IMG/VR virus record: IMGVR_UViG_3300009030_000001 | Coordinates: 1-64,000 of that record | Source: a virus | Strand: one strand, 5' to 3' | Length of the DNA stretch: 64,000 nucleotides | In this document: positions 1 to 64,000 of the stretch, piece by piece | Layout: each line of letters starts with the position of its first letter | How positions within the stretch are numbered: position 1 is the stretch's first letter | Made by a program: the position numbers and the translations under genes | Notes under the pieces: model-generated | Told to the model about the DNA's origin: nothing | What the model saw: only the letters and a program-made list of their open reading frames with translations | The model's database searches: none

Positions 1-471
1 ATTGCTGACGCCGACGCATACCTCGCGTCCGTTGGTCGTGACGGCGATGCGACGAATCCATGGACCGGGTTTAGCGAACCGGAGAAGGAAGAATTCATAC
101 TCAACGGGACCGTCTATCTCGACGACGAATACCGGTCCATCCTGGATGGCAGCAAGAGGACGAAGGAACAGGCGCTCCAATTCCCTCGCGTCAACGTGGC
201 GCTGGACGGCGGTTTCACATTGGACTCAGACGAGATTCCGGCCAAGCTCAAAAACGCGGACTTCGAATCAGCCCTTTTGTTCTCCCTGGGCATCGATCCG
301 CATGCCGACGTCACCGACTTCGGCAACCTGTCGAGGAAGAAGATCGTTATCGGGCCGTTGACCATCGACAAGGCGTGGTCGCCCCCAGCCTCTGCACAGG
401 CGGTACGGCAGCGGATCCAAAAGCTGATGGCCGATTTCGTGGTTGATCAGGACAAGGTGATCCGTGCATGA
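1..471 (+). CDS. Head-tail connector, DnaT-like family (5' partial)
   Basis: The reading frame is open from base 1, so the N-terminus lies outside the window. The visible part has aromatic and acidic motifs (DADAYLASVG near the start, then NPWTGFSEPEKEEF and an ALQFPRV segment) typical of phage proteins annotated as DnaT-like ssDNA-binding proteins. In tail operons these act as head-completion or connector adaptors. It is followed by a 4-base ATGA overlap with the next gene and then by tail-completion genes, which fits the connector role better than a replication role. Assignment is by family memory, so the exact function is inferred. Confidence 0.7.
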   Translation: MADADAYLASVGRDGDATNPWTGFSEPEKEEFILNGTVYLDDEYRSILDGSKRTKEQALQFPRVNVALDGGFTLDSDEIPAKLKNADFESALLFSLGIDPHADVTDFGNLSRKKIVIGPLTIDKAWSPPASAQAVRQRIQKLMADFVVDQDKVIRA

Positions 472-857
472 CCACACCGAACGACATCGAAGCCCGGGAG
501 GAAGCCAAGATCGCGATCGACGAGAACGGCAAGACCTACACCGTCACCACGAAGGTGAACGTCAACGATCCGGCTACGGGAAAGGTGGTGCAGACTCCAA
601 CGCCGATTCCAGGCGTGAAAGGTACTCCGCCATCTCAAGTCAGCGAGTGGGAAGGCGAGACTCTGGTGGGAACCGGTTTCATCATGGTCATCTTCGCCGC
701 GCTGGATCTCGTGTTCGTACCGGTCAAGGGTGTCGATGTGCAGTTCGATCGCAACGGATTGACGCAACACTTCATCGTCGAGAAGGTGATCGACCACTAC
801 TCCGGCGACTTGATCGCCATTCACGAATGCCTGCTCGCGTTCCAGGGGGAAGAGTAG
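468..857 (+). CDS. Putative head-tail joining protein
   Basis: A 129-residue protein starting at an ATG that overlaps the stop of the connector gene (ATGA). It has a charged N-terminus and a C-terminal half rich in beta-type segments (hydrophobic run around GTGFIMVIFAALDLVF, then VPVKGVDVQF). I do not recognise a named family. The position between the connector and an HK97 gp10-like gene suggests a small head completion or stopper protein. That role is inferred from order alone. Confidence 0.6.
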   Translation: MTTPNDIEAREEAKIAIDENGKTYTVTTKVNVNDPATGKVVQTPTPIPGVKGTPPSQVSEWEGETLVGTGFIMVIFAALDLVFVPVKGVDVQFDRNGLTQHFIVEKVIDHYSGDLIAIHECLLAFQGEE

Positions 858-1261
858 TGGCGTTCAAGAACCTGCCAAGATTTCAGCGAGAGTTGAAGAA
901 GGCGATGAAGAAGGTTCCGGAGGAACTTCTCGTCGTCGCTCACACCAAGGTCCATCTCGATCTGTTGGCGGACATCATCGAGAACAACGATGTGGACACG
1001 GGCCGATCACAGAACGGTTGGCAAAGCTCGATCGGTGCGCCGACTGAAACCGACCCGCCTGGTGGTGCGCCGATCAAGGACACGGAGATCGTGAAGTCGC
1101 AGGCGCTCGAACGCGCCGCCGCCGTGCTTTCGGGTCTCGGACCGTTTGACTCTTCCCACATCTTCAACAACGTCAACTACGTGAAGTACATCGAGGAGCG
1201 GACCAGCTTCATCGACTTGGCGCTTCAGCGCGCGGTTGCAAGAATCAACAGCCCGGTGTGA
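857..1261 (+). CDS. Tail-completion protein, HK97 gp10-like
   Basis: The frame starts at GTG 857, which overlaps the preceding TAG, giving 134 residues. The N-terminus (FQRELKKAMKKVPEEL) and C-terminus (ALQRAVARINSPV) follow the layout of HK97 gp10-like tail-terminator or neck proteins: a basic amphipathic helix first, a central Gly/Pro-rich loop, and a final helix. Such proteins cap the tail tube beneath the neck. The neighbouring connector and virion genes support the call. No catalytic motif is expected or seen. Confidence 0.6.
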   Translation: MAFKNLPRFQRELKKAMKKVPEELLVVAHTKVHLDLLADIIENNDVDTGRSQNGWQSSIGAPTETDPPGGAPIKDTEIVKSQALERAAAVLSGLGPFDSSHIFNNVNYVKYIEERTSFIDLALQRAVARINSPV

Positions 1262-1264
1262 ACC

Positions 1265-1669
1265 ATGGGATCCAAGACCAACAACCTGGAGAACAAGATC
1301 CTGGACTACATCCTCGCGAATGCCGCCGACTTCGCGCCGTCCACGATCTACCTCGCGCTGTTCACCACGGACCCATCGGAGACCGGCATCGCTGGCGCAG
1401 AGGTATCGACTGGCGCGTACGTTCGTGTCGCGATCACGATGGGTACTTTGGCTGCTGGTGGTTCGAAATCGAACACGGTCCAGGTCACGTTCCCCGTCGC
1501 GACTGCCAACTGGGGAACCATCACTCACTTCGCCATCGTCGATCTTGCGTCGGGTGGATTGGCAGAGGTCAACACCTACTACCAAGGCGCTCTGGCTGCT
1601 TCCAAGATCATCGACGAAGACGATCAATTCGTATTACCAATCGGAAACATCACCGTCACCGAAGACTGA
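1265..1669 (+). CDS. Small virion protein, LALFTTDP family
   Basis: The 134-residue product carries a YLALFTTDPSE segment (residues about 28-38) and a later WGTITHFAIVD segment, a pairing I recognise from phage minor structural or tail-fibre-like proteins. The rest is low in charge and rich in Thr/Ala/Gly, as expected of a beta-rich virion component. It sits three bases after the tail-completion gene. A distant sequence echo occurs in the gene at 45572 (TFPVAESDWGEVSFM). The exact virion position is unknown. Confidence 0.6.
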   Translation: MGSKTNNLENKILDYILANAADFAPSTIYLALFTTDPSETGIAGAEVSTGAYVRVAITMGTLAAGGSKSNTVQVTFPVATANWGTITHFAIVDLASGGLAEVNTYYQGALAASKIIDEDDQFVLPIGNITVTED

Positions 1670-1690
1670 AACTACACACAGGATAAAACC

Positions 1691-2149
1691 ATGGTTTGGT
1701 ACAACAGAGGAAAGTTTGTGATCTTGGATGCTTCTGCGGCGGGTGTCGGCGAAGCGCCGCTAGCCCTGTTGCTCGACATCGTCAAGGTCGCACTGATCGA
1801 AGCGGCGTACACGTTCGATAACGATCACGAGCAGTTCGACGAGGTTACCAACGAGGGCACCGCGACGAACTACGTCACCCGAGGTAACGCTCTCGGAACG
1901 AAGGCGACGACGCAGGACAATACCGGTGATCGCGCCGAGTTCGATGCAGCGGATACGGTGTTCTCTTCGCTCGGTAACGGCGGCAACATGACGTTCACTC
2001 AGATCGTCATTCTGCGAGAGCAGGACGCAGGCCCGACAGCCGCCAACTCCGAGCTGATGGCACACTCCGCCGTCGGGTCAACCACGTCGAACGGCGGTGA
2101 CGTCACCATGGTCTGGAACTCAGAAGGCATCCTTCAGATCACGGCGTAG
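1691..2149 (+). CDS. Hypothetical virion protein
   Basis: The 152-residue product starts MVWYNRGKFVI and has a central Thr/Asn/Gly-rich region (TNEGTATNYVTRGNALGTKA). Its composition resembles small decoration or minor tail proteins. It lies in the cluster of six small genes between tail completion and the giant repeat protein. No family is recognised and the structural role is inferred from position. Confidence 0.55.
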   Translation: MVWYNRGKFVILDASAAGVGEAPLALLLDIVKVALIEAAYTFDNDHEQFDEVTNEGTATNYVTRGNALGTKATTQDNTGDRAEFDAADTVFSSLGNGGNMTFTQIVILREQDAGPTAANSELMAHSAVGSTTSNGGDVTMVWNSEGILQITA

Positions 2150-2152
2150 TCG

Positions 2153-2698
2153 ATGGAAAGCGCGTCAGCAAAGCCGACCACGGTTCGGGTCTGGTTCGAC
2201 GAGGCGTCTCGTCTCTGGAAAGCCCAGAGGTGGGACGGCGTCGGCGGGATCTGTACCGCGAAGCGGATCCACTGCGGGTCGCCGAGCTTTGGGACCAAAG
2301 GTCGGGAGATGATGTTCGTGCACAGCCGGTTGAAGCTGCGCGGCATGAACGTCTTGGATGACGACAGCGCCACAGTCGACGTGATGGTGATCGACAACAA
2401 GCGTGGCGACAAGGAGGAGTACCGGGTCTGGTACGAGTCCGTGGCAGGGATGTGGATGCTCGCGCGTGTCGGTGCGCCGGGCGGAATCATCCGTGCATCG
2501 AGGATGCAATCCACCAACCGGATGGAGACCGACGGGCGGTTCCTTAGGTTCTTCCATGCTGAGATCAAGATCGGAACGGAGGACTGGCTACAGACGGGCG
2601 ACCGGGTAGTGGACGAGGTCCGCATCATGCCGCGGTCGCAGTATGTACCTGTTCCACTGATGAAACTGTCGAGTCGGGCGCTCAATCCTGGAAGGTGA
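2153..2698 (+). CDS. Hypothetical protein in structural cluster
   Basis: The 181-residue product is rich in Trp, Arg and Val with alternating hydrophobic segments (VRVWFDEASRLWKAQRW; EEYRVWYESVAGMWML), suggesting a compact beta fold with an internal repeat of the pattern R-V-W-[FY]-[DE]-[ES]. It is packed between two structural genes with a 4-base gap upstream and an overlap downstream. I do not recognise the family. Confidence 0.55.
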   Translation: MESASAKPTTVRVWFDEASRLWKAQRWDGVGGICTAKRIHCGSPSFGTKGREMMFVHSRLKLRGMNVLDDDSATVDVMVIDNKRGDKEEYRVWYESVAGMWMLARVGAPGGIIRASRMQSTNRMETDGRFLRFFHAEIKIGTEDWLQTGDRVVDEVRIMPRSQYVPVPLMKLSSRALNPGR

Positions 2699-2700
2699 TC

Positions 2701-3273
2701 ATGGATGATTACACCACCAAACTTCGTGACGAACTGAACGATGCCGGCAGCCCACTTCACGATGCGTACGTGAACGCGGGATGGGAAGACCCTTTGCCGA
2801 CGATGGGTGGGGATCCGACCGTTATGAAGACCGTTCCCGGTACGACGATCGGGTTAGAGAGTGAGGCGGACGTTCTCGTTCACGCGAACCCGTTCACGCA
2901 AGCGGACAACGACGCTCGCTTCGCGCAGGGAGTCAAATACACAGCGATTGCCTCGATTCTGAATAACACCGTCGATGGTCAGGACCACTCGCAGCCTCTG
3001 CCGGGAGCACTGGTCTCCGCGAAACAGTTCACGGATGCCCTCGATCAAGGCGAGTGGAACGCTCTCACTCAGGCACAGCGCGACTATCTCGGGATGCTCC
3101 AGCGGGCCGGGTCAACGAATTGGATGGCCGAGTGCTTGACGATGTTCGAAGCTGCGAGCACGACGGACACGAAGGACGCTCTCGCCGCGCTGACGTGTAG
3201 CAGGGCGAAAGAGCAAGGGCTCCCCCGCACAAAGGCAGGGCACGTAAAGCACGCTCGGGGGGACACAATCTAA
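2701..3273 (+). CDS. Hypothetical protein in structural cluster
   Basis: ATG 2701 was chosen over the in-frame GTG 2695 because a GGAAGG Shine-Dalgarno sequence lies 6-10 bases upstream. The 190-residue product is acidic at the N-terminus (MDDYTTKLRDELNDAG), mostly helical by composition, and has a basic tail. The middle (EWNALTQAQRDYLGML) looks like a helical protein-interaction domain. Function unknown. Confidence 0.55.
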   Translation: MDDYTTKLRDELNDAGSPLHDAYVNAGWEDPLPTMGGDPTVMKTVPGTTIGLESEADVLVHANPFTQADNDARFAQGVKYTAIASILNNTVDGQDHSQPLPGALVSAKQFTDALDQGEWNALTQAQRDYLGMLQRAGSTNWMAECLTMFEAASTTDTKDALAALTCSRAKEQGLPRTKAGHVKHARGDTI

Positions 3274-3734
3274 TGGGACGGGTCTACTCATCCGCAGCAG
3301 GCGTTCCATTGACGGTAACGCTGGCGTCGATCCCAGACGGCGACGGTAGGAAGTCGGCCTACGTCGACAATTCCAGCGATCGTTTCGAGGAGGTACGGCT
3401 CACCGGCATCATTCGAAGTGGCAGCTCCGCACCTACGGTTGGCACGATCTACGAATTCCATCTGTTCACTGGAGACGGTGCAACGGTGGCGATGAACACG
3501 GACGACAATGCAGGGGGAGATACCGCGATCACTGTCCCGATAGAGAACGCGCCCCTGGTCATAACTGCGGTCGTCACTGCAACGACGGGTAAGGACTTCT
3601 CGTTCGAGGTGATCTTCGACATCACCGGAGTCGATGAGTGGTCAATTGCGTTCATCAACGAGACTGGTCAGACCACTGACAGCACAGAGGCGAATTCGTT
3701 CATGAACTACGTCGCGTCGAAGGCGGCTGCGTAA
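3273..3734 (+). CDS. Hypothetical beta-rich virion protein
   Basis: The 153-residue product overlaps the previous stop by one base. It has the Thr/Val/Gly-rich composition of a beta sandwich, with FEEVRLTGIIRSG in the first half and FSFEVIFDITGVDEW in the second. This pattern is common in small phage decoration and tail proteins. No specific family is recognised, and the placement before the giant repeat protein supports a virion role. Confidence 0.55.
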   Translation: MGRVYSSAAGVPLTVTLASIPDGDGRKSAYVDNSSDRFEEVRLTGIIRSGSSAPTVGTIYEFHLFTGDGATVAMNTDDNAGGDTAITVPIENAPLVITAVVTATTGKDFSFEVIFDITGVDEWSIAFINETGQTTDSTEANSFMNYVASKAAA

Positions 3735-3737
3735 GTC

Positions 3738-4070
3738 GTGGCCATTCGCTGGAAAGCATGGTACGCCGACAACTCGGTCCGTTCTTCCGCGACGGATAGT
3801 ACAAGCGACCTACCGCGGGATGGGGTAGTGGTCATCATGCTCTGGACCGACGGCGGTCAGGTCATCTTGGAGGGCACCGATTACTACTTCGTTCTCGATG
3901 AGGTATGGGGCCAAGCCATGCCGAATGACTACCCACCCGGCACTCCCGAAGCGGTCGCCGCAGGTATCGAGGCACGCTACCCCGGTGCACGAGTGTTGCG
4001 GGGTCAGCAGGTTTCCGATAACCAAATGGTCATCACGCGGGAGGCGGCGTACGAAAGTGCGAGACCGTAG
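3738..4070 (+). CDS. Hypothetical small virion-associated protein
   Basis: The likely start is GTG 3738, following the previous stop by three bases. The 110-residue product begins with IRWKAWYADNSVRSS and has a beta-hairpin-like centre (GVVVIMLWTDGGQVILEGTDYYFV). Proteins of this shape often precede large tail or appendage genes, and this one sits immediately before the 1436-residue repeat protein. Role inferred from position only. Confidence 0.5.
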   Translation: MAIRWKAWYADNSVRSSATDSTSDLPRDGVVVIMLWTDGGQVILEGTDYYFVLDEVWGQAMPNDYPPGTPEAVAAGIEARYPGARVLRGQQVSDNQMVITREAAYESARP

Positions 4071-4072
4071 CC

Positions 4073-7000
4073 ATGGGTCAGAACTTCGTCCAAGAGGATT
4101 CGACCACCACCACCTGCGGTGCGGTGCAAGCGTGCGCGGCTAACTCGTTAGCCTCAGTCAATCAGGAACACCGAGCAACGGTTGCCGCGACTCCCGGTTC
4201 TACTGGCGATACAGGTCTAGGTGCGATCGACTCTGGAGTGACTGCGGGTGTGGTCATGTACGAGTGCGCGCCCAACCAAACGGACTGGGCTGCCGGTACC
4301 GCTGTTGTTCGAGTCAACGTCGGTGTGGGCAACATGCAATTGGATATCGTTGCCATCTACTTGTGTCAGAGAAGTAGTGCGTGCGGCGCAAAGGCAACAT
4401 ATGGGAGCCTGACGTCGATCGGGCAGAACATAGGCACAGCACAGGTCTACAGCTTCAACGTCACATGCAGCGCGATCACGGCGCTGACTTCGGATCTGCT
4501 CTACATCGTAGTCGAGTTCGCTGGGCAAGCAGGGATGAGTCAAACCTGCGGGATTACGCCTAGCGAGACCATTGACACACCGATCTCCACCGGGGGCCAA
4601 GACGTCTCGGTTGGAGCCATCGCGGCGGGCACCACGATCAACGAGCCACAGGTAGCCCAGACCGTCCCGGTGCCAGCAATCTCAGCGGCAACCACGATGG
4701 TTGCCCCCACGATTGCCCAGGGCCAGACCGTTGCCGTTCCAGCGATGGCGGCAGGAACGGCAATCGTCGAGCCGTCGCAGATCAATCAAACCGTGCCAGT
4801 CCCGGCTATGGCGGCGGTTGCAGCAATCCCTGCCCCGGTCCTGGATCGGACCATCCCGGTACCCGCGATCCCGGCTGGAAGCGCGATCATCGCGCCGACC
4901 GTCGCCCGCGTGGTGGACATCCCGGTTATGGCGGCGGGGACGGCAATCCTCGCCCCACCGATCAACCAGACTGTTCCGGTGCCAGCGATGTCCGCGGCGA
5001 CGGCAATCATCCAGCCGGTACTGGACCGCACCATTCCCGTCGAGGCGATCACGGCGGGCACCGCAATACCCGCTCCGACGATCGATGCCGGTGCGGGCAA
5101 CCAGAATGTTGCTGTTGCTGCGATCTCCGCTGGGACAGCGATCGTTACTCCCCAGGTAGACCAGACGGTTCCGATTCCATCGGTCGCGGCAGGGACGGCA
5201 ATCCTCGCGCCACAGGTTGACCAGACTGTGGACGTCTCGGCGATGGCTGCCGGGACTGCGATCCCTGCACCGACCCAAGTCGATCAGACTGTCCCGGCCC
5301 CGGCGATCGGCGCGGGTACTGCGATCGTCGCACCGACACAGATCGACCAGACGGTAATCGTCCCGGCGATCTCTGCGGCCACTGCGATCATCGCGCCGAC
5401 CATTTCGGTTCCAGGGACATCCAGTAGCGTTCGTGTTCGCGGCAAGTGGTCGAAGGTCAAGCCGCCGAACCCGGTGTTGCATACGGGGCACGGGCTCGCG
5501 AAGGGACTGATCTTGTTCTGCCCGTTGATGGAACGAACCATTAGCGCGGACGCGAAGCATCGGGATCTATCACTGTTTGGTCGCGACGGCACTCCTAACG
5601 GGTTAGCTAGTGGCTTCTTCGCTAGTCCCTATGGAAACGCCATAGACTTCCCCACAATCGACCCCATCATAGATTTCGGAGACGAGGGCTTCATACCGAA
5701 AGAGAACATTACGTTCATGTGGGTGGGTAAGGCTGATGGGACGGTCACCAACCGTGCGATATTCGGTCATGACGTCACTGGTGGAGGGGGTAACGATCAA
5801 CGAATTGATTTCTCGCTCGGGGCTGATGCTACCGAGGCAAGGTTCAAGATCAGGAACTCAGAACTTATTGCTACTGGGATTGTGTGGACCGATTGGTCAG
5901 TGTGGATATGCACGATTGGCTCACGGGGGATGGAGATTTGGAAGAATGGCATCAAGGTTGCGAGTAACGGCACCACTACCACGGTGCGGGTTCCTGGTGG
6001 TGCGACCTTTACCCTTGGTGAGAATGGCGGCTTCCGAGCACAGGAAGCAGACCATGTAGCTATTGCGGTTTGGGATCACCAGTTGCCGCTGGAATTGATC
6101 CAGCAACTCACACTCGACCCGTGGGAGGTCATCCGCCCCTCCAAGATCATCGACGTCGGTGGCGCGGCGGCGGGTGGTGATCAGAATGTAAGCGTCGGTG
6201 CCATCGCGGCGGGCACAGCGATCGTTGCTCCCCAGGTTGACCAGACGGTTGACGTTCCCGCGGTCGGCGCAGGCACCGCGATCGTCGAGCCACAGATCGA
6301 CCAGACGGTGCCGATCCCCGCCATCGCAGCAGGCACGGCAATTCCGAGCCAACAGGTAGCCCAGACCGTCCCGGTGCCAGCAATCTCAGCGGCAACCACG
6401 ATGGTTGCCCCCGCGATTGCCCAAGGCCAGACCGTGGCGGTGGATGCGATAGCGGCCGGGACGGCGATGCTCGCTCCGGTCGTGGATCAGACCGTGAACG
6501 TCGGCGCGGTACCTGCGGCAACCGCAAGTCCTGCGCCCACAATCGCACAGGGTCAGACTGTCGCCGTTGCAGCCATGTCGGTAGGCACGGCGATCCTAGC
6601 GCCGACGCTCGACCGCACAATTCCTGTCCCTGCCATGGCCGCTGCCACCGCTGCACTGGCTCCACAGGTCGATCAGACGGTGAACGTCGGCGCGATGTCA
6701 GCCACGGCGGTGATTCCGGCGCCCACGGTCGCCCAGGGTCAGACCGTCGCAGTCGGGCCCATGGCTGCGGGGACTGCGGTAGTTGCGCCGCAGATTGACC
6801 AGACCGTGCCCGTTGGGACGATACCGGCCGCGACAGCCTCCCCCGCGCCCGCTGTGGCCGCCGGTCAGGACGTAGCGGTTCCGGCAATGGCCGCAGGCGC
6901 AGCTGCACCAGCGCCCGCACAGGTAGCCCAGACCGTCCCGGTGCCAGCGATCCCGGCGGCGACCGCCATCCCGGCCCCCGTTCTCGACCGGACTATCCCG

Positions 7001-8383
7001 GTGCCAGCCATTGCCGCCGCCGCGGCATCCCCAGCGCCCGCCCAGGTCAGCCAGACCGTGGACGTCCCTGTGATGGCCGCAGTGACCGCAAGTCCCGCGC
7101 CTACAGTTATTACCGGCAAGACCATCGCGGTCGAGGCCATCGCCGCTGGCACCGCGATCCTGGCACCGGTGCTCGACCGGACCATCCCCGTCCCGGCGAT
7201 AGCTGCTGGCACGTCGAGTCCAGCGCCGACAGTCGGTCGGATTGTTGAGGTTCCGTCGATCGCCGCTGGCACCGCGTCGCCCGCGCCGGATCAGGTCCAG
7301 CAGACCGTACCAGTGCCTCCGATGGCCGCTGCGACCGTGTCTCCAGCCCCGTCGATCGTGGCGGATCAAAACGTGGCGGTGGCCGCAATAGCTGCGCGGG
7401 CGGTTGTCATCGCGCCCTCTGTCACGTTCGGACAGGTCATCAATGTGCCGGCGATGCCTGCCGCCACGGCGTTCCCGGCGCCCGTCGTGGAAGTCCTGGG
7501 GCCATTCGGCGACTGCTGGACCAAGGTAGCGTCGAAGTTCAACACCGACATCACGATCGGGGCGTCGGTCGAAACCCAGTTCGACAACATGGAGTTCCAG
7601 CCCAGCGGGTCGTTCGATCCGACCACGGACGAATGGGTGCGGTTCCAGATCCGGTTCACGAAGTGCGAGTTCATGCAGTCTGGCGGTCCCAAGGGTTCCC
7701 AGCAGGAGTACCGAATCTGGGGCGAGGCGATCTGCTCGATTCGAAGCCCGGTGGTCCTGGGTGAGGCTGACGGCCGCGTGATCGCTGATCTGTTCGTGAC
7801 CAAGTTCCGGCGCGTGGTCCAGGATGGCGTCTACTACCGGAATCCTGGGAGGCGAAACGATGCCCGCCGGGAGGGTGCGTGGTGGATTCAGGACTACATC
7901 TGCCTGTTCTACTGCGACTTCGACGAGGACCGCAACGCGCACACGCCAGCGACAGTGTCGCCGAAGCGTGAGGACGTCCCCAACATCTTGATCTCCAGAT
8001 ACATAGCGAAGGTCGCCACGCCGCTTTCGCTACCGACCCTGTACGACAACCAGTTGACCGGGATTCCGAACGAACCTTACGTCCTGCTTCTCGTCAACGA
8101 CGGTTCGTCGCTACAGTTGGACTCCCGGCCTGGACACAGAACCATCGGCATCATGACCGCCGAGGTGAACGTCCCGGTCGAAACTGGAACATTCCGACAA
8201 CTCCAGATCGCTGACGCGATTGCTACCGCTTTTCGGGCCGTATCCGAGAAGGGAGTTACCTGCACTGTTCCCTTCGTGCGGACTGTGAACACTGTGCCCG
8301 GTGCCGGTGTTGCCCCGTCTGCGAGGGACGGATCATGGTGGATGGCGAAGGTCGTCATCCCATTCTATTTCTCTGAACAATAG
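4073..8383 (+). CDS. Giant Ala/Pro/Val-repeat virion protein with LamG-like domain
   Basis: The 1436-residue product has four parts. Residues 1-170 are a Thr/Ala-rich N-terminal domain. Residues about 175-450 hold 13 copies of a roughly 20-residue repeat (pattern QTVPVPAIAAGTAIxAPxxD). Residues about 470-690 form a LamG/concanavalin-like domain, with LILFCPLMERTI, ITFMWVGKADG and a terminal DPWEVIRP. Residues about 702-1140 hold 21 more repeat copies. The C-terminal 290 residues (about 1145-1436) are a non-repetitive beta-rich domain. The alternating Val and Pro/Ala pattern suggests an extended beta structure or fibrous stalk. By analogy with LamG-bearing phage proteins it may bind host glycans as a fibre or tail appendage. 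Repeat number could vary through recombination. Confidence 0.7.
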   Translation: MGQNFVQEDSTTTTCGAVQACAANSLASVNQEHRATVAATPGSTGDTGLGAIDSGVTAGVVMYECAPNQTDWAAGTAVVRVNVGVGNMQLDIVAIYLCQRSSACGAKATYGSLTSIGQNIGTAQVYSFNVTCSAITALTSDLLYIVVEFAGQAGMSQTCGITPSETIDTPISTGGQDVSVGAIAAGTTINEPQVAQTVPVPAISAATTMVAPTIAQGQTVAVPAMAAGTAIVEPSQINQTVPVPAMAAVAAIPAPVLDRTIPVPAIPAGSAIIAPTVARVVDIPVMAAGTAILAPPINQTVPVPAMSAATAIIQPVLDRTIPVEAITAGTAIPAPTIDAGAGNQNVAVAAISAGTAIVTPQVDQTVPIPSVAAGTAILAPQVDQTVDVSAMAAGTAIPAPTQVDQTVPAPAIGAGTAIVAPTQIDQTVIVPAISAATAIIAPTISVPGTSSSVRVRGKWSKVKPPNPVLHTGHGLAKGLILFCPLMERTISADAKHRDLSLFGRDGTPNGLASGFFASPYGNAIDFPTIDPIIDFGDEGFIPKENITFMWVGKADGTVTNRAIFGHDVTGGGGNDQRIDFSLGADATEARFKIRNSELIATGIVWTDWSVWICTIGSRGMEIWKNGIKVASNGTTTTVRVPGGATFTLGENGGFRAQEADHVAIAVWDHQLPLELIQQLTLDPWEVIRPSKIIDVGGAAAGGDQNVSVGAIAAGTAIVAPQVDQTVDVPAVGAGTAIVEPQIDQTVPIPAIAAGTAIPSQQVAQTVPVPAISAATTMVAPAIAQGQTVAVDAIAAGTAMLAPVVDQTVNVGAVPAATASPAPTIAQGQTVAVAAMSVGTAILAPTLDRTIPVPAMAAATAALAPQVDQTVNVGAMSATAVIPAPTVAQGQTVAVGPMAAGTAVVAPQIDQTVPVGTIPAATASPAPAVAAGQDVAVPAMAAGAAAPAPAQVAQTVPVPAIPAATAIPAPVLDRTIPVPAIAAAAASPAPAQVSQTVDVPVMAAVTASPAPTVITGKTIAVEAIAAGTAILAPVLDRTIPVPAIAAGTSSPAPTVGRIVEVPSIAAGTASPAPDQVQQTVPVPPMAAATVSPAPSIVADQNVAVAAIAARAVVIAPSVTFGQVINVPAMPAATAFPAPVVEVLGPFGDCWTKVASKFNTDITIGASVETQFDNMEFQPSGSFDPTTDEWVRFQIRFTKCEFMQSGGPKGSQQEYRIWGEAICSIRSPVVLGEADGRVIADLFVTKFRRVVQDGVYYRNPGRRNDARREGAWWIQDYICLFYCDFDEDRNAHTPATVSPKREDVPNILISRYIAKVATPLSLPTLYDNQLTGIPNEPYVLLLVNDGSSLQLDSRPGHRTIGIMTAEVNVPVETGTFRQLQIADAIATAFRAVSEKGVTCTVPFVRTVNTVPGAGVAPSARDGSWWMAKVVIPFYFSEQ

Positions 8384-8395
8384 GACCGTCCCTCA

Positions 8396-9538
8396 ATGAC
8401 CGCAGCAGCAACCAACCTCCTGGATCTTCGCTTCGTCGAAGAAGTCACCTTCAACGTCACCCCGTCTGGAGAGTACACCCCGATTCCGTTCATGTCGGAG
8501 TCGCTGGAGACGAACCAAACAGCAATCGCCTCACAGCAAGTGAAGAAGACCCGTCGGCGCACGTCGGTGTCGCGTGTCGACAACCAAACCTCCGGCGACA
8601 TCCAGACGGAGTTCCTGTACGGCGAGCACGACAAGCTATACGAGTACTTCTTGCAGTCGCCGACACCCGCCGCGCAGCCATCGGACGAGACGGGTGTCAC
8701 ATCTACCGCGCCGGATAAGTTCGAAGCGTCCGGGCTGGATGTCGCGGTTTCGATCGGGCAGTGGGTTCGGGCCGATGGCACCGAGGCTGGAATCTACAAG
8801 TGCATCGACAACTCCACTGCCGATGAAATCACCGTCGAGGGTCCGGTACTCGCTGGCGGCGGAAGCAACCTGACGCTGGAAATCTCGCGCGTGATGAAGG
8901 AGGGAGTCACGTTCAAGACGCTGTCGATCGAGAAGGCGTTCACCGATCTGTCATCAGAGTTCGCGCTGTTCTCCGGGCAGGCATTGCAAGGGCTCTCGCT
9001 GTCTGGTGCACGCGGCGACATCCTGTCGATGGGGTTCACGTTCCTCGGTGCCAACGAAGTCAGCGCCTCCGTCACAGCATCCAGTTCACTCGGAACGGAG
9101 TTGGGGAACGAGCCGATCACGTCGATCAACGCGCTGTCGTCGGTGCGAGACAACGGCATTCCGTACGCGGTGCAGTCCCTGGGATTCGATGCCCAGAACG
9201 CCCTTCGTCCGCAGGGGGATATGTTCCAGCTTCCACTGACCGGCATCGGCAACGGATCACTGACGGTCACCGGCCAGCACGTCGCCTTCTTCAAGACGAA
9301 AGCGATGATGGACAACTTCCTGAACTTCGTGACGCGGTCGCTCGCGTACGTGGTCGAGGATCCCGACGCCAATGTGTTCATCTTCGACTGGCCGCACGTC
9401 AAGTACACCGGGGGCAGGCGGGTCGGTGGCGGAATCGATACCGACATCTTCGCGGAGATGACATGGGAGGCGTTCGCGGACACCAAGTCGTCGGCGACGG
9501 ATCCGGACACACAGATGCGCATCGCCTGGATCGGATAG
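8396..9538 (+). CDS. Major tail tube protein
   Basis: The 380-residue product resembles long siphovirus tail tube proteins of the Phage_tail_3/TTP group. It has an N-terminal strand region (NLLDLRFVEEVTFNVTP), a KKTRRRTS segment, and a C-terminal region with FLNFVTRSLAYVVED and TDIFAEMTWEAFAD. It lies directly upstream of the frameshifted tail chaperones and tape measure, the invariant order for a tail tube gene in siphoviruses. Both sequence texture and gene order support the call. Confidence 0.8.
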   Translation: MTAAATNLLDLRFVEEVTFNVTPSGEYTPIPFMSESLETNQTAIASQQVKKTRRRTSVSRVDNQTSGDIQTEFLYGEHDKLYEYFLQSPTPAAQPSDETGVTSTAPDKFEASGLDVAVSIGQWVRADGTEAGIYKCIDNSTADEITVEGPVLAGGGSNLTLEISRVMKEGVTFKTLSIEKAFTDLSSEFALFSGQALQGLSLSGARGDILSMGFTFLGANEVSASVTASSSLGTELGNEPITSINALSSVRDNGIPYAVQSLGFDAQNALRPQGDMFQLPLTGIGNGSLTVTGQHVAFFKTKAMMDNFLNFVTRSLAYVVEDPDANVFIFDWPHVKYTGGRRVGGGIDTDIFAEMTWEAFADTKSSATDPDTQMRIAWIG

Positions 9539-9617
9539 ACCTGAATTCCGCCGGGCATGGGTGGCGTCGTGCCAAGAGCCATGCCCGGCATCACAACAAC
9601 ACGATAGGTACGACAGT

Positions 9618-10109
9618 ATGGTGGACCTTCTAGATTACTCGGTGGACGTTCCTGCGGTCACATCTGGGGCCTGGGCGCGATGGCGCGACGACGGGTGGGT
9701 CAAGATTGGATGTGCGACGAGCGACGAATGGCGCGACGCATCGTCCGACGCTTTGGCTCAACATCAGGAAGCGGTCAGACAAGATCTGGATCCAGACGAC
9801 CCGAGCAAGACCGCCGAGGATGAGGCTGAAGCGAAGTGGAACAAGATCCACATCCGCCTGTTCTGCCGAATCCTCATGAAGGAGTCCCGCAACATCACCG
9901 TGGCTGGGAAGCCGGTCGACTTGTCGGACGAAGACGCAGCCTACGCTGTGTTCATCCAACCAAAGCACCAGCCGTTTTGGGTGTTCTGTCAAACGCTGGC
10001 GCACAACACCGAACGGTTCACCGAGAAGAACGTCGCCGACATGGCAAAAAACTTCGACGCCGCCTGCTCTGGGACTTCAAGTTCGGAAGCTACGCCTCAA
10101 CCCTCCTAG
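9618..10109 (+). CDS. Tail assembly chaperone, short form (G-like)
   Basis: ATG 9618 gives 163 residues (MVDLLDYSVDVPAVTSGAW), preferred over the upstream start at 9561 whose N-terminus looks non-coding. The helical, acidic product lies between the tail tube and tape measure genes, the canonical place for lambda G-type chaperones that coat the tape measure during tail assembly. A slippery heptamer at 10046-10052 allows a fraction of ribosomes to make a longer G-T fusion. Sequence is not conserved between such chaperones, so position and frameshift are the main evidence. Confidence 0.8.
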   Translation: MVDLLDYSVDVPAVTSGAWARWRDDGWVKIGCATSDEWRDASSDALAQHQEAVRQDLDPDDPSKTAEDEAEAKWNKIHIRLFCRILMKESRNITVAGKPVDLSDEDAAYAVFIQPKHQPFWVFCQTLAHNTERFTEKNVADMAKNFDAACSGTSSSEATPQPS

Positions 10110-10390
10110 CGCAGAAAGAGATCGATGGAAAACCGAATCCGATCGACGATCGATACGCCATCCGGGATTGGGAGCGCCCGGTGTGGGAGGCGTTTCTTCG
10201 GCTGTCGGCAGGCCGTAGATTGGCTCACGACGGTAGTCCACTTCGGATCACGTTCGTGGAGATCCGCGGACACTTCGATCTCTACGCCGTGCGTAGCAAC
10301 AGAGCAAGGCGGCTATTCGCCACGATCATCGACAGTCTCGACACCGCATTCATGCAACACGCTCGCAAGGAGATGAAGCCCAATGGCTGA
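9618..10390 (+). CDS. Tail assembly chaperone, -1 frameshift fusion (GT-like)
   Basis: In the short-form frame the codons GCA-AAA-AAC at 10044-10052 contain A-AAA-AAC, a textbook -1 slippery heptamer. After slipping, translation continues in the -1 frame from 10052 (LRRRLLWDFKFGSYAS) to the stop at 10390, giving about 257 residues. The T-like segment has no good start of its own. The fusion stop overlaps the tape measure start (10383). This is the conserved expression strategy of siphovirus tail chaperones. Confidence 0.8.
10046..10052 (+). promoter_or_regulatory. -1 programmed ribosomal frameshift site
   Basis: The heptamer A-AAA-AAC lies in phase with the upstream chaperone frame, with six consecutive adenines from 10046 to 10051. 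Both tRNAs can re-pair one base back. The next stop in the upstream frame is 55 bases further on, so the two products differ mainly by the T-like tail. Confidence 0.85.
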
Positions 10391-13130
10391 TGTAGACATT
10401 GAAGTTGGCACCGACAAGGCGGTGAAGAACGTAAAGAAACTCGGTACCGAGACCGAAAAGCTGACCAAGTCGACGGATAAGGCCGACAAGTCAACCCGCA
10501 AGTTCGAGGGTGGTCTAACCAAGACCGAGAAGAAGGCTGGCCTATTGACGGGCGCCATGAAGAAGCTAGCCGTCGCCGCGGCGGCATTCTTCACGATTCG
10601 TGCCGGTGCACAGGTCATCAAACAGATGGCTGCCTACGAAACGCAGTTAGTCGCCGTAGGAAAGACGGCCAACATCTCCGGCAAGGAACTCAAGGACATG
10701 GGGAAGCAGATCCAACTGATCGCTGCCCAATCCCCGCTGACGATCAAGGAGTTGTTGGACATCGCTGCCGCTGCGGGTCAACTTGGAGTTACCGGGGCCA
10801 GCAACATCATCGTGTTCGCCGAAACTGTGGCGAAGCTCGGCAGGGTATCAGACGTTGCAGGCGAAGAGGGCGCGAAGCAACTGGCCCGATTGCTTGGAGT
10901 CACCAGAGAATCGATCCAGACGATTCCACGACTTGCCGCCGTCATCACCGAACTCGGTAACACGTCGAAGGCGACAGAATCCGAGATTCTACGCACCGGC
11001 CTTGAAGTCGCGAAGGCTACGGCGATCTTCGATATCTCATCGGGTCAAGCCCTAGCCTACGGCGCGGCGTTGGCTTCCATCGGTGTGCAGGCGGAACTAG
11101 CGTCGAGCACTCTCGGTATGGCGTTTCGTTCCATGGACAAGGCGATTCGAGCGGGCGGTGATGAACTTGAACGCCTAACCAGGATCACCGGCGGTACAGG
11201 AAAAGAGATCGCTGACTTGTTTGGCCGGGATGCACCAGCAGCGTTCAACAAGTTCTTGGAAGGACTCGGGAAGATCAAACGAGAGGGCGGCGATGTGACC
11301 GCGGCGATGAAGTTGATCGGCCTGTCGGGACGCGGGATCAACAAGGTGCTGCCTGCCTTGGCCCTGAATGCCGACATGGTAGCGAAGAAGTTCCATGACA
11401 TGGAGGCAGAAGCAAAGGTCGCGACAGCCACAGACATTGAGTTCGGGCGGTCGGCAGACACCTTGGACGGCTCGTTCGTGAAACTCGGCAACACTTGGGA
11501 CATCTGGATTGCGACTCTGTCGAGCAGCAACTCCGACATCCAGGGAACGATCGAGATGTTCACAAAGTGGATTCAGGAGATCACTGGGGTTAGCGAAGCT
11601 CTCAAGAAGCTAGAATTCGACCGAGCGAACCTCACACAGTTGGGACCGCAGTTCGGGAGGCAGGGACTCGAAAGGGCTCAGGCGGTTCAAGTCGGCGATC
11701 CGGAGCGGGAACAACAAGCAATTCAAAACCAGATCGCGATTCTGGAGCAATTACGTGAACGTGCGGTCAAACAAGGATCAGCAGCGACGAGCACGCTGTT
11801 CCAAGTCGGTTTCGGAGTTCCTGGAGCGAAGGATCTCCAACAGGTTATCGATCAGTTGCGTAGCGAGCGCATCAAAGATGCAGCAGATCCTCGGGTGGGA
11901 GTGAGAAGGATAGCAACTGAGACCCAACCTCAGATCGTGGCTACACGATTCTTAGATCAGTTGATTAGTACACTGCAATCGAAACTAGCAACAGTCACGC
12001 TACGAATCGATGCGACTGGACGAGGAGCAGTACCACCCGGAGCACCGACGGTTCCAGGTGGTGGTGTTCCATCACCGTCGGGAGCAGTGGTTGGTGGCGG
12101 TGCATCTCCATCCGAAACAGGTAGAGACATAGGCGGCCCGGGTGCAAACGCTGCGCTGGATACCTTGCGCGCTACGACTCTGGAACGGATGGAGCAGATT
12201 CGACTACTCGGAATCGAACTGGAGTTCGGTGAAGAAGTCGCGCAGCAAGAGAAGGCACGTCTCGAAGCTGCGAAGGCAGCGAAGGACGCGTTCAAAGACC
12301 TCGGTGGGTTCCGAGAACTAGCTGTGAAGCGTGCTGGCGATGAGGCTGCCAAACAAGTCAAAGCCCAACAGGATGTGATAGCCCTGTTGGAGCAGAAGGA
12401 TGCGCTGGAATCGGCGAGCCAAGAGGTCGAGAACCTGCAACGCGGACTGAATCTCCTGAAGGCGACCGTGGACGAACGCGCACGAATGCAGGCGCAGCAG
12501 ACACTTCTTGAGATCGGACTTAGCAAGGAGCACGAGCAGTACGAAGAGATCCTCGCGACGCTTATCAAGATCAACAAGGCTCGTGACGACGAGACTGGGA
12601 AGTCGAGGGAGTTGACCATTCTGGAAAGGGCCAAGGGCGACGCAGCCGACCGGGTCCTTCAGGCATCGGTTGATCACTTGGTGAATCTGAGAAACGGGAT
12701 CAGGGAGACGAAGGCTTTGATTCAGTCTCTTCTAGACGATCTGCTTCGGATAGCGGCCAACGCTGCGATCAGCGGCATCATCAGATCGAACACGACCAAC
12801 GCTTTGGGGAACGTGTTCAGCGGTGGGAGAGTGATACAGCACGCGCTCGGCGCGGTCGTTACGGTTCCATCCGCGTTCCCGATGGCAGGAGGAAACATCG
12901 GCACGATCGCCGAGAAGTCACCGGAAGGGATCTTCCCGCTTGGAAGGAACTCGCGCGGCGAGTTGGGCGTGAAGAGTATCGATGGCGGTGGGCAAGCGAC
13001 GATCATCGATCGACGGCCGACCACCCACAACTACTTCGGGGTCCAGGACACCGGAGATGCGATGCGCCGCAGCCGCAGGCAGGAGGTCAGGGACACCCGT
13101 GACAGCACGGTGAGGAGTGGACCGCTGTAG
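10383..13130 (+). CDS. Tail tape measure protein
   Basis: The 915-residue product is the longest protein downstream of the chaperones. It has a Lys/Thr-rich coiled-coil N-terminus, a TP901-type core (QMAAYETQLVAVGKTA then QSPLTIKELLDIAAAAGQLG), a hydrophobic segment near residue 60 (AVAAAAFFTI), long central coiled coils, and a C-terminal GGNIGTIAEKSPEGIFPL motif common to lambda-H-like proteins. It sets tail length; using the usual 0.15 nm per residue, the tail would be roughly 130-140 nm. It may also help form the DNA entry channel. Confidence 0.9.
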   Translation: MADVDIEVGTDKAVKNVKKLGTETEKLTKSTDKADKSTRKFEGGLTKTEKKAGLLTGAMKKLAVAAAAFFTIRAGAQVIKQMAAYETQLVAVGKTANISGKELKDMGKQIQLIAAQSPLTIKELLDIAAAAGQLGVTGASNIIVFAETVAKLGRVSDVAGEEGAKQLARLLGVTRESIQTIPRLAAVITELGNTSKATESEILRTGLEVAKATAIFDISSGQALAYGAALASIGVQAELASSTLGMAFRSMDKAIRAGGDELERLTRITGGTGKEIADLFGRDAPAAFNKFLEGLGKIKREGGDVTAAMKLIGLSGRGINKVLPALALNADMVAKKFHDMEAEAKVATATDIEFGRSADTLDGSFVKLGNTWDIWIATLSSSNSDIQGTIEMFTKWIQEITGVSEALKKLEFDRANLTQLGPQFGRQGLERAQAVQVGDPEREQQAIQNQIAILEQLRERAVKQGSAATSTLFQVGFGVPGAKDLQQVIDQLRSERIKDAADPRVGVRRIATETQPQIVATRFLDQLISTLQSKLATVTLRIDATGRGAVPPGAPTVPGGGVPSPSGAVVGGGASPSETGRDIGGPGANAALDTLRATTLERMEQIRLLGIELEFGEEVAQQEKARLEAAKAAKDAFKDLGGFRELAVKRAGDEAAKQVKAQQDVIALLEQKDALESASQEVENLQRGLNLLKATVDERARMQAQQTLLEIGLSKEHEQYEEILATLIKINKARDDETGKSRELTILERAKGDAADRVLQASVDHLVNLRNGIRETKALIQSLLDDLLRIAANAAISGIIRSNTTNALGNVFSGGRVIQHALGAVVTVPSAFPMAGGNIGTIAEKSPEGIFPLGRNSRGELGVKSIDGGGQATIIDRRPTTHNYFGVQDTGDAMRRSRRQEVRDTRDSTVRSGPL

Positions 13131-14140
13131 TGGGATTCCATCGGGCAGTCCTACCGAAGAAGTTCTTCGGCCGAGGATCGGTGATCGGACCGGGACACAA
13201 GACGATGATTCCGGACGCCCACAGTGGTGTTGTGGATACCAGAGTCTCCCGGTGGCCGCAGTCGCGTCGGCTGTTCACGATCAAGAACGAATTGAGCGGT
13301 GACGATGCTCGCGAGTTGATGGAGTTCGTGATTGCTCGCGCTGGGATGGCGCATTCGTTCCTGATCCAAGACGAAAAGGACTTCTCCACGGCCGCGGACG
13401 ATACCGGTGCCTCCGCGTTTGGCGACGTGGTGATTGGTGTGGGGGATGGTGCCAACACCGAGTTCGAACTACAGAAACTGTACGGCGCATCCGGATTCGA
13501 ACAGACCCGGATCCTACGCAAACCCCAACGGGACAGCGTCCTGATAGGGGTGGACGGTGCGCAGAAGATTCCCGAACAGGAATTCACGATCGATCACGAT
13601 CTCGGACGCGCATCCTTCGATATACCACCCGCCGATACGCTTGACGTCACCGCCGGGTTCAAGTTCTACAACCATGTCCGCTTCACTGAGAAGGTTGATA
13701 CGTGGTTGAACTCCGCACACGTCGATACTGACATGCACGATGTCAACGTGGAGATGATGGAGGAACACGTCACGGTAGGCGTCGCGGGCCCAGTGGAATG
13801 CGTGACCGATCTAGACTACTACGGCGGCGCGTTCAACTTGCCCGAGGTCTCGGGGGTTGCGTTCCTGTCCTTCAATTTCGGTCGATTCCTGGTCGCGACA
13901 CCATCGTCGCCGCTGACGCTCCGATTCCCATTCCCCGGCCTGCTGGAACTTGGTGGCCCATACTTCGCCGTGTACAACGCGGGCACGGCGGACGTCACCT
14001 TGGATGCCTACACGAATCTCGCGCACAGCGCGATCTTTGCTTTCGCCCATGGATCAGTTGTGAAGCCGCACCGGCTTCGCGAGTGCTTCATCGTGAAGGG
14101 CGTTTCTCCAATCTTCGACAGTGAGTGGATAGCGAGGTGA
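13130..14140 (+). CDS. DUF2460 tail-tip protein, first copy
   Basis: A GTG at 13130 overlaps the tape measure stop, giving 336 residues. The N-terminal half matches the DUF2460 layout of gene-transfer-agent-like tails: GRGSVIGPGHKT, then ELMEFVIARAGMAHSFLIQD and DDLGRASF-like strands. In related systems these are distal tail proteins that join the tube to the hub. The C-terminal 110 residues are a separate beta-rich domain. A second DUF2460 gene follows at 14809, so the tail tip may use two paralogues. Confidence 0.75.
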   Translation: MGFHRAVLPKKFFGRGSVIGPGHKTMIPDAHSGVVDTRVSRWPQSRRLFTIKNELSGDDARELMEFVIARAGMAHSFLIQDEKDFSTAADDTGASAFGDVVIGVGDGANTEFELQKLYGASGFEQTRILRKPQRDSVLIGVDGAQKIPEQEFTIDHDLGRASFDIPPADTLDVTAGFKFYNHVRFTEKVDTWLNSAHVDTDMHDVNVEMMEEHVTVGVAGPVECVTDLDYYGGAFNLPEVSGVAFLSFNFGRFLVATPSSPLTLRFPFPGLLELGGPYFAVYNAGTADVTLDAYTNLAHSAIFAFAHGSVVKPHRLRECFIVKGVSPIFDSEWIAR

Positions 14141-14143
14141 ACC

Positions 14144-14806
14144 ATGGCAGATGAAGTTCAACTGAATGCAGGATCCGGTGGTGACAAGATCGCCGCGGAT
14201 GAGATCGCCGGACTCAAGCATCAGCGGGTGAAGATCCAGCACGGGGGGGATGGCGCGGCTACCGATGTCAGTACCGCGTCGCCACTCCCAACTCGCCTCA
14301 CCCTACCGGGAACGCCATTCATCCGGTACCTGGACATCGTCGGGGATGGAACCGGAACGAAACAGGCCGCGGTGGACTATTCGGGAGGCGCCGAAGAGTT
14401 CTTCATCGCGCCACCGAGCGGCGACGACTTCGTGATCCAACAGTTCGCGATGGTGATTGCCGATACAGGATCGTTCGATGGCGACTTCTTCGCGGCCACT
14501 GCTGGCCTACTCAGCATCGGGCTCGCTATCGCCGTGACAGACGCGGTTCCGGTCGTTCAGATCAACCTGCTCGATGGAATCCCGATCAAACGGAACTCGG
14601 AGATCTTCAACATCTTCTCCCGTGTGGTCCTGAACGATCTCGGATCCGGCCGAAAGATCCTGCACGCCGTGATCGACTTTGATTCCATGGGATTCCCGCT
14701 CGAACTGGACGGAGGGATCAACGATCGTCTGATGGTTACTCTGAACGATGACTTCTCCTTGTTGGATGACTTCTACTTCGTAGCGCGAGGGTACGAAAAG
14801 GATTAG
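14144..14806 (+). CDS. Virion protein with GGDKIAADEIAG motif
   Basis: The 220-residue product begins ADEVQLNAGSGGDKIAADEI and continues with LKHQRVKIQHG and GAATDVSTASPLPTRL. That N-terminal pattern recurs in many phage structural proteins of unknown position. The remainder is beta-rich. Its location between the two DUF2460 genes suggests a tail-tip-associated or decoration component. Family recognised, role inferred. Confidence 0.65.
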   Translation: MADEVQLNAGSGGDKIAADEIAGLKHQRVKIQHGGDGAATDVSTASPLPTRLTLPGTPFIRYLDIVGDGTGTKQAAVDYSGGAEEFFIAPPSGDDFVIQQFAMVIADTGSFDGDFFAATAGLLSIGLAIAVTDAVPVVQINLLDGIPIKRNSEIFNIFSRVVLNDLGSGRKILHAVIDFDSMGFPLELDGGINDRLMVTLNDDFSLLDDFYFVARGYEKD

Positions 14807-14808
14807 CC

Positions 14809-15960
14809 GTGCTGCTACCACTGCTAGAAAATCTGCGGGCGCCTCCGCTTATTGCGGATCCGGACTTTAGTGTCCCCGAAACATCCGGTGCACCGTTAGC
14901 GTTGCTGGGTGGTCATCACGACGTACTGATGCCGAGAAAGTTCGTCGATACGCTGCAAACCTACGGTCCAGGCCATCGGACAACCCGATTCACCGCTGCG
15001 GCAGGAGCGGATCGATTCCAACAGCATTGGTCACAGGCGCAGCGTCAGTACGTCTCTTCGATCAGCAATCTTCCGACGGCTGACATCGATGAGTTGGTCG
15101 ATTTCGTACTTGCCAGGAAAGGGGGCGCGTTCTCGTTCAACATCGAGGATCCGAACGACTTCACGACCGCGTCGAACCACATCGCAGCGCACACAGCTTT
15201 CGACGTGACGGAGGGCCCGACCAAGGAAACTGGCACGTTCGTGACGCCGATCTACAAGCGGTATGCGGACGACACCAGATTCGAGGTAACCCGAAGGCTG
15301 CACTACGTCGAGGAGATCCTTGTCGCTGTCGATGGATCTCCGGTGACCGCAGGCATTAATTACTTCCTGACGAAGTCGCCGGCGACCATCAACTGGATCC
15401 TGGCACCAGGGCAGGGCAGCGTGGTTACCTGGGGAGCACTGTTCTACACCCGAGTCCGGTTCAACGCGGATCTTGACCAATGGTTGAGGGCTATCCGAGA
15501 TGTCGAAAGCGGAAGCACCGAACTTCCCCTGATCGAGGAGAAGGTGGCCGGCCAGATTCTGACGCTGGACGATGTCGATAGGCTACGACCGAACGCGCTT
15601 GAAGACGGCGCGCATGGCGTCACCGGACCGCTGACCAACGTCGAGTTCAGCCAGGGCTTCATCCACTTCTTCAATCCGGCTGGGTTCACTCACGTCCGGA
15701 TGCCGCCAATCCTGCTGAACGGGGAGATCGTCGGTTTCGACTGGCGTACTCCCAAGGGTGGACCGCACTTCTGGATCTTCAATCAGTCCGCGGCCAACAA
15801 GCTCCTGCTATTCGAGTACTTCCCCACGGGAACCAGTGGTGGAACCATTTGGCAGCCGATTCAGGCCGGAGGTCCAAGCACGGTGGAAAATAACATCATC
15901 GGACCAGGACAAGCCCGCAAGCTGTGGGTGACGTTCGACTCGCGATGGAGGGCGTTCTAA
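14809..15960 (+). CDS. DUF2460 tail-tip protein, second copy
   Basis: GTG 14809 starts a 383-residue protein paralogous to the one at 13130. Shared elements are PRKFVDTLQTYGPGHRT, a SxxxxDIDELVDFVLARKGGAFSF block and DLDQWLRAI. The C-terminal domain again has FINPAGF-like and PHFWIFNQSAANKLL segments, comparable to YFAVYNAGTADVTL in the first copy. Two such proteins in one tail module point to duplication and specialisation at the tail tip. Confidence 0.75.
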   Translation: MLLPLLENLRAPPLIADPDFSVPETSGAPLALLGGHHDVLMPRKFVDTLQTYGPGHRTTRFTAAAGADRFQQHWSQAQRQYVSSISNLPTADIDELVDFVLARKGGAFSFNIEDPNDFTTASNHIAAHTAFDVTEGPTKETGTFVTPIYKRYADDTRFEVTRRLHYVEEILVAVDGSPVTAGINYFLTKSPATINWILAPGQGSVVTWGALFYTRVRFNADLDQWLRAIRDVESGSTELPLIEEKVAGQILTLDDVDRLRPNALEDGAHGVTGPLTNVEFSQGFIHFFNPAGFTHVRMPPILLNGEIVGFDWRTPKGGPHFWIFNQSAANKLLLFEYFPTGTSGGTIWQPIQAGGPSTVENNIIGPGQARKLWVTFDSRWRAF

Positions 15961-15962
15961 CC

Positions 15963-16355
15963 ATGGCGTCGCGAGTCGAAGTTATGATGGGTGGGGCTGA
16001 TGTCGTTTGCCTCGCTGGGAATGATCTGCATCAGTTGCACGCCAACCGTCTCCTGTTTGTGGACACGACCGCGCCGGGAGGGGTTGCTGACATTCGACTG
16101 CCTTCGGCCAAAGGATTGCCTACGGGGTCGACTCAATACAAGATCATCTTCGCGACGACCAGCATCGTAGATTTCCGGATATTGGATCGAGGCGACAACA
16201 TCCTGGACATCTTCGACCGGAACCAAGATATACGGACACTGATCGACGTCAGCATTACGGCGCAGTGGTCGACACAGCCCGCTATCGAATGCACGTTGTT
16301 AGTAGCGAGCACGAACAACGGCGTTTGGATCAACCGATTCTGGGGTGAGACATGA
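15963..16355 (+). CDS. Small tail-tip associated protein
   Basis: ATG 15963 directly follows the previous stop and gives 130 residues. The sequence LLFVDTTAPGGVADIRLPSA followed by KIIFATTSIVDFRILD recalls small beta-rich phage proteins with an L-VD-x-x-I-LP strand pair; a similar pattern appears in the gene at 60135. It is encoded within the tail-tip cluster and overlaps the DUF2163 gene by four bases. Role inferred. Confidence 0.55.
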   Translation: MASRVEVMMGGADVVCLAGNDLHQLHANRLLFVDTTAPGGVADIRLPSAKGLPTGSTQYKIIFATTSIVDFRILDRGDNILDIFDRNQDIRTLIDVSITAQWSTQPAIECTLLVASTNNGVWINRFWGET

Positions 16356-17326
16356 CCACTGGAGCGTTCCAAGGCAACATCGATGCGATCGACCGGGGCA
16401 CCTCGGCGTTTGCTTTCCTGTGGGCGATCAAACGCATCGATGGGAAGTTCGAATACTTCACGTCACATGATCAGGACATCGTGATTGGCATCACCATCCC
16501 TGTGGTTGATGGCGGCACCAAGGTAATTCGATTCGTAGCAACCGGTAGCTTCGCGTTTTCGAACGCCCGCAAGGAGGTTGGTCTGCGACCGGAAAACCGA
16601 GAAGCCAACGCGGTAGTCAACGGGTTCAACTTCATGGCGAGCGGGGGATGGAACGCGTTTCGCGAGAGGCGATACCTCGGCGCCGATATCATTCAGTGGC
16701 GGGTGGATTGGCGTTGGCCGAAGTGGTCAGCGTTGGATCAGATCACCTACACGATCACATCCGTCGAGTACGATCGCGACACGGTGACGCTTGAAATGCA
16801 GCAGAAGCACCTGACGCGGGCGCGTGAACACTTCGGGGTGGCGTTCTGTCGGAACTGCCGATTCTCGCTAGGAGATCATGACGCTGATGGTCGCGGCTGT
16901 GGGCGTGATCGAACTTCACAGGGTGGCGTTCACATCCAGATCGAAAACCGAACCTATACGAATCGTGCGATTGCTACGGTGATCACGCAACGGCGATCCT
17001 TCCAGATATCGAGTCTCGGTCTTCCAATCGGTCACACGTTCACCCAGGGAGCGGTGAAGTTCCAGTCCAGCGACAACGTCGACATCACCCTGGAGGTTTC
17101 GTTCTACGATGAAGCAACCCTGACGCCGTTTTTATCAGGGACGATTCACCTCGTCGAAGACACTCCGAGGGACTTCGCTATCAACGATATCGTTACCGTC
17201 ATCGAAGGTTGCGACGGCGAGTTCACTACCTGTAAGGATACGTACAAGAACGAACTGAACTTCGGCGGTGAAAAGGACATGCCGGGGCCACGCAAGGCAA
17301 GGCAGCCGGCGAGGGAGAAGGTGTAG
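16352..17326 (+). CDS. DUF2163/BR0599-like tail hub protein
   Basis: The 324-residue product shows the two-part layout of gene-transfer-agent hub proteins. The N-terminal DUF2163-like region has FAFLWAIKRIDGKFEYFTSHD. The C-terminal BR0599-like region has a cysteine cluster, AFCRNCRFSLGDHDADGRGC, with GCDGEFTTCKD later. Such cysteines are often metal-binding in hub proteins. Its place before the large hub gene is conserved in GTA-like tails. Confidence 0.75.
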   Translation: MTTGAFQGNIDAIDRGTSAFAFLWAIKRIDGKFEYFTSHDQDIVIGITIPVVDGGTKVIRFVATGSFAFSNARKEVGLRPENREANAVVNGFNFMASGGWNAFRERRYLGADIIQWRVDWRWPKWSALDQITYTITSVEYDRDTVTLEMQQKHLTRAREHFGVAFCRNCRFSLGDHDADGRGCGRDRTSQGGVHIQIENRTYTNRAIATVITQRRSFQISSLGLPIGHTFTQGAVKFQSSDNVDITLEVSFYDEATLTPFLSGTIHLVEDTPRDFAINDIVTVIEGCDGEFTTCKDTYKNELNFGGEKDMPGPRKARQPAREKV

Positions 17327-17328
17327 AC

Positions 17329-20202
17329 ATGGCCCTTCGGGATTTCGGCGCGACTCTCATTCAGTTGGTATTCACCGTTGCCGGCGCCGCGGCTGGTGCT
17401 TACTTCGGCAACCCGATACTCGGTGCGAAGGCTGGTGCAGCAGTAGGCGCAGCGGTCGGCGGCGTGGTGGGATCTCTCGTCGCCAACGAACTGATCTATC
17501 CCGATGGGAGAATCGGTGATAGTCCGGCGACGATACTTCCAGATTTGACCAATACCGCCGAGGGCGGTCCTGCGATCTATGCGTTCGGCAGCGGTGTCAG
17601 GGTGCGTGGTCAGTTGATCTGGATGTCGACAGTCTTCATCGACAACGGGCACCGAACAGCGCATGTGGCGATAGCCGTAAATCGTCGCCTGACCAATTCC
17701 TTGTTCGCGATCTACGCGGACGGCTACAAGATTTTCACCACGATAGGCACGCGGGTGATCGGCACTGGACAGGTCCAGATTCGTCACTTCTTGCAGACTC
17801 CGAACCTCGTATTCACCCGCCTAGATTCTCCAGGGGGGCAGGTTGATCTGACCCAAATCAAGGTCGGTGGTGGGGAGTTCAAGATCACCCTCAGTGGATT
17901 CTCCAAGCCACAGAACAATGCGGCCAAATTCTTGGTCTTGTTTACCGGCCGATTCAAATCAGGCGGCGGCACATACGTGATGCTGCGGGCTGAGGACATG
18001 ACCACCTTCCTTCCGACGCCGTCGAACTTTGACGAGGGGATCACCCCGAATGTCACGGTTACCGAAAAGATCACGATCGGTGTCAATCGTGATTTCGCGA
18101 AGGCGATCACGTTCCATGACGGCACAGCGGGACAGGCACTGGACCCTCTCATGGTTCAGCATCAAGTCGAGCCGGTCGCGCATGAAGGGCTGTCCTACTA
18201 CGTCATCGACTCGCTGCGTCTGACGCAATTCGGCAACCGTGTTCCTCTAGACACCACACATATACTGGTCGCGGACGATGCTACGTACACGCTGGGCGAC
18301 GTGATTCGCGACGTGTTCGCGATCGGCGCTGCTCCGGCTCACCCCGACGGTCCAGTCGTCCCGAATACTGACGGCGTGACTGGCGCCTTGGATCAATTCA
18401 GAGGATTCGTCAGCTACGGTAACAATTCGATCGTCGGCAGGATGCAATCGCTGATCACCGCCTACAACCTTCTCGCTCAGGTTCGCGACGATACCGTTTA
18501 CATCTTCACCCCAGACAACGCCCGCATCTCATTCATCAACGAGTTCGAGTTCGGGATCACATCAGCGGCGACCGGTGCCGGGATCCGATTCTCCCCGGAG
18601 CGATCCGACAGCGAACTACCATCCGGCGTCACGTTGCATTTCTCCGATGTGGACAAGAACCTGGAGGATGCGGCGGTCGACGAGCACAAGACGAGGAACG
18701 AATTTCGCCATGACAACATGGTGAATGTGGACCTTCGCGCCCATTCGCTAACAGTGTCTGAGGCACGTTCAATCGCACTTCGAATTCTGTGGGAGCCGTC
18801 ACGACAGCGACAGGCATGGCGTGGGTCATTGCCGGCGAATTTCTACTACCTGCTCGAAAACGACGCGATCAACACCACGGTGAACGGGGAGAAGGTGAAG
18901 CTCCTGATCAAGAAGATTGACCAGGGCGCGATGGGGACGATTGAGTTGGAGGGGTTCGTGATCACCGATCCCATCACCCTCAGCATCGCTGAGTCATCTA
19001 CCTTCGAAGACTTCTCGACCGACGATTCAGAGGTCAACGATGGCCGCTCCCAGTTGACTCTTGCGATCTGCGAACTGCCTGCACTGACGCCGGACGAGAT
19101 CGTAGAGCCGTCCTATTACCTGCCGGTCGCATCGTACGGCGAGCGTCGGATCGAGTCGGCGCAGATCCAACAGACCTGTGATTGTGACGGGGTGACATTC
19201 GAGAAGATTGCGGATGTAGTTGATGAGGCGGCGATAGGGATCGTCGTCGATGGCTCAGACTTCCAAGACCGCGCGATACCGAATCAGTTTGATCGAGAGT
19301 CGTCGATCGATGTCGTGCTATTTCAGGGCACGCTACGAGCGCATGAAGAGCCGATGGTGCTGTGCGGTTCGAATCTAGCCTGCGTCGATGGCGAGGTATT
19401 CGCGTTCTCTGGCGTCGAGGATCTTGGGTTCGTCGATGATGAACTCGGTCGAGTCTACCGGCTGACTACGATGCTGCGGGGCATGATGGACACCGATCCT
19501 AGCCACCGGCCCGAGCGTGGCGTTCAATTCGTCATGCTCACGAATCACGCCGCGTTGAACCCGATCAGAATCCCCTGGGGGTCGATCGGATCCCCACGCA
19601 CGGTACGAGCCACAACTGGCGGCGATGTTCTCGATGACGAGGTATTCGATGCGGACACGTTCACCCCGCTCGCGCACAACCTTCGTCCGTTCGCGGTTGT
19701 CAACATCACCGGGTCGATCGATGGCTCGGACAACTGGAACATCTTCTGGGTTCGACGCTCGCGTTACCCCGGGTTCCGAGTCGTGTCGCAGTTCAACGAT
19801 CAAGACGTGGACGCCAGACTGTACCAAGTAGAGATCTTGGATGGCCCGAACGGAACGATCAAGCGATCGACGACGGGGGTCACTGAGTCGTTCCAGTATC
19901 TGTCCGCTGATCAGGTCACCGACTTTGGTTCCAACCAGACCCGAATCTACGTGCGGATCAGTCGCATCGGAACCTGGGGCATCGGTAAGCCTGCTGAAGC
20001 TACGCTCCCAGGTGACATCGTCTACGGCCGGTCAAATGCTGACGGTGTTGCCACTGCGGTAGCCACTGGCAAACTCATCGCAGGCGGAAAGGCGTTGGCT
20101 GACGGCGTTGCTACAGCGACGGCGCGAGGCGTCCGAATCATCCAGGGAACTGCTACAGCGGCAGGAACATCAACAGCAACCGCAGATGGAAACGTGATCT
20201 AG
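17329..20202 (+). CDS. Central tail hub / host-specificity protein
   Basis: The 957-residue product begins with a Gly/Ala-rich hydrophobic segment (residues about 7-45, VFTVAGAAAGAYFGNP) seen in lambda-J/GTA megatron-type hub proteins. The middle (residues about 270-560) holds beta-rich hub segments such as FATSxGYG-like GFVSYGNNSIVGRMQS and DVIRDVFAIG. The final 60 residues are Ala/Thr-rich repeats (ADGVATAVATG). It forms the tail tip that contacts the receptor. The gene is immediately downstream of the DUF2163 gene with a 2-base gap. Confidence 0.75.
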   Translation: MALRDFGATLIQLVFTVAGAAAGAYFGNPILGAKAGAAVGAAVGGVVGSLVANELIYPDGRIGDSPATILPDLTNTAEGGPAIYAFGSGVRVRGQLIWMSTVFIDNGHRTAHVAIAVNRRLTNSLFAIYADGYKIFTTIGTRVIGTGQVQIRHFLQTPNLVFTRLDSPGGQVDLTQIKVGGGEFKITLSGFSKPQNNAAKFLVLFTGRFKSGGGTYVMLRAEDMTTFLPTPSNFDEGITPNVTVTEKITIGVNRDFAKAITFHDGTAGQALDPLMVQHQVEPVAHEGLSYYVIDSLRLTQFGNRVPLDTTHILVADDATYTLGDVIRDVFAIGAAPAHPDGPVVPNTDGVTGALDQFRGFVSYGNNSIVGRMQSLITAYNLLAQVRDDTVYIFTPDNARISFINEFEFGITSAATGAGIRFSPERSDSELPSGVTLHFSDVDKNLEDAAVDEHKTRNEFRHDNMVNVDLRAHSLTVSEARSIALRILWEPSRQRQAWRGSLPANFYYLLENDAINTTVNGEKVKLLIKKIDQGAMGTIELEGFVITDPITLSIAESSTFEDFSTDDSEVNDGRSQLTLAICELPALTPDEIVEPSYYLPVASYGERRIESAQIQQTCDCDGVTFEKIADVVDEAAIGIVVDGSDFQDRAIPNQFDRESSIDVVLFQGTLRAHEEPMVLCGSNLACVDGEVFAFSGVEDLGFVDDELGRVYRLTTMLRGMMDTDPSHRPERGVQFVMLTNHAALNPIRIPWGSIGSPRTVRATTGGDVLDDEVFDADTFTPLAHNLRPFAVVNITGSIDGSDNWNIFWVRRSRYPGFRVVSQFNDQDVDARLYQVEILDGPNGTIKRSTTGVTESFQYLSADQVTDFGSNQTRIYVRISRIGTWGIGKPAEATLPGDIVYGRSNADGVATAVATGKLIAGGKALADGVATATARGVRIIQGTATAAGTSTATADGNVI

Positions 20203-20206
20203 AGCC

Positions 20207-20713
20207 ATGGTAACGACCAAGAATCTCAACCTCACCCATATCGCCGACAGCGCGAACCAAGCCGCGGCGGTCAACACGGCATTGAACATCATCGACGCGA
20301 TGACGCGCGGCGGCGTTGCCATCAACGAGACCGACACGCCGCCTGGGTCTCCAGGAGAAGGTGATACCTACATCGTCGGCACGGCACCGACAGGTCTATG
20401 GTCTTCGAACCCGGAGGACATAGCGATGTACTTCACCGGTTGGGTGTTCGTCACGCCGAAGAAGGGTTGGCTCGTGCACGAACAGACCAACGACATCGAC
20501 AGGTTCTTCGATGGCGCGAGCTGGATCAACCATCGGCAAGGCGATGCGGTAACCAGCTTGACCGACAACAGTGGCGGTGCCGCCTCCAATACGATCGCAT
20601 CGATCGGTGCGACCTACGATCAGAACGAGGTCCGCAACGCGGTGGCGTCTCTCGCAGCCAAGATCAACACGCTCATCTCGCGAATGGAGGGGAACGACTC
20701 CCTGGCACCATAG
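20207..20713 (+). CDS. DUF2793-like tail-associated protein
   Basis: The 168-residue product has NLTHIADSANQAAAVNTALN at the N-terminus and then a module with TPPGSPGEGDTYIVG, MYFTGWVFVTPKKGWLVHE and FFDGASWIN. This is the DUF2793 signature found at the end of alphaproteobacterial phage tail operons, often in receptor-binding or fibre-associated proteins. It is the last clear tail gene. Confidence 0.75.
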   Translation: MVTTKNLNLTHIADSANQAAAVNTALNIIDAMTRGGVAINETDTPPGSPGEGDTYIVGTAPTGLWSSNPEDIAMYFTGWVFVTPKKGWLVHEQTNDIDRFFDGASWINHRQGDAVTSLTDNSGGAASNTIASIGATYDQNEVRNAVASLAAKINTLISRMEGNDSLAP

Positions 20714-20715
20714 CC

Positions 20716-21030
20716 ATGCAAGCATCGAAGGTAGTACTGGCCCGTGACGGCGAGCCTTCGCTCGCGTTCCACGGTGTCATGATTGCGCAGGCTGGTCGGC
20801 GACGAAGCGGACAGATCCGTTGGCATGTACTACGGGTCTACCAGACCGACGATGAGCCGTCACGTTTCGTGGTGCACACGATCAAGTACAGCACTGAGTC
20901 GACGGAACGGATCCTGTCGTCGGTGGAAGTCTTGGAATCGCTCGACGACTTTGGACAGCAATTCGGTGGAAAGGCGCTCGGCAAGATCGTCTGTGAGCAG
21001 TTGAAGATCGACAACGTGGAGGAAGTGTGA
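20716..21030 (+). CDS. Small protein, IRWxxxxVYxT family (copy 1)
   Basis: ATG 20716 gives 104 residues. The core reads QIRWHVLRVYQTDDEPSRFV followed by a charged helix (LDDFGQQFGGKALGKIV). The same arrangement (RW, then VY-x-T, then FV-x-H-x-I) recurs in the gene at 28018 and loosely at 21027, suggesting a small paralogous family. It overlaps the next gene by four bases. Function unknown. Confidence 0.55.
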   Translation: MQASKVVLARDGEPSLAFHGVMIAQAGRRRSGQIRWHVLRVYQTDDEPSRFVVHTIKYSTESTERILSSVEVLESLDDFGQQFGGKALGKIVCEQLKIDNVEEV

Positions 21031-21329
21031 GGTACACGTTCACGGACGAAGATGGTGGCACGCACGAGTTCGTTGCGGTGAGCGTGGTGGTGCACTCCAC
21101 TCGTGGGGCTAGGAGTCTGCGATGGTACGAGGGCACGCTGATCAAGACCGTCGATGGTACCTGGGCGTGCCAGATCCTGGGGAAAAGTCAGGTGGAAGGG
21201 GAGACAACCCGAGTAGTTCTGCACACGGCCCGAACCGACCGGGAGTTGACGGCCAAGTTAGGGCAGACTCCGGTGGCGCAGAAGCTGTACCAGTTGGCCA
21301 GAGTGGACAACGTGGAGTGGTTGGAGTAG
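21027..21329 (+). CDS. Small protein, possible paralogue of upstream gene
   Basis: GTG 21027 gives 100 residues with SLRWYEGTLIKTVDGTWAC and a C-terminal LAKLGQTPVAQKLYQLARVD-like helix. Layout and length match the preceding gene and the one at 28018: an N-terminal strand region around an RW dipeptide, then a helix ending in LYxL. The pair closes the tail transcription unit. Function unknown. Confidence 0.5.
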   Translation: MRYTFTDEDGGTHEFVAVSVVVHSTRGARSLRWYEGTLIKTVDGTWACQILGKSQVEGETTRVVLHTARTDRELTAKLGQTPVAQKLYQLARVDNVEWLE

Positions 21330-21448
21330 GGGTCCAGGTTTTTCGCTACCCCCACATCTTGCGGCTTCCATCCAGCGTCGTAGACGGTAGTCTACCGGTC
21401 TATCAGAACCGTATACGGTAACCAACCAAACCCACGGAGGAAGGCCCC
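21330..21448 (+). promoter_or_regulatory. Intergenic control region with CCGTATACGG palindrome
   Basis: This 119-base gap separates the tail operon from the replication operon. It contains a perfect palindrome CCGTATACGG at 21409-21418 and a short inverted repeat GTAGAC/GTCTAC at 21389-21405. A promoter-like pair TTGCGG and TAGACG with a 16-base spacer lies just upstream. GTATAC also appears upstream of genes at 27668 and 52504 and in two intergenic regions near 57.2 and 57.9 kb. A GGAGG sequence precedes the 21449 start. Confidence 0.45.
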
Positions 21449-21823
21449 ATGGCCCTGGAACAGTTCAATCTGGAATCCCTGAACACGATCGACGATGGTC
21501 GCATTCGCGAGGCGGTGAACGCCGCTCTGAAGCGGTGCGATGCGGATTGTCGCGATCGGCCAGCGTTGAAGGACGCGCGGAAGGTGGTCGTCGAAATCTC
21601 GCTCGAACCACAGGTCGGCGACGACGGCAATCTGCACAGCGTGGACGTATCGTTCTCGGTGAGCGACAAGCAGCCGAAGCGGAAGTCCCGCACCTACAAC
21701 ATGGCGTCGGTTCCCGGCGGCCTACTTTTCAACGAGCGGTCTCCCGAAGACATCAAGCAGGGAACGCTCGACCTAGATACCGGCCCCACGAAGGCCGTAG
21801 GAGAAGCTGCCGATGCTCGCTGA
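21449..21823 (+). CDS. Conserved phage protein upstream of DUF2303-like gene
   Basis: The 124-residue product contains CRDRPALKDARKVVVEISL, a strand region (DVSFSVSDKQPKRKSRTYNM) and GGLLFNERSPEDIKQGTLDL. This pattern occurs in proteins encoded next to DUF2303/YfdQ-like genes in phage early regions. It has a strong GGAGG ribosome site and the next gene starts within its end. Biochemical role unknown. Confidence 0.6.
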   Translation: MALEQFNLESLNTIDDGRIREAVNAALKRCDADCRDRPALKDARKVVVEISLEPQVGDDGNLHSVDVSFSVSDKQPKRKSRTYNMASVPGGLLFNERSPEDIKQGTLDLDTGPTKAVGEAADAR

Positions 21824-22562
21824 ACTCGTAGACCGTCTCGTCAATCTCGGTCAGGAAGTTGACGATCCAAGGTTCGTCACGATCGAAGCACTTCGCAAGA
21901 TCATCATCAAGGGTAAGGATGGCGAGAGCGAAATGCTGGACATCCCGCCGCCGGATCGGGCGCACTTCATTAACTCCTACGACGACATAGCGCGGGTGGT
22001 CGAAATCCTTGGGAGTGAAGATTCTGAGGTTTGGGTCGGCGCAAAAGCAGTGCATATCGTTCTTGATGGCGAGAAGCGACGCGACAAGGTTTTAGTCACG
22101 GTCGGCAGATCTACGATGTTCGGGACACTCGTAAACATGGAGTGGGATCCGCTTCGCCTGTCGCCGCGCGCCGCGGTTAAGTTCATGCGCTTCGAGATGT
22201 CAGGTAGGTTCCCGAATCTGGAACAGGCGTTTGGCCGTGTCGACTTCAAGCGCAAGAGCGACGGCAGCGTGGTAACGGAGCACGGCAGGGAATCGATGGG
22301 GAAAGCCGTGGAAGCTGTTGTGCAGAACATCGAGAGCATCCCGTCCACGTTCACGGCGGAGATCCCGATCTGGAAGAACAGCGGATTCCTGGGCTATAAG
22401 GCTTCGATCTCTGTCGGGGTCTACATCGACATGGAGGAGGAGTTGTTCGAGTTCCGGACGCTGCCAGACCAGTGCGAATTGGCGGTGAACTCCGCGGTCA
22501 GCCAGTTGGCGACGGATCTGCGCGCGAACCTGTCCTGCCCTGTCTTCGAGGGCTGCCCGTAG
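21813..22562 (+). CDS. DUF2303 (YfdQ)-like protein
   Basis: The 249-residue product overlaps the previous gene by 11 bases. The C-terminal half reads STFTAEIPIWKNS, GYKASISVGVYI and ELFEFRTLPDQ and ends NLSCPVFEG, the same order of elements as YfdQ/DUF2303 proteins: EIP-x-F, Y-x-x-x-x-x-L-R-x-R, VF-x-G. Those proteins are common in phage recombination or replication loci but have no assigned reaction. The match is by motif order, so moderately confident. Confidence 0.55.
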   Translation: MLAELVDRLVNLGQEVDDPRFVTIEALRKIIIKGKDGESEMLDIPPPDRAHFINSYDDIARVVEILGSEDSEVWVGAKAVHIVLDGEKRRDKVLVTVGRSTMFGTLVNMEWDPLRLSPRAAVKFMRFEMSGRFPNLEQAFGRVDFKRKSDGSVVTEHGRESMGKAVEAVVQNIESIPSTFTAEIPIWKNSGFLGYKASISVGVYIDMEEELFEFRTLPDQCELAVNSAVSQLATDLRANLSCPVFEGCP

Positions 22563-22665
22563 GGTCGGCGAGGATCGCCTGTGCTGGCCCCGTCGCCTGA
22601 TCTCGCCATGATCGGACACGGGGCTGGCCGGGGGCGGTAGGCGGGAACGTGGGCTGGATTGTGGG

Positions 22666-22694
22666 TTGACTCGGACTCTGCTACTGCCTATGAT
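22666..22694 (+). promoter_or_regulatory. Sigma70-like promoter, possibly giving a leaderless mRNA
   Basis: TTGACT (22666-22671) is separated by exactly 17 bases from TATGAT (22689-22694). The expected transcription start, about 7 bases after the -10, coincides with the ATG at 22701, and there is no clear Shine-Dalgarno sequence. The zinc-ribbon gene may therefore be translated from a leaderless transcript. Confidence 0.65.
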
Positions 22695-22700
22695 TCCGGC

Positions 22701-22901
22701 ATGAGTGACACGCCAAGGATGGTTGCGGCTCGGGCTGGCCTCAAGCGGTTCGAAGGCAACCCCTGTCCCAAGTGCGATGGCACGATCCGGCACACTTCGA
22801 GTGGTTCATGCGTCCGCTGCACCATCAAACGGGCGACCGCCAGGACCAACGAGATCCGTGAGACGCTGCGGGAGGCTGCGAAGAATGAGGCTGATTCCTA
22901 G
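22701..22901 (+). CDS. Small zinc-ribbon protein
   Basis: ATG 22701 gives 66 residues. CPKCDGTIRHTSSGSCVRC (residues about 22-40) provides two CxxC knuckles, followed by a basic helix (IKRATARTNEIRETLREAA). It is driven by a near-consensus promoter that ends at its start codon and overlaps the replication initiator. A DNA- or RNA-binding role, perhaps in controlling replication genes, is inferred. Confidence 0.6.
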   Translation: MSDTPRMVAARAGLKRFEGNPCPKCDGTIRHTSSGSCVRCTIKRATARTNEIRETLREAAKNEADS

Positions 22902-23634
22902 GCACTGGGACAGGTTCCAGCACTACCGGCATCGTCGACCACCGTGGATCAAGGTGCACCGGTGCCTTCTAAGCGATCCCGCTTTCATGTCGCTAGCACT
23001 TGCTAGCAGGGCGCTAGCAGTATGCCTCTGGTTGCTGGCGTCCGAATCCAGTGATGGCACCTTCGATGCGGATGCGGACCAACTGTCATTCGACCTTCGC
23101 ATTACAGAAGCCGAACTACTGTCGGCATTTACGCCTCTTCTTGAATCGGGATTGTTTCTTGATGCTAGCACTATGCTAGCGCCTGCTAGCAATCCCCTCT
23201 GTACCTCTGTACCTCTGGACTCTGTACCTCTGGACTCTGGCCGTACTTCTTCAGCATCTCTCAACGGCTCTTCTGATTTGGTAGAGCAACAGACCCAAGG
23301 TACTCCAGTACGTACACACCGACCTTCAGTCGACCTTGAGCCTTTCGAGAGGTTCTGGGAAGCCTTCGACAAGAAGATTGAGAGGAAGAAGGCCGTAGAT
23401 GTCTGGAAGAAGATCAGGCCGGACGATGCCCTGACGGAGATGATCCTTCGCGCCGCCACGGCCTACCGGGAGGCGACCCCGGACAAGTCATTCCGCAAGG
23501 GCGCGTTCCGGTGGCTCAGGGACGAGGGTTGGACTGACGAGATAGTGAAGCGTGGGGGTAAGTGCCACGACGGCCCAGCCCACCCCGCAGAGACTTTCAA
23601 CGATACGGACTACGGAACGACAGGGGCGATCTGA
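22885..23634 (+). CDS. Replication initiator-like protein (helix-turn-helix type)
   Basis: ATG 22885 gives 249 residues. The N-terminus (RPPWIKVHRCLLSDPAFMSL, then ALAVCLWLLASES) resembles the winged-helix start of phage replisome organiser proteins. The C-terminus (PFERFWEAFDKKIERKKAVD, then RKGAFRWLRDEGW) is the conserved tail of that group. It is followed immediately by a DnaC-type loader, the classical initiator-loader pair. The gene carries a cluster of GCTAGC repeats and CCTCTG repeats in its middle, like lambda O, whose iterons form the origin. Confidence 0.65.
   Translation: MRLIPRHWDRFQHYRHRRPPWIKVHRCLLSDPAFMSLALASRALAVCLWLLASESSDGTFDADADQLSFDLRITEAELLSAFTPLLESGLFLDASTMLAPASNPLCTSVPLDSVPLDSGRTSSASLNGSSDLVEQQTQGTPVRTHRPSVDLEPFERFWEAFDKKIERKKAVDVWKKIRPDDALTEMILRAATAYREATPDKSFRKGAFRWLRDEGWTDEIVKRGGKCHDGPAHPAETFNDTDYGTTGAI
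22992..23240 (+). repeat. Iteron-like cluster, candidate replication origin
   Basis: Six copies of the palindrome GCTAGC begin at 22992, 23002, 23013, 23164, 23175 and 23185. Spacings within the triplets are 10 and 11, then 11 and 10 bases, so sites lie on one helical face. Next to the second triplet are direct repeats of CCTCTGTA (23196 and 23204) and of CCTCTGGACTCTG (23212 and 23227). The cluster is inside the initiator gene, as in lambda. Origin function is inferred. Confidence 0.55.
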
Positions 23635-24257
23635 TGGAGATTGACACCGCACGATTGGATGCTATGGGGATTCCTCTCCGGTTCCAGTCTGTCACCTTGG
23701 ACAACTACGTCGCGGAGACCGATGGGCAACGGGCCGCTCTCAAATGGGCGATGGAGTTCGCGGCAGGATTCCAGACTAACAGTCGATCCGCACTTCTCGT
23801 CGGCAAGCCTGGCACCGGCAAAACCCACCTTGGGATCGGGATTGCCATGGAGACTCTGAAGTCCCCATGCGCCGCTAGGTTCTGCGAGGCGACCGTATCC
23901 TATGTCTATTTTGAACCCGTGCTCTACATCTCGGTATCGGATGCGATCCAGAGGGTGAAGAATTCATGGAATGAAGCTGGTGAATCCGAAAGTCAAGTTC
24001 GCGAATCGATGACCAAACCGCGGCTCCTGATCCTTGACGAGATCGGCATTCAATTCGGTACCGACTTCGAACGAAACTTTCTGTTCGACATCATCGACAA
24101 GCGGTATCTGGACATGAAGCCGACAATACTGATTAGCAACAAGACGCTGGAAGGTGTCACCGACTACTTAGGCCCGCGGGTGATCGATCGTCTTCGTGAG
24201 GACGGCCTGGATTTGATTGCCTTCGGTTGGGAGTCTCACCGAGGAAAAAAGACATGA
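23634..24257 (+). CDS. DnaC-like AAA+ helicase loader
   Basis: ATG 23634 overlaps the initiator stop and gives 207 residues. Walker A is GKPGTGKT (57-64), Walker B is LLILDE (131-136), a sensor asparagine sits in ISNK (about 169), and RVIDRLR (183-189) holds a likely arginine finger. The length and lack of extra domains fit phage DnaC/IstB-type loaders that place the host replicative helicase on origin DNA. The upstream partner is the initiator-like protein. Confidence 0.85.
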   Translation: MEIDTARLDAMGIPLRFQSVTLDNYVAETDGQRAALKWAMEFAAGFQTNSRSALLVGKPGTGKTHLGIGIAMETLKSPCAARFCEATVSYVYFEPVLYISVSDAIQRVKNSWNEAGESESQVRESMTKPRLLILDEIGIQFGTDFERNFLFDIIDKRYLDMKPTILISNKTLEGVTDYLGPRVIDRLREDGLDLIAFGWESHRGKKT

Positions 24258-24505
24258 CTTATTCCTATCCTGGATTCCGCCGCAAGATCGTCGTCTTCGG
24301 CGAGACCTACAAGGCGCTCGACGTGGATGACAAAACGAACCCGGAAGACCCGATTGTCCTCTACCAGAACGTGACGGAGAAAGGCAGTTCGCCCCGCGCC
24401 GCGCCGATGTCCGATTGGATTGCTTGGGACGTGAACGCCACCAACGCTCGGCAAAGGGTGATCGACTGCCAAAACGGCAGAGCGGAAGGCGAGAAAAACC
24501 GATGA
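24254..24505 (+). CDS. Hypothetical protein after helicase loader
   Basis: The start ATG at 24254 overlaps the loader stop (ATGA). The 83-residue product (MTYSYPGFRRKIVVFGETYK, with DWIAWDVNATNARQRV) has no recognised domain. Tight coupling suggests it belongs to the replication operon. It ends just before a recurring phage promoter. Confidence 0.55.
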   Translation: MTYSYPGFRRKIVVFGETYKALDVDDKTNPEDPIVLYQNVTEKGSSPRAAPMSDWIAWDVNATNARQRVIDCQNGRAEGEKNR

Positions 24506-24510
24506 TTCCC

Positions 24511-24538
24511 TTGAACAACCGCACACAACCCCGATAGT
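24511..24538 (+). promoter_or_regulatory. Phage promoter, TTGAAC-N16-GATAGT
   Basis: TTGAAC (24511-24516), a 16-base C/A-rich spacer and GATAGT (24533-24538) match promoters at 36637, 39836 and 49492 in both boxes and spacer texture. It precedes the run of small genes from 24599. The downstream leader contains the inverted repeat GGCCATGTGGCC. Confidence 0.65.
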
Positions 24539-24598
24539 GAACCCGTCGGCCATGTGGCCAGCACGAACACGGAACCAGGAAGCCCACAGGAGGGCGCG

Positions 24599-24850
24599 AT
24601 GCAGAACAGCACGGACAGGACCACCAAGAACGAGCCGAGGATCCTTTCCATCCACCGGGTGGGCGGACTTGAACTGGCTAGATTCCTCACCCGCTTCGGC
24701 GACGTCGTCTGGATGGTTTCGGATCCCAACGAGAGCGGACACCATGGCGTGTGCCAGGGCGATCGATTCAAAGCGATCAACTTCCTTCGCGAGATGCGAA
24801 CCGCGGCGGCTAGTCGGTACGCTCGGTGGGTTGCGAGGCAGATACGATGA
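24599..24850 (+). CDS. Hypothetical protein, first gene of accessory run
   Basis: ATG 24599 was chosen because AGGAGGG lies 7-8 bases upstream; the in-frame ATG at 24554 lacks such a site and would start inside the leader. The 83-residue product has an IHRVGGLELARFLTRFGDVV core and a basic C-terminal helix. No family is recognised. It is transcribed from the promoter at 24511. Confidence 0.55.
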   Translation: MQNSTDRTTKNEPRILSIHRVGGLELARFLTRFGDVVWMVSDPNESGHHGVCQGDRFKAINFLREMRTAAASRYARWVARQIR

Positions 24851-25161
24851 GCAAGCACACACATATACCTTGGCCGGAACTTGCAAAGCCGCTCGTTCGG
24901 ACCGGGAAACGTCTATTCGATCAGCGGCCTCGACACTACGGAAATTGCGCGGTGATGTCCTACGACGACTACGCCTACGCTCGGAGTTGTGTGAATGTGC
25001 ATGCCGGACTCGTGGCTGCGCTGAAGAACGCAGTACAAGAATTGGAGCGGTTGCGGGATGTCCACCTTCCTCGTTTCGATGACAAGATCGGTGAACCCGA
25101 CCTTGATGTGCTGGACCAAGCCCGCGCCGCACTCAAGGCCGCTAAGGAAGACACGCCATGA
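24847..25161 (+). CDS. Small protein, CVNxHxxLVAAL family
   Basis: ATG 24847 overlaps the previous stop (ATGA) and gives 104 residues. The segment SCVNVHAGLVAALKNAVQEL also occurs, slightly varied, at 25466 (CVNAHDGLVAALESILEEA) and 25804 (CWNMHDELVTALETMTRYA), so these are paralogues. Such proteins are frequent in phage accessory regions and have no known activity. Confidence 0.6.
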   Translation: MSKHTHIPWPELAKPLVRTGKRLFDQRPRHYGNCAVMSYDDYAYARSCVNVHAGLVAALKNAVQELERLRDVHLPRFDDKIGEPDLDVLDQARAALKAAKEDTP

Positions 25162-25469
25162 CCGACCAATCGAACATGCACCCTGCGGTTCTCCTGAAGC
25201 GCATCATCACGCTTGAAGACGGCGCATCCCGACTGGAGGCCAAACTCGACGAGGCCGCTCGTCGCCTAATCGACGTAATCGAAGCGACGGGAAGCGGTCT
25301 CCACAAACGTATCGATGATCTAGATTCCATGCGAGCCAACATCGCGGCCAGGGCGTTACAGAGCATCCTCGTCTCGCCTACGGAGCCGACGACTCCACCA
25401 GTGATACAAGCTGTGCGGCTTGCGGATATGCTCCTAGACGAACTCGCAAAAGACAAAGGTGAAGCATGA
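25158..25469 (+). CDS. Hypothetical coiled-coil protein
   Basis: The 103-residue product overlaps both neighbours by four bases. A predicted coiled coil spans RIITLEDGASRLEAKLDEAA through ARRLIDVIEATG. The C-terminus is a short acidic helix (MLLDELAKDKGEA). Function unknown; it is translationally coupled within the accessory operon. Confidence 0.55.
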   Translation: MTDQSNMHPAVLLKRIITLEDGASRLEAKLDEAARRLIDVIEATGSGLHKRIDDLDSMRANIAARALQSILVSPTEPTTPPVIQAVRLADMLLDELAKDKGEA

Positions 25470-25807
25470 TGACCAAGACCAAGAGCACAGCAGTCGAGAG
25501 CAAGCACACGCCGACGCCTTGGGTAGTTGCCGCCGGTAGCGACACCGTTTACGCGGGTCCAATCTTCGTCTGTGACCTTGAATTGGACGACGGCGACCTT
25601 GAGGTAATGGCCGCCAACGCCGAGCACATCGTCCTCTGCGTGAACGCGCACGACGGGTTGGTGGCTGCGTTGGAGTCGATCCTTGAGGAAGCGGTGTACA
25701 TCGTCAAGCACGATTCACCGGGGGGCGAGTTGCTTGGCTATCTGCAAACGGTTCGAGGAACATCCCGCGCCGCCCTCACCCGCGCCGCCAATGGAGAAGA
25801 CTCATGA
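25466..25807 (+). CDS. Small protein, CVNxHxxLVAAL family
   Basis: The 113-residue product includes THTPTPWVVAAGSDTVYAGP and ANAEHIVLCVNAHDGLVAAL followed by a C-terminal ALTRAANGEDS. The PWVV start and the NAxHIVxCVNxHxxLV core are widespread in phage-encoded small proteins of unknown role. It is one of three related genes in tandem here. Confidence 0.6.
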   Translation: MMTKTKSTAVESKHTPTPWVVAAGSDTVYAGPIFVCDLELDDGDLEVMAANAEHIVLCVNAHDGLVAALESILEEAVYIVKHDSPGGELLGYLQTVRGTSRAALTRAANGEDS

Positions 25808-26199
25808 CCACAACCGACACCAAGCAACAGCACACGGCGGGACGGTTGGCGGTCGCTGACAACGACTCCGATTCGGGATGCAAGATCATCAACGCCGAGG
25901 GTCGAACGGTTGCGCTGACGAATCCGCCCGGGCCTCCTGTGAAAGAGTGTCAAGCCAACGCCGCCCACATCATCCACTGCTGGAACATGCATGACGAGTT
26001 GGTGACGGCGCTGGAAACCATGACGAGATATGCCGAGACGCTCGCTGAGCACGTCGACTTGCGCGACCTCGGCGGTGATGACGGCCAAGGTCACTTCGAA
26101 GGCCCAGCCCTGTTCGCCGGAGCCGTCACACATGCCCACGAAACCCTCGCCGCCACCCAACAACCCACCCCCAACACGGAGACCATCGATGCCGACTGA
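25804..26199 (+). CDS. Small protein, CVNxHxxLVAAL family
   Basis: The 131-residue product has HTAGRLAVADNDSDSGCKII and then NAAHIIHCWNMHDELVTALE, matching the two preceding paralogues. The C-terminus HAHETLAATQQP is low complexity. It starts within the previous stop codon (ATGA). Confidence 0.6.
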   Translation: MTTTDTKQQHTAGRLAVADNDSDSGCKIINAEGRTVALTNPPGPPVKECQANAAHIIHCWNMHDELVTALETMTRYAETLAEHVDLRDLGGDDGQGHFEGPALFAGAVTHAHETLAATQQPTPNTETIDAD

Positions 26200-26407
26200 C
26201 GAAGACCTGATGACGATTCGACAGAAGCTCCAGGAGACCGAGAGCGAGCGGGACATCCTCCAGGGAGAGTTGAACTTCCACCGGAAGCGCGATCCATTGC
26301 TGGTGGAGTTCATCCGCAAGTACTCCTACCACTCCACCAACTGTCGCTACCCACAACTGTCCTGTAACTGCGGGTACTCAAGAGCCCGTGCGAGGTGTGA
26401 TGTATGA
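26189..26407 (+). CDS. Small cysteine-containing coiled-coil protein
   Basis: ATG 26189 gives 72 residues, overlapping the preceding gene by 11 bases. A coiled coil (IRQKLQETESERDILQGELN) precedes HSTNCRYPQLSCNCGY, whose Cys-x-Cys pair could bind zinc. A related end, PECPLW...FTCDCGYDEA, occurs in the gene at 49645. Function unknown. Confidence 0.5.
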   Translation: MPTDEDLMTIRQKLQETESERDILQGELNFHRKRDPLLVEFIRKYSYHSTNCRYPQLSCNCGYSRARARCDV

Positions 26408-26943
26408 GTGAGAAGACTACGGACGAGTGTCGTCACAAGATGGTGATGCTGAAGGATTCCGCCCACGCGTACTGCGAAATCTGCTGCGAGTGGGAATCGA
26501 AGATTCAATCCAAGCGCATCGCCGAACTGCTCGCCCTCGCCTACGAAGGTGATATCCACTACCCCAGTCACACCTACAAGACACGGCTGGAGGAAACGAA
26601 GGAAGAGTTAGACACGGTCAAAGATGCGGGCCGCGCCATGGAAATCGAGCGGAACACCGCGAACGATCTAGCAGAGAAGGCGGTCGAAGAGGCCAACGGC
26701 CTACGACGAGAGCGGGACGAACTCAAAGCCGAAGTTGAGCGGTTGCAGAAAGAACCAATGCACCCCGCCCATCTGTACCGAGACCACATCACGAAGTTGC
26801 TGGCCGAGATTGCTAAACTACAGGCTGTGGAGAAGGTGGCGCGGTTCATCTTCCCGATGAACTCAAGACGATGGCCAGAGACTCTGCGTGATGCCCTTGC
26901 CGAATATGCTGCCATTCCTGACAAGGAGCCCGCCCATGACTAA
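26404..26943 (+). CDS. Zinc-binding coiled-coil protein
   Basis: The 179-residue product starts with a likely zinc knuckle (C9, H11, then CEICC) and continues with a long coiled coil (EETKEELDTVKDAGRAMEIE, ELKAEVERLQKE) and a terminal helix (LRDALAEYAAIPD). The terminal part resembles AExVxRF segments of genes at 49645 and 49925. A structural or regulatory role is possible but unproven. Confidence 0.55.
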   Translation: MSEKTTDECRHKMVMLKDSAHAYCEICCEWESKIQSKRIAELLALAYEGDIHYPSHTYKTRLEETKEELDTVKDAGRAMEIERNTANDLAEKAVEEANGLRRERDELKAEVERLQKEPMHPAHLYRDHITKLLAEIAKLQAVEKVARFIFPMNSRRWPETLRDALAEYAAIPDKEPAHD

Positions 26944-27406
26944 CCCCACCATACGCAAAGACGTGAATGACACCATGAGTGAGAAGACGGCAAGGGAGTT
27001 GGTTCAGCATCTCGGCATCGTTGCGTTCAACCATGGCGTATTCTGTGAAAGGGGCGACGGGAAACGGCCAGAACGGAACGAAGAACGCACCAAACGCGCG
27101 GAGTTGGAAGACACCCTTACCACCACTCTAGAAGAAGCGCGGAAGGACAGGGACACGGCTATCGGCAACCTCAATCACACCTGTGACGAGCAGAACGAAG
27201 TGATCGCGGACTGGAAGCGAGAAGAAGCTACCATCCGTGCCGAGAACCTGCGCCTGCGGGCGGCGTTGAGACACGCCCAGAGCTGGATGTACTGGATGGC
27301 GAGGATGGACAGTTTCCACGACGGCGCTCACAAGGATACCTTCAACAAGGACATCGCCGATATCCGCGCCGCCCTATCCACACCAACCCCAACGGAGGGT
27401 TCGTGA
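26936..27406 (+). CDS. Hypothetical coiled-coil protein
   Basis: ATG 26936 overlaps the previous gene by eight bases and gives 156 residues. The middle is a long charged coiled coil (EERTKRAELEDTLTTTLEEA through EEATIRAENLRLRAAL). It closes the plus-strand run and converges on the minus-strand gene at 27407-27592, abutting with no gap. Function unknown. Confidence 0.55.
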   Translation: MTNPTIRKDVNDTMSEKTARELVQHLGIVAFNHGVFCERGDGKRPERNEERTKRAELEDTLTTTLEEARKDRDTAIGNLNHTCDEQNEVIADWKREEATIRAENLRLRAALRHAQSWMYWMARMDSFHDGAHKDTFNKDIADIRAALSTPTPTEGS

Positions 27407-27592
27407 TCACTTCCCCGCCGCGTCGAGAACCAACTTCTTCGCGAAGCTCGCCATGTCGACCGCCTTCTTCCGCCTCACTGCGGCACGGATCAATCGCAGT
27501 TGCGCAGCAGTCACCCGGAACGAGACTACATGCTTCATCGGAGGCCCGCCCCCGGTTGGACGACCGCCACGATTCTTCAGCTTTTTCGACAT
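27407..27592 (-). CDS. Small DNA-binding protein, ribbon-helix-helix-like
   Basis: This 61-residue minus-strand gene is isolated among plus-strand genes. The basic N-terminus (MSKKLKNRGGRPTGGGP) is followed by KHVVSFRVTAAQLRLIRAAV and DMASFAKKLVLDAA, the strand-helix-helix order of MobC/Arc-type regulators. It diverges from the gene at 27668 across a 75-base gap containing a GTATAC palindrome. It is a good candidate for a regulator that binds that gap. Confidence 0.6.
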   Translation of the reverse strand: MSKKLKNRGGRPTGGGPPMKHVVSFRVTAAQLRLIRAAVRRKKAVDMASFAKKLVLDAAGK

Positions 27593-27667
27593 CGGTTTGG
27601 AATCCTAGCCCAGATCATGGGTAACGTATACACCAATCCCCGGCAGTACCGGGAAGGAACCAGGAAC
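27593..27667. promoter_or_regulatory. Divergent control region with GTATAC site
   Basis: The 75-base gap separates the ribbon-helix-helix-like gene from the membrane-protein gene. It contains AACGTATACA (27624-27633) and the hairpin CCCGGCAGTACCGGG-like inverted repeat near 27640-27651. An autoregulatory operator for the small DNA-binding protein is a natural inference; boxes for either promoter are not clear. Confidence 0.4.
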
Positions 27668-28021
27668 ATGGAAAGGATGCCGAAGCGAAAGCCGGGCGAG
27701 ACCCTGACCGATCATCAGGCCAAGATGTTGAAGTGGATGGGGTGGCAGCGCGATCAAAATGGATCGATATCGAAGGCCGACGAAGAGTTGTCGCCTCAAC
27801 AGATCGACGCGATGCTGGCGGACGCCACGCCTGTTCCGATCAGCGAAGAGATAGTACGACGCACCCTGGAATCGATCGCGGCTCAAGAACATTGGATGGA
27901 GAAGTATGCCTTGCTAGCTGACATACGATCGTCCAAGCGCCGAGTCTTCTCCGATGGCATCGTTCTTGGCGTAGTGTTGGGCACAGGGATAATGTGGTTG
28001 ATCGATTGGCTGACATCATGA
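27668..28021 (+). CDS. Small C-terminally anchored membrane protein
   Basis: ATG 27668 gives 117 residues. The cytoplasmic part (residues 1-93) contains a DHQAKMLKWMGWQRDQNGSI segment and an acidic helix. A single C-terminal membrane segment (SDGIVLGVVLGTGIMWLIDW, about residues 95-114) ends the protein. Topology suggests a tail-anchored inner-membrane protein. No family is recognised. Confidence 0.55.
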   Translation: MERMPKRKPGETLTDHQAKMLKWMGWQRDQNGSISKADEELSPQQIDAMLADATPVPISEEIVRRTLESIAAQEHWMEKYALLADIRSSKRRVFSDGIVLGVVLGTGIMWLIDWLTS

Positions 28022-28329
28022 AAGAGATCACATTCCCACGCGACGGCGACCGGCCTCTACGATTCGTAGGCGAGGAGATAGTTTCGGTGTCGTCTCAAGC
28101 TGAGGGCAAGGATCGATGGACCGAGTTGGTGGTGTACCGAACGTCAACAGGCAAGTTCGTACTGCATTCGATCGGATGTTCCGACAGGGAAGGCGAGGAC
28201 GACCGGAGCAAGGCAATCGCGGTTGACGAGTTGACACGCGCGACGATGGAACCGTTCTTCAAGGACTCGGGACTGGTTCGTAAGCTGTACGGTTTGCTCG
28301 GCCTGAACGAAGATGCGGAGGTGATCTGA
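28018..28329 (+). CDS. Small protein, RWxELxVYxT family (copy 2)
   Basis: ATG 28018 overlaps the previous stop and gives 103 residues. The core DRWTELVVYRTSTGKFVLHS and the end GLVRKLYGLLGLNED parallel the genes at 20716 and 21027. The shared layout across distant operons implies a mobile or duplicated small-protein family. Activity unknown. Confidence 0.55.
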   Translation: MKEITFPRDGDRPLRFVGEEIVSVSSQAEGKDRWTELVVYRTSTGKFVLHSIGCSDREGEDDRSKAIAVDELTRATMEPFFKDSGLVRKLYGLLGLNEDAEVI

Positions 28330-28331
28330 CC

Positions 28332-28487
28332 ATGAACCGAACCGAAGCGATCAAGCGACACAAGGCGCGTCTAGCCAACCTCACCGATACCCAGGTACGT
28401 AACCTGATGACGCACGCCTCGAACGAGACGCCGCTGTTGCCTATCAGCCTGTTCTTCAGCGGGTACGAGCGAGACGGCAAGTGTTGA
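28332..28487 (+). CDS. Short hypothetical protein
   Basis: A 51-codon reading frame starts at ATG 28332, two bases after the previous stop. The product (MNRTEAIKRHKARLANLTDT ending SGYERDGKC) has a basic N-terminal helix. It fits the tight spacing of the operon, which is the main support. Function unknown. Confidence 0.45.
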   Translation: MNRTEAIKRHKARLANLTDTQVRNLMTHASNETPLLPISLFFSGYERDGKC

Positions 28488-28511
28488 CCCTCCCGGCTTG
28501 CCGGTTCCCGT

Positions 28512-28691
28512 GTGGAACCACATGGCAAATATCGCTACAGCGAGGCTTGGCGTCATGCGCTGATGCGGCTCATCCATGTGGGCAGTGGGAGTTACTACCA
28601 AGAGATGAACGCCATCGGCACCCACGCCGCGCTGCGTCGCCTCTGGATCGCCGAAGGCAAGCGCCGCGGCTACGAACTGGTGAATGCATGA
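28512..28691 (+). CDS. Short hypothetical protein
   Basis: A GTG at 28512 opens 59 codons (VEPHGKYRYSEAWRHALMRL then YYQEMNAIGTHAALRRLWIA) ending four bases into the next gene. Composition is protein-like and the overlap is typical, but no ribosome site is convincing. An internal ATG at 28563 is an alternative start. Confidence 0.4.
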   Translation: MEPHGKYRYSEAWRHALMRLIHVGSGSYYQEMNAIGTHAALRRLWIAEGKRRGYELVNA

Positions 28692-28906
28692 AGGTCACCT
28701 ACTACGGCAAGGTGAGCAAGACCTGGGAGGGTCAGCCGGAGTGCCTGTTCTGCGGCGAGCCGGTGACCGAGCCGTCAGCCGATGGTCCCGGGGTGTGCGG
28801 GTGGTGCGACTGTGGATGCCACCGGAACGGAACCAAGTGGACCTATCAGGAGTACCGTAAGTTCCAGCAGACCGCTAACGCGAAGCTGGAGGAGTGGGCG
28901 GCATGA
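28688..28906 (+). CDS. Small zinc-binding protein, C-x2-C/C-x2-C-x-C
   Basis: The 72-residue product has CLFCGEPV and then VCGWCDCGCHRNGTKWTYQE. The gene at 33985 encodes a clear paralogue (CIYCEKPVEE, VCPWCDSGYHRDGTKWTYRE). A rubredoxin-like or treble-clef zinc site is likely. The conserved GTKWTY suffix marks the family. Function unknown, but both copies lie near HNH and recombination genes. Confidence 0.6.
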   Translation: MKVTYYGKVSKTWEGQPECLFCGEPVTEPSADGPGVCGWCDCGCHRNGTKWTYQEYRKFQQTANAKLEEWAA

Positions 28907-29139
28907 AGCTCTTCTCCGGCTACTTCAAGACCAGCGACGGCCGCAAGTGGTCGGTAGCGTTCCGCGCCCATAGCTGGGACGACGCCTTCTCGCTTGCAGA
29001 CCTGTTCGGGGTCACGGTCGAGGGAACTCTCGTCGCTACGTACGACGCTGACACGGGCGAAGAGAAACCGGGCGTTGCTCACTTCGCGGCATGGAACTGC
29101 GACGGAGAGCGTTTCTACCAGGAGGTTGAGACCCCATGA
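28903..29139 (+). CDS. Hypothetical protein
   Basis: ATG 28903 overlaps the previous stop (ATGA) and gives 78 residues (MKLFSGYFKTSDGRKWSVAF, then WDDAFSLADLFGVTVEG). The WDDAxxLA segment resembles small phage proteins with a DxAxxLAxxxG helix. Function unknown. Confidence 0.5.
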   Translation: MKLFSGYFKTSDGRKWSVAFRAHSWDDAFSLADLFGVTVEGTLVATYDADTGEEKPGVAHFAAWNCDGERFYQEVETP

Positions 29140-29633
29140 AGCTCACCAAGAATCTCTGGGACGTAGCGAGGGAGGAGATGCCCGAGAAGGTGCAGGATCG
29201 GTTTTGGGACAAGGTGCGGAAGCCGAACGCCAACGGCTGTTGGCTGTGGAATGCCGCAACAGACACGGGCGGCTACGGTCAGTTCTGTTACCCCAGAGAC
29301 AAGGCCCTCTTGTCTCACCGAGTTGCCTACGAGTTACTGGTAGGACCAATCCCGGCAGGGCTTGTGATTGACCACTTCTACTGCCAGACCCCGGCCTGTG
29401 TGAATCCGTCACACCTTGAGGTGGTGACCCACAGGGCCAACACTCTTCGCGGCAAATCCGTTCCCGCTGAGAACGCCAGGAAAACCGAGTGCAAGAACGG
29501 CCATCCATTCACCGAGAAGAACACACGCATCAGTTCGATCGGAGGGAGGGTTTGCAGGGAGTGCCGCCGGGCGTACGGCAGGCGCTACTATCAAGAGAAC
29601 TATTCGGTAGCAGCGAGGGAAGCCACCCAATGA
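29136..29633 (+). CDS. HNH homing endonuclease (copy 1)
   Basis: The 165-residue product starts with a RFWDKVRKPNANGCWLW segment, then YGQFCYPRDKALLSHRVAYE, IDHFYCQTPACVNPSHLE and a C-terminal ARKTECKNGHPFTEKNT zinc region with CRECRR. This is the HNH_3-type free-standing homing nuclease layout; the catalytic His is in IDH. It shares its entire architecture with the gene at 35973. Such genes nick or cut DNA near their insertion site. Confidence 0.85.
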   Translation: MKLTKNLWDVAREEMPEKVQDRFWDKVRKPNANGCWLWNAATDTGGYGQFCYPRDKALLSHRVAYELLVGPIPAGLVIDHFYCQTPACVNPSHLEVVTHRANTLRGKSVPAENARKTECKNGHPFTEKNTRISSIGGRVCRECRRAYGRRYYQENYSVAAREATQ

Positions 29634-29758
29634 AACTCACCGCGGACCTATGGACTGTCGCTATCAAGGCGTTGGACGACGTGAAGGGGTTGCCGGACAA
29701 GGTGGTATCTGATTGGGAGGGCATGGTTCGGCTGAGTACGACTGGTAAGTTCCCTTGA
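29630..29758 (+). CDS. Short hypothetical protein
   Basis: ATG 29630 overlaps the HNH stop and opens 42 codons. Its start (MKLTADLWTVAIKALDDVKG) echoes the first residues of the HNH protein (MKLTKNLWDVAREEM), suggesting a partial duplication of the HNH 5' end. The frame stays open after its stop into the next small frame. It may be a decayed gene. Confidence 0.4.
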   Translation: MKLTADLWTVAIKALDDVKGLPDKVVSDWEGMVRLSTTGKFP

Positions 29759-29803
29759 CCTGGGCTCGCCCTGGGCCTCGCGTGCGAGGGCAACGACAAT
29801 AGG

Positions 29804-29968
29804 TTGAGCCAGGACAGTGAAGAGTTGGTTGCGAACGAATACGCACGGATCCTCGCCAGTGCTGTTTATCTCGATTTAGATGAGTACCTCACACTCCTTG
29901 GTCGCGGCCAATCCGGCATAGCCGAACTCCGCAAGAAGTTCGTGCAGGCGAGGGAGGTATCGGCGTGA
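29804..29968 (+). CDS. Short hypothetical protein
   Basis: A TTG at 29804 opens 54 codons (LSQDSEELVANEYARILASA, then YLDLDEYLTLLGRG and a basic C-terminus). The stop overlaps the next GTG start by four bases. It lies in the same frame as the short gene before it, separated by one stop, so the two could be halves of one broken gene. The start codon is uncertain. Confidence 0.4.
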   Translation: MSQDSEELVANEYARILASAVYLDLDEYLTLLGRGQSGIAELRKKFVQAREVSA

Positions 29969-30222
29969 GCGACGCAGGACAGAAGGTCTACGAGTGCATC
30001 TACAACGCAGTTATCGCCGCCGATCCTGACCAGCCAATCCTGGCTGCACTTGACGCTTTGTGCGAAATGATTGCTCGCATGGAAACCCACCACGCCCTTG
30101 CAGAGAAGGTGGTGGAGGTTGTGAGATGCATCGACCCGGATTGGCTGGCAGAGCACATGCCGACACTCGCCCACGTCCTCGCTGAGTTCGAAGCCCTTCC
30201 CCCCAAGGAGCCCCCCGAATGA
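29965..30222 (+). CDS. Hypothetical helical protein
   Basis: GTG 29965 gives 85 residues. The product is almost wholly helical and acidic (ILAALDALCEMIARMETHHA; LAEKVVEVVRCIDPDWLAEH). The EKVVEV segment recalls the EKVVxxAR motif of genes at 49645 and 49925. Function unknown. Confidence 0.5.
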   Translation: MSDAGQKVYECIYNAVIAADPDQPILAALDALCEMIARMETHHALAEKVVEVVRCIDPDWLAEHMPTLAHVLAEFEALPPKEPPE

Positions 30223-30467
30223 GTCTCGACGCCACACACATCGTCTGCGAACTCTGCCTGCGTGACGGGAACACGGTCAGCGCCTTCAGCTACGAGATCA
30301 CCAGTGGGTCACTGCGGATCCGAACCTACCTCTGCGAAAGGCACTCGGAGCAGGCGGAGGACGCCAAGATGCCTGATCTCAAATGGACCAAAGCCGATGA
30401 ACTGAAAGGCATCTCGCCACACGATCCCAACTTGCCGGGTAACCCCAAGGAGCCCCCCGATGCCTGA
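30219..30467 (+). CDS. Small zinc-binding protein
   Basis: The 82-residue product starts MSLDATHIVCELCLRDGN and later has YLCERHSEQAED, giving CxxC and C-x2-H ligands about 30 residues apart, a plausible zinc site. The end (GNPKEPPDA) is similar to the preceding gene (PPKEPPE), which hints at recent duplication of the gene junction. Function unknown. Confidence 0.5.
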   Translation: MSLDATHIVCELCLRDGNTVSAFSYEITSGSLRIRTYLCERHSEQAEDAKMPDLKWTKADELKGISPHDPNLPGNPKEPPDA

Positions 30468-30645
30468 CCGGACCAAACAACGCTGCGTCTGCGGTGACGA
30501 GATCCTTTTGCGTGGCCCAGCGCAGGGAATGTGTCCAACCTGCGAAGACACCGACAAAGCCTACCGAGAAGCCGCGGAGGAACGGTACCAGGACCGCCTA
30601 CACGAGGCGGAGATAGAGCGGCAGTACGGAGGGTTCGATGCCTGA
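30460..30645 (+). CDS. Small zinc-ribbon protein
   Basis: The 61-residue product has CVCGDEILLRGPAQGMCPTC, two cysteine pairs typical of a zinc ribbon, followed by a charged helix (YREAAEERYQDRLHEAEIER). It overlaps both neighbours by eight bases. Function unknown. Confidence 0.5.
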   Translation: MPDRTKQRCVCGDEILLRGPAQGMCPTCEDTDKAYREAAEERYQDRLHEAEIERQYGGFDA

Positions 30646-31042
30646 CCCGACCACAGCAACAGTCACGCCTCGCTTGGTCATCGTGATGGACTACCCGAGA
30701 GTGTGTGGGTCCGGTGGCGCATCCGTCTTGACTGGATGGGATCACGACACAGAGATCGAGTTTCCAAATCCGCACGACAAGGCGTTTCGATTCATCGCTG
30801 TCTACGGTGAAGGCATCTACGAGATTACCCACGCAGAGGCGAGACGTTGCTTGCAAGCGTGGGAGATGGGCGACGAAGATGGACCGGTTGCGCCAGCGCC
30901 GAAGTATCATTCGGGACATCGATCTCTCAAGCGGGCTAAGGAGATCGCACGGATGCAACCCATGGCCGAAATTCTGGATCGACTGCAACGAATCGAAAGG
31001 ATGATACGAGATGACAACGACGAAAGGCCCCCCGGTCCATGA
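30638..31042 (+). CDS. Hypothetical protein upstream of YqaJ
   Basis: The 134-residue product has a strand-rich first half (RLVIVMDYPRVCGSGG; FRFIAVYGEGIYEI) and a C-terminal helix (AEILDRLQRIERMI). It overlaps the exonuclease gene by 32 bases, indicating tight coupling with the recombination module. No family is recognised. Confidence 0.5.
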   Translation: MPDPTTATVTPRLVIVMDYPRVCGSGGASVLTGWDHDTEIEFPNPHDKAFRFIAVYGEGIYEITHAEARRCLQAWEMGDEDGPVAPAPKYHSGHRSLKRAKEIARMQPMAEILDRLQRIERMIRDDNDERPPGP

Positions 31043-32072
31043 CCGGACGATAGGACTAGGCGCGACGGACTCGGCCGGGCTCGCGAACAAAGGATGGAAG
31101 ACCAGAGTTCGGATCTACCGGGAGACCATCGGTGAGGTGAAGCAGGACGAAGACCTTCCCGAGGTTGTGAAGATGGGGATCATCCTGGAGCCGGTGGTGG
31201 CGGATCTTTACACGGCACAAACGGGAGTCAAGTTGGCGAGGGTGAACAAGACGCTGCGCCACCGCGAACACGACTTCATCGTGTGCCATCCGGATCGGCG
31301 AGTGATCGGATCGGTTGGCAAGAAGATCGTCGAGATCAAGAACGCGTTTCCGCGGAACCAGGAACAGCGGGACCGATGGGGCAAGGAGGGGTCCGACCAA
31401 GTCGCAGCCTACATCCTGTTCCAGGTGCAGCATCAGATGGCGGTGACTGGTGCGGAGGTTTGCGACGTCGCGGTGCTGATCAACGGCCACGACTTCCGGA
31501 TCTACACCGTGCCGCGCGACGAGGCGTTGATTCTCTTCATCATCGAGAACGCCCAACGGTTCTGGCACGACCACGTCATGCCGAGGATTCCACCAGAGCC
31601 GACGCTGGCCCAGGAAGATCTCGACTTCGCGTATCCCACATCGAACGGGGTCGCGGTCATGGCGGACGCGGATGCGGAACAGGCGATGTTGGAGTACGCT
31701 GCGTACAAGCAGTTGGAGAATCTTGCGGAGAAGAAGTGCAAAGCCCTTCGCCCGATCCTTCACAAGGCGCTCGGCAACAACGAACGGTTCGATAAGGCAA
31801 CCGGAAAGTTGGACAAGGACGGCAAGCCGATCGTCGAGACGTTGCTGTCCTACAAGCACCAGAGCAGCTTCAGTTGGGACACCGGGAGGATCGAGGTTCA
31901 GTGCGAACGTACGCCCGACAGGAGTTACACGCTCGAAGAGTTGCGACAGGAGTTCAAAACCCAGAAGACTTGGCGAGTCATGCGGGTAAAGAAGGCACTG
32001 ACCGCTATAGTGGGAGCAGTGACGCCGGGCGTTCCGGCGTTGAACCAAGAAAACGAACAGGAAGAATCATGA
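31011..32072 (+). CDS. YqaJ-family viral recombinase exonuclease
   Basis: The 353-residue product has the lambda-exonuclease/YqaJ fold motifs in order: GLGATDSAGL (about 15-24), MGIILEP with the catalytic Glu60, HPDRR with Asp95, VEIKNA with Glu108 and Lys110, and QVQHQMAVTG (138-147). It degrades the 5' strand of DNA ends to provide substrate for the RecT annealing protein encoded two genes on. The last 150 residues are a helical extension. Confidence 0.9.
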   Translation: MTTTKGPPVHDRTIGLGATDSAGLANKGWKTRVRIYRETIGEVKQDEDLPEVVKMGIILEPVVADLYTAQTGVKLARVNKTLRHREHDFIVCHPDRRVIGSVGKKIVEIKNAFPRNQEQRDRWGKEGSDQVAAYILFQVQHQMAVTGAEVCDVAVLINGHDFRIYTVPRDEALILFIIENAQRFWHDHVMPRIPPEPTLAQEDLDFAYPTSNGVAVMADADAEQAMLEYAAYKQLENLAEKKCKALRPILHKALGNNERFDKATGKLDKDGKPIVETLLSYKHQSSFSWDTGRIEVQCERTPDRSYTLEELRQEFKTQKTWRVMRVKKALTAIVGAVTPGVPALNQENEQEES

Positions 32073-32593
32073 AGACCATCGAGTACAGGACACGCACGGA
32101 CAAGTTGGAACAATGGGGCGCTGGTCCCTGGGTCGACGAACCCGACAAGAAGCAGTGGCCAGATGCATCGACCGACATGCCTTGCCTGATTGTCCGTAGC
32201 CGCAGAGGGGCGTTGTGTGGATACGTTGGTGTGCCTCCAGGGCATCCCGCGCATGGTGCCCACTACGACAGCGTGGATCCACATCCCGACAACGTGGAGT
32301 TGACGTTTTCGGAATCGTGTGATCCAAAAGGAGAATCGGAACCGGAGCATCACATCTGCCACATCGTAGAACCGGGCGAACCGGATGACGTGTGGTGGCT
32401 AGGATTCGACTGCGCCCACTATGATGACTATGTCCCAGGGATGGATGTCGGATGCGATGATCGGAGTAGCTACAAGGAGATCGCCTACGTTGAAGAACAG
32501 TGCGCGGCATTGGCGCATCACATGAAGCACCGATTCCGTGTGGGAATCATCGCTATGATCCGACGCATCTTCACAAGGGGGTCGGGATCATGA
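32069..32593 (+). CDS. Conserved phage protein between exonuclease and annealase
   Basis: ATG 32069 gives 174 residues. The segment MPCLIVRSRRGALCGYVGVP followed by PGHPAHGAHYDSVD, then WWLGFDCAHYDDYVPG, is a pattern found in many phage proteins of unknown function near recombination genes. Conserved His and Asp residues (H-P-x-H-G; D-C-A-H) could form a metal site. It overlaps both neighbours by four bases. Confidence 0.6.
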   Translation: MKTIEYRTRTDKLEQWGAGPWVDEPDKKQWPDASTDMPCLIVRSRRGALCGYVGVPPGHPAHGAHYDSVDPHPDNVELTFSESCDPKGESEPEHHICHIVEPGEPDDVWWLGFDCAHYDDYVPGMDVGCDDRSSYKEIAYVEEQCAALAHHMKHRFRVGIIAMIRRIFTRGSGS

Positions 32594-33981
32594 CGGAAGA
32601 ACAGACAGTCGAAGCGGACGCACCTCCTGCTGAGAAGAAGCCACCGACGGAGGCCGAGAAGGAAGCGTTCATGCTGGCGCCGGTCGGGAACCGAACCAGT
32701 CTCGACCTATTGCTCAAACAGAAGTCGGATGCGCTGATTGAGTTGGTCGGCAAGCCGAAGATCGCGCGGTTCCTCGCCATCGTGAAGACGCAGAGTCGAC
32801 GCCAGCCCGAGTTGCTGGAATGCACCCGCGAATCGATGATGGACGCGGTGATCCTGTGCGCGCTGACCGGATGCATGCCGGGCCCGATGGGTCACATGTA
32901 CCTGATTCCGCGATACAACAAGCACAACCGGGACGAGAACAACAAGCCGCGACAAGAGGTGTCGCCGATGCTGGGCTACAAGGGCCTGCTCAAGCTGAGT
33001 CGGGATCATCCAATGGTTGCGCTGGCCGAAGCGAAGGTGGTGTACGACGGCGACGATTTCCACGTTGACCACGGCAACCACACCATCCGACACATCGAAA
33101 ATGCGAAGAGCAAGACCGGCGACAAGGTGACGCACGCGTACTCGCGGGTCTATCTCAAGGCAGCGATGGATTACCCGCTGATCCATGTGTTCAACCGTGA
33201 GCAGATCGAGGCAGCGCGTGCGAAGTCGCAGAAGCCGACCGGATCCTTTTGGAAGGACAATTACGCGGCGATGTCGTGCAAGTCGGTAATCCGATCGCAC
33301 CACAACGGCGGGCAGGTTCCGCTGACCGACGCCCTCGAAGACGCGATCAGTCAGGAGTTGGAAGAGGAGTTCAAGGAGGCCGACGTGATCGTGCACGACG
33401 TCGCAGGCAGCGGGGTCGGAGCGTTGAAGGCGCAGCTTGGAATCACCGACCCGACGGACGATGGGGCAGCGGACGACGGATACCCCGACGCGCAGACGGA
33501 GGTTGACGCCAACCGTGGTGGTGTCGCGCATGACGACGACGGCGACCTGACGGTGATGCCGTGCGGCACGTGCGACCAGCCGGTGGAATTCACCGGGTCT
33601 GCTCCAGAGGATTGCCCCCACTGCGGATCCAAGCTCGGAATCCGAACGAGCGCAGGAGGCGGCGCCGCTCCGGGCACCTTCGAGGGTGCCGAACAGGCGC
33701 ACGGCGAGCGAGCGAGACGGATTGACGCGGAACGCGCCGCCGATGAGTCGAAGGATCAGGGCGTGGAAAACCCGCCGCCCAATTCCGACCGCGACATCAT
33801 CATGGAGGACATCGCGAAGCAGACAGAGCGGTTGCAAATCAACCGTGCCTCAGTTATGCGCGAAGCCAGCCTCGTGCTTGGCAAGTCGTGCACCGATCTC
33901 GGAGAACTTCACATCGACACGCTGTCCGGATTGCTTGGCGCCCTGGAATCGAAGACCGAAGAGGATTTTTTGCCTTTCTGA
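32590..33981 (+). CDS. recT: RecT single-strand annealing protein with zinc-ribbon tail
   Basis: ATG 32590 gives 463 residues. Residues about 40-290 are a RecT core: ALTGCMPGPMGHMYLIPRYN, EVSPMLGYKGLLKLSRDHP and SFWKDNYAAMSCKSVIRSHH. The remaining 170 residues are acidic and carry a CGTCDQPV...CPHCGSKLG zinc ribbon, which is longer than the usual RecT. It pairs with YqaJ exonuclease for homologous annealing during replication and recombination. Confidence 0.9.
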   Translation: MTEEQTVEADAPPAEKKPPTEAEKEAFMLAPVGNRTSLDLLLKQKSDALIELVGKPKIARFLAIVKTQSRRQPELLECTRESMMDAVILCALTGCMPGPMGHMYLIPRYNKHNRDENNKPRQEVSPMLGYKGLLKLSRDHPMVALAEAKVVYDGDDFHVDHGNHTIRHIENAKSKTGDKVTHAYSRVYLKAAMDYPLIHVFNREQIEAARAKSQKPTGSFWKDNYAAMSCKSVIRSHHNGGQVPLTDALEDAISQELEEEFKEADVIVHDVAGSGVGALKAQLGITDPTDDGAADDGYPDAQTEVDANRGGVAHDDDGDLTVMPCGTCDQPVEFTGSAPEDCPHCGSKLGIRTSAGGGAAPGTFEGAEQAHGERARRIDAERAADESKDQGVENPPPNSDRDIIMEDIAKQTERLQINRASVMREASLVLGKSCTDLGELHIDTLSGLLGALESKTEEDFLPF

Positions 33982-33984
33982 GCC

Positions 33985-34206
33985 ATGAAGACAACCGAGT
34001 TCAACCCTGCGTTCCTCTGCATCTACTGCGAGAAGCCTGTGGAGGAGTTGAGCGTCGGCGGGAGTGCCGTCTGTCCGTGGTGTGACAGCGGATACCACCG
34101 TGACGGCACGAAGTGGACCTACCGCGAGATGGTCAAGCTCTTCGAGAACGGGAGGCGACGGATTGAATCTGACGACAAGGCCCGGGCTGCGGGAGGGGGG
34201 CCGTGA
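33985..34206 (+). CDS. Small zinc-binding protein, paralogue of 28688 gene
   Basis: The 73-residue product has CIYCEKPVEE and VCPWCDSGYHRDGTKWTYRE, matching the protein at 28688 along its length. It follows recT by three bases. The duplicated GTKWTY family in two operons suggests a shared cofactor or regulatory role, not determined. Confidence 0.6.
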   Translation: MKTTEFNPAFLCIYCEKPVEELSVGGSAVCPWCDSGYHRDGTKWTYREMVKLFENGRRRIESDDKARAAGGGP

Positions 34207-34952
34207 ACAGAAATACGTTGAAGAAGCTCCGACGTGGGATCCGAGATCGCGAAGCCCAACACGAACGTGCCGAGGACTACGCGACCAACGCGGCATGGCG
34301 ACTCCGAAAGATCTGCGCAAGCGGTCGAAATGAGCGCGGGGATTTCGATACATCGGCTGCCGCGTCGGGTGCTGCGCGGTTCCTGTCTCTACTAGTACAC
34401 AACGATTGGGATAGCGGCGAATTCCTCTGCGTCGAATGGGCTTTGGATCGCCTCTTGGGCGAGTTTGTGAAACGGCACGCTCGCTGTGTAGACAGAATTC
34501 ACCACGCCTTACAGCACGGTGCCCATGATCGCAGGAACCCGATCGTCTGGAACGATTTGGACAACTCAGCATTCTTCGTTCCATGTCCATTGGATGATCG
34601 ACACGACGACCGCCGTGCATTCGTCCTCGATTCGCAGGGCCGCAGCACTCTATTCGTCCAGGAAAGAAACGCGGCACTTGAGAGCCGCACGATTCACGTC
34701 CGCCACCTTCATAGACGCACCGGGTCCAGCGGACTGCGGGAGCAACGGAGTCTCGCTTCCTATATTCGCGATGGTATGAAGCTGGAGTACAACGACTGTC
34801 GTGACGCTGGCTACATCCTGTCGTGCAGTTGGGGAGGCATCCCGAAAGAGGCAACCGTCGACCGCGGACATCTCCATTTCTCGGAGATCACACACATTCT
34901 GTGGTGGTTGCGGCAGGCACTGGAAGCGGTCAAAACGGGATGCTCCCCATGA
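34203..34952 (+). CDS. Hypothetical protein
   Basis: GTG 34203 gives 249 residues. The N-terminal third is helical and basic (TLKKLRRGIRDREAQHERAE). The middle is His/Arg-rich (HARCVDRIHHALQHGAHDRR) and the end has a HFSEITHILWWLRQALEA helix. No family or catalytic motif is recognised. It overlaps the next gene by four bases. Confidence 0.5.
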   Translation: MNRNTLKKLRRGIRDREAQHERAEDYATNAAWRLRKICASGRNERGDFDTSAAASGAARFLSLLVHNDWDSGEFLCVEWALDRLLGEFVKRHARCVDRIHHALQHGAHDRRNPIVWNDLDNSAFFVPCPLDDRHDDRRAFVLDSQGRSTLFVQERNAALESRTIHVRHLHRRTGSSGLREQRSLASYIRDGMKLEYNDCRDAGYILSCSWGGIPKEATVDRGHLHFSEITHILWWLRQALEAVKTGCSP

Positions 34953-35584
34953 CGAGAACCGAGGTCGAGATAGCTCTCGCAGTCATCGCTTTCCAAGAAG
35001 ATGAAGGGTACGAGACGTTCAAGGAAGTCTTCTACGAGGGGTGGACTGCCGACATCGTCTCGACCAGAGGTCGGGACACGATCGTAACCGAGGCCAAGCT
35101 GTCCCGGTCAATCGCAGTGGTCACGCAAGCGACTCGCTGGAAAGGCTATGCCACTCAAATCTACGTCGCAGTGCCGAAGCGGAAACAGGGCGACAGCTAC
35201 GAATGGGATCGTGCGCTGCACCTTGCCGGAATCGGGGAGTTCACGGTTGACGACGAGGGCGAAGTCATTCGTGCACGATCGCCTCTGCGTTGGCGCGTTG
35301 ATGGACTCGGCATTCGCGCAGTCCTGAAAATCCAACACAAGACCTTCGCAGAGGCAGGCAACGCCAAGAGCGAGAGGTGGTCACCGTTCAAGGAGCAGGC
35401 CCGCGCCCTGCTCGCCGCCGTCAAAGCCAAGCCAGGGATCACGCTGCAAGAGTTCACTCGTGGCGACGACTACGCGTCGGCTTCTCTGCGCCGCAACATC
35501 AAGCGCGGTGCCATCAAGGGTCTCGTCGTCAGGTCAGGCAAGGTCTACGAGGAAGGATTCAATCGGCATAAGTTCAAGCAGTAG
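34949..35584 (+). CDS. PD-(D/E)XK-like nuclease domain with DNA-binding tail
   Basis: ATG 34949 gives 211 residues. The first 80 residues read EVFYEGWTADIVSTRG then TIVTEAKLSRSIAVVTQATR: an acidic Asp in a strand followed by E-A-K and a Q-A-x-R-W helix, the signature of restriction-like PD-(D/E)XK folds. The C-terminal 80 residues (ITLQEFTRGDDYASASLRRN) look like a helix-turn-helix. A DNA-end or site-specific nuclease in the recombination module is inferred. Confidence 0.6.
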   Translation: MTRTEVEIALAVIAFQEDEGYETFKEVFYEGWTADIVSTRGRDTIVTEAKLSRSIAVVTQATRWKGYATQIYVAVPKRKQGDSYEWDRALHLAGIGEFTVDDEGEVIRARSPLRWRVDGLGIRAVLKIQHKTFAEAGNAKSERWSPFKEQARALLAAVKAKPGITLQEFTRGDDYASASLRRNIKRGAIKGLVVRSGKVYEEGFNRHKFKQ

Positions 35585-35595
35585 GAGAAGATCCG

Positions 35596-35802
35596 ATGAC
35601 GACGACCGTAGGCGAAGACTTTCCAGTTCAGCAGGCCCGCGTCCGCACGATCAGAGGGCACGCAGCCGAGATCGGCCCCTCGGGCGGGTTCCTCGTGGCG
35701 ATGTGCGACCAAGCCTTGAAGGAGGCCGAAGAGGCTGCGATCAGCGGCGACGTGGTTCGCATCCTTACGGCCTACAAGCGGCTCCAGGAGTTCCAAGAAT
35801 GA
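35596..35802 (+). CDS. Hypothetical small protein
   Basis: The 68-residue product has an N-terminal strand region (VRTIRGHAAEIGPSGGFLVA) and a helical end (QALKEAEEAAISGDVVRILT). It overlaps a 15-codon frame at 35799-35846 (MKALTIREVRDALED) that could be a coupled micropeptide. Function unknown. Confidence 0.5.
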   Translation: MTTTVGEDFPVQQARVRTIRGHAAEIGPSGGFLVAMCDQALKEAEEAAISGDVVRILTAYKRLQEFQE

Positions 35803-35846
35803 AGGCCCTGACCATCCGCGAGGTGCGCGATGCCCTGGAAGACTAG

Positions 35847-35972
35847 ACACCAACACTCTTTGGCGTGGTAGACTGGCCTTCTCCATCGCGGGCAACCGTC
35901 GATCGCGGGGGGTGGTTCCAAGCCGCCCTGCCCAGCGGTGGTTTTCTTGGACGCATCACTTGGAGGTGCAAC
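35847..35972 (+). other. Structured leader of the second HNH gene
   Basis: This 126-base gap contains nested inverted repeats: TCCAAG/CTTGGA enclosing CCGC/GCGG, and CACC/GGTG pairs upstream. A TAGACT box at 35869 could be a -10 but no -35 fits well. A GGAGG site precedes GTG 35973. A folded 5' leader that limits nuclease translation is inferred. Confidence 0.35.
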
Positions 35973-36437
35973 GTGAAGACAATCGAAGAACGGTTCTGGG
36001 CGAAGGTCGAGAAGAGACCTGACGGATGCTGGGAGTGGACCGGGGGCACAACAGGGAGCACCGGCTACGGCCAGTTTTGGGTAAAGCATCGGCACCAACT
36101 GGCTCACCGATTCTCTTACACGGTGATTCACGGCTTGGAGATCCCTCCAGGGCTGACCATCGACCACCTGTGTCGGAACCGGCTGTGCGTGAATCCGGCT
36201 CACCTAGAGCCCGTGACCAATCGGGTGAACGTCCTGCGAGGTAATGGGCCTGCGGCCCGGAACGCGAAGAAGACCCACTGCAAACGCGGCCACGAGTTCA
36301 CGCCAGAAAACACCTATCGACAACGCCGCAAGAGGGGAGTCGTCGCTAGGTTGCGTCGGACGTGTCGGACGTGCCGGCGCCGCCTCGAACATGAGTATCG
36401 GAGGAGGGTGCGATTATCGGCACGGCCGAAGTCGTAG
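35973..36437 (+). CDS. HNH homing endonuclease (copy 2)
   Basis: GTG 35973 with a TGGAGG site upstream gives 154 residues: RFWAKVEKRPDGCWEW, YGQFWVKHRHQLAHRFSYTV, IDHLCRNRLCVNPAHLEPVT and ARNAKKTHCKRGHEF with a terminal CRTCRR. It matches the nuclease at 29136 motif for motif. Its end overlaps the truncated ASCH gene, so insertion of this element may have destroyed that gene. Confidence 0.85.
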   Translation: MKTIEERFWAKVEKRPDGCWEWTGGTTGSTGYGQFWVKHRHQLAHRFSYTVIHGLEIPPGLTIDHLCRNRLCVNPAHLEPVTNRVNVLRGNGPAARNAKKTHCKRGHEFTPENTYRQRRKRGVVARLRRTCRTCRRRLEHEYRRRVRLSARPKS

Positions 36438-36640
36438 GTGTCGGACCCCACCCCACGTCGCGTTGGGCGGGCCCAGTAGCGGTACACTGGCTCCTAGCGA
36501 GACCAAGGGCGATCGAGACGCCAATCCCCTGCAAGGGCGCACTGGGCCTGTGGGACGTCCCTGGGGACATCTTGGAACGGCTCGTCGTATCCGGCGTGGC
36601 GGAATACACCGATCCGCCGAAAAAGGTGGAGAAGGCTTGA
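36395..36640 (+). pseudogene. ASCH-domain gene remnant (C-terminal half)
   Basis: The frame from 36395 to the TGA at 36638 encodes GAIIGTAEVVGVGPHPTSRW, then GPVAVHWLLARPRAIETPIP and GALGLWDVP. These are the middle and end of ASCH-like RNA-binding-fold domains (G-x-I-[IV]-G-x-A-x-[VL], then W-x-L, PIP-x-[KR]-G-A-L-G-L). The usual first half (S-I-R-Q-P-W region) is absent, no start codon is present, and the HNH gene occupies that place. It looks like the leftover of an HNH insertion. Confidence 0.55.
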
Positions 36641-36664
36641 ACAATCCCACCCCTCCCCTATATT
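36637..36664 (+). promoter_or_regulatory. Phage promoter, TTGAAC-N16-TATATT
   Basis: TTGAAC (36637-36642) and TATATT (36659-36664) are separated by a 16-base C-rich spacer that resembles the one at 39836. It overlaps the end of the ASCH remnant. The leader downstream (TTGGCCAAGTTGGTCAG) is similar to that of the 39836 promoter. It drives the gene at 36710. Confidence 0.7.
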
Positions 36665-36709
36665 GATACCCGTTGGCCAAGTTGGTCAGCAGAACCAGGA
36701 ACACGGAAC

Positions 36710-37156
36710 ATGACCAAAACGATCGAAACCCTCTCTCCCAACGACACCGGCAAGGCGCTCCGCGCCGCACTGAAGACGACTTTTCCCGGCGTGAAATTCA
36801 GCGTTCGCAAGGACGGCTACAACACTTTCCGGATCCGTTGGACCGATGGACCGATGCAAACGGAAGTCGACGTGATCGCGAACGCGTTCCAGGGAACGAC
36901 CTTCGACGGTTCTACCGACTCGACGATCTACCTCCATACGCAGATCGAATGGAATGGCGGGATCTACGAGACCGGCGCCGGATACGTCTTCACTAGCCGC
37001 GATCTGAGCGATGGGTGGAAAGCCGCCGCAGAAGAACGCATCCGATTCCTCGGCTACAACGGCAGCGACTTGGACATGGCTTGCGCCATTCGGATGTTCC
37101 TCAACGGGGAGAGCATCGAGAGTGCTGCGCACCACAACCACCTTCAACTGAACTAG
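36710..37156 (+). CDS. LPD29-domain protein
   Basis: The 148-residue product has DTGKALRAALKTTFPGVKFS, then FRIRWTDGPMQTEVDVIANA and FQGTTFDGSTDSTIY. This is the LPD29 domain, first defined in large polyvalent proteins of phages and plasmids, here stand-alone. Its molecular role is unknown. It is the first gene after a phage promoter. Confidence 0.75.
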   Translation: MTKTIETLSPNDTGKALRAALKTTFPGVKFSVRKDGYNTFRIRWTDGPMQTEVDVIANAFQGTTFDGSTDSTIYLHTQIEWNGGIYETGAGYVFTSRDLSDGWKAAAEERIRFLGYNGSDLDMACAIRMFLNGESIESAAHHNHLQLN

Positions 37157-37159
37157 AAC

Positions 37160-37534
37160 ATGAAGACCGTCGAACAACGCGGTCAGGAACCGACACTCGA
37201 ATGCAAAGGACTCTGCCAGGACTCGTGCGGCCCAGTCCCCATGACCGCGGAACAGGTGGCGACTCTCCAAGACGCCAGCGGCGAGACCTACAGCGTGAGT
37301 CCGTTTCCGATGTTTCCCACCATGTTCATCTTGCAGCTACAGGAAGGTGGCTACTGCCCCGCTCTAGATGTCGAGAGTGGCAAGTGCAAGGGCTACGAGG
37401 GGCGCCCGAGAATCTGCCGACTGTTCGGTATGGTCGAGAAGATGAAATGTCCACACGGGTGCGAGCCGTCCCGGTGGATCACTGACGAGGAAGCGGCGAT
37501 CATGATTCCAACCATCATCAGATCGGAGGACTAG
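37160..37534 (+). CDS. YkgJ-family cysteine cluster protein
   Basis: The 124-residue product has C15, C19 and C23 (ECKGLCQDSCGPV), GGYCPALDVESGKCKGYEGR, then RICRLFG and KCPHGC. This is the CxxxCxxxC...C...Y-x-x-RP-x-x-CR arrangement of YkgJ proteins, which bind zinc or iron. The same order is found in bacterial stand-alone proteins. Function in the phage is unknown. Confidence 0.75.
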   Translation: MKTVEQRGQEPTLECKGLCQDSCGPVPMTAEQVATLQDASGETYSVSPFPMFPTMFILQLQEGGYCPALDVESGKCKGYEGRPRICRLFGMVEKMKCPHGCEPSRWITDEEAAIMIPTIIRSED

Positions 37535-37536
37535 CC

Positions 37537-37914
37537 ATGCCACAGGAACCGAAACCAGTCTGGTCGGCCCTTCACAAGCTGTGGACGAAGGCCGTCGGTA
37601 CTCCCGACTACGACAAGAAGGAATGGCAAGCGTTCGAACTGCTCGTCTGCGGGACAGATAGGGACGGACTGTCAGCGTATCGGGACGACACGCCCACCGG
37701 CAAAAGTCCGGGAGGGTTCCAACTACCGGAGCCATCGGCGAAAGCGAAGGCGGTCAACGTCCTGAGCGAATTGATCGGCGGCGAGTTCCCGTACGACCCG
37801 TCACCGGAGGAGTGCAGGAACCGGGAAGCGTTGATGGACAAGGTATCCGATGCCGTAGATCACATCATCGCTGCGTCGGTGAATGAAACCCTTGGAAGAT
37901 TCCGACCGACATAA
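37537..37914 (+). CDS. Hypothetical protein
   Basis: The 125-residue product starts three bases after the YkgJ gene. It contains WSALHKLWTKAVGTPDYDKK and a helical end (CRNREALMDKVSDAVDHIIA). No domain recognised. It is probably co-transcribed from the 36637 promoter. Confidence 0.5.
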   Translation: MPQEPKPVWSALHKLWTKAVGTPDYDKKEWQAFELLVCGTDRDGLSAYRDDTPTGKSPGGFQLPEPSAKAKAVNVLSELIGGEFPYDPSPEECRNREALMDKVSDAVDHIIAASVNETLGRFRPT

Positions 37915-37924
37915 GAGGCAAGAC

Positions 37925-38080
37925 ATGACACACCACCCCCGAGAGTGGCCGAAAGAACAGGAACCGATCGACTGGGATTACGGCGTCGACCACAAGATGT
38001 CAGGCGTGGCGCTGGTCTTGTTGGTGGCGGCGTTCGTTGGGTGCTTTTGGGGAGTGTCTGGATTCTGGGGGTTCATCTGA
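37925..38080 (+). CDS. Short membrane protein
   Basis: ATG 37925 opens 51 codons. After a soluble HHPREWPKEQEPIDWDYGVD segment, one membrane span (SGVALVLLVAAFVGCFWGVS, residues about 26-45) runs to the end. The size and single span fit small phage inner-membrane proteins. Role unknown. Confidence 0.5.
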   Translation: MTHHPREWPKEQEPIDWDYGVDHKMSGVALVLLVAAFVGCFWGVSGFWGFI

Positions 38081-38089
38081 TGCAAATTT

Positions 38090-38162
38090 GCCGCCAATGG
38101 TTGAGCCGGAGGTCTGCTTTCATCCTCCTGGTGGCGAGGTTCGATTCCTCGCGGCGGCACCA
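38090..38162 (+). tRNA. tRNA-like element, anticodon uncertain (possible Glu-TTC)
   Basis: The 73-base element ends in an encoded CCA. The acceptor strands GCCGCCA/CGGCGGC pair at six of seven positions. The T arm is canonical (CGAGG, loop TTCGATT, CCTCG). The variable region is five bases. The middle is abnormal: GGAGG/CCTCC stem encloses an 11-base loop containing CTTTCAT, which could present a TTC anticodon, and the D arm is very short. It could be a degenerate tRNA or a tRNA mimic. Confidence 0.5.
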
Positions 38163-38242
38163 TCTTGAGGTAGCTGTTACCTCTTTACAGCCCAGCCATG
38201 GGCGCCATCAATCCACAGGCCCGCAAGGGAAGGAAAACGACA

Positions 38243-38872
38243 ATGGCAGACAAAGTAGAAAGGCTAGTAATCCCCCGTCCGAATCTCCAAACCATCAAGA
38301 TTCCGATTCGTGGAACTGCGCCATACGTGCAGCATAAGTTCTCTGCGAAGGTTAGCCAGGAGATGCTACAAGCGCAGGTGGATGGGGCCAAGTCGAAGAA
38401 CCGCAAAAAGACAAAGCCGCGCGACGTCGATGCGGACTACGAGAGCGCCATCCACTACTCGACGGAGGGGTGGATCGGCATCCCTGCGCCAGCATTCCGT
38501 AGCGCGTGCATCCGAGCGTGCAAACTCGTCGGCATCGAGATGACGATGGCTAGAATGTCGGTGTTCATCGAGCCCGACGGATTCGATGCTGACGAAGGGA
38601 CGCCGCTTGTCCGCATCTATGGTAAACCAGAACGGAACGAGTCCCCCGTCCGGATCGGACAGGGTACCGTTACCATCGCCATCCGCCCAATGTGGCGAAA
38701 GTGGACGGCCAAGGTCAAGGTCACGTTCGATGGCGACCAGTTCTCAGCACAAGACGTGCTCAACCTGATGCATCGCGCAGGGCTCCAAGTTGGAGTCGGG
38801 GAGGGTCGTCCCTTCTCCAAGAAGAGCGATGGGGTGGGGTGGGGTACCTTCGAAGTAGATGATACCAAATGA
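38243..38872 (+). CDS. Conserved phage protein of unknown function
   Basis: ATG 38243 was preferred over 38198 because AAGGA lies eight bases upstream. The 209-residue product has TIKIPIRGTAPYVQHKFSAK, GIPAPAFRSACIRACKLVGI, TPLVRIYGKPERNESPVRIG and a terminal GLQVGVGEGRPFSKKSDG. I recognise this order from phage proteins near recombination genes, but no activity is established. Two subdomains of beta-rich type are likely. It overlaps the next gene by four bases. Confidence 0.6.
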   Translation: MADKVERLVIPRPNLQTIKIPIRGTAPYVQHKFSAKVSQEMLQAQVDGAKSKNRKKTKPRDVDADYESAIHYSTEGWIGIPAPAFRSACIRACKLVGIEMTMARMSVFIEPDGFDADEGTPLVRIYGKPERNESPVRIGQGTVTIAIRPMWRKWTAKVKVTFDGDQFSAQDVLNLMHRAGLQVGVGEGRPFSKKSDGVGWGTFEVDDTK

Positions 38873-39342
38873 TGAACGACGAACAACTGGCAGCCTTGCA
38901 GGCTATCTATGACCGCGATGGGAACCTCAAGGCCAGCACTGTGCTGGCCGAGGCGACTCCGCCGGATGCTCCGTGCCACTCGCTGTTTGAGTGGGATGTG
39001 GAGAAGGCGGCACGGGAATTCAACCTCGACATTGCGCGGCAAATATGCCGGACCGTCGTCATCAGTCATGATGGTTTGGCGGAACGGTTGGTCAACGTCC
39101 CATCAATCCGGCGGGAGGGTGAGGAAAGTCAAGAGGGCTACTACCAGTTCCCGGGTGTGATGGTGCAGGACGAACACGATCGAGCGATGGGTCAGGCGTT
39201 GTCGGCGCTGCACGCGGCCCATGAGAATGTCGATGTGCTTGCCAAGGGTCCGAAGGGTTCACCTAACCTGAGGAAGGCGTTGAAAGGCATCAAGAGGGCT
39301 CAGGATCTCCTAGAATCTGAGCGTCAAGGCCCGGCGTCGTGA
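38869..39342 (+). CDS. Hypothetical protein
   Basis: The 157-residue product has DEQLAALQAIYDRDGNLKAS, later an aromatic segment (SQEGYYQFPGVMVQDEHDRA), and a helical end. It follows the conserved gene at 38243 and ends where the pentanucleotide repeat begins. The segment VLAEATPPDAPCHSLFEWD is found in phage proteins of unknown role. Confidence 0.55.
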   Translation: MMNDEQLAALQAIYDRDGNLKASTVLAEATPPDAPCHSLFEWDVEKAAREFNLDIARQICRTVVISHDGLAERLVNVPSIRREGEESQEGYYQFPGVMVQDEHDRAMGQALSALHAAHENVDVLAKGPKGSPNLRKALKGIKRAQDLLESERQGPAS

Positions 39343-39661
39343 GGCTGGGCAAGGCAGGTACTGCGAGGCACGGCAGGCAATGCGCGGCGTGGCACGGCGA
39401 GGCGGGGCAGGGCGTGGCTCGGTCCGGCACGGCACGGCAGGCGGGGCGCGGCGGGGCCTGGCCCGGCATGGCGAGGCGCGGCACGGCACGGCAGGCGAGG
39501 CGGGGCAGGGCGTGGCTCGGTCCGGCACGGCACGGCAGGCGTAGCGCGGTGTGGATAGGCAAGGCATGGCGAGGGCGGGCATGGCAAGGCAATGCAGGCA
39601 TGGCACGGTGTGGCTTGGCAGGGCGCGGTACGGCACGGCTTGGCAAAGCAGGCATGGCATA
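39341..39661 (+). repeat. GC-rich pentanucleotide (GGCNN) repeat tract
   Basis: About 320 bases consist almost entirely of five-base units GGC followed by two variable bases, with occasional one-base slips. An exact 48-base direct repeat occurs at 39396-39443 and 39494-39541, offset 98 bases. Long reading frames on both strands across it encode only short-period peptides (Cys/Pro/Ala/Arg) and are not taken as genes. The tract probably grows and shrinks by slippage; any function is unknown. Confidence 0.75.
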
Positions 39662-39684
39662 GTTTCCCACGACAAATGAACCAA

Positions 39685-39793
39685 GGTGCAGGCAGCCCAG
39701 AACAAATACCGCCGGTCAGGAGCCGGCTTGGCCTATCTGGTTTGCGTCTTCGTTCGAGGCAAACACCAACCCAATAACGGTGCTGCCTGCACC
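39685..39793 (+). ncRNA. Branched structured RNA candidate
   Basis: A perfect 12-base inverted repeat (GGTGCAGGCAGC at 39685-39696, GCTGCCTGCACC at 39782-39793) encloses two further hairpins. These are GCCGG/CCGGC at 39711-39727, and GTTTGC/GCAAAC near 39739-39764. The result is a three-way junction of 109 bases in a gene-free stretch between the repeat tract and a promoter. No known family is recognised. Strand is assumed from neighbours. Confidence 0.55.
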
Positions 39794-39835
39794 GACTTCT
39801 ACGATGATGGATTCGACGAAACCTCAAGATTCCAG

Positions 39836-39863
39836 TTGAACAAACCAACCTGACCCCCATACT
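39836..39863 (+). promoter_or_regulatory. Phage promoter, TTGAAC-N16-CATACT
   Basis: TTGAAC (39836-39841), a 16-base spacer and CATACT (39858-39863) match the recurring promoter. The leader (GAGTTGGTCAGCTAGAACA) resembles that after the 36637 promoter. It should transcribe the ATPase gene and may read on through the TIGR-like array and the Tas-like gene. Confidence 0.65.
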
Positions 39864-39913
39864 GCACACAGGCTGATCGAGTTGGTCAGCTAGAACACGA
39901 AAAAGGAACGGCC

Positions 39914-41251
39914 ATGACTGAAGAGACCTTCTCCGACCTGACACTGATCGGGCTTCGCGTCCGTGATTTCATGCGTGTCAGTCTTGTCGAACTCAAACCG
40001 GACGAGTCTGGAACGATCGAACTACGCGGTGCGAATGCTGCTGGCAAGACGAGCGTGATTTGGGCGATCTGGGCGGCCTTGGGCGGTGGCCGCGTGTCGC
40101 CGGATCGACCCATCAAGGAAGGCGCGGAAGAAGCGTCGGTCATGCTCGACTTTGGTGACATCCTAGTCAAGCGGACCTGGGACGAGACCGGCACCAAGCT
40201 CGAAGTGCGACGGTCCAGCGATGGCACCACGATCAAGTCGCCGCAGAAGCTGTTGGACTCGCTCGTGTCCCAGTTCGTCGACCCGTGCCAGTTCCTCATG
40301 CTTCGACCCGAGGATCAGGCCGCGCAGGTTCTCGCCATGACAGGGTTAGCCGAACCACTGAGAGAACTGGACGACAAGGAAGAACGGGCGACGGAGGTTC
40401 GACGGGATCTTGGTCGAGATATGAAGCGGGCGCAAGGCGCCCACAGAACCGCGGCGGATGATCTTCCCGCACTCGACAAGGACGCGCCATCCATCTCGGA
40501 TGCGGCGGTAGCACTGAAGACGGAGACCGATTACTTTTTGCTACACACGTCGGAGAAGGAGAGTTTGGACTATGCCGTGCGCGACATCGATCGTGTGAAG
40601 GGATATATCACGACGCTGACCGAAGAGATCGCAGCGCGGACCACGCAGATTGGCGAACGCCAAGAGCAGTTGACGCGAACCCAAGGGGCGATTGTCGCGC
40701 ACACGAAATACCTCGCCGACAATCGCCAACCGGATCTTGACGGTGCGCAGAAGGCTTTGGACCTTGCAGAGACCCAGGCTGGAGCAGTCGCGGCACACAA
40801 GAACGAGAGGGATCTCAACACGGCGTTCTGCGCCGCGAAGAAACTGCACGACGGCGCCGAACATCGGGTGAAGGAGATTCGGTCGAAGCGCGCAACGATT
40901 CTGGAGGGCGCGGAGTTCCCGGTGGCCGCAATGAGCTACGACGCGGACGCGAAGACCCTGATGCTCGGAACGGTATCGTTCACGCAGGCGTCCAGCGCGG
41001 AACAGTTGAAAGCATCGATTGAGTTAGCCATTGCGGGCAGCCCTGGGATCAAGCTCCTGTTCGTGCGCGACGCTTCGCTGCTAGATTCGGATTCGCTCAC
41101 CGTCATTCGAACCATGGCCGCAGAGCGAGGGTACCAAGTCATCCTTGAGATCGTAGACGAAGACCCGGAAGGCCCAGGCGTGTTCATCGAGGATGGATGC
41201 GTACGAGAACAGAGTGAACCAAACAAACCGACACCCAAGGCATATGAGTGA
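39914..41251 (+). CDS. RecF/SMC-type AAA ATPase
   Basis: The 445-residue product has a Walker A GANAAGKTS (39-47) within a RecF/Rad50-like N-terminal lobe (LIGLRVRDFMRVSLVELKPD). A central coiled coil spans about 215-315 (VKGYITTLTEEIAARTTQIG). A C-terminal lobe holds a Walker B-like IKLLFVRDASLLDSDSL. The short coiled coil indicates a compact SMC-like ATPase, common beside phage YqaJ/RecT modules. The last 13 codons are overlapped by the first unit of the repeat array, which begins at 41213. Confidence 0.75.
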   Translation: MTEETFSDLTLIGLRVRDFMRVSLVELKPDESGTIELRGANAAGKTSVIWAIWAALGGGRVSPDRPIKEGAEEASVMLDFGDILVKRTWDETGTKLEVRRSSDGTTIKSPQKLLDSLVSQFVDPCQFLMLRPEDQAAQVLAMTGLAEPLRELDDKEERATEVRRDLGRDMKRAQGAHRTAADDLPALDKDAPSISDAAVALKTETDYFLLHTSEKESLDYAVRDIDRVKGYITTLTEEIAARTTQIGERQEQLTRTQGAIVAHTKYLADNRQPDLDGAQKALDLAETQAGAVAAHKNERDLNTAFCAAKKLHDGAEHRVKEIRSKRATILEGAEFPVAAMSYDADAKTLMLGTVSFTQASSAEQLKASIELAIAGSPGIKLLFVRDASLLDSDSLTVIRTMAAERGYQVILEIVDEDPEGPGVFIEDGCVREQSEPNKPTPKAYE

Positions 41252-42038
41252 GCCAGACAGTCCGATACACATGCTCTCAGAGCGAACCAAGCCCCGCGAT
41301 ACCCACCGAGAATGAGTGAGCCAATCGTTGCGATACTCAGTCACTCCGAACGAGCCATCCACGTCGACACCCATACCACATGAGCGAACCAACTCCCCCG
41401 AAACCCAGAGACGATGAATGAGCCAGACTCTGCGATACCCACAGACGTCGATCGAACCAGAGACCCAGACACCCAGGCAAGAAGAGTGAGCCATCACGCC
41501 CGATACACACCCGTTGAGAGCGAACCACAGCCCTCGATACCCACGCACAGCGAGTGAACCACGTGAACGAACACCCAAGTGCAACGATTGATCCACACAA
41601 CCGGCGATCGAGCCAAGGATACTGATGTCCAAATCGTTCGAGCGAGTCAAAGAAACAGATACCCACACCATATGAGCGAACCAGCCGACCGGATGCCTAA
41701 AACCACAGAGTGAACCATCCAACATGATACCCACCCCCACGGAGTGAGTCAGGATCGTTGAAACACAAGGACTCGAAACGAACCACATGCCACGATGCCC
41801 AATTCGACAGAGTGAGCCACACCGAGTGACGCCCACTAGGCACGAACGAACCACGATGACCGATGCACAGAAAACAAGAGTGAACCAGGGCCACCGATAC
41901 CCAGATGCGATGAGTGAACCATGAGGGCCGATATCCAAGTCGGGTGAGTGAGCCAATAGCTGAGATACCCAGACGTCGTGAGCGAACCAGTACGAGCGAT
42001 ACCCAAACAGAACAAGTGAACCAAACAGGATAACAACC
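41213..42038 (+). repeat. TIGR-like dual-spacer array 1 (25 units of 34 nt)
   Basis: Units of exactly 34 bases start at 41213 and recur without phase change except unit 12 (41587), which lacks 14 bases. Each unit is box 1 (consensus ANYGARCCA, usually AGTGAGCCA or AGCGAACCA), 7 variable bases, box 2 (CGAYACCCA), and 9 bases that are variable except a nearly constant final G. The spacer segments differ in every unit. The last unit runs into the leader of the gene at 42039. The region has no coding frame of its own. Conserved paired boxes with unique short segments between them match the layout of tandem interspaced guide RNA arrays. Confidence 0.85.
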
Positions 42039-43151
42039 ATGACCGATACGAGTGTGCAGACCGCGTTAGACCTGACCCCCGCTGTTCAGCGGATAACGAA
42101 GGATCTACGCGAAGCCGTGAAGACCTTGAACGTGCAAGAGGCCCGGTACCTGGTCGACTACTACTACCAGATGCAGGAGGATCGGAAGCGGTCGGCGAAT
42201 CAGGAGCGGGCGGTGAAGGACGGCGCTGATACGGAAGGCCCGTCCGGTGCGGTGGCTTGGCTCGCTGCGCAGGGAAGGTGCATGGAAAGCCGGGTCAGGA
42301 CGTTCCTGGACATCTACTCCGGCCACCACCCTCTTGGGATCTGGGCCCGATCGAACGTGGGAATTGGCCCTGTTATCGCAGCCGGATTGCTCGCGCACAT
42401 CGACATGGCGCAGGCGCCGACCGCAGGACACATCTGGTCGTTCGCAGGATTGGATCCACGGGTGAAGTGGACCGGTGCAACCGAGACGGCGAAGGAACTG
42501 GAAGCGTGCCTCGGCGGGCGGCCCGACAAGGTGTCCTACGAGCATCTCGTCATGGCGTGCGAACACTTCCGGCGCAAGCCAGCCACGATTGAACGCTACG
42601 CCAAGCCGCTCAACTGGACGACGTTGGTGAAGGCGCTGAACCGGCGGCCGTGGAACACGCCGCTCAAAACTCTGTGCTGGAAGATCGGGGAGAGCTTCTG
42701 CAAGGTCTCGGGTAATCCAGACGCCTTCTACGGCAAGCTGTACGCCGAGTACAGGGTCGAAGAAGACCGGCGGAATATCGCTGGCGAGTACATACAGCAG
42801 GCGTATGACAAACTCGAACGCTTCAAGATCGGCAAGGACACCGACGCGCACTTGTGGTATGCGGGATGCCTTACTTCTGTCAACGCGAAAGACATTCGAA
42901 AGGCGGAGTCGAGCAAGCGTATGGGAATGGCGAAGAAACTGGCAGGCGATCCCGGAAGCGGACAGCCGATGTTGCCACCGGCCCACTTGTTCGCTCGCGC
43001 CAAGCGCCGTGTTGTCAAATTATTCCTCAGCCACTATCACCACGTCGGCTACATGCTCTCGCACGACGGCGAAGAACCCCCGCGCCCCTGGGCCCTTTGC
43101 CAAGGGGGGCATACCCATTTCATCCCGCCGCCCAACCTAGACAAACTGTAG
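42039..43151 (+). CDS. Tas-like protein (Transposase_20/Nop-like, no nuclease domain)
   Basis: The 370-residue product has a helical N-terminus (1-95). A helix-hairpin-helix-like IS110 C-terminal module follows: VGIGPVIAAGLLAHID (107-122) and HIWSFAGLDPRVKW (131-144). Later come WNTPLKTLCWKIGESF and a basic end ARAKRRVVKLFLSHYHHVGY (319-338). The N-terminal DEDD RuvC-like domain of IS110 transposases is missing, no HNH motif is seen, and there are no insertion-sequence ends. It is flanked on both sides by the 34-nt dual-box arrays. Known Tas proteins are related to Nop and IS110 proteins, so a nuclease-less Tas (TasA-like) that binds the processed guide RNAs is the best reading. Targeting would then block, not cut, DNA. 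Confidence 0.75.
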   Translation: MTDTSVQTALDLTPAVQRITKDLREAVKTLNVQEARYLVDYYYQMQEDRKRSANQERAVKDGADTEGPSGAVAWLAAQGRCMESRVRTFLDIYSGHHPLGIWARSNVGIGPVIAAGLLAHIDMAQAPTAGHIWSFAGLDPRVKWTGATETAKELEACLGGRPDKVSYEHLVMACEHFRRKPATIERYAKPLNWTTLVKALNRRPWNTPLKTLCWKIGESFCKVSGNPDAFYGKLYAEYRVEEDRRNIAGEYIQQAYDKLERFKIGKDTDAHLWYAGCLTSVNAKDIRKAESSKRMGMAKKLAGDPGSGQPMLPPAHLFARAKRRVVKLFLSHYHHVGYMLSHDGEEPPRPWALCQGGHTHFIPPPNLDKL

Positions 43152-43528
43152 TCAGAACCCACGACACCCAGGACATCAGAACGAGTCAGTTCGAATGACA
43201 CACACACGATGAGAACGAGCCATGAAGTAGAATGCACAAAGTTGAGGATCGAGCCAAGATGAGCGATACCCAAACCCTCTGAGTGAGCCAACCCCTCCGA
43301 TACTCATCATCTAGGAGCTAGCCACCGTAGGCGATACCCATAACGCAAGATCGAGCCATGACAGGTAACACCCACAACATTAGATCGAACCACCACTGGT
43401 GATACACACTACCTCAGAGTGAGCCATAGGAGTTGATACCCAACATGATCGAACGAGCCACTTCTTGAGATGCCCAGAGCCTGAGATCGAGCCAGTCGCC
43501 AAGAGACCCATGAGAATCGAGCGAACCA
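43146..43528 (+). repeat. TIGR-like dual-spacer array 2 (11 units plus terminal box)
   Basis: Eleven units of exactly 34 bases start at 43146, overlapping the stop codon of the Tas-like gene, and a terminal box 1 lies at 43520-43528. Boxes are the same as in array 1 but slightly more diverged (ATCGAGCCA and AACGAGCCA are frequent). The 7-base and 9-base segments are unique and the G before box 1 is kept. The first box (CTGTAGTCA) is degenerate because it overlaps coding sequence. Confidence 0.85.
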
Positions 43529-43542
43529 CATAACCACATTTG

Positions 43543-43598
43543 GCACCGGGCAGGAGTTGACTCTCCTTCTTCCCCTTTTCCCGAACCCTGTCCGGTGC
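43543..43598 (+). other. Hairpin with pyrimidine-rich loop after array 2
   Basis: GCACCGGGCAGG (43543-43554) pairs with CCTGTCCGGTGC (43587-43598) over 12 positions including one G-U pair, leaving a 32-base loop rich in C and T. It begins 14 bases after the last array box and ends eight bases before the next start codon. It could mark the 3' end of the array transcript or control the winged-helix gene. Confidence 0.5.
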
Positions 43599-43605
43599 GT
43601 TTACC

Positions 43606-43929
43606 ATGACCAACCGCCCAGACCCATCGAGCACCCACATCCGAATCCACATCCTGTCCATGCTGTCGCCGACTGAACCGAAAGCTGGCGAAGACATCAG
43701 GGCCGAAGTTGCATGGGTGCCTTCCGTCGCGGCCTTCCTGAACATGCTTTCTGGCATGGATGATTGTGACTACGTCGCAACCCACAGAACGCCACGGTCC
43801 AGGGATGGACACGGCACAACCGTAAACGAATACACCATCACAGCGCGCGGTCGCCAAGTTCTAGAGGAGGCTGTCGCCTTCTACGCGGACTTGTCGAAAC
43901 CAAACGCAAAGGAGACTGAGACGAGATGA
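43606..43929 (+). CDS. Winged-helix-like small protein
   Basis: The 107-residue product reads HIRIHILSMLSPTEPKAGED, AFLNMLSGMDDCDYVATHRT and VNEYTITARGRQVLEEAVAF. The helix, helix, then two-strand wing and terminal helix order, with Y-x-I-T-x-x-G-x-x, is that of winged-helix regulators. It lies directly after array 2 and may regulate this locus. Confidence 0.6.
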   Translation: MTNRPDPSSTHIRIHILSMLSPTEPKAGEDIRAEVAWVPSVAAFLNMLSGMDDCDYVATHRTPRSRDGHGTTVNEYTITARGRQVLEEAVAFYADLSKPNAKETETR

Positions 43930-44438
43930 CAGCGACCGAAGATATGAAGACGGAAGAACCGAAGACCGAGAAGCTTGCGAAGATCGATGCGGTGACGTTC
44001 CGAATCGAACTCACGCCAGGGATGGATCCGTGCGACGCTGCGGCGAGCGACGACAACCGCAAGGTGCGACCACACCGTTTGCTCATCACTGCGAGGAATG
44101 GCAAGTGGGAGATCCAAGGTCTAGGTGTTCCAACTACCCGCAAGGGCTTGGACTACAAGGCCGGAGACTCCAGGTTGATTCGGTTCTGCGAGGTAACGGC
44201 GCAACGGCTGGCCGACTCGTGGATAGAAGAGATCCTGTCGCAAACGGAGATGAGATCGTTCGACCTTCCGCCAGCCCCGGTTCCTCTGCTCACGCCCAGC
44301 GAGAGCGACAAGATAGGCGTCCTGGGATCCATGTTCGGCGACGACGTCAGCGCATGGCCAGCGGAAGTTCGTGAGAAGGCGAAGGCCGATGGTCTGCTCC
44401 GCTTCGAGCAGGAAACGTCCGCGCCGAGCCCGGACTGA
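43926..44438 (+). CDS. Hypothetical protein
   Basis: The 170-residue product has a Glu/Lys-rich start (EDMKTEEPKTEKLAKIDAVT) followed by a compact domain with RPHRLLITARNGKWEIQGLG and a C-terminal helical segment. It overlaps the winged-helix gene by four bases and shares its stop base with the next start. Function unknown. Confidence 0.5.
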   Translation: MTATEDMKTEEPKTEKLAKIDAVTFRIELTPGMDPCDAAASDDNRKVRPHRLLITARNGKWEIQGLGVPTTRKGLDYKAGDSRLIRFCEVTAQRLADSWIEEILSQTEMRSFDLPPAPVPLLTPSESDKIGVLGSMFGDDVSAWPAEVREKAKADGLLRFEQETSAPSPD

Positions 44439-45169
44439 TGCTGTTCTTCGACCAACTACTCGTGGAGGACTGGTTCCCGCTGTTCAACATGCGCGACGGC
44501 AAGGAAACCAAGGAACGCGAGATGCCGATGGTGAAGGATGCGGTCGTGTTCGAGATCACGAACTGCGCCGACTACCGGACCGAGCATCCGTGCACGGAGC
44601 CAATCCTGGGGCGCCGCATCGCGGTTCCTGATGACATCGAAGTGGCATGGTTCGAGTTCAAGGAGAAGCTGGCGGTTCCAGACGATGCGGTAGGCGCCGT
44701 TGAGCACGCCATGACGTCGGGCACCTACACCTCGTTCGGTCACGTCGTCAAGTTCATCGACCTAGAAGGCGAAGAGGCTCGGAACGACGAGTTTGTCAAC
44801 CCGTCGCCAGGGTCGAAGTGGTGGATCATCTTCACCGACTTCATGCGCAAGAAGGTGGGTGGCATGGCACGGATCCTCGGCCCGATCTTCAACTGTCAAC
44901 TCGTGGTCGGCCATCACGGCGATGTGCAGCACGTCGACTTGGGTCCGTACTTCAACCGGGCCCGTTGGAACATGCCTCATCCTGACATCTCGCCGAAGCA
45001 GAAGACCGGCGCGAGCAGGATCTGCGAACCGGCGTTGTTTGCGATGCAGATGCTGGATGAATCGGGGTGCGAAGTGTTTGACCCAACACAGACAGGCCCG
45101 TCTCGCACTTACCGGCGCCAACACGGCCGCGACCTGTGCGTATACAACAAGGTGAGTGTACCAACATGA
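44438..45169 (+). CDS. Hypothetical protein
   Basis: The 243-residue product has MLFFDQLLVEDWFPLFNMRD, SKWWIIFTDFMRKKVGGMAR and a Cys/His region (FNCQLVVGHHGDVQHVDLGP). No family recognised. It is coupled to the preceding gene and may act with it. The codon use and composition match its neighbours. Confidence 0.5.
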   Translation: MLFFDQLLVEDWFPLFNMRDGKETKEREMPMVKDAVVFEITNCADYRTEHPCTEPILGRRIAVPDDIEVAWFEFKEKLAVPDDAVGAVEHAMTSGTYTSFGHVVKFIDLEGEEARNDEFVNPSPGSKWWIIFTDFMRKKVGGMARILGPIFNCQLVVGHHGDVQHVDLGPYFNRARWNMPHPDISPKQKTGASRICEPALFAMQMLDESGCEVFDPTQTGPSRTYRRQHGRDLCVYNKVSVPT

Positions 45170-45182
45170 CCAGCGGTAGCCA

Positions 45183-45575
45183 ATGACTGACGAAGACCTA
45201 CAAGTATCCATGGAGGAACATGCCAGGCGCGTGATCCGTCTCGCCCAGGTGTGGAAGTTCCCGATGGACGCCAAGTTCCACATCGGATCGACGGACCTAC
45301 TCGGCGCAGGCAATTACCTGGAGCGTCTGGTCAAGTCGACTGTCCAGCAGACGGCAGGACTGGTCAGGCAGGCACATGCAGCGAAGACGGAGACGGTTGA
45401 GACGATCGCGAAGGAACTGGCGGACAGCGCCTACGAAACCACGACATACGATCACTTCCAGGAGATGATTGTCGATCGGGACATCTTGGCTCGATTGGAT
45501 ACTGCATTGGCTGCGCCCATCCCGTTAGAATCCAAGCCAGAGGGGCCGGACAGTTCGCCGGCCGATGAACCATGA
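45183..45575 (+). CDS. Hypothetical helical protein
   Basis: The 130-residue product is acidic and helical (MTDEDLQVSMEEHARRVIRL; ELADSAYETTTYDHFQEMIV). No motif recognised. The C-terminus overlaps the next start (ATGA). Confidence 0.5.
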   Translation: MTDEDLQVSMEEHARRVIRLAQVWKFPMDAKFHIGSTDLLGAGNYLERLVKSTVQQTAGLVRQAHAAKTETVETIAKELADSAYETTTYDHFQEMIVDRDILARLDTALAAPIPLESKPEGPDSSPADEP

Positions 45576-45988
45576 GACCAACCAGACGAGAGTTCTTGGC
45601 GCTGTTCGGCGGCGCGGTAGCGTCCGTGACGGTCCTTCGTAGGATCACCGACGGCAAGGTTGCCGCGCCGAAGAAGGCTATCCCCGACCCCAATGGAATC
45701 GGGCTACACCACCAAGACGGCACCGAAGTCAACGGTGGGGGCTATTCCCGCGTGTCGCTGCCAAGGGATTGGAAGACCGCGAAGGCCATCACGTTCCCCG
45801 TTGCGGAATCGGACTGGGGCGAGGTCTCGTTCATGTCGATCCCGCACGGCTCCGGCCGCGTCCTGATTCCGATGCTCGGCAGCAACATGGTCGCATGCAC
45901 GAACCAGATCCGCATCGATGGCATCAACCTGCGCCCCGTACCATGGGAGAACGGGCAGGAGCGTGTGCTGTGTGGGAGGCGGGTATGA
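45572..45988 (+). CDS. Tat-signal-like protein with virion-type domain
   Basis: The 138-residue product begins MRPTRREFLALFGGAVASVT, with RREFL in a twin-arginine-like context and a hydrophobic core. The mature part has KAITFPVAESDWGEVSFMSI and GRVLIPMLGS, resembling the WGTITHFAIVD region of the small virion protein at 1265. A phage-encoded exported protein with that domain is unusual. Alternatively the hydrophobic start is part of a soluble domain. Confidence 0.5.
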   Translation: MRPTRREFLALFGGAVASVTVLRRITDGKVAAPKKAIPDPNGIGLHHQDGTEVNGGGYSRVSLPRDWKTAKAITFPVAESDWGEVSFMSIPHGSGRVLIPMLGSNMVACTNQIRIDGINLRPVPWENGQERVLCGRRV

Positions 45989-46272
45989 GCGACGAGCGCG
46001 AAGCGACCGAACTACCACCCGGCAAGTTCCGGATCTACCTAGCTATGGAGTCGTGGGATTACGAAGGCACGACTGTGCACGCGATTTTTGCGACTGCACA
46101 GGAAGCGGCGGAACGATGCTACAAGGCTTGGTGCGATGGCGTGTACGGTGATCTGACGCCGCACTTGGCACCGTCGCCGCACCCGATCGGTGACGACCCG
46201 GCGAGGTACGAGATCAAGCACAGAAGTTGTTCGATCTACGTGAAGACATGGACCGTTGAGCGGGAGTCGTGA
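45985..46272 (+). CDS. Hypothetical protein
   Basis: ATG 45985 overlaps the previous stop (ATGA) and gives 95 residues. The product has KFRIYLAMESWDYEGTTVHA and ATAQEAAERCYKAWCDGVYG, then a strand pair. This looks like a compact alpha/beta domain. No family recognised. Confidence 0.5.
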   Translation: MSDEREATELPPGKFRIYLAMESWDYEGTTVHAIFATAQEAAERCYKAWCDGVYGDLTPHLAPSPHPIGDDPARYEIKHRSCSIYVKTWTVERES

Positions 46273-46276
46273 ACCG

Positions 46277-46477
46277 ATGACCGACGAGCACGAAGCACCG
46301 GAATTTTCAGGCGTCACGTCCGCCACTTACCGCGGATGCGGCTGCAAGGAGATCGAGTTCACGGATGGCCACAAGGTATTCGAACCGTGTCTCGCCTGCG
46401 CTCTATACCAAGCCGGTCATGCCCTCCAACAAGCATCGCTGCGGATCCGAGAGCAGCGGGAACGTGACGCTCTATGA
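46277..46477 (+). CDS. Small cysteine-rich protein
   Basis: ATG 46277 gives 66 residues with GCGCKEIEFTDG and FEPCLACALYQAGHALQQAS. CxC and CxxC pairs suggest zinc binding, and the end is a charged helix. It is one of several small zinc proteins in the genome. Function unknown. Confidence 0.5.
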   Translation: MTDEHEAPEFSGVTSATYRGCGCKEIEFTDGHKVFEPCLACALYQAGHALQQASLRIREQRERDAL

Positions 46478-46483
46478 CGATCC

Positions 46484-46753
46484 ATGGCCGATAAGTCCCC
46501 GTACCGAACCCGATGCGACTACTGCGGCGAGCACGTTGGCTACGACAAGCCGTGGGTGTTGCTGAACCGCTACGGTGTCGGAACTGGCTCGAAACGATGC
46601 CTCTCCGAGATCGTCACCGATGGTGAGTACCTGTGGGAAGTAGACGAAGACACCGGCGACGTCGAAGCTGGCGGCGCCCTACTCTGCTGGCCCCAGTGCC
46701 TCCATTCATGGATCGAGGGGAAGATGATCCAAGTCGACGCCGAAGCGCCCTGA
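46484..46753 (+). CDS. Small zinc-binding protein
   Basis: The 89-residue product has RTRCDYCGEHVGYDKPWVLL and LLCWPQCLHSWIEGK. The CxxC pairs at both ends fit a zinc-finger-like fold, with the HSWIEGK end recalling LIM/FCS-type knuckles. It precedes a leader with three similar hairpins. Function unknown. Confidence 0.5.
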   Translation: MADKSPYRTRCDYCGEHVGYDKPWVLLNRYGVGTGSKRCLSEIVTDGEYLWEVDEDTGDVEAGGALLCWPQCLHSWIEGKMIQVDAEAP

Positions 46754-46781
46754 CTGGACACGGGGCCCGATTCGTTGTAGG
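46754..46781 (+). promoter_or_regulatory. Weak promoter candidate, CTGGAC-N16-TGTAGG
   Basis: The boxes at 46754-46759 and 46776-46781 keep the 16-base spacing of the recurring phage promoter but diverge in sequence. An inverted repeat GGTTCC/GGAAC lies just downstream (46780-46798). Support is mainly the position in front of a 147-base leader. Confidence 0.3.
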
Positions 46782-46806
46782 TTCCCATCGTCTGGAACAA
46801 CCCGAC

Positions 46807-46898
46807 CCGGCTGAGAGGCTGGAAACGAGAACCAAGTGACGAACATGCTGCCCGCCCTGAGAGGGGCGAACAGGACAGCGGACCTGAGAGGGGTCGCT
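46807..46898 (+). promoter_or_regulatory. Three hairpins with identical UGAGAG loops
   Basis: Three stem-loops precede the gene at 46901. The stems CCGGC/GCTGG (46807-46822), CGCCC/GGGCG (46853-46868) and AGC-GACC/GGTC-GCT (46877-46898) each close a loop beginning with TGAGAG. The stems differ in sequence while the loop is kept, so the loop is likely recognised by a protein or ligand. The last hairpin ends two bases before the start codon, which could block ribosomes. Confidence 0.5.
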
Positions 46899-46900
46899 GG

Positions 46901-47137
46901 ATGAGAGAAGACCAAGCACAACGCTACATCGTCGAACTTGACGATGGCGACGGTCTGTGGTTTCCGATTCACTGCATTGGAGACCACCCTCATGGACTGA
47001 CGCAGGAACAGGCCAAGGTCCGCGCCCATGGCTACGCTGAAGGCCAAGCTACTGCGCGCATTGCTCCGGTCATAGGATTCAGGCGAGACAGCGGCGGACG
47101 CACCATCGAACCGATCTCGGGAAACGATGTCGTCTGA
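46901..47137 (+). CDS. Hypothetical small protein
   Basis: The 78-residue product (MREDQAQRYIVELDDGDGLW, then GLTQEQAKVRAHGYAEGQAT) looks like a small alpha/beta domain. Its start codon lies directly after a triple-hairpin leader and its end overlaps the ParB-methyltransferase gene by 11 bases. No family recognised. Confidence 0.5.
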   Translation: MREDQAQRYIVELDDGDGLWFPIHCIGDHPHGLTQEQAKVRAHGYAEGQATARIAPVIGFRRDSGGRTIEPISGNDVV

Positions 47138-48362
47138 CAACACGCACATCGTCGAACAGCTACGGTCGCTGGCGCGGCCCGTGGACGAGTTCACGCTCGA
47201 TCCCACCAACGCCAGGATCCACGACGAAGACAACCTGGAAGTGATCAGGACTTCGTTGAAGAAGTACGGCCAGCGGCAGCCGATCGTCGTCCAGAAGGAC
47301 GGCATGATCGTTCGGGCCGGGAACGCGCGCCTGATCGTCGCCAGGAAGCTGGGGTGGAAGACCATCGCCGCGGTGGTGATCGACGAGCCTGACCTTGCCG
47401 CAACTGCTTACGGCATAATCGATAATCGTAGCAGCGAAATGGCCGAGTGGAGTGACGAGACCCTAGCGAAGCTGCTGGCGTCGATTCAGTCCGAGAATCC
47501 GGAGATGCTAGAAGCCACCGGATTCGACGAATCGGAGTTGGAAGAATTGCTAGCCGAGATCGCAGGCGAACCGGACGTGATCCAAGATGACGTCCCGGAA
47601 CCGCCAGCGGAACCGGTCGCAAAGCTCGGGCAGTTGTGGGCGTTGGGTGATCATCGTCTCTTATGTGGTGACTCGACGAAGACGGATGACGTGGAGCGTC
47701 TGATGGACGGCGAGAAGGCTCGGATGGTATTCACCGACCCGCCGTACGCGCTATTCGGCAACTCGACTGGGGTTGCTGGGATAGTGGACGACAAGATGAC
47801 GCGTCCGTTCTTCTTGGAGGTATTCAGGCAGAGCCGAGCCTTCACCAAGTTGTTCGCCCATATCTACGTCTGCTGTGATTGGCACTCGGCGTTTTCGTTG
47901 CAAGCAATGGCCCGAGAAGCCGGGCTGACGGAAAAGAACCTTTGCATCTGGGACAAGGGGGACGGTGGCATTGGCGCTATGTATCAGCAGTGTTACGAAA
48001 TGGTTTGGTTTTTCGCTAATTCCCCCATAGCCGCCGGGGCGACCGCCAAGAAAGCCGTAGGGGAACGAACAATCAACGGCAAGCCGAACATCTGGCGATT
48101 TCCCCGCGAGTTGGCGGACAGATCGCACAATGCGCAGAAACCGGTGGAGATGGTTGCTGGTGCGGTGAGTAACAGCAGCGACCCAAAGGATATAGTACTG
48201 GATTTGTTCTTAGGCGGTGGAACCACTCTGATTGCCGCCGAACAACTTGATCGCACTTGTTACGCAATGGATCTAGAGCCAAAGTATTGCGACGTCACCA
48301 TTGCCAGATGGGAGAAGCTGACCGGCCAGAAGGCAGAACTCTTGGAGGAATCCCATGCCTAA
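47127..48362 (+). CDS. ParB-like domain fused to DNA methyltransferase
   Basis: The 411-residue product has a ParB/Srx-like N-terminal domain (about 15-100, DPTNARIHDEDNL and VRAGNARLIVARKLGW). A beta-class amino-methyltransferase follows, with motif IV TDPPY at 203-207 and motif I LDLFLGGGTTLIAAE at 358-372. Such fusions are common in phages and methylate adenine or N4-cytosine, protecting phage DNA from restriction or marking it for packaging. The neighbouring small-terminase-like gene fits a packaging link. Confidence 0.85.
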   Translation: MSSDNTHIVEQLRSLARPVDEFTLDPTNARIHDEDNLEVIRTSLKKYGQRQPIVVQKDGMIVRAGNARLIVARKLGWKTIAAVVIDEPDLAATAYGIIDNRSSEMAEWSDETLAKLLASIQSENPEMLEATGFDESELEELLAEIAGEPDVIQDDVPEPPAEPVAKLGQLWALGDHRLLCGDSTKTDDVERLMDGEKARMVFTDPPYALFGNSTGVAGIVDDKMTRPFFLEVFRQSRAFTKLFAHIYVCCDWHSAFSLQAMAREAGLTEKNLCIWDKGDGGIGAMYQQCYEMVWFFANSPIAAGATAKKAVGERTINGKPNIWRFPRELADRSHNAQKPVEMVAGAVSNSSDPKDIVLDLFLGGGTTLIAAEQLDRTCYAMDLEPKYCDVTIARWEKLTGQKAELLEESHA

Positions 48363-48837
48363 CCCACCGCAGGAACGCATGGACGCCTTCCTTCTTCCCG
48401 GCAACGATCCGGAACGGTCTGCGGAGCTACCATGGCATGCGGAACTGGAGCGAGCCGGATTCACCGTGAGGGTCTTCGCTGGCAACCGGACCCGGGACTA
48501 CTCCAAGGATGGATCGGCCGCGTTCATCTGCTGGAAGGCGGAGCAGATCCGAGAACTGGCCAGGATGTTCGACGCCGAGCAGGCACCGAGCAAGCGCGTC
48601 GTGATCGTCGCCCTAGACGCATGCCCCATGATCACGGCCGCAGTGCACATGATTCGAGTCGCAGCAGACCGACGCGACATCCGGTTCATCGCAGTTCACA
48701 CAACCGACCGAGGGTGCGAGTACGATGGAACCCAACTTCCGTCGAACGTCGCAGACGGCAAATTAGTCGGCGACAATCCCGGCTTCGAACCGGTGCAAGC
48801 GATCCGCGAAACGATCTTGCCATTCATCGAACGCTGA
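48355..48837 (+). CDS. Hypothetical protein
   Basis: The 160-residue product overlaps the methyltransferase by eight bases. It has a Rossmann-like pattern (FTVRVFAGNRTRDYSKDGSA, VVIVALDACPMITAAVHMIR) resembling nucleoside 2-deoxyribosyltransferase or toprim-type folds, but no catalytic motif is clear. Function unknown. Confidence 0.5.
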   Translation: MPNPPQERMDAFLLPGNDPERSAELPWHAELERAGFTVRVFAGNRTRDYSKDGSAAFICWKAEQIRELARMFDAEQAPSKRVVIVALDACPMITAAVHMIRVAADRRDIRFIAVHTTDRGCEYDGTQLPSNVADGKLVGDNPGFEPVQAIRETILPFIER

Positions 48838-48840
48838 CCG

Positions 48841-49458
48841 ATGGCAACCCCACCAACAGGCAAGCCGGAAGGGCGACCGAGCAAGCGGTCGGAGGAGACG
48901 GACACGACCATTCTGGCCAATCTGACCACGTTCGGATGCAACGAACATGCCGCATCTACGGCCGGGGTTTCGTCGTCTACGTTCTACAAATGGATGCGCG
49001 AAGACCCCGAGTTTTCGCACAGATGCACGATAGCGCGGTCTAAGTTCACGTCTACGCAGTTGACTAGGGTAGTGAAGCGATCGATGGAGAAGGCAAACGT
49101 GAAGGACAAGGAAGGCAAACCAAGGACAGACAAGGATGGCAAGATCATCGAGCGGTCAACGGACAAGGCGATTGAAGCCGCCCAGTGGCTGTTGCTACAC
49201 CTGTCGCCATCGTTCCGAAGACGTCGTCCGAGTGATCCGGTGACCGACATTCTGGAGTTGCCGAAAGCGATTGATGCGGCAGGATGTCGCGCGGCGATGG
49301 ATCTCGTCATCCAGGCCGCGTCACGAGGCGAGATCTCGATGTTGGGCGCGAAGGACTACGCGGAACTGCTGGACCGTCAAGCGAAACGGATCACCGAGGA
49401 GGACTTGCAGGCCCAGATCGACGAATTGCGTGGGTTGATGGGCGATGCTGGCGCGTAG
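48841..49458 (+). CDS. Small terminase subunit-like DNA-binding protein
   Basis: The 205-residue product has an N-terminal helix-turn-helix (NLTTFGCNEHAASTAGVSSS then STFYKWMREDPEF), typical of phage small terminase or terminase-like recruiting proteins. A linker with basic residues and a helical end follow. The large terminase is 5 kb away on the other strand, so this could instead be a regulator or methyltransferase partner. Confidence 0.6.
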   Translation: MATPPTGKPEGRPSKRSEETDTTILANLTTFGCNEHAASTAGVSSSTFYKWMREDPEFSHRCTIARSKFTSTQLTRVVKRSMEKANVKDKEGKPRTDKDGKIIERSTDKAIEAAQWLLLHLSPSFRRRRPSDPVTDILELPKAIDAAGCRAAMDLVIQAASRGEISMLGAKDYAELLDRQAKRITEEDLQAQIDELRGLMGDAGA

Positions 49459-49491
49459 TGGACCAGATCCGTCGAAACCCGCCGGATTCGC

Positions 49492-49519
49492 TTGAACAGA
49501 TGCACATCACCCGTATAGT
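49492..49519 (+). promoter_or_regulatory. Phage promoter, TTGAAC-N16-TATAGT
   Basis: TTGAAC (49492-49497), a 16-base spacer and TATAGT (49514-49519) form the best copy of the recurring promoter. The leader repeats the GAGTTGGTGGACG element. It starts the run of small genes from 49569 or 49645. Confidence 0.7.
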
Positions 49520-49568
49520 GCCTTGTGGTCAACCGAGTTGGTGGACGTGAACAGGAACCTAGAAATCG

Positions 49569-49652
49569 ATGGCAAGTGACAACACGACGGGAGAAGAAGG
49601 CTGGGATAGGCACAGCGTTGTGAGATCAACCCCCGGAGACCCCCATGAGTGA
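49569..49652 (+). CDS. Possible 27-residue leader peptide
   Basis: ATG 49569 opens 27 codons (MASDNTTGEEGWDRHSVVRS) ending in TGA eight bases inside the next gene (start 49645), the ATGAGTGA overlap used throughout this genome. It is the first start after the promoter at 49492. Its small size keeps confidence low. Confidence 0.35.
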   Translation: MASDNTTGEEGWDRHSVVRSTPGDPHE

Positions 49653-49932
49653 GCGAGATCGGGTTCGTAGAGGGCATCTGGTGACTCGTGAGAATCATCC
49701 ACTGTGGGGCACCAACGATTTGTGGTGGCACGTAGGCGACTTGCACGTCTACATCAAATCCCTACGGGACTCCCTCGCCGCCACTGAGAAGGTGGTGAAG
49801 TTTGCAAGGCATCGACCTGAGTGCCCCCTATGGCAGACCACTCGACCGCAGAACTTCACTTGCGACTGTGGATACGACGAAGCCCTCGCCGCCCTAGACA
49901 CCACCCCCAAGGGAGGAGAAGACCATGAGTGA
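49645..49932 (+). CDS. Small protein with EKVVxxAR motif
   Basis: The 95-residue product has WHVGDLHVYIKSLRDSLAAT, EKVVKFARHRPECPLW and FTCDCGYDEALAALDT. EKVVxxAR followed by a short cysteine region and an AL-x-LD/AAL end is shared with the next gene and with 26189. Function unknown; the family is expanded in this phage. Confidence 0.55.
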   Translation: MSERDRVRRGHLVTRENHPLWGTNDLWWHVGDLHVYIKSLRDSLAATEKVVKFARHRPECPLWQTTRPQNFTCDCGYDEALAALDTTPKGGEDHE

Positions 49933-50170
49933 GCGATGGGAAGAGATCAGAGACGAGATCAATAACGTCTACATCCCACTGCCAGCGTCCGGGGATACAC
50001 GCTGGGATCAGCTAGGCATCGCTGCCAAGCGCATCGCTGCCGCTGAGAAGGTGGTGGAGGCTGCGAGGCCCCTAATGGAGACGGAGGTTGGAGACTACGC
50101 CGCGCACCTGACTGCGCTGCTGATTTTGAAGCAAGCCCTAGACAACACACCCAAGGGAGAAGAGTCGTGA
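49925..50170 (+). CDS. Small protein with EKVVEAAR motif
   Basis: The 81-residue product has KRIAAAEKVVEAARPLMETE and a helical end (LTALLILKQALDNTPKGE). It is a paralogue of the preceding gene without the cysteines. It overlaps both neighbours. Function unknown. Confidence 0.55.
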   Translation: MSERWEEIRDEINNVYIPLPASGDTRWDQLGIAAKRIAAAEKVVEAARPLMETEVGDYAAHLTALLILKQALDNTPKGEES

Positions 50171-50388
50171 CCAGCGTATTGTACTGCACGAAGCACGGCC
50201 AAGTATCGCCCACCACGGTTGGAACATGCCCGAACTGTCCCAGTCAGATCGACATCACGCCGCTACCGGAACCATCCACACGGCCAAACCAAGGCTGGCT
50301 GTGCCCAGCGTGCGGACGAGGCAACGCGCCATTCGTGACGCAGTGCAGTTGTGAACCCAAGGGAGTAGGAGAAGACACATGCAACTAG
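50167..50388 (+). CDS. Small double zinc-ribbon protein
   Basis: GTG 50167 gives 73 residues. CTKHG, CPNC, CPACGRG and CSCEPK supply up to four cysteine pairs, suggesting two zinc ribbons. It is coupled to its neighbours by overlaps. Function unknown; a role in RNA or DNA binding is inferred from the fold. Confidence 0.55.
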   Translation: MTSVLYCTKHGQVSPTTVGTCPNCPSQIDITPLPEPSTRPNQGWLCPACGRGNAPFVTQCSCEPKGVGEDTCN

Positions 50389-50594
50389 CGAATGAATCAG
50401 CGGCTATCGCGCTCGACGTTGTGGACCCTGACCCGGAAACGGTGGAAGCCCTCAACGCCAAGATTCGACAGTTCTTGGAGCTTGCCGTAGACACGCGAGA
50501 CCAACACCGGGAAGTGACGTTCCGCCTCGCCTGCGCCCTCGCCGACTTCGCAGACGTGTGGGCACCCAAGGGAGTAGGAGGCGAAGGCACATGA
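50379..50594 (+). CDS. Hypothetical helical protein
   Basis: The 71-residue product has ALDVVDPDPETVEALNAKIR and DTRDQHREVTFRLACALADF, two amphipathic helices. It overlaps both neighbours. Function unknown. Confidence 0.5.
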   Translation: MQLANESAAIALDVVDPDPETVEALNAKIRQFLELAVDTRDQHREVTFRLACALADFADVWAPKGVGGEGT

Positions 50595-52006
50595 TTGAGA
50601 ACACACCAGACCCATCGTTCTATCACGAGTCGATCGCGACATGGCTGGCAGCAGGCGGTGACTTCACCGTGGAGGGGCAGTCGTTCGTGAAGTCGAAACC
50701 GGGGATGAGCGAGCGCAACGGCCGACGCGTGTTTGAGCAACACTTTTGGCTGATTCAAGAACGCTGGGTGAAGCTCGCCGTGTCGATCCGGCCCACCAGC
50801 CCGCTCGCGGACTGCTTCGCGACGATGGGATACGGACACACCGCGACGAGTGCGCCTGTGTTCATGCGGCGTGGCACGTACATCGGTACAGGCGCAGCCG
50901 ATGTCTATCTGGACTTCAACGAGGGCATGTGCGTGCATGGCCAAGGCGCATCGTCTGTCCATTTTACGTTCAACTTTGAAACCGGTAAAACCGGCCCCGT
51001 CACCACATCGAAAGACGCAACCAAGAACGTCCCGCATGACGGCAATCAGACCGGCGGGCACTGGCCGTACATGCAAGTCACGACGCCGTTGGAGACTGGC
51101 ACGATTGACGACTGGCGCCGACGACTCTACGCGCACGCACGCTACGGCGGACGGTTCGTACACAAGGACACAGGCATCGTCGTAACCGAGACGGACTGGC
51201 CCAAGGCCGTGCTGCAAAACGGCACGCACTTCCACCGCGAGACGAAGACGTGGATCAACTACACGCATCCATCAGAACCGTGGCGGGACAAAGGCGACAT
51301 GCGCACCGCGGACGATCAGCACTTCAGCGTGTACGATGCGCTGTGCGAGGTCTACACGGAATACCCATGGGACGAAGGGCTGCGCTGGGAGGTGATCTTC
51401 GCAGCGAACCGGTTCCTGTTCCAGATCCCGGGCCATGACAAAGGCACTTACCAGTGGGATCCGGGGCAGGCCAGAGCGATGGGGCGCATCCCGAAGTTTG
51501 CGGCGAAGTGCGTCAAGGCGCTCCTTGCTGCCGGAGAGGATGATCTTGCGAAACAGGTAGGGATCCGGTCGGCGCAGCGGCTGAACAATCAGGTCAACGA
51601 GTTCCGTGACAACGTCGTCAACGGTCGGACGCCCTGGCCGAACTTCGAGGGGCGTGGCAAGCACTCGCCGGCCGAGATCGGTATCTGGTGGTGGGGTCTG
51701 GATGCGGCGCGGAAGATGTTCGCCGAATACGGCGTCGACTTCCTGGAGGCAGAGGTGCGCTACATGATGAACGTGATCGCGCGGTTCTGCTTCGACTCGT
51801 TCTTCTGGAAGGATGGCCGTCTGGAACTGCCGTACTACGTGCGCACCGACGACACCCATCCGCGATCACCATCAGGCGGCAGACACTTCGCTTGGCTCGC
51901 GTCACGACACGCCGACGTCCGCACCCTCGACGACGAGACCAAGATGGATGCCATGATCGATATGGGGAATGGAATCGAGGCCCGGTTCAAGGGTGATCTG
52001 GCGTGA
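50591..52006 (+). CDS. Large hypothetical protein
   Basis: ATG 50591 overlaps the previous stop (ATGA) and gives 471 residues. It is rich in Trp, His and Tyr. The N-terminal half is beta-like (RRVFEQHFWLIQERWVKLAV; FMRRGTYIGTGAADVYLDFN) and the C-terminal half is helical, with AEIGIWWWGLDAARKMFAEY and EAEVRYMMNVIARFCFDSFF. The helical half could be an alpha/alpha-toroid as in glycan-acting enzymes, but no active site is identified. Function unknown. Confidence 0.5.
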   Translation: MIENTPDPSFYHESIATWLAAGGDFTVEGQSFVKSKPGMSERNGRRVFEQHFWLIQERWVKLAVSIRPTSPLADCFATMGYGHTATSAPVFMRRGTYIGTGAADVYLDFNEGMCVHGQGASSVHFTFNFETGKTGPVTTSKDATKNVPHDGNQTGGHWPYMQVTTPLETGTIDDWRRRLYAHARYGGRFVHKDTGIVVTETDWPKAVLQNGTHFHRETKTWINYTHPSEPWRDKGDMRTADDQHFSVYDALCEVYTEYPWDEGLRWEVIFAANRFLFQIPGHDKGTYQWDPGQARAMGRIPKFAAKCVKALLAAGEDDLAKQVGIRSAQRLNNQVNEFRDNVVNGRTPWPNFEGRGKHSPAEIGIWWWGLDAARKMFAEYGVDFLEAEVRYMMNVIARFCFDSFFWKDGRLELPYYVRTDDTHPRSPSGGRHFAWLASRHADVRTLDDETKMDAMIDMGNGIEARFKGDLA

Positions 52007-52461
52007 CGGACAGACCGCCGATCAGGCTAATCCTGCCGTACCCGCCGACCATCAACACGTACTACCGATTCGCGCCGGGCGATACCCAGCCGAGGATAAG
52101 CCCAAAAGGGCGAGCGTACCAAACGCGGATCACGATGCTATGCATGCGGGTGAAGCCATTCCGAATGGACGAACGCCTGCACATGACGATCGGCGCGTGG
52201 GTGCCAGACAAGCGGATGCGAGACATCGACAACATCGAAAAGCCGCTGATCGATTCCATGGAGAAGGCTGGCATCTACCCCAATGACGAACAGATCGACG
52301 TGCTCTCGATCGATCGGTTGTTCTCTGATCCGATCCGTCCGGGTGTCCGGTTCCTTGACGGTGAGGTCTATGTGACGATCCGACTGGCCCAGGACATGGA
52401 GTTACGAGTGGCCGCGTTCCTCGAAGACTTCGGTTCCATCAAAACCGTCGACTCGCTCTGA
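52003..52461 (+). CDS. rusA: RusA-like Holliday junction resolvase
   Basis: GTG 52003 gives 152 residues. The start LILPYPPTINTYYR and the core RDIDNIEKPLIDSMEKAGIY with NDEQID contain RusA metal-binding aspartates (D74, D76, D84) and the basic K80. RusA enzymes resolve branched DNA and, in phages, help process replication or packaging intermediates. It complements the YqaJ/RecT module. Confidence 0.85.
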   Translation: MTDRPPIRLILPYPPTINTYYRFAPGDTQPRISPKGRAYQTRITMLCMRVKPFRMDERLHMTIGAWVPDKRMRDIDNIEKPLIDSMEKAGIYPNDEQIDVLSIDRLFSDPIRPGVRFLDGEVYVTIRLAQDMELRVAAFLEDFGSIKTVDSL

Positions 52462-52503
52462 ATTATGTATACGATGGCGGCATTCCAACCACAGGAGCAG
52501 AAC

Positions 52504-52608
52504 ATGCCAAGACACATCCCGGCCAGGAAGAAGACGAAGAAGGCCACGAAGAAGGTGGTGGTTCCCAAGAAGGTGACGAAGAAGAAGGGCGGGCGGCGGA
52601 GGCGGTAG
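52504..52608 (+). CDS. Lysine/arginine-rich micropeptide
   Basis: ATG 52504 with AGGAGCAG upstream opens 34 codons. The product is almost entirely Lys, Thr, Val and Arg (MPRHIPARKKTKKATKKVVV, ending GGRRRR) and would bind nucleic acid non-specifically, like an H1 tail. A GTATAC palindrome lies 32 bases upstream. Confidence 0.5.
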   Translation: MPRHIPARKKTKKATKKVVVPKKVTKKKGGRRRR

Positions 52609-52613
52609 GGCGG

Positions 52614-52961
52614 ATGACAACCTGCGTCAATCACGAGTTCGAGAGCGATACGTCCACGACGTGCATGCATTGCGGCGATAGGTTCCCGCTCGTGAAGCGG
52701 AATCCTGGGTATCGAGATCGGTGCGAAGCCCAGATGGTGGCGTGGGTCGACGGTGATTCACGGCACAACGATATCGACGACGAGTGCTGCCCGGACTTTT
52801 CGTGCTGCTCCGAACAGCGGACGCCACGAGATCAGCGGGAAGCGTTCGCTGCTGCCACTGGCAGGGAACGGGAGATGATGCTGATGACGTTCATGAGTCG
52901 AGGAATCGAACTGATGGGACATGGCGGGAAGGTCCACATCGCAGGAAGGGAGGGCGGATAA
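52614..52961 (+). CDS. Zinc-binding hypothetical protein
   Basis: The 115-residue product has TCVNHEFESDTSTTCMHCGD and later CCPDFSCCSEQ. The first four ligands (C, H, C, C) match a rubredoxin-like zinc site. The end is a helix with Met-rich segment (EREMMLMTFMSRGIELM). Function unknown. Confidence 0.5.
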   Translation: MTTCVNHEFESDTSTTCMHCGDRFPLVKRNPGYRDRCEAQMVAWVDGDSRHNDIDDECCPDFSCCSEQRTPRDQREAFAAATGREREMMLMTFMSRGIELMGHGGKVHIAGREGG

Positions 52962-53299
52962 TGCCATATCACTCGTTCAAGATTACGAATCCAAAACCGA
53001 TGCCGTTCCTCGGCGAACAGTTCATGCCGACGCCCGGTGGCATCCTCGTCCCGAAGGACTCCGACCTAGCGAAACCAGCGGCTGATCACTTTACGCTTGC
53101 CAGTTGGATGGATCCGAAGTACGTGATCGACCCGGCGATGATGAAGGCGCAATTCAGCACTGGTAGCTACGCATGCGCCAAGGTCCAGCAGGCCGAGATG
53201 GACAAGGTCATCGAGAATCCCAAACGGCACACAAGCTCCGAGATTCGCCGGATCGGTAACTGCGCCGTCGCCGACCTACTCAAGATGAGGCGGTGGTAG
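52961..53299 (+). CDS. Hypothetical protein
   Basis: ATG 52961 overlaps the previous stop by one base and gives 112 residues. FKITNPKPMPFLGEQFMPTP and PGGILVPKDSDLAKPAADHF suggest a beta-rich small domain. The C-terminal helix (RIGNCAVADLLKMRRW) is basic. No family recognised. Confidence 0.5.
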   Translation: MPYHSFKITNPKPMPFLGEQFMPTPGGILVPKDSDLAKPAADHFTLASWMDPKYVIDPAMMKAQFSTGSYACAKVQQAEMDKVIENPKRHTSSEIRRIGNCAVADLLKMRRW

Positions 53300-53309
53300 G
53301 CCCGTCGCC

Positions 53310-53849
53310 ATGAACCGCCGCGCCGTCCTGAAATCTCTGATCAGGTCCGACGATGGCAAGCGTCTCGCGCTCGGAGTGCCAACTGATCTGTACGACCATC
53401 CACCGCGATGGGAACACATGCGCGGACGCAAGGCGATCGTCTGCCTGATGACCAGCTACGAACGTCTCATGGCTTCGGATGCACCGTTCAAAATCTCCGG
53501 GGTCGAGGGGAACACGATAGTCGTAGCAGCCACGGTCGCCCGCAATCTTCGCGCTCGTGCACCGTTGCCAACCGAGGCTACGCCACAGCCCACCGATACG
53601 ATCCGAGTAGCGCCGACTCGTAGAGAAGTCAGTGTGATGGTTTGCGATCCTGTCGTGTTCGACCTGTCCAGCTTCCTCAAGATCTTTAGATGGAAAGTAC
53701 CGCTGTCACACTACAGCGTGTCTTGGATGGGAGAAGACGGGTCGATTCAGCACATGGCGAGTCCGTTCGGATTCCATCTGGAGACGAGGTACGCGAGTAT
53801 CACGATGCCATTCACGGAGGGACTGGTCACATTTGCGCCCAATGGCTGA
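53310..53849 (+). CDS. Hypothetical protein
   Basis: The 179-residue product has MNRRAVLKSLIRSDDGKRLA, HMRGRKAIVCLMTSYERLMA and a beta-rich end (VPLSHYSVSWMGEDGSIQHM). No family recognised. It lies before the strand switch at 54.1 kb. Confidence 0.5.
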   Translation: MNRRAVLKSLIRSDDGKRLALGVPTDLYDHPPRWEHMRGRKAIVCLMTSYERLMASDAPFKISGVEGNTIVVAATVARNLRARAPLPTEATPQPTDTIRVAPTRREVSVMVCDPVVFDLSSFLKIFRWKVPLSHYSVSWMGEDGSIQHMASPFGFHLETRYASITMPFTEGLVTFAPNG

Positions 53850-53858
53850 CGATCCAGC

Positions 53859-54044
53859 ATGCTCGAAGTAGTCGACACAACCACCGCAGGATTCGGAGAC
53901 ATCGTGATCATCGACGGTCCGGTCCCTATCCTGCTGATCATCGAGCCGTATCGCGAGTCACGGCCTGAACTCATGACTCGCCCACGTTTGTTCGGCGTGG
54001 CCCCCGTCACCTGGGCGCCGGACCACCGTCGCAGGAAAGGTTGA
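53859..54044 (+). CDS. Hypothetical short protein
   Basis: The 61-residue product (MLEVVDTTTAGFGDIVIIDG, then PVPILLIIEPYRESRPELMT) has two hydrophobic strands. It is the last plus-strand gene before the convergent terminase gene. Function unknown. Confidence 0.45.
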   Translation: MLEVVDTTTAGFGDIVIIDGPVPILLIIEPYRESRPELMTRPRLFGVAPVTWAPDHRRRKG

Positions 54045-54047
54045 CCC

Positions 54048-54066
54048 GCGCCGGGGTGAGCCCGGC
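54048..54066. terminator. Hairpin between convergent genes, possible terminator
   Basis: GCCGGG and CCCGGC flank a short loop in the gap between the convergent genes ending at 54044 (+) and 54153 (-). No T-tract follows on either side, so intrinsic termination is not assured. The rest of the gap (54045-54152) shows no coding frame. Confidence 0.3.
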
Positions 54067-54152
54067 TGACTAAGCTCGCGGCGATCTACAACAATCGACC
54101 GCTGGCTTGGTTGCAATGGACATCGGCTCGCCCAGGGTGGCGGGCCGACTTG

Positions 54153-55730
54153 CTACCAGAGCGCATCCTCGCCGTACTGCGCCCCGTCGATCGGGAAGTC
54201 GGCATAAATTCGGTAGCCAAATCCATCCGAACAATGGGTGAGCATGCTGCCTTGGGTCTTCTCGATTTCGCGCGTGCCTTCCTTCGGGCACACGTCTTCG
54301 AAGTCAGTCACGAGATGCGGTGCCTTGTCCGGGTCGATGAGAGTGGAAACCGTGCCGTCGGTTGCCATCAGGTGGGCATTGACGGCGTTGGTCCTGGATA
54401 CTTCAGGTGGGTTGGCGCGTGGAACCCGGAACATACACCGATCGGGGAACTGCTTTCGCGCCATCTCGCGGATGATGTCCCAGTCTGATCCTCGCACGGA
54501 TGTTGTCTTCTTCGCTCCGCCGGTAGCATCGCCGAAGAACCTGACCCGGCCCTTGTGCTGGCCCCAGTCCTTGTTGAACTGCTCCATGACCCGGGGCGTA
54601 TTCGACATCGATTGGATCCAGACTTCGCCGATGACTGCGGTGACGACGTTGGCGACATCGGATCTCGGCCCGGTGTAGGGTTGCTCCTGCGAGATGATCA
54701 GGACGCCGGGAGCAGTGTTGAAGTCGGCGGATACGTCGATCGGTAGACGTGGGTCGTAATCCAAGTGCACGAGGTGCGCTTCGCGGCTGAACTGGTAGTA
54801 GATTCGGTCCCCGGTAGTCTCGAACGATGCCTCCCATTCCGAGGCGAAGGTCATCGGATCGGTGCGCCGCTGGATCCGTTCTAACTTGGCCGGCGACAGG
54901 ATGTCCTTCGACTTCCAAGTGAACCCATCGAAGTCTTGCCAGTCTGGCGTGTCGAGCTTCGCGTTGTCGTAGAACTTCTTGTAGTGCGGCCGACCACGAG
55001 GCACGCCGAAGATCCATGCCCAACCCTCGCGACCAACTTCCGTCAGCACGGCTTCAAGGTGCTTCTCCCACAGCTTGTCGCCCTTCCGCATGTCGCCGAA
55101 CTCGTCAACGATCATGCCGTCGACCGGCTTGCCTTCAACACGAGACGGCACGTCCAGTCCTCGGATTCGGATCTGCGCACCGTTCCACAGGTAGATGGTG
55201 AGTCGACCCTCGGAGATGTCAGTGATGAACCGCGGCGGGATGAATGCCTTGATGTCGTCCCAGAACAAGTCCCGAGCCTGATCGTGGGTTGGTGCACATG
55301 CGAAGAACCGGCCGTCGGGGTGGGCGTGAAACGACAGCGCACGCATGACGAAGAAACGCATCGCGCGCTCACTTTTGCCAGAACGTCTTCCCGACGGGAT
55401 GACCACGAATCGAGCGACGCAGTTCCACAGCGCGTGCTGGATGGCGTGGATGAACAGGGGGTACCAGCGCGGGGTCAGGACTCGGGGCCATTCCTCGCGC
55501 TTCAGGGCCAACACAGCCTCGAAGTCTTCTTCCGGGCCCGGTTTGTCGTAGTCCAGGTCCAGGGACTTCATCGCCGCGATGGTCTCGGCCAGATCCTCGC
55601 ACCGGTCCTTCCACTTGGTTGGTGGTTCGTTGCCGGTTCTGAGGAAGTCGCGGCCAGCCTGTTGGAACCCACGGTCGCCGAACAAGGCGCGGAGCTTGCG
55701 CAGAGTGGTCTTGAGGGTTCGGGTGCTCAC
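54153..55730 (-). CDS. terL: Terminase large subunit
   Basis: The 525-residue minus-strand product has a Walker A GRRSGKS (114-120), Walker B GMIVDEFGD (205-213), and a nuclease region with DVSADFNTAPGVLIIS and FGDATGGAKKT. This is a TerL motor that packages DNA into the prohead. A GIY-YIG gene overlaps its start. Head genes are not adjacent, and nearly everything else is on the plus strand, so the packaging gene has its own transcription unit. Confidence 0.9.
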   Translation of the reverse strand: MSTRTLKTTLRKLRALFGDRGFQQAGRDFLRTGNEPPTKWKDRCEDLAETIAAMKSLDLDYDKPGPEEDFEAVLALKREEWPRVLTPRWYPLFIHAIQHALWNCVARFVVIPSGRRSGKSERAMRFFVMRALSFHAHPDGRFFACAPTHDQARDLFWDDIKAFIPPRFITDISEGRLTIYLWNGAQIRIRGLDVPSRVEGKPVDGMIVDEFGDMRKGDKLWEKHLEAVLTEVGREGWAWIFGVPRGRPHYKKFYDNAKLDTPDWQDFDGFTWKSKDILSPAKLERIQRRTDPMTFASEWEASFETTGDRIYYQFSREAHLVHLDYDPRLPIDVSADFNTAPGVLIISQEQPYTGPRSDVANVVTAVIGEVWIQSMSNTPRVMEQFNKDWGQHKGRVRFFGDATGGAKKTTSVRGSDWDIIREMARKQFPDRCMFRVPRANPPEVSRTNAVNAHLMATDGTVSTLIDPDKAPHLVTDFEDVCPKEGTREIEKTQGSMLTHCSDGFGYRIYADFPIDGAQYGEDALW

Positions 55731-56098
55731 GCCTTCACAACGGCCATCTGTTTTCGACTAAGTCCAAAACGGGCGAGGATGATGTCGGCAGCATTTGCGT
55801 TCAGCTTCGATATCGGATCTCCAGGATTCTTGCAGATCATCCTCACCACGGGCTCTATCGATGGATTTGGCTCGTACCACTCTCCACGTAGACGCGTGAA
55901 CTGTCGCTTCAGAACACGGTGGCATCGCCTTTCGGTACGCTGTGACCCAGGTAACGTGAACACGATCGTCATCGGCAAGTGATTACCACTTTGCAGGACT
56001 TGCCGTCTGCGGTTCACATCGCTGGATGAGAATCCGACCTTGATTGCCCCGTCGCAGGCGATGCAATATACGGTTCCTTGGTGATGCGCATCAGTCAC
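55727..56098 (-). CDS. GIY-YIG-like nuclease (T5orf172/Mug113 type)
   Basis: The 123-residue product has GTVYCIACDGAIKVGFSSSD, then RRRQVLQSGNHLPM and ERRCHRVLKRQFTRLRGEWY. The VY-C...IKVGFS...R, then E-x-x-x-H-x-x-x, and EWYE order is that of T5orf172-type GIY-YIG domains. It sits 5' of terL in the same minus operon and overlaps it by four bases; a mobile, homing-type origin is likely. Confidence 0.75.
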   Translation of the reverse strand: MTDAHHQGTVYCIACDGAIKVGFSSSDVNRRRQVLQSGNHLPMTIVFTLPGSQRTERRCHRVLKRQFTRLRGEWYEPNPSIEPVVRMICKNPGDPISKLNANAADIILARFGLSRKQMAVVKA

Positions 56099-56628
56099 GA
56101 CCGAACCTCATCGAACCTGATGTCTTCGATTGTGCACGGGGCGCCGTGGTACGGTGTCAACGTCCCTGCGCGGAATTGCTTTCCGCGGTCTTTCCCTAGC
56201 ACGCTGTCTTGCACGTCTGGCGATTGCTTGCTCAACCATTTGCCGTAGGTCATCGACGATCCTTTCAGCCGGGCAATCTCAGCCTCCGCGTCGTCTAGTC
56301 GCTTGTGACACCAGCAGACTTCGCACCAGCCATTGGGACGGCCGTACTCGTCGACCGTGTCATCCGGACCGTCATGTATTCCTGGCATCGATAGTCCAGG
56401 AATCCCGATGTAGTGCGCACAGTCGCCGCGATGCGGACCGGCATGAAGACATCCATGCCGTAGCCTGAGATCGCCTCGTTGCCATCCACAGCATCTATCG
56501 TCAAGCAGCCACCGGTCCCGAGTAGTACCCCGAGGTTTCGACGCCGCAGCGAGGATCGCACTGGGCAGCAGGCCAGCCAGAGGTAGCGGGATCAGTCCCG
56601 CGAGAAGTGCACGTCGGTCCATGGTCAT
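56095..56628 (-). CDS. Signal-peptide protein with head-morphogenesis-like C-terminus
   Basis: The 177-residue product starts MTMDRRALLAGLIPLPLAGL with a cleavable signal (to about residue 28). A Cys/His/Trp-rich middle follows (RDRWLLDDRCCGWQRGD; EVCWCHKRLDDAEAEIARLK). The C-terminus, TYGKWLSKQSPDVQDSVLGK followed by RGKQFRAGTL, matches the end of Mu gpF/SPP1 gp7-type minor head proteins. A secreted signal joined to a head-protein end is odd and may be a chimera. Confidence 0.55.
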   Translation of the reverse strand: MTMDRRALLAGLIPLPLAGLLPSAILAAASKPRGTTRDRWLLDDRCCGWQRGDLRLRHGCLHAGPHRGDCAHYIGIPGLSMPGIHDGPDDTVDEYGRPNGWCEVCWCHKRLDDAEAEIARLKGSSMTYGKWLSKQSPDVQDSVLGKDRGKQFRAGTLTPYHGAPCTIEDIRFDEVRS

Positions 56629-56655
56629 CCTGTTTCTCCTGTTGGTGTGCAGAAT

Positions 56656-57159
56656 CTAGACGCCGCGCTCCGCAGCATCCTTGATCCCAGCGGCAAGCCG
56701 GTTCGACTCCATGTACTTGTTGCGTCTCTGTGCCGGGTACCATTCATCCTCGCGCCAGCGATCTGCATGTCCCTTCCAGTCCCGCGCGAACTTGACCCTA
56801 TTCGGGCGCCCATCGTCGGCTTCGCCTTCGACCCTCACAGATTCGTAGGCATCAAAGATCAAAAACCATGCAGAGTACATCGCACCCATCAGGCGCTCGT
56901 TCTCGGCCTTGAGTTCGTCGCGTTCCTTCGCGACTTCTTGGAGAGTGTCGGCCACGCTACCGATCTCGGCCCGCTGATGTGCGATCAGACCGCCAACGGA
57001 AGTCGCATCGGTTCCATGCAGGGCTTCGAGGCATTCGGCCTTCCAACTATTGACCTCGGCTTGCGCTTCGTCCTTCTTGGGCTTGGAGTCAAGCGAAGAT
57101 CGGAACGAGAAGGGGATGAGAGCCGCAATAGCGGACAGCGAGAACAGTCGACGATTCAT
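56656..57159 (-). CDS. Exported coiled-coil protein
   Basis: The 167-residue product has a signal sequence (NRRLFSLSAIAALIPFSFRS) and a coiled coil (IGSVADTLQEVAKERDELKA, ENERLMGAMY). The C-terminal third is Trp/Arg-rich (KFARDWKGHADRWREDEWYP). It precedes the spanin-like gene in the minus-strand cluster and could be a periplasmic partner. Function unknown. Confidence 0.55.
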   Translation of the reverse strand: MNRRLFSLSAIAALIPFSFRSSLDSKPKKDEAQAEVNSWKAECLEALHGTDATSVGGLIAHQRAEIGSVADTLQEVAKERDELKAENERLMGAMYSAWFLIFDAYESVRVEGEADDGRPNRVKFARDWKGHADRWREDEWYPAQRRNKYMESNRLAAGIKDAAERGV

Positions 57160-57248
57160 GATGGACTCCTAGTCACGGGATGAAAACCGGCCTGATGCCG
57201 TTGGCTTGGACAGCTTACCGTATACGGAACGTCGCCGGCTTTGAAGTG
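57160..57248 (-). promoter_or_regulatory. Intergenic region with CCGTATACGG palindrome
   Basis: The gap between two minus-strand genes contains CCGTATACGG (57218-57227), identical to the site at 21409-21418. Read on the minus strand, CTTCAA and TATACG are 16 bases apart, so the site may overlap a -10. It could be an operator or a promoter for the gene ending at 56656. Confidence 0.4.
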
Positions 57249-57812
57249 TCATTCCGTGGTTGCTGGCTTCGGAACCCTGATCCGCCTAGACCAGATCCGG
57301 AGCCCGATCAGGCCGAAGATCAGCACGACCACGATGCCGAACAGGCCGTAGCGTTCCCAGATGGCCTGGAAGTATCGGTAGTAGTCCTCCGATTCCGTCA
57401 GTTCGACGCGCAACTTGGCAACCTCCGCGGTTCGTTCCGTCAACTCTCGGGTGCGGTCGACTAGATCACGCGAGATCGCGTCCCGTTCGCGCGTGCGAGT
57501 GGACAGGTCACCTTCGATGTGAACGATCTGATCCCGCAGTCCCTGTGCGGCTGCGCGTTCCTTCGCGGCGTCAGCTGTCAGCGAGGTCACGCGTTCGGCA
57601 GTCCCCGCTCCGCCGGATCCCGTCCGTCCCCTGAAGATCTCCTTGGACTCGTCGTCCATGTGGAAGCCAGGAGCGAGCGTTGCCCCGACATGGTAGAACT
57701 GATTACCGGTCAACGGATCGTAGCTCACGCCACCGCTTGGCACGATGCGGTAGTTGCCCCAAGGCACGCAGGACGAAAGGGCTAGGAACGCCACCACGAA
57801 CATGGTCTTCAT
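57249..57812 (-). CDS. u-spanin-like lipoprotein
   Basis: The minus-strand start at 57812 gives 187 residues. An upstream start at 57938 exists but would bury the signal. MKTMFVVAFLALSSC is a lipobox with Cys15. A periplasmic part with coiled coil (RTRERDAISRDLVDRTRELT) leads to a C-terminal membrane span (YGLFGIVVVLIFGLIGLRIW, about 155-174). Outer-membrane lipid anchor plus C-terminal inner-membrane span is the topology of unimolecular spanins, which fuse membranes at lysis. Length is above T1 gp11 (134 residues). Confidence 0.55.
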   Translation of the reverse strand: MKTMFVVAFLALSSCVPWGNYRIVPSGGVSYDPLTGNQFYHVGATLAPGFHMDDESKEIFRGRTGSGGAGTAERVTSLTADAAKERAAAQGLRDQIVHIEGDLSTRTRERDAISRDLVDRTRELTERTAEVAKLRVELTESEDYYRYFQAIWERYGLFGIVVVLIFGLIGLRIWSRRIRVPKPATTE

Positions 57813-57894
57813 GGGGGCAGAATGGTAGCCGAATCGGTGAAATCCGAGGTTTCCGTATACGAAACCGCACGCGGGCAAGGTAGAGTCTCGACTT
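57813..57894. promoter_or_regulatory. Divergent control region with TTTCCGTATACGAAA
   Basis: The 82-base gap separates the spanin-like gene (-) from the gene at 57895 (+). It contains the near-palindrome TTTCCGTATACGAAA (57850-57864). A TAGAGT box at about 57879 could be the plus-strand -10. The palindrome position between divergent genes suggests a shared operator. Confidence 0.45.
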
Positions 57895-58413
57895 ATGAAG
57901 TACTGTGCAGGTTGCAATGGCGCGATTTCGGACGGCAATGACGTGCAACGTGATGGGGACGACTACCACACTGAATGCGCGTCCAAGTTTGATTCGGAGC
58001 ATGGTGTTCCGTCTGTTGCGGCAAGTCCGTTGACCGAGGATGTCGAAGCTCGCTACTGCCCACCGAAGGATGGTCCTCAAATCGAAGTGACCCGCCCCCT
58101 TCGCGGTTATCTGGGTGTCTACCCCAGTGCCCTGAGTGATCTTCGCGACATCGTGGAATCAGCAAGCTCGACCGAAGCGGACATCGTGACAGCTTCGATA
58201 AGACTATTTGATCGTACAACCAAGCCGCCTAGAAAACGGATGGCCGAAGCGATGATCGAAGAACGCGGAACGGCGCGACTGGCCGAGCGGCACCGGTTGC
58301 TTCTGGCTGCTATGGAAGAACTTCGGCAGCCGGTCGATGAGATGACCCGCCGCATTGCCGCGAAAGCAGTGGCGCAAGACCGTGAATTGGAAGACTACGA
58401 ATCTGAGGACTGA
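57895..58413 (+). CDS. Zinc-knuckle hypothetical protein
   Basis: The 172-residue product begins MKYCAGCNGAISDGNDVQRD, DYHTECASKF: C-x2-C and H-x2-C ligands make a plausible LIM-like zinc knuckle. The rest is helical and charged (RPLRGYLGVYPSALSDLRDI; EERGTARLAERHRLLLAAME). Function unknown. Confidence 0.55.
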   Translation: MKYCAGCNGAISDGNDVQRDGDDYHTECASKFDSEHGVPSVAASPLTEDVEARYCPPKDGPQIEVTRPLRGYLGVYPSALSDLRDIVESASSTEADIVTASIRLFDRTTKPPRKRMAEAMIEERGTARLAERHRLLLAAMEELRQPVDEMTRRIAAKAVAQDRELEDYESED

Positions 58414-58414
58414 C

Positions 58415-58753
58415 ATGGAACAGGGCCAGTTCAACTTCGAGGAAGGCAAGCGCAGGCGCGACGAGGCGATGGGACGGGCGGACAACCACGCCAACAACGA
58501 ATGGAAGGTGCTCGCCAGCATGGCGGTCTTCCTGCTCGCCGGAGGAATGGAGACGTTCACGACCGACGACGTGTGGCAGTTGCTCGCGACTCGACCAGAG
58601 GTTACTACGCACGAACCGAGGGCATTGGGGCCGGTGATGACCAAGGCCCAAGTGAGTGGACTGATCGAACCCATCGATGGACTGTTCAGGAAGTCGATTC
58701 AGTCGGTTTGCCATCGTAGATCCAAGCAGGTTTGGAGGGCGACTGATGTCTAA
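58415..58753 (+). CDS. Conserved small phage protein
   Basis: ATG 58415 gives 112 residues. QFNFEEGKRRRDEAMGRADN, then EWKVLASMAVFLLAGG, FTTDDVWQLLA and a terminal RRSKQVWRA, is the pattern of phage proteins with an N-terminal helix and a winged-helix-like middle (T-x-D-D-V). A DNA-binding or packaging-accessory role is possible. Overlaps the next gene by eight bases. Confidence 0.6.
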   Translation: MEQGQFNFEEGKRRRDEAMGRADNHANNEWKVLASMAVFLLAGGMETFTTDDVWQLLATRPEVTTHEPRALGPVMTKAQVSGLIEPIDGLFRKSIQSVCHRRSKQVWRATDV

Positions 58754-58937
58754 GCCTTGCAAGCCCAGATTCACCGCAGCGGACTTTCCGCCGCATCCCT
58801 ACGAGCCATCGCCCACTGGCAAGCCGTGTCCGACATGCAAGCAACGGGAGGGCGACAACAACCTGCTTGGAGACTGTCGCGTTTGTGCGGCGGTGTTCTT
58901 CAACAAGATCGCCGACGAGGATGAACCCCATGTCTAA
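58746..58937 (+). CDS. Small zinc-ribbon protein
   Basis: ATG 58746 gives 63 residues. CPTCKQREGDNNLLGDCRVC gives two CxxC pairs. The short basic N-terminus (KPCKPRFTAADFPPHPYEPS) precedes. One of many small zinc proteins in this genome. Function unknown. Confidence 0.5.
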   Translation: MSKPCKPRFTAADFPPHPYEPSPTGKPCPTCKQREGDNNLLGDCRVCAAVFFNKIADEDEPHV

Positions 58938-59157
58938 GTTCGAGTTCTTCGAATGCGAAACCTGTCAGGCCAAACCAGGATCGCCGAGTCTGTGTGCTGG
59001 CTGCATCAAGAATCGCGAGACCATTTCGGAGCTAAACCGATTCCTGCGCCGCGCCGAGCAGGGCATGGACGCAATCGAGTTGTTCCCAGGTGCAGCCAGG
59101 GCAATCGCTAGTTACTACAACATGGAACTTCGCTGCACCGGATACACCGATGGATGA
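58930..59157 (+). CDS. Small zinc-binding protein
   Basis: ATG 58930 gives 75 residues with ECETCQAKPGSPSLCAGCIK (two CxxC pairs) followed by a helix (ISELNRFLRRAEQGMDAIEL). Overlaps both neighbours by eight bases. Function unknown. Confidence 0.5.
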   Translation: MSKFEFFECETCQAKPGSPSLCAGCIKNRETISELNRFLRRAEQGMDAIELFPGAARAIASYYNMELRCTGYTDG

Positions 59158-59596
59158 ATCCAAGGCCGAGGCAGTCGAGAAGGCAATCCTGGACGCGGTC
59201 CCCCACGTACGCGCGATCGTTCGCATGGTCGCTGGCGGTCAAGTAGCCGATGCCGCTTCCGATTCAGTGTTCGTGCCTGCTGCCAACTACCTGATGGGTG
59301 TGGTGAGTGAGCGCACATCCGAGTTGAAGGCCGAGCGGGACGACTCCTGGAAGAATGGTAACGAGGCGATTATCGGTTGGGCAAAGGACAAGTCAGAGAT
59401 GATCCGTATGGCCGTCGAGATCGCCAAGCTAAAGGCTGTGGTAGATGCAGTCCCGAAACTGCTGGAGCGAATTGAAGGTGTCGCAGAGTTCTACTACGAC
59501 CTAGATCAATCCCCCGATGGGGCGACACCTGCATGGGACTTGCTCAAGTTGGCGATGGATAAGATCCGTGCCACCACCGGAGCCTCCCATGAGTGA
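59150..59596 (+). CDS. Hypothetical helical protein
   Basis: ATG 59150 gives 148 residues. The protein is mostly helical with a coiled-coil region (MRMAVEIAKLKAVVDAVPKL-like segment). The last part (YYDLDQSPDGATPAWDLLKL) is acidic. No domain recognised. Overlap with the next gene indicates coupling. Confidence 0.5.
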   Translation: MDESKAEAVEKAILDAVPHVRAIVRMVAGGQVADAASDSVFVPAANYLMGVVSERTSELKAERDDSWKNGNEAIIGWAKDKSEMIRMAVEIAKLKAVVDAVPKLLERIEGVAEFYYDLDQSPDGATPAWDLLKLAMDKIRATTGASHE

Positions 59597-60068
59597 CCAC
59601 GACAATACTGAGGATGAAAGGTGCCCAAAGTGCGGGTACACAGCCAAGGACGCTTTCATTCACGGCGATCACCACCTATGCGACGGCGAGATCCCGATCG
59701 CGATGACTCCTGACGAGTTGGTGATCGATACCCTACAAGACCGTATCATCGCCCTAGAGTCCGCCATGCCCAAGACCCCTGAAGAGTTGGTGTTCGAACA
59801 GTTCGTGACCGGTGCCTCGAAGGCGATCCAAGACCGCGACAAGTACCGTCGCGACTACCACGAGATAGCCGGGATGCACATGGCTGCGGTCATCGAGCGG
59901 AACGAGATGCTGCGGCTTCTGCGGGAGATAGACTGCGTCTTGCCGGAGTCGAGCACCGACATGGAAGATCGCATCACCGAATTGCTTCACCGGTACCGAG
60001 ACGTCAGGATCCCGAACGTGGTGGTCGGCGAGGCGCATGCCACCGGCGGAAGCAGCGCGAAGGGCTAG
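59589..60068 (+). CDS. Zinc-ribbon and coiled-coil protein
   Basis: ATG 59589 gives 159 residues. CPKCGYTAKDAFIHGDHHLC provides C-x2-C and H-x3-C ligands. A helical region (MPKTPEELVFEQFVTGASKA and RNEMLRLLREIDCVLP) follows. Function unknown; it ends before a promoter-like region. Confidence 0.55.
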   Translation: MSDHDNTEDERCPKCGYTAKDAFIHGDHHLCDGEIPIAMTPDELVIDTLQDRIIALESAMPKTPEELVFEQFVTGASKAIQDRDKYRRDYHEIAGMHMAAVIERNEMLRLLREIDCVLPESSTDMEDRITELLHRYRDVRIPNVVVGEAHATGGSSAKG

Positions 60069-60074
60069 CTCTTG

Positions 60075-60113
60075 CCTCGACAGGTCCGCTGGTGCTAGGA
60101 TTGTTCCAGCCGT
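60075..60113 (+). promoter_or_regulatory. Promoter candidate with GTTCCA/TGGAAC inverted repeat
   Basis: TTGCCT and TAGGAT lie 18 bases apart (about 60073-60102), and GTTCCA...TGGAAC follows as a hairpin or operator. The arrangement repeats that near 46780, where GGTTCC/GGAAC follows a weak promoter. It precedes the virion-type genes from 60135. Confidence 0.35.
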
Positions 60114-60134
60114 TGGAACCCACCCGGCGAACCG

Positions 60135-60503
60135 ATGTCGATCTACAACAGAGTCACCGAACTCGAACGCGATGTCCTAGCGGCCCAGGCCGATGCTACC
60201 GCTGCACTTGCACCGGTCGAGGGTTCAACGATTCGTGTCGTAACTGCTGACGACACGCTGAATTCAGCGGACAGAGTTCTCCTGGTCGATGCCTCAAGCC
60301 GTCCGATCACCATCAGCCTTCCCGCTGCTGCGACTAGCACCAGAAAGCGGCAGGATGTGAAGAAGACGGACAGTTCACGCAACCCGGTTACGCTCGCCGG
60401 CAACGGGTCGGAAACGATCGAAGGTGGTCCGACAGCCGTTTTGAGGGTGCAGGGTGAAAGCATTACGGTCATCTCGGATGGCCTAAACCGGCATATACAT
60501 TAG
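60135..60503 (+). CDS. Virion-type beta-rich protein
   Basis: The 122-residue product has a short coiled-coil start (RVTELERDVLAAQADATAAL) and a domain with NSADRVLLVDASSRPITISL and GNGSETIEGGPTAVLRVQG. This pattern recurs in phage structural and fibre proteins that end in I-x-SDG. It opens a group of three virion-like genes. Role inferred. Confidence 0.6.
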   Translation: MSIYNRVTELERDVLAAQADATAALAPVEGSTIRVVTADDTLNSADRVLLVDASSRPITISLPAAATSTRKRQDVKKTDSSRNPVTLAGNGSETIEGGPTAVLRVQGESITVISDGLNRHIH

Positions 60504-60508
60504 CACGA

Positions 60509-60682
60509 ATGGCCTACCAACCTATCCCCACAGATGTCAACCGCGGAGAAACCCGCATTGTCAGTAGCGATAGCACCGCCGAGGAACTTCTGCTGGCGAT
60601 CGTGGTCCGGCTCGACATCTTACTGGCGCACCTCGCGCTGATCACAGAGACCGAAATCGGACCCTCTGACATAGGAGAATAA
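60509..60682 (+). CDS. Short hypothetical protein
   Basis: ATG 60509 opens 57 codons (MAYQPIPTDVNRGETRIVSS, then AEELLLAIVVRLDILLAHLA). The hydrophobic helix could be an amphipathic oligomerisation helix of a virion protein. It is preceded by the previous stop at five bases and followed by the next start four bases later, fitting a coupled operon. Confidence 0.5.
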   Translation: MAYQPIPTDVNRGETRIVSSDSTAEELLLAIVVRLDILLAHLALITETEIGPSDIGE

Positions 60683-60686
60683 TCTC

Positions 60687-61226
60687 ATGACCACAATAAA
60701 CGACCCAGATGGCAAAGCTGCCATGGTCAACGATGAAGGCCAGTTAGTCACTCGTTCCATTATCGAAACCGAGCTAGAGCACGCCTCGGTACAGGGCAAT
60801 GCCTACTCTTGGGACTCGCTCGAACTGGATATCGCCGCTGGCGGCACGATGCTGTTCGTACGCAACGACAGCGACACGCTGCTGGTCTTGGACTTTCTTA
60901 TCATCAATGGATCCGACGTGATCTGCACGTGGGATGTCGGCCTCGGTGAGGAAACGACCACGCCTGCCGGGGGAACCGAGGTCATCGGCGTCAACCTGAA
61001 CCGGGTCTTCAGTAGCAAGCGGGCCGCCGCGACTTCCAGGTCGGATGAGACGGCGGTGGCGGACGCGGATGTCATCGCTCGCATCAAGACCCCCATTAGT
61101 GGTCACCACATCCACCGATTGGACGGGGTGATTCTCGGCAAAAACCATTACATCCAGATCAATCAGGAAACCGAGTCAGTCTCTGGTTCCGTCGGCCTGG
61201 TCGCTCACTATGAGGCTCCGGAATGA
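60687..61226 (+). CDS. Putative virion surface protein
   Basis: The 179-residue product has DGKAAMVNDEGQLVTRSIIE, AYSWDSLELDIAAGGTMLFV and LDFLIINGSDVICTWDVGLG. The pattern of A-x-V-x-x-x-G-x-L-x-T followed by strands with N-x-S-x-x-x-L-x-L resembles phage minor capsid or surface proteins. It is coupled with the next gene, a likely partner. Confidence 0.55.
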   Translation: MTTINDPDGKAAMVNDEGQLVTRSIIETELEHASVQGNAYSWDSLELDIAAGGTMLFVRNDSDTLLVLDFLIINGSDVICTWDVGLGEETTTPAGGTEVIGVNLNRVFSSKRAAATSRSDETAVADADVIARIKTPISGHHIHRLDGVILGKNHYIQINQETESVSGSVGLVAHYEAPE

Positions 61227-61645
61227 TCAAGGTGAGGATTGCTGACGGCACCTCGGGCCGCGTCGCCAAGGTCACCAAGGCGGGAGGGCTGGCCCAGACT
61301 CCGCCCGCTTTCGACCTGACCAAGTTCCAGGAGTTGAGCATCGCCGACACGGCCTTCAACTTCTACAGCCCACGGCCCCAGCAGAAGTTCGTCATCACTG
61401 GGATGCGGATCAAGGCGAATCGGGCAGTCAGCAATACGGTGGACGCCACGATCATCGTCTATGAAGCCGAGCAGGTCGATACGACTACGGTCGGCAAGGT
61501 TCTGCACGAAGAGGCACTGATTCGAGGCGAGGGAGCCACCTTGCTGCCCATCAACCTTGAGGTCGCGAAGGGCAAGTGGATCAACGCCAAGACGGACGAC
61601 GCTAGCGTGTTCATCACGATTCTGGGATTCTTCACCGCTGCATGA
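61223..61645 (+). CDS. Putative virion surface protein, second copy type
   Basis: The 140-residue product starts IKVRIADGTSGRVAKVTKAG, then FVITGMRIKANRAVSNTVDA and TLLPINLEVAKGKWINAKTD. The V-x-I-x-x-G-T-G-x-x-A-K-V start and following strands parallel the preceding protein (shared architecture, low identity). A paired virion decoration role is inferred. Confidence 0.55.
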   Translation: MIKVRIADGTSGRVAKVTKAGGLAQTPPAFDLTKFQELSIADTAFNFYSPRPQQKFVITGMRIKANRAVSNTVDATIIVYEAEQVDTTTVGKVLHEEALIRGEGATLLPINLEVAKGKWINAKTDDASVFITILGFFTAA

Positions 61646-61884
61646 CCATGATCATGGACGGAAGGCCCACCGTTCGTGTATACATGCGCACCGCTGGCAC
61701 TGGGAGTGCCGGAAGTGGACTGCCCTGGTGGTTTGGAGGGGCCTTCGGCCACCAGGGCCTTTACTTCGTGACAGCCCAGAACATCGGTGGCAGTAACCAT
61801 GGTAGAAGCACGACGACCAACGAGTCGAGAGATCGACGCGGTCAACGAACGGAGACGGGGACTCTCCACGGGCGAACGCCTTGA
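61642..61884 (+). CDS. Hypothetical protein
   Basis: ATG 61642 overlaps the previous stop and gives 80 residues. The first 50 (RVYMRTAGTGSAGSGLPWWF then GHQGLYFVTAQNIGG) look protein-like. The rest is Arg/Thr-rich and overlaps the gene at 61799 in another frame, so the true end of this product may matter less than its beginning. Low-moderate confidence. Confidence 0.45.
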   Translation: MTMIMDGRPTVRVYMRTAGTGSAGSGLPWWFGGAFGHQGLYFVTAQNIGGSNHGRSTTTNESRDRRGQRTETGTLHGRTP

Positions 61885-62017
61885 ACTCTCGGCTGCGATT
61901 GGAGTCGAAAGGCAGATGATGGCGATGGTCGATTGTTCCACGGGCGAACGCGTCAGCGACGACGAATTTTACCGCCGATTGATGAAGCACTACGGGATCG
62001 AACTCGGCAGGGTGTAG
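61799..62017 (+). CDS. Hypothetical helical protein
   Basis: ATG 61799 gives 72 residues: a charged helix (RRPTSREIDAVNERRRGLST, ERLELSAAIGVERQMMAMVD) and DDEFYRRLMKHYGIEL. Composition is strongly protein-like. It overlaps the preceding frame by 86 bases and ends before the structured RNA. Function unknown. Confidence 0.55.
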   Translation: MVEARRPTSREIDAVNERRRGLSTGERLELSAAIGVERQMMAMVDCSTGERVSDDEFYRRLMKHYGIELGRV

Positions 62018-62039
62018 GATCCCACAACTAACGCTGAGA

Positions 62040-62262
62040 CGTCGAACAGCGACCGTGATTCCGCGGGGCACAAGCCGGCCCGGAACCGGGCCACAGGCGT
62101 GACGGGCCGGAGAGACGGCCAACAGGCAGCGCGCTTCGGGGGCGACCCCCGGATGCCGAACGCAAGTTCGTGATGGGAATAGAAATCCCCAGCCCGGTGT
62201 GAATCCGGGGCGCTGTTTCCACACACCCTGAAGGGGAGTTCGCTACTCCCCGTTGACTCCTG
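62040..62262 (+). ncRNA. Multi-hairpin structured RNA
   Basis: The gene-free stretch holds at least six strong hairpins: GGCCCG/CGGGCC (62077-62092), GGCC/GGCC (62105-62120), CGGGGG/CCCCCG (62137-62151), CGAAC/GTTCG with a GCAA loop (62157-62170), CCCGG/CCGGG (62193-62209), and GGGGAGT/ACTCCCC (62233-62251). A strong terminator follows. Some segments (GGGAA and CGGTGTGAATCCGGGG) resemble cobalamin riboswitch core pieces, but the order is not canonical. A stable RNA of about 220-260 bases is inferred; strand follows the terminator. Confidence 0.6.
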
Positions 62263-62300
62263 CCCACCGCAGTTCTCCCGGCTGCGGTGGGTTTTTCTTT
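62263..62300 (+). terminator. Rho-independent terminator
   Basis: CCCACCGCAG (62263-62272) pairs perfectly with CTGCGGTGGG (62282-62291) over 10 base pairs with a nine-base loop, followed by TTTTTCTTT. It ends the structured RNA or the virion-gene transcript and separates it from the membrane-protein genes. Confidence 0.85.
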
Positions 62301-62400
62301 CCATGCGTTGTGTCGTGCCTCGAATCGACTTGCATCGATCCGTCGAGAAATCTCGCTAAGGTTGCGGAGTAGTACGTTTCGTGGCTACCATGCGAACGCC

Positions 62401-62694
62401 ATGGATTCGTCTACGAAGTCGCCGCCGCCTGCTCAAGTCGTGATCGACAAGAACAAGACATCCGTGACCCTGGGAGTAGCCGCCGCGCTTGTGCTAGCCT
62501 ATTCTTGGAATGCCGTTGCCATCAACGACATGCAGAACGGCATCGCCAACAACGGCAAAGCAATCGAGGAGGTCAAGGTCCAGGTCGCGAAGATCGGAGA
62601 AGCGGTAACGGGTCACGCGCGAGACATCATCCGTCTCCAAGAACGAAGCCGCGAATACGACAAGCGACTACAGGCTCTTGAAAAGGAGAAGTGA
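62401..62694 (+). CDS. Membrane protein with coiled coil
   Basis: ATG 62401 gives 97 residues; the in-frame start at 62287 lies in the terminator tail and is rejected. A membrane span (SVTLGVAAALVLAYSWNAVA, about 21-40) is followed by a coiled coil (IIRLQERSREYDKRLQALEK). One span plus cytoplasmic or periplasmic coil resembles small holin-associated or lysis-module proteins. Function inferred weakly. Confidence 0.55.
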   Translation: MDSSTKSPPPAQVVIDKNKTSVTLGVAAALVLAYSWNAVAINDMQNGIANNGKAIEEVKVQVAKIGEAVTGHARDIIRLQERSREYDKRLQALEKEK

Positions 62695-62978
62695 AATGGC
62701 TGAAACGCGAAAACATCGTCGTTACCGTCTTGATCGCGCTGCTGTTCCTCGCCATCTACGATCGGTGGGCGACTAGCACGCTGTACAGAAGTGTCCAAAC
62801 CGCCATCGAACTCAACAACGATCTTATGTCAAAGCTAAGCCAAACCTTCGTGACTGATTCAGGCGTTACCCAGACCTACACGCTGACCCGGGACGAGGAT
62901 GAAACCACCGAAGAGTTTCGTGATCGCTTCAAGGCCGACGTCGCCAAGCTGATAGACGACAACCCTCCGGCACCGTAG
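62691..62978 (+). CDS. Small membrane protein
   Basis: GTG 62691 gives 95 residues with an N-terminal span (NIVVTVLIALLFLAIYDRWA, about 8-27) and an acidic soluble tail (ETTEEFRDRFKADVAKLIDD). It overlaps the preceding membrane gene by four bases. The pair may act together in lysis or superinfection control. No family recognised. Confidence 0.55.
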   Translation: MKWLKRENIVVTVLIALLFLAIYDRWATSTLYRSVQTAIELNNDLMSKLSQTFVTDSGVTQTYTLTRDEDETTEEFRDRFKADVAKLIDDNPPAP

Positions 62979-63187
62979 TGGTAACCAAGCGGAGTAGGCA
63001 CGGCGGCTTGTGGACCGAGACCAAGCGAGTCGTCGATGGTGAGGTAAAGCAGGTGATCTGCGCATGCCCGGAAAGAGGCGCGGCCGAGACTCGACGAGTC
63101 TGCGCTGACTTCAAACAGGCGAAAACGCCGTGTGCGTGCTACTGCCACAGCACGGAGATATTCCACGCTGGAGGCGCACTTGCCTGA
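62978..63187 (+). CDS. Small basic cysteine-rich protein
   Basis: GTG 62978 gives 69 residues. CACPERGAAETRRVCADFKQ and PCACYCHSTEIFHAGG contain about seven cysteines and two histidines, suggesting metal binding. The N-terminus is basic. It shares one base with the previous stop. Function unknown. Confidence 0.5.
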   Translation: MVTKRSRHGGLWTETKRVVDGEVKQVICACPERGAAETRRVCADFKQAKTPCACYCHSTEIFHAGGALA

Positions 63188-63431
63188 GACGTCGTACTGC
63201 CCGTGGTGCAAACAGGATGTCGAGAAGGCTGTCCTCGCCGAAGCCTCGAACCTGCGTGAGATTGCCCTAGAGGACGTTGACGAACTCCTGTTCCATGCCG
63301 AGCACGATGAAGCCAACGACATGAAGACGGTTATGCGGCTTCGCGCTGCGATCCGTCAGTTGAGATGTTGCACCCGATGTCATTTTGTGACCTGTGAGTG
63401 TGAACCCGCCGCTGCCGGAGGTCCGTCGTGA
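63180..63431 (+). CDS. Small cysteine-rich protein
   Basis: TTG 63180 gives 83 residues beginning LPETSYCPWCKQDVEKAVLA. GTG 63132 is an alternative that would overlap the previous gene by 56 bases. CPWC and CCTRCHFVTCEC flank a helical middle (LREIALEDVDELLFHAEHDE). A zinc-binding, possibly dimeric, protein is inferred. Confidence 0.5.
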   Translation: MPETSYCPWCKQDVEKAVLAEASNLREIALEDVDELLFHAEHDEANDMKTVMRLRAAIRQLRCCTRCHFVTCECEPAAAGGPS

Positions 63432-63649
63432 GTGTCCAGACTGGAGGAGATCCTCCGACCTACACGACTCGCTACCGCTTTCCGCCCGATGATGGTCGGT
63501 GCGGCATAGGACCGAAGTTCGAGGATGAATTCGGGTTCGGAGTGCCGGTCGACTTCAGCGGCTTTCGAGATATTCCTACGCCACCCGAACCGCTCGGCTA
63601 TCGATGCGACGGTTCGCTCCGACTTCCTCCAGAGGAGAACTACGAATGA
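63428..63649 (+). CDS. Short Pro/Gly-rich protein
   Basis: GTG 63428 overlaps the previous stop (GTGA) and gives 73 residues, rich in Pro, Gly and Phe (YRFPPDDGRCGIGPKFEDEF). No domain recognised. Confidence 0.45.
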   Translation: MSVQTGGDPPTYTTRYRFPPDDGRCGIGPKFEDEFGFGVPVDFSGFRDIPTPPEPLGYRCDGSLRLPPEENYE

Positions 63650-63849
63650 GCCACCATTTGACAGACGACGGGGACTTCAAGAGCGATAAGTATCCGTGGT
63701 GTCCGGTTGGATTCTTCCCGCTGAATGTCACCGACCCAAGAGCGCAATCGTGCATGTTGCTCTACGCTGAGTTGACGAAAGATCCAGAGTTGGCCGCCGA
63801 TCTCCGGCAAGCTGTCATAAACCATCGGAAAATCCAATGCGAATCCTGA
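63646..63849 (+). CDS. Hypothetical small protein
   Basis: ATG 63646 overlaps the previous stop (ATGA) and gives 67 residues (MSHHLTDDGDFKSDKYPWCP; LYAELTKDPELAADLRQAVI). It overlaps the lipoprotein gene by 13 bases. Function unknown. Confidence 0.5.
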   Translation: MSHHLTDDGDFKSDKYPWCPVGFFPLNVTDPRAQSCMLLYAELTKDPELAADLRQAVINHRKIQCES

Positions 63850-64000
63850 TCCTATCGTTCATCGTGTGCTGCCTTCCGTCCTGCAAAATGGTCGGTGCGC
63901 TGTTGCAGAATCAGGACAGCATCCAAACGGTGATCGGTGGAGTGGCGAAGCTCGCCGAGGTGTACGAAGCGGGCGAGAAGAAGTTCGCTGAGTTGAAGAA
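63837..64000 (+). CDS. Phage lipoprotein (3' partial)
   Basis: ATG 63837 begins MRILILSFIVCCLPSCKMVG, a short signal with LPSC lipobox (Cys16). The next residues (NQDSIQTVIGGVAKLAEVYE) are helical. The gene runs off the window end after 54 codons. In a lysis region an outer-membrane lipoprotein could be an o-spanin or an entry-exclusion factor. Confidence 0.6.
   Translation, partial: MRILILSFIVCCLPSCKMVGALLQNQDSIQTVIGGVAKLAEVYEAGEKKFAELK

Follow-up and report, generated by a model that had tools for sequence, protein, structure and literature searches.

A predicted TIGR-TasA locus in a tailed phage, with 34-nt dual-spacer units and guides that differ between strains

The window analyzed here, a stretch of 64,000 nucleotides, comprises bases 1-64000 of a 73,154-bp IMG/VR virus record, which represents a tailed phage carrying a portal gene, a major head protein gene and a terminase-like gene. 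Within it, a gene for a 370-aa protein and the repeat arrays on either side of this gene are placed between a gene for an AAA_23/SbcC-like ATPase and a group of small genes of unknown function, and the locus as a whole is surrounded by early recombination and replication genes. Searches of the window recovered no Rfam family or tRNA. The locus contains the following features:

39914..41251, + strand: AAA_23/SbcC-like ATPase (phrog_1499) gene, its 3' end overlapping unit 1 of the upstream array
41212..42023, + strand: upstream TIGR array, 23 regular 34-nt units and one collapsed 20-nt unit
41586-41605, + strand: the collapsed 20-nt unit of the upstream array
42014-42023, + strand: closing edge repeat of the upstream array
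42039..43151, + strand: tasA, predicted 370-aa solo-Nop TIGR-associated protein (NCBIfam NF052498, PDB profile matches, AlphaFold2/Foldseek)
42474..42647, + strand: optional helical insertion 1 of TasA, about residues 146-203 (family alignment, model)
42864..42971, + strand: optional, shorter insertion 2 of TasA, about residues 276-311 (family alignment)
43145..43528, + strand: downstream TIGR array, 11 units
43519-43528, + strand: closing edge repeat of the downstream array
43543..43598, + strand: hairpin directly 3' of the downstream array, a possible transcript end (-26.4 kcal/mol, z -4.2)

Since the 3' end of the ATPase gene overlaps the first array unit, the arrays and tasA are probably carried on one transcript with this gene. 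The terminal hairpin is strong but without a clear U tract, and its sequence is also present in a sister phage, L002. A comparison of the neighboring genes across relatives revealed no constant partner.

Column statistics over the units showed that each consists of a 10-nt edge repeat (GANYGARCCA), an 8-nt spacer A, an 8-nt loop repeat (GAYACCCA) and an 8-nt spacer B. A first-pass annotation of this DNA had read the same units as two 9-nt boxes separated by segments of 7 and 9 nt, a misreading that arose because the conserved G preceding the edge box was left in spacer B and a variable base preceding the loop box was taken as conserved. The 34-nt periodicity that it had noticed on both flanks of the 370-aa ORF is confirmed, with 34 regular units (23+11) as against a mean of 0.12 and a maximum of 1 in 300 dinucleotide shuffles. 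Its count of about 36 units of exactly 34 nt gives way to these 34 and the single collapsed unit, and its one continuous extent (41213-43528) to the two arrays at 41212-42023 and 43145-43528. Repeats of 10 and 8 nt fall within the range of 8-12 nt that is characteristic of the two alternating repeats of TIGR-Tas arrays, as do the two short spacers per unit of their general plan. The first two bases of both repeats are GA and the last two CA, usually as part of CCA, so that box C (CCA) and a box D element can be recognized in each. The arrays read in the same sense as the operon, and the downstream array opens with a truncated edge repeat that contains the tasA stop codon. The 34-nt unit results from a loop repeat of 8 nt rather than 10 nt; it had been regarded as unusual, but it recurs in at least seven relatives (L002, L004, L061, L076, L328, L347 and L348).

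The affinities of the 370-aa protein emerged from profile searches and structure prediction, two checks that the first-pass annotation had proposed: 1) The NCBIfam TIGR-Tas model NF052498 matches it with 153.4 bits, above the cut-off of 100, whereas the IS110 model reaches only 28.8 bits, below the cut-off of 140. 2) The sole domain matched in Pfam is Transposase_20 (9e-07), in agreement with the IS110 C-terminal-type motif noted in the first-pass annotation. 3) A PDB profile search with an alignment of 60 family members recovered TasR (9mty, 6.6e-28) and TasH (21kl, 4.7e-17), with IS621 (E 1e-5) and ISCro4 much weaker. 4) The AlphaFold2 model built from the same alignment (pLDDT 91.4, pTM 0.88) retrieved chains of TasH and TasR as the top Foldseek matches (E 1e-5 to 3e-4), followed by IS110 recombinases. 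5) Neither a RuvC nor an HNH domain was found, either with Pfam or in the predicted model, whose N-terminus is helical. 6) The catalytic S241 of IS621 would map to approximately residue 143, just past both the shared FAGL-P motif and the aligned stretch; TasA proteins have no conserved serine at the equivalent position, and the residue next to it is an invariant tryptophan. Thus, the TIGR-Tas profile and fold matches, the lack of RuvC and HNH domains and the lack of the catalytic serine together indicate that the protein is TasA, predicted to be devoid of a nuclease or recombinase active site, and the earlier proposal of a nuclease-less TIGR-Tas relative with a Nop domain is borne out. This nuclease-less state is not new, because TasA has already been published as the commonest TIGR effector (PMC12045711). 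The protein additionally contains two insertions, both present in a minority of relatives. The first of these, a small helical domain, is common to 11 of the 59 aligned relatives, and Pfam, PDB sequence and fold searches detected no relatives of it.

The family to which this protein belongs is well represented among viruses: 80 viral relatives were recovered in one scan, and 421 stretches matched in a profile scan. Relatives in genomes come mainly from Acidobacteria and also from Halomonas, Gemmatimonadetes, Kiritimatiellae and others. No named phage matched the window protein or the window DNA; with a relative as query the named phages Salicola CGphi29, Gordonia Morrissey and Microcystis Mvi-JY20 were recovered. 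Of the first 80 viral relatives, 60 have an array with the edge/loop/8+8 anatomy and at least five parsed units next to the gene, and the same automatic parser detected such arrays in 39 of 87 further ones. Their period is 34-36; GAGCGAGCCA is an example of an edge repeat and GAGAGAACCA of a loop repeat, and the spacers are again 8+8. Across the family, positions 3 and 8 of the repeats covary as G-C, A-T and T-A: they are paired in 9 of 11 distinct consensus edge repeats (3.8 expected, p 0.002) and in 15 of 18 distinct consensus loop repeats (9.2 expected, p 0.0004). Within the window array itself, edge positions 3 and 8 pair as G-C or A-T in 20 of the 34 units, the pair being often broken. 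The covariation agrees with a base pair reported for TasR (PMC12045711), and such compensatory changes support a role of the repeats as RNA.

The spacers, on the other hand, differ greatly between close relatives. The tas gene of the sister phage L002 is 86% identical to that of the window in DNA and 90% in protein, and its arrays match those of the window in their repeats and approximately in unit number, yet only 6 units are common to the two phages (of 36 in the window and 33 in L002, counts in which the parser includes a few terminal half-units). The order of these shared units is kept, with new units interspersed. Strain pairs with tas genes 95-98% identical have 5-15 units in common, of 19-48. 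Their arrays are mostly collinear and display gains and losses of whole units in the interior, a descriptive statement in which gain and loss are not distinguished; in the pair L034/L036 one block has moved as well. Guide turnover between strains is arms-race-like, and its whole-unit, interior and largely collinear nature argues against acquisition solely at one end, as in CRISPR. A few units, chiefly in L034/L040, have only one spacer in common, which suggests recombination at the loop repeats.

We searched for targets in the published canonical geometry (B, a gap of 0-2, then the reverse complement of A) and, for comparison, in the three other arrangements of the strands, each with gaps of 0-2. 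The phage DNA searched grew in steps from 1.1 to 3.4 and 6 Mb and included the full contigs of the phages themselves. The search for paired spacer matches in phage DNA, likewise suggested by the first-pass annotation, recovered no natural targets: in the 6 Mb, exact canonical matches numbered 18, no commoner than the 15-20 in the three wrong geometries. A scan of the viral collection with one guide kept in both the window and L002 returned 29 scattered contigs, none of them closely related to the window phage; these pattern-fetched matches were left out of the target-match counts. Transfer RNA genes displayed no general excess of matches, with a single exact canonical one among 1433 units, made by a unit of L412/L413.

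Matches to the phages' own genomes are few. No exact canonical self-match occurs in any own genome searched, and 882 units yielded just two canonical own-genome matches with one mismatch, fewer than the wrong geometries did. With up to two mismatches, 51 phages gave 74 canonical matches as against 99 expected from shuffled pairing of the spacers (p about 0.005), including 4 versus 5.8 for the window and 1 versus 2.7 for L002, and no comparable shortage was seen in GC-matched foreign genomes, at other gaps or in other geometries. An independent set of 37 phages, for which the test had been specified in advance, gave 47 versus 52.5 expected, which is not significant (p 0.26). Only the gap 0 subset was low in both sets, with 8 versus 17.8 expected in the second, a post hoc comparison. 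Taken together, these counts are weakly suggestive of arrays that avoid their own genome.

Homologous arrays have been proven to yield 36-nt guide RNAs, and TasH of Salicola phage CGphi29 is a proven RNA-guided nuclease (PMC12045711). Given that TasA is without a nuclease or recombinase active site, action by occupancy and bending rather than cutting would be expected, and we consider it reasonably probable that this TIGR-TasA system acts by RNA-guided occupancy and bending of foreign DNA, without cutting it and with avoidance of its own genome. In the mechanism that we propose, the upstream ATPase gene, the array and tasA would be transcribed together on the + strand. By analogy to the published homologues, the transcript would be cleaved inside the edge repeats to give short RNAs in which the loop repeat lies between two 8-nt spacers. 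As in TasR and TasH, one such RNA may be bound per TasA dimer, which would grip the box C (CCA) and box D-like (GA) elements in each repeat; spacer A would pair with one DNA strand and spacer B with the neighboring segment of the opposite strand. Binding is predicted, again from the homologues, to bend the DNA sharply, and TasA occupying and bending foreign DNA in this manner might keep competing phages or plasmids from being transcribed or replicated. Repressing or marking rather than cutting, which the first-pass annotation had also envisaged, is the foremost conjecture published for TasA; the options given in the discovery paper are the blocking of competing elements, targeting of the host chromosome and help in recombination (PMC12045711). 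In a published test TasR gave E. coli no protection against phage or plasmid uptake (PMC12045711); hence interference by TasA is put forward here only as a proposal. A more elaborate version, in which phage TasA arrays form a fast-diversifying, self-avoiding anti-phage interference repertoire that changes by whole interior units without known acquisition genes, and in which the helical insertion adds a further activity, is speculative and rather unlikely in its entirety. In this version the insertion would occupy the place of the IS110 catalytic loop and might contribute stronger strand separation or bring in a partner.

Readings in which the guides serve the phage itself or its establishment in the host have to be weighed against the proposed interference. 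One that we regard as doubtful takes TasA to be an RNA-guided DNA-bending helper in integration or recombination, or a protein acting on attachment sites or genes of the host chromosome. It is among the roles suggested in the discovery paper (PMC12045711), a tyrosine integrase is encoded on 24 of the 78 family contigs examined, and the L412/L413 unit is an exact canonical match to a tRNA gene. However, no tyrosine integrase was found on the 73-kb contig, that tRNA match stands alone among the 1433 units, and dozens of differing, fast-changing guides exceed the need of a single attachment site. The alternative that the guides direct TasA to the phage's own genome, where it would switch genes, is improbable. 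The position of the locus among early recombination and replication genes, with likely co-transcription, would suit such control, and self-targeting would be tolerable to a protein that cannot cut. Against this stand the scarcity of canonical own-genome matches described above, both over the 882 units and in the window and L002 individually, and the replacement of nearly all guides between sisters with similar genes, which is the opposite of what fixed self-regulation needs.

Two further readings dispense with guide RNAs. The regular, iteron-like spacing of the repeats and the presence of a ParB_N-methyltransferase gene 4 kb downstream might suggest protein-binding DNA sites, either iterons or a partition centromere; this is very unlikely, as the spacers are fully variable and differ between sisters, the repeats undergo compensatory base changes, the arrays run in the same direction as the operon and their homologues are proven to give 36-nt guide RNAs (PMC12045711). 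That the gene is the remnant of an IS110-type transposase beside an unrelated tandem repeat is scarcely credible. The Pfam Transposase_20 match and the label "transposase" of phrog_4285 point in that direction, but the TIGR-Tas model is above its cut-off and the IS110 model well below its own, the protein has neither a RuvC DEDD domain nor a serine at the S241 position, and arrays of the same anatomy adjoin the gene in dozens of phages. An IS110 transposon identity was accordingly rejected, with the curated cut-off unreached and both catalytic features absent.

The locus is thus a well-supported further TIGR-TasA of the published family, in which the turnover of guides and the TasA insertion are the features worth following. 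The 2025 discovery paper leaves open what nuclease-less TasA does and how new guides enter TIGR arrays (PMC12045711). In this respect the window and L002 provide a natural experiment, with protein and repeats alike and nearly all guides replaced, and the 8+8 geometry in conjunction with the compensatory repeat changes provides a solid rule for parsing the units when targets are sought.

Among known systems, VIPR (PMC13142463) is likewise a phage-encoded RNA-guided DNA-binding system that uses a protein without cutting, but its protein and array are unrelated; we rejected this identity because the window protein is of the Nop type rather than RAMP and its repeats are GANYGARCCA and GAYACCCA rather than GGY/NN. 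The IS110/IS621 bridge-RNA recombinases have the Nop/Tnp core in common with TasA, whereas the window protein is without the RuvC DEDD domain and catalytic serine and is accompanied by a guide array in place of one bridge RNA. TIGR-TasR (TaTasR, PDB 9mty) gave the best match in the sequence-profile search, which covers the Nop domain, and differs in its N-terminal RuvC nuclease and 9+9-nt spacers. SpTIGR-TasH of Salicola phage CGphi29 is phage-borne like the window system, with 8+8 spacers and an edge repeat (AAGCGAGCCA) resembling that of the window (GAGCGAGCCA); TasH contains an HNH nuclease and its array a 10-nt loop repeat, giving a 36-nt unit, in contrast to the nuclease-less window protein. 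The FpTIGR system of Flavonifractor plautii, a TIGR-TasA described by Faure et al. 2025 (PMC12045711), shares with the window a solo Nop-domain protein, edge and loop repeats and arrays placed up- and/or downstream, and its truncated terminal edge repeats have a counterpart in the truncated edge repeat at the start of the window's downstream array. Its spacers amount to 18 nt in all, whereas those of the window are 8+8; the window arrays also differ in their 8-nt loop repeat with 34-nt units, their rather degenerate repeats and their number of units (about 34), and TasA of the window carries two insertions.

The product of the solo-Nop gene tasA (window 42039-43151) passes the cut-off of NF052498, the NCBIfam model for TIGR-Tas, despite lacking a nuclease domain. 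As NCBI has named this model 'RNA-guided endonuclease', automatic annotation will attach the wrong label to TasA proteins. The Tas-like gene of the Microcystis phage Mvi-JY20 (L171, PP438412.1) is entered in its record merely as a 'hypothetical protein'. Immediately 3' of this gene lies a TIGR array (4618-4970), with the edge repeat ATGCGAGCCA, the loop repeat ACGAAACCCA and spacers of 8+8 nt, which is followed by a terminator-like hairpin. In the Gordonia phage Morrissey (L169, MH271305.1) the Tas-like gene is flanked on both sides by repeat units (3640-3900 and 4740-4870), each displaying palindromes at its borders and two short variable segments. These units look like a stem-loop type of TIGR array, and the well-sampled host group of this phage makes it suitable for target searches.

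Five close-kin phages (L034, L036, L039, L040 and L044) carry 14 to 48 units apiece. Comparison of their arrays revealed shifts of blocks, as well as some units that have spacer B in common while differing in spacer A, which suggests recombination at the loop repeats.

Among 1433 units, a single case of an exact match to a tRNA gene was recovered, with the guide pair B ACGTAGCT and A TCCAGTTG matching in the canonical geometry with a gap of 0:

L412 10688 and L413 11538 (two of the compared sequences): tRNA-matching guide pair; target, tRNA gene in L277 (another compared sequence) near 9686

Phages often integrate at tRNA genes.

Elsewhere in the window, two genes (29136-29633 and 35865-36437) match the same site of an Acidobacteriota contig (L269, near 1950-2390) with 45-48% identity; hence, the phage seems to possess two copies of one gene family. 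Immediately 5' of the ATPase gene beside the TIGR locus are degenerate, G+C-rich tandem repeats (39386-39615) with GGCACGGC-like units of near 49 and 98 nt. An N6/N4 DNA methyltransferase with a fused ParB_N domain (47127-48362) is encoded 4 kb downstream of tasA. ParB-like genes occur in operons with some tasA genes (Faure et al. 2025, PMC12045711); in contrast to these published operons, the ParB_N-methyltransferase gene of the window does not adjoin tasA.
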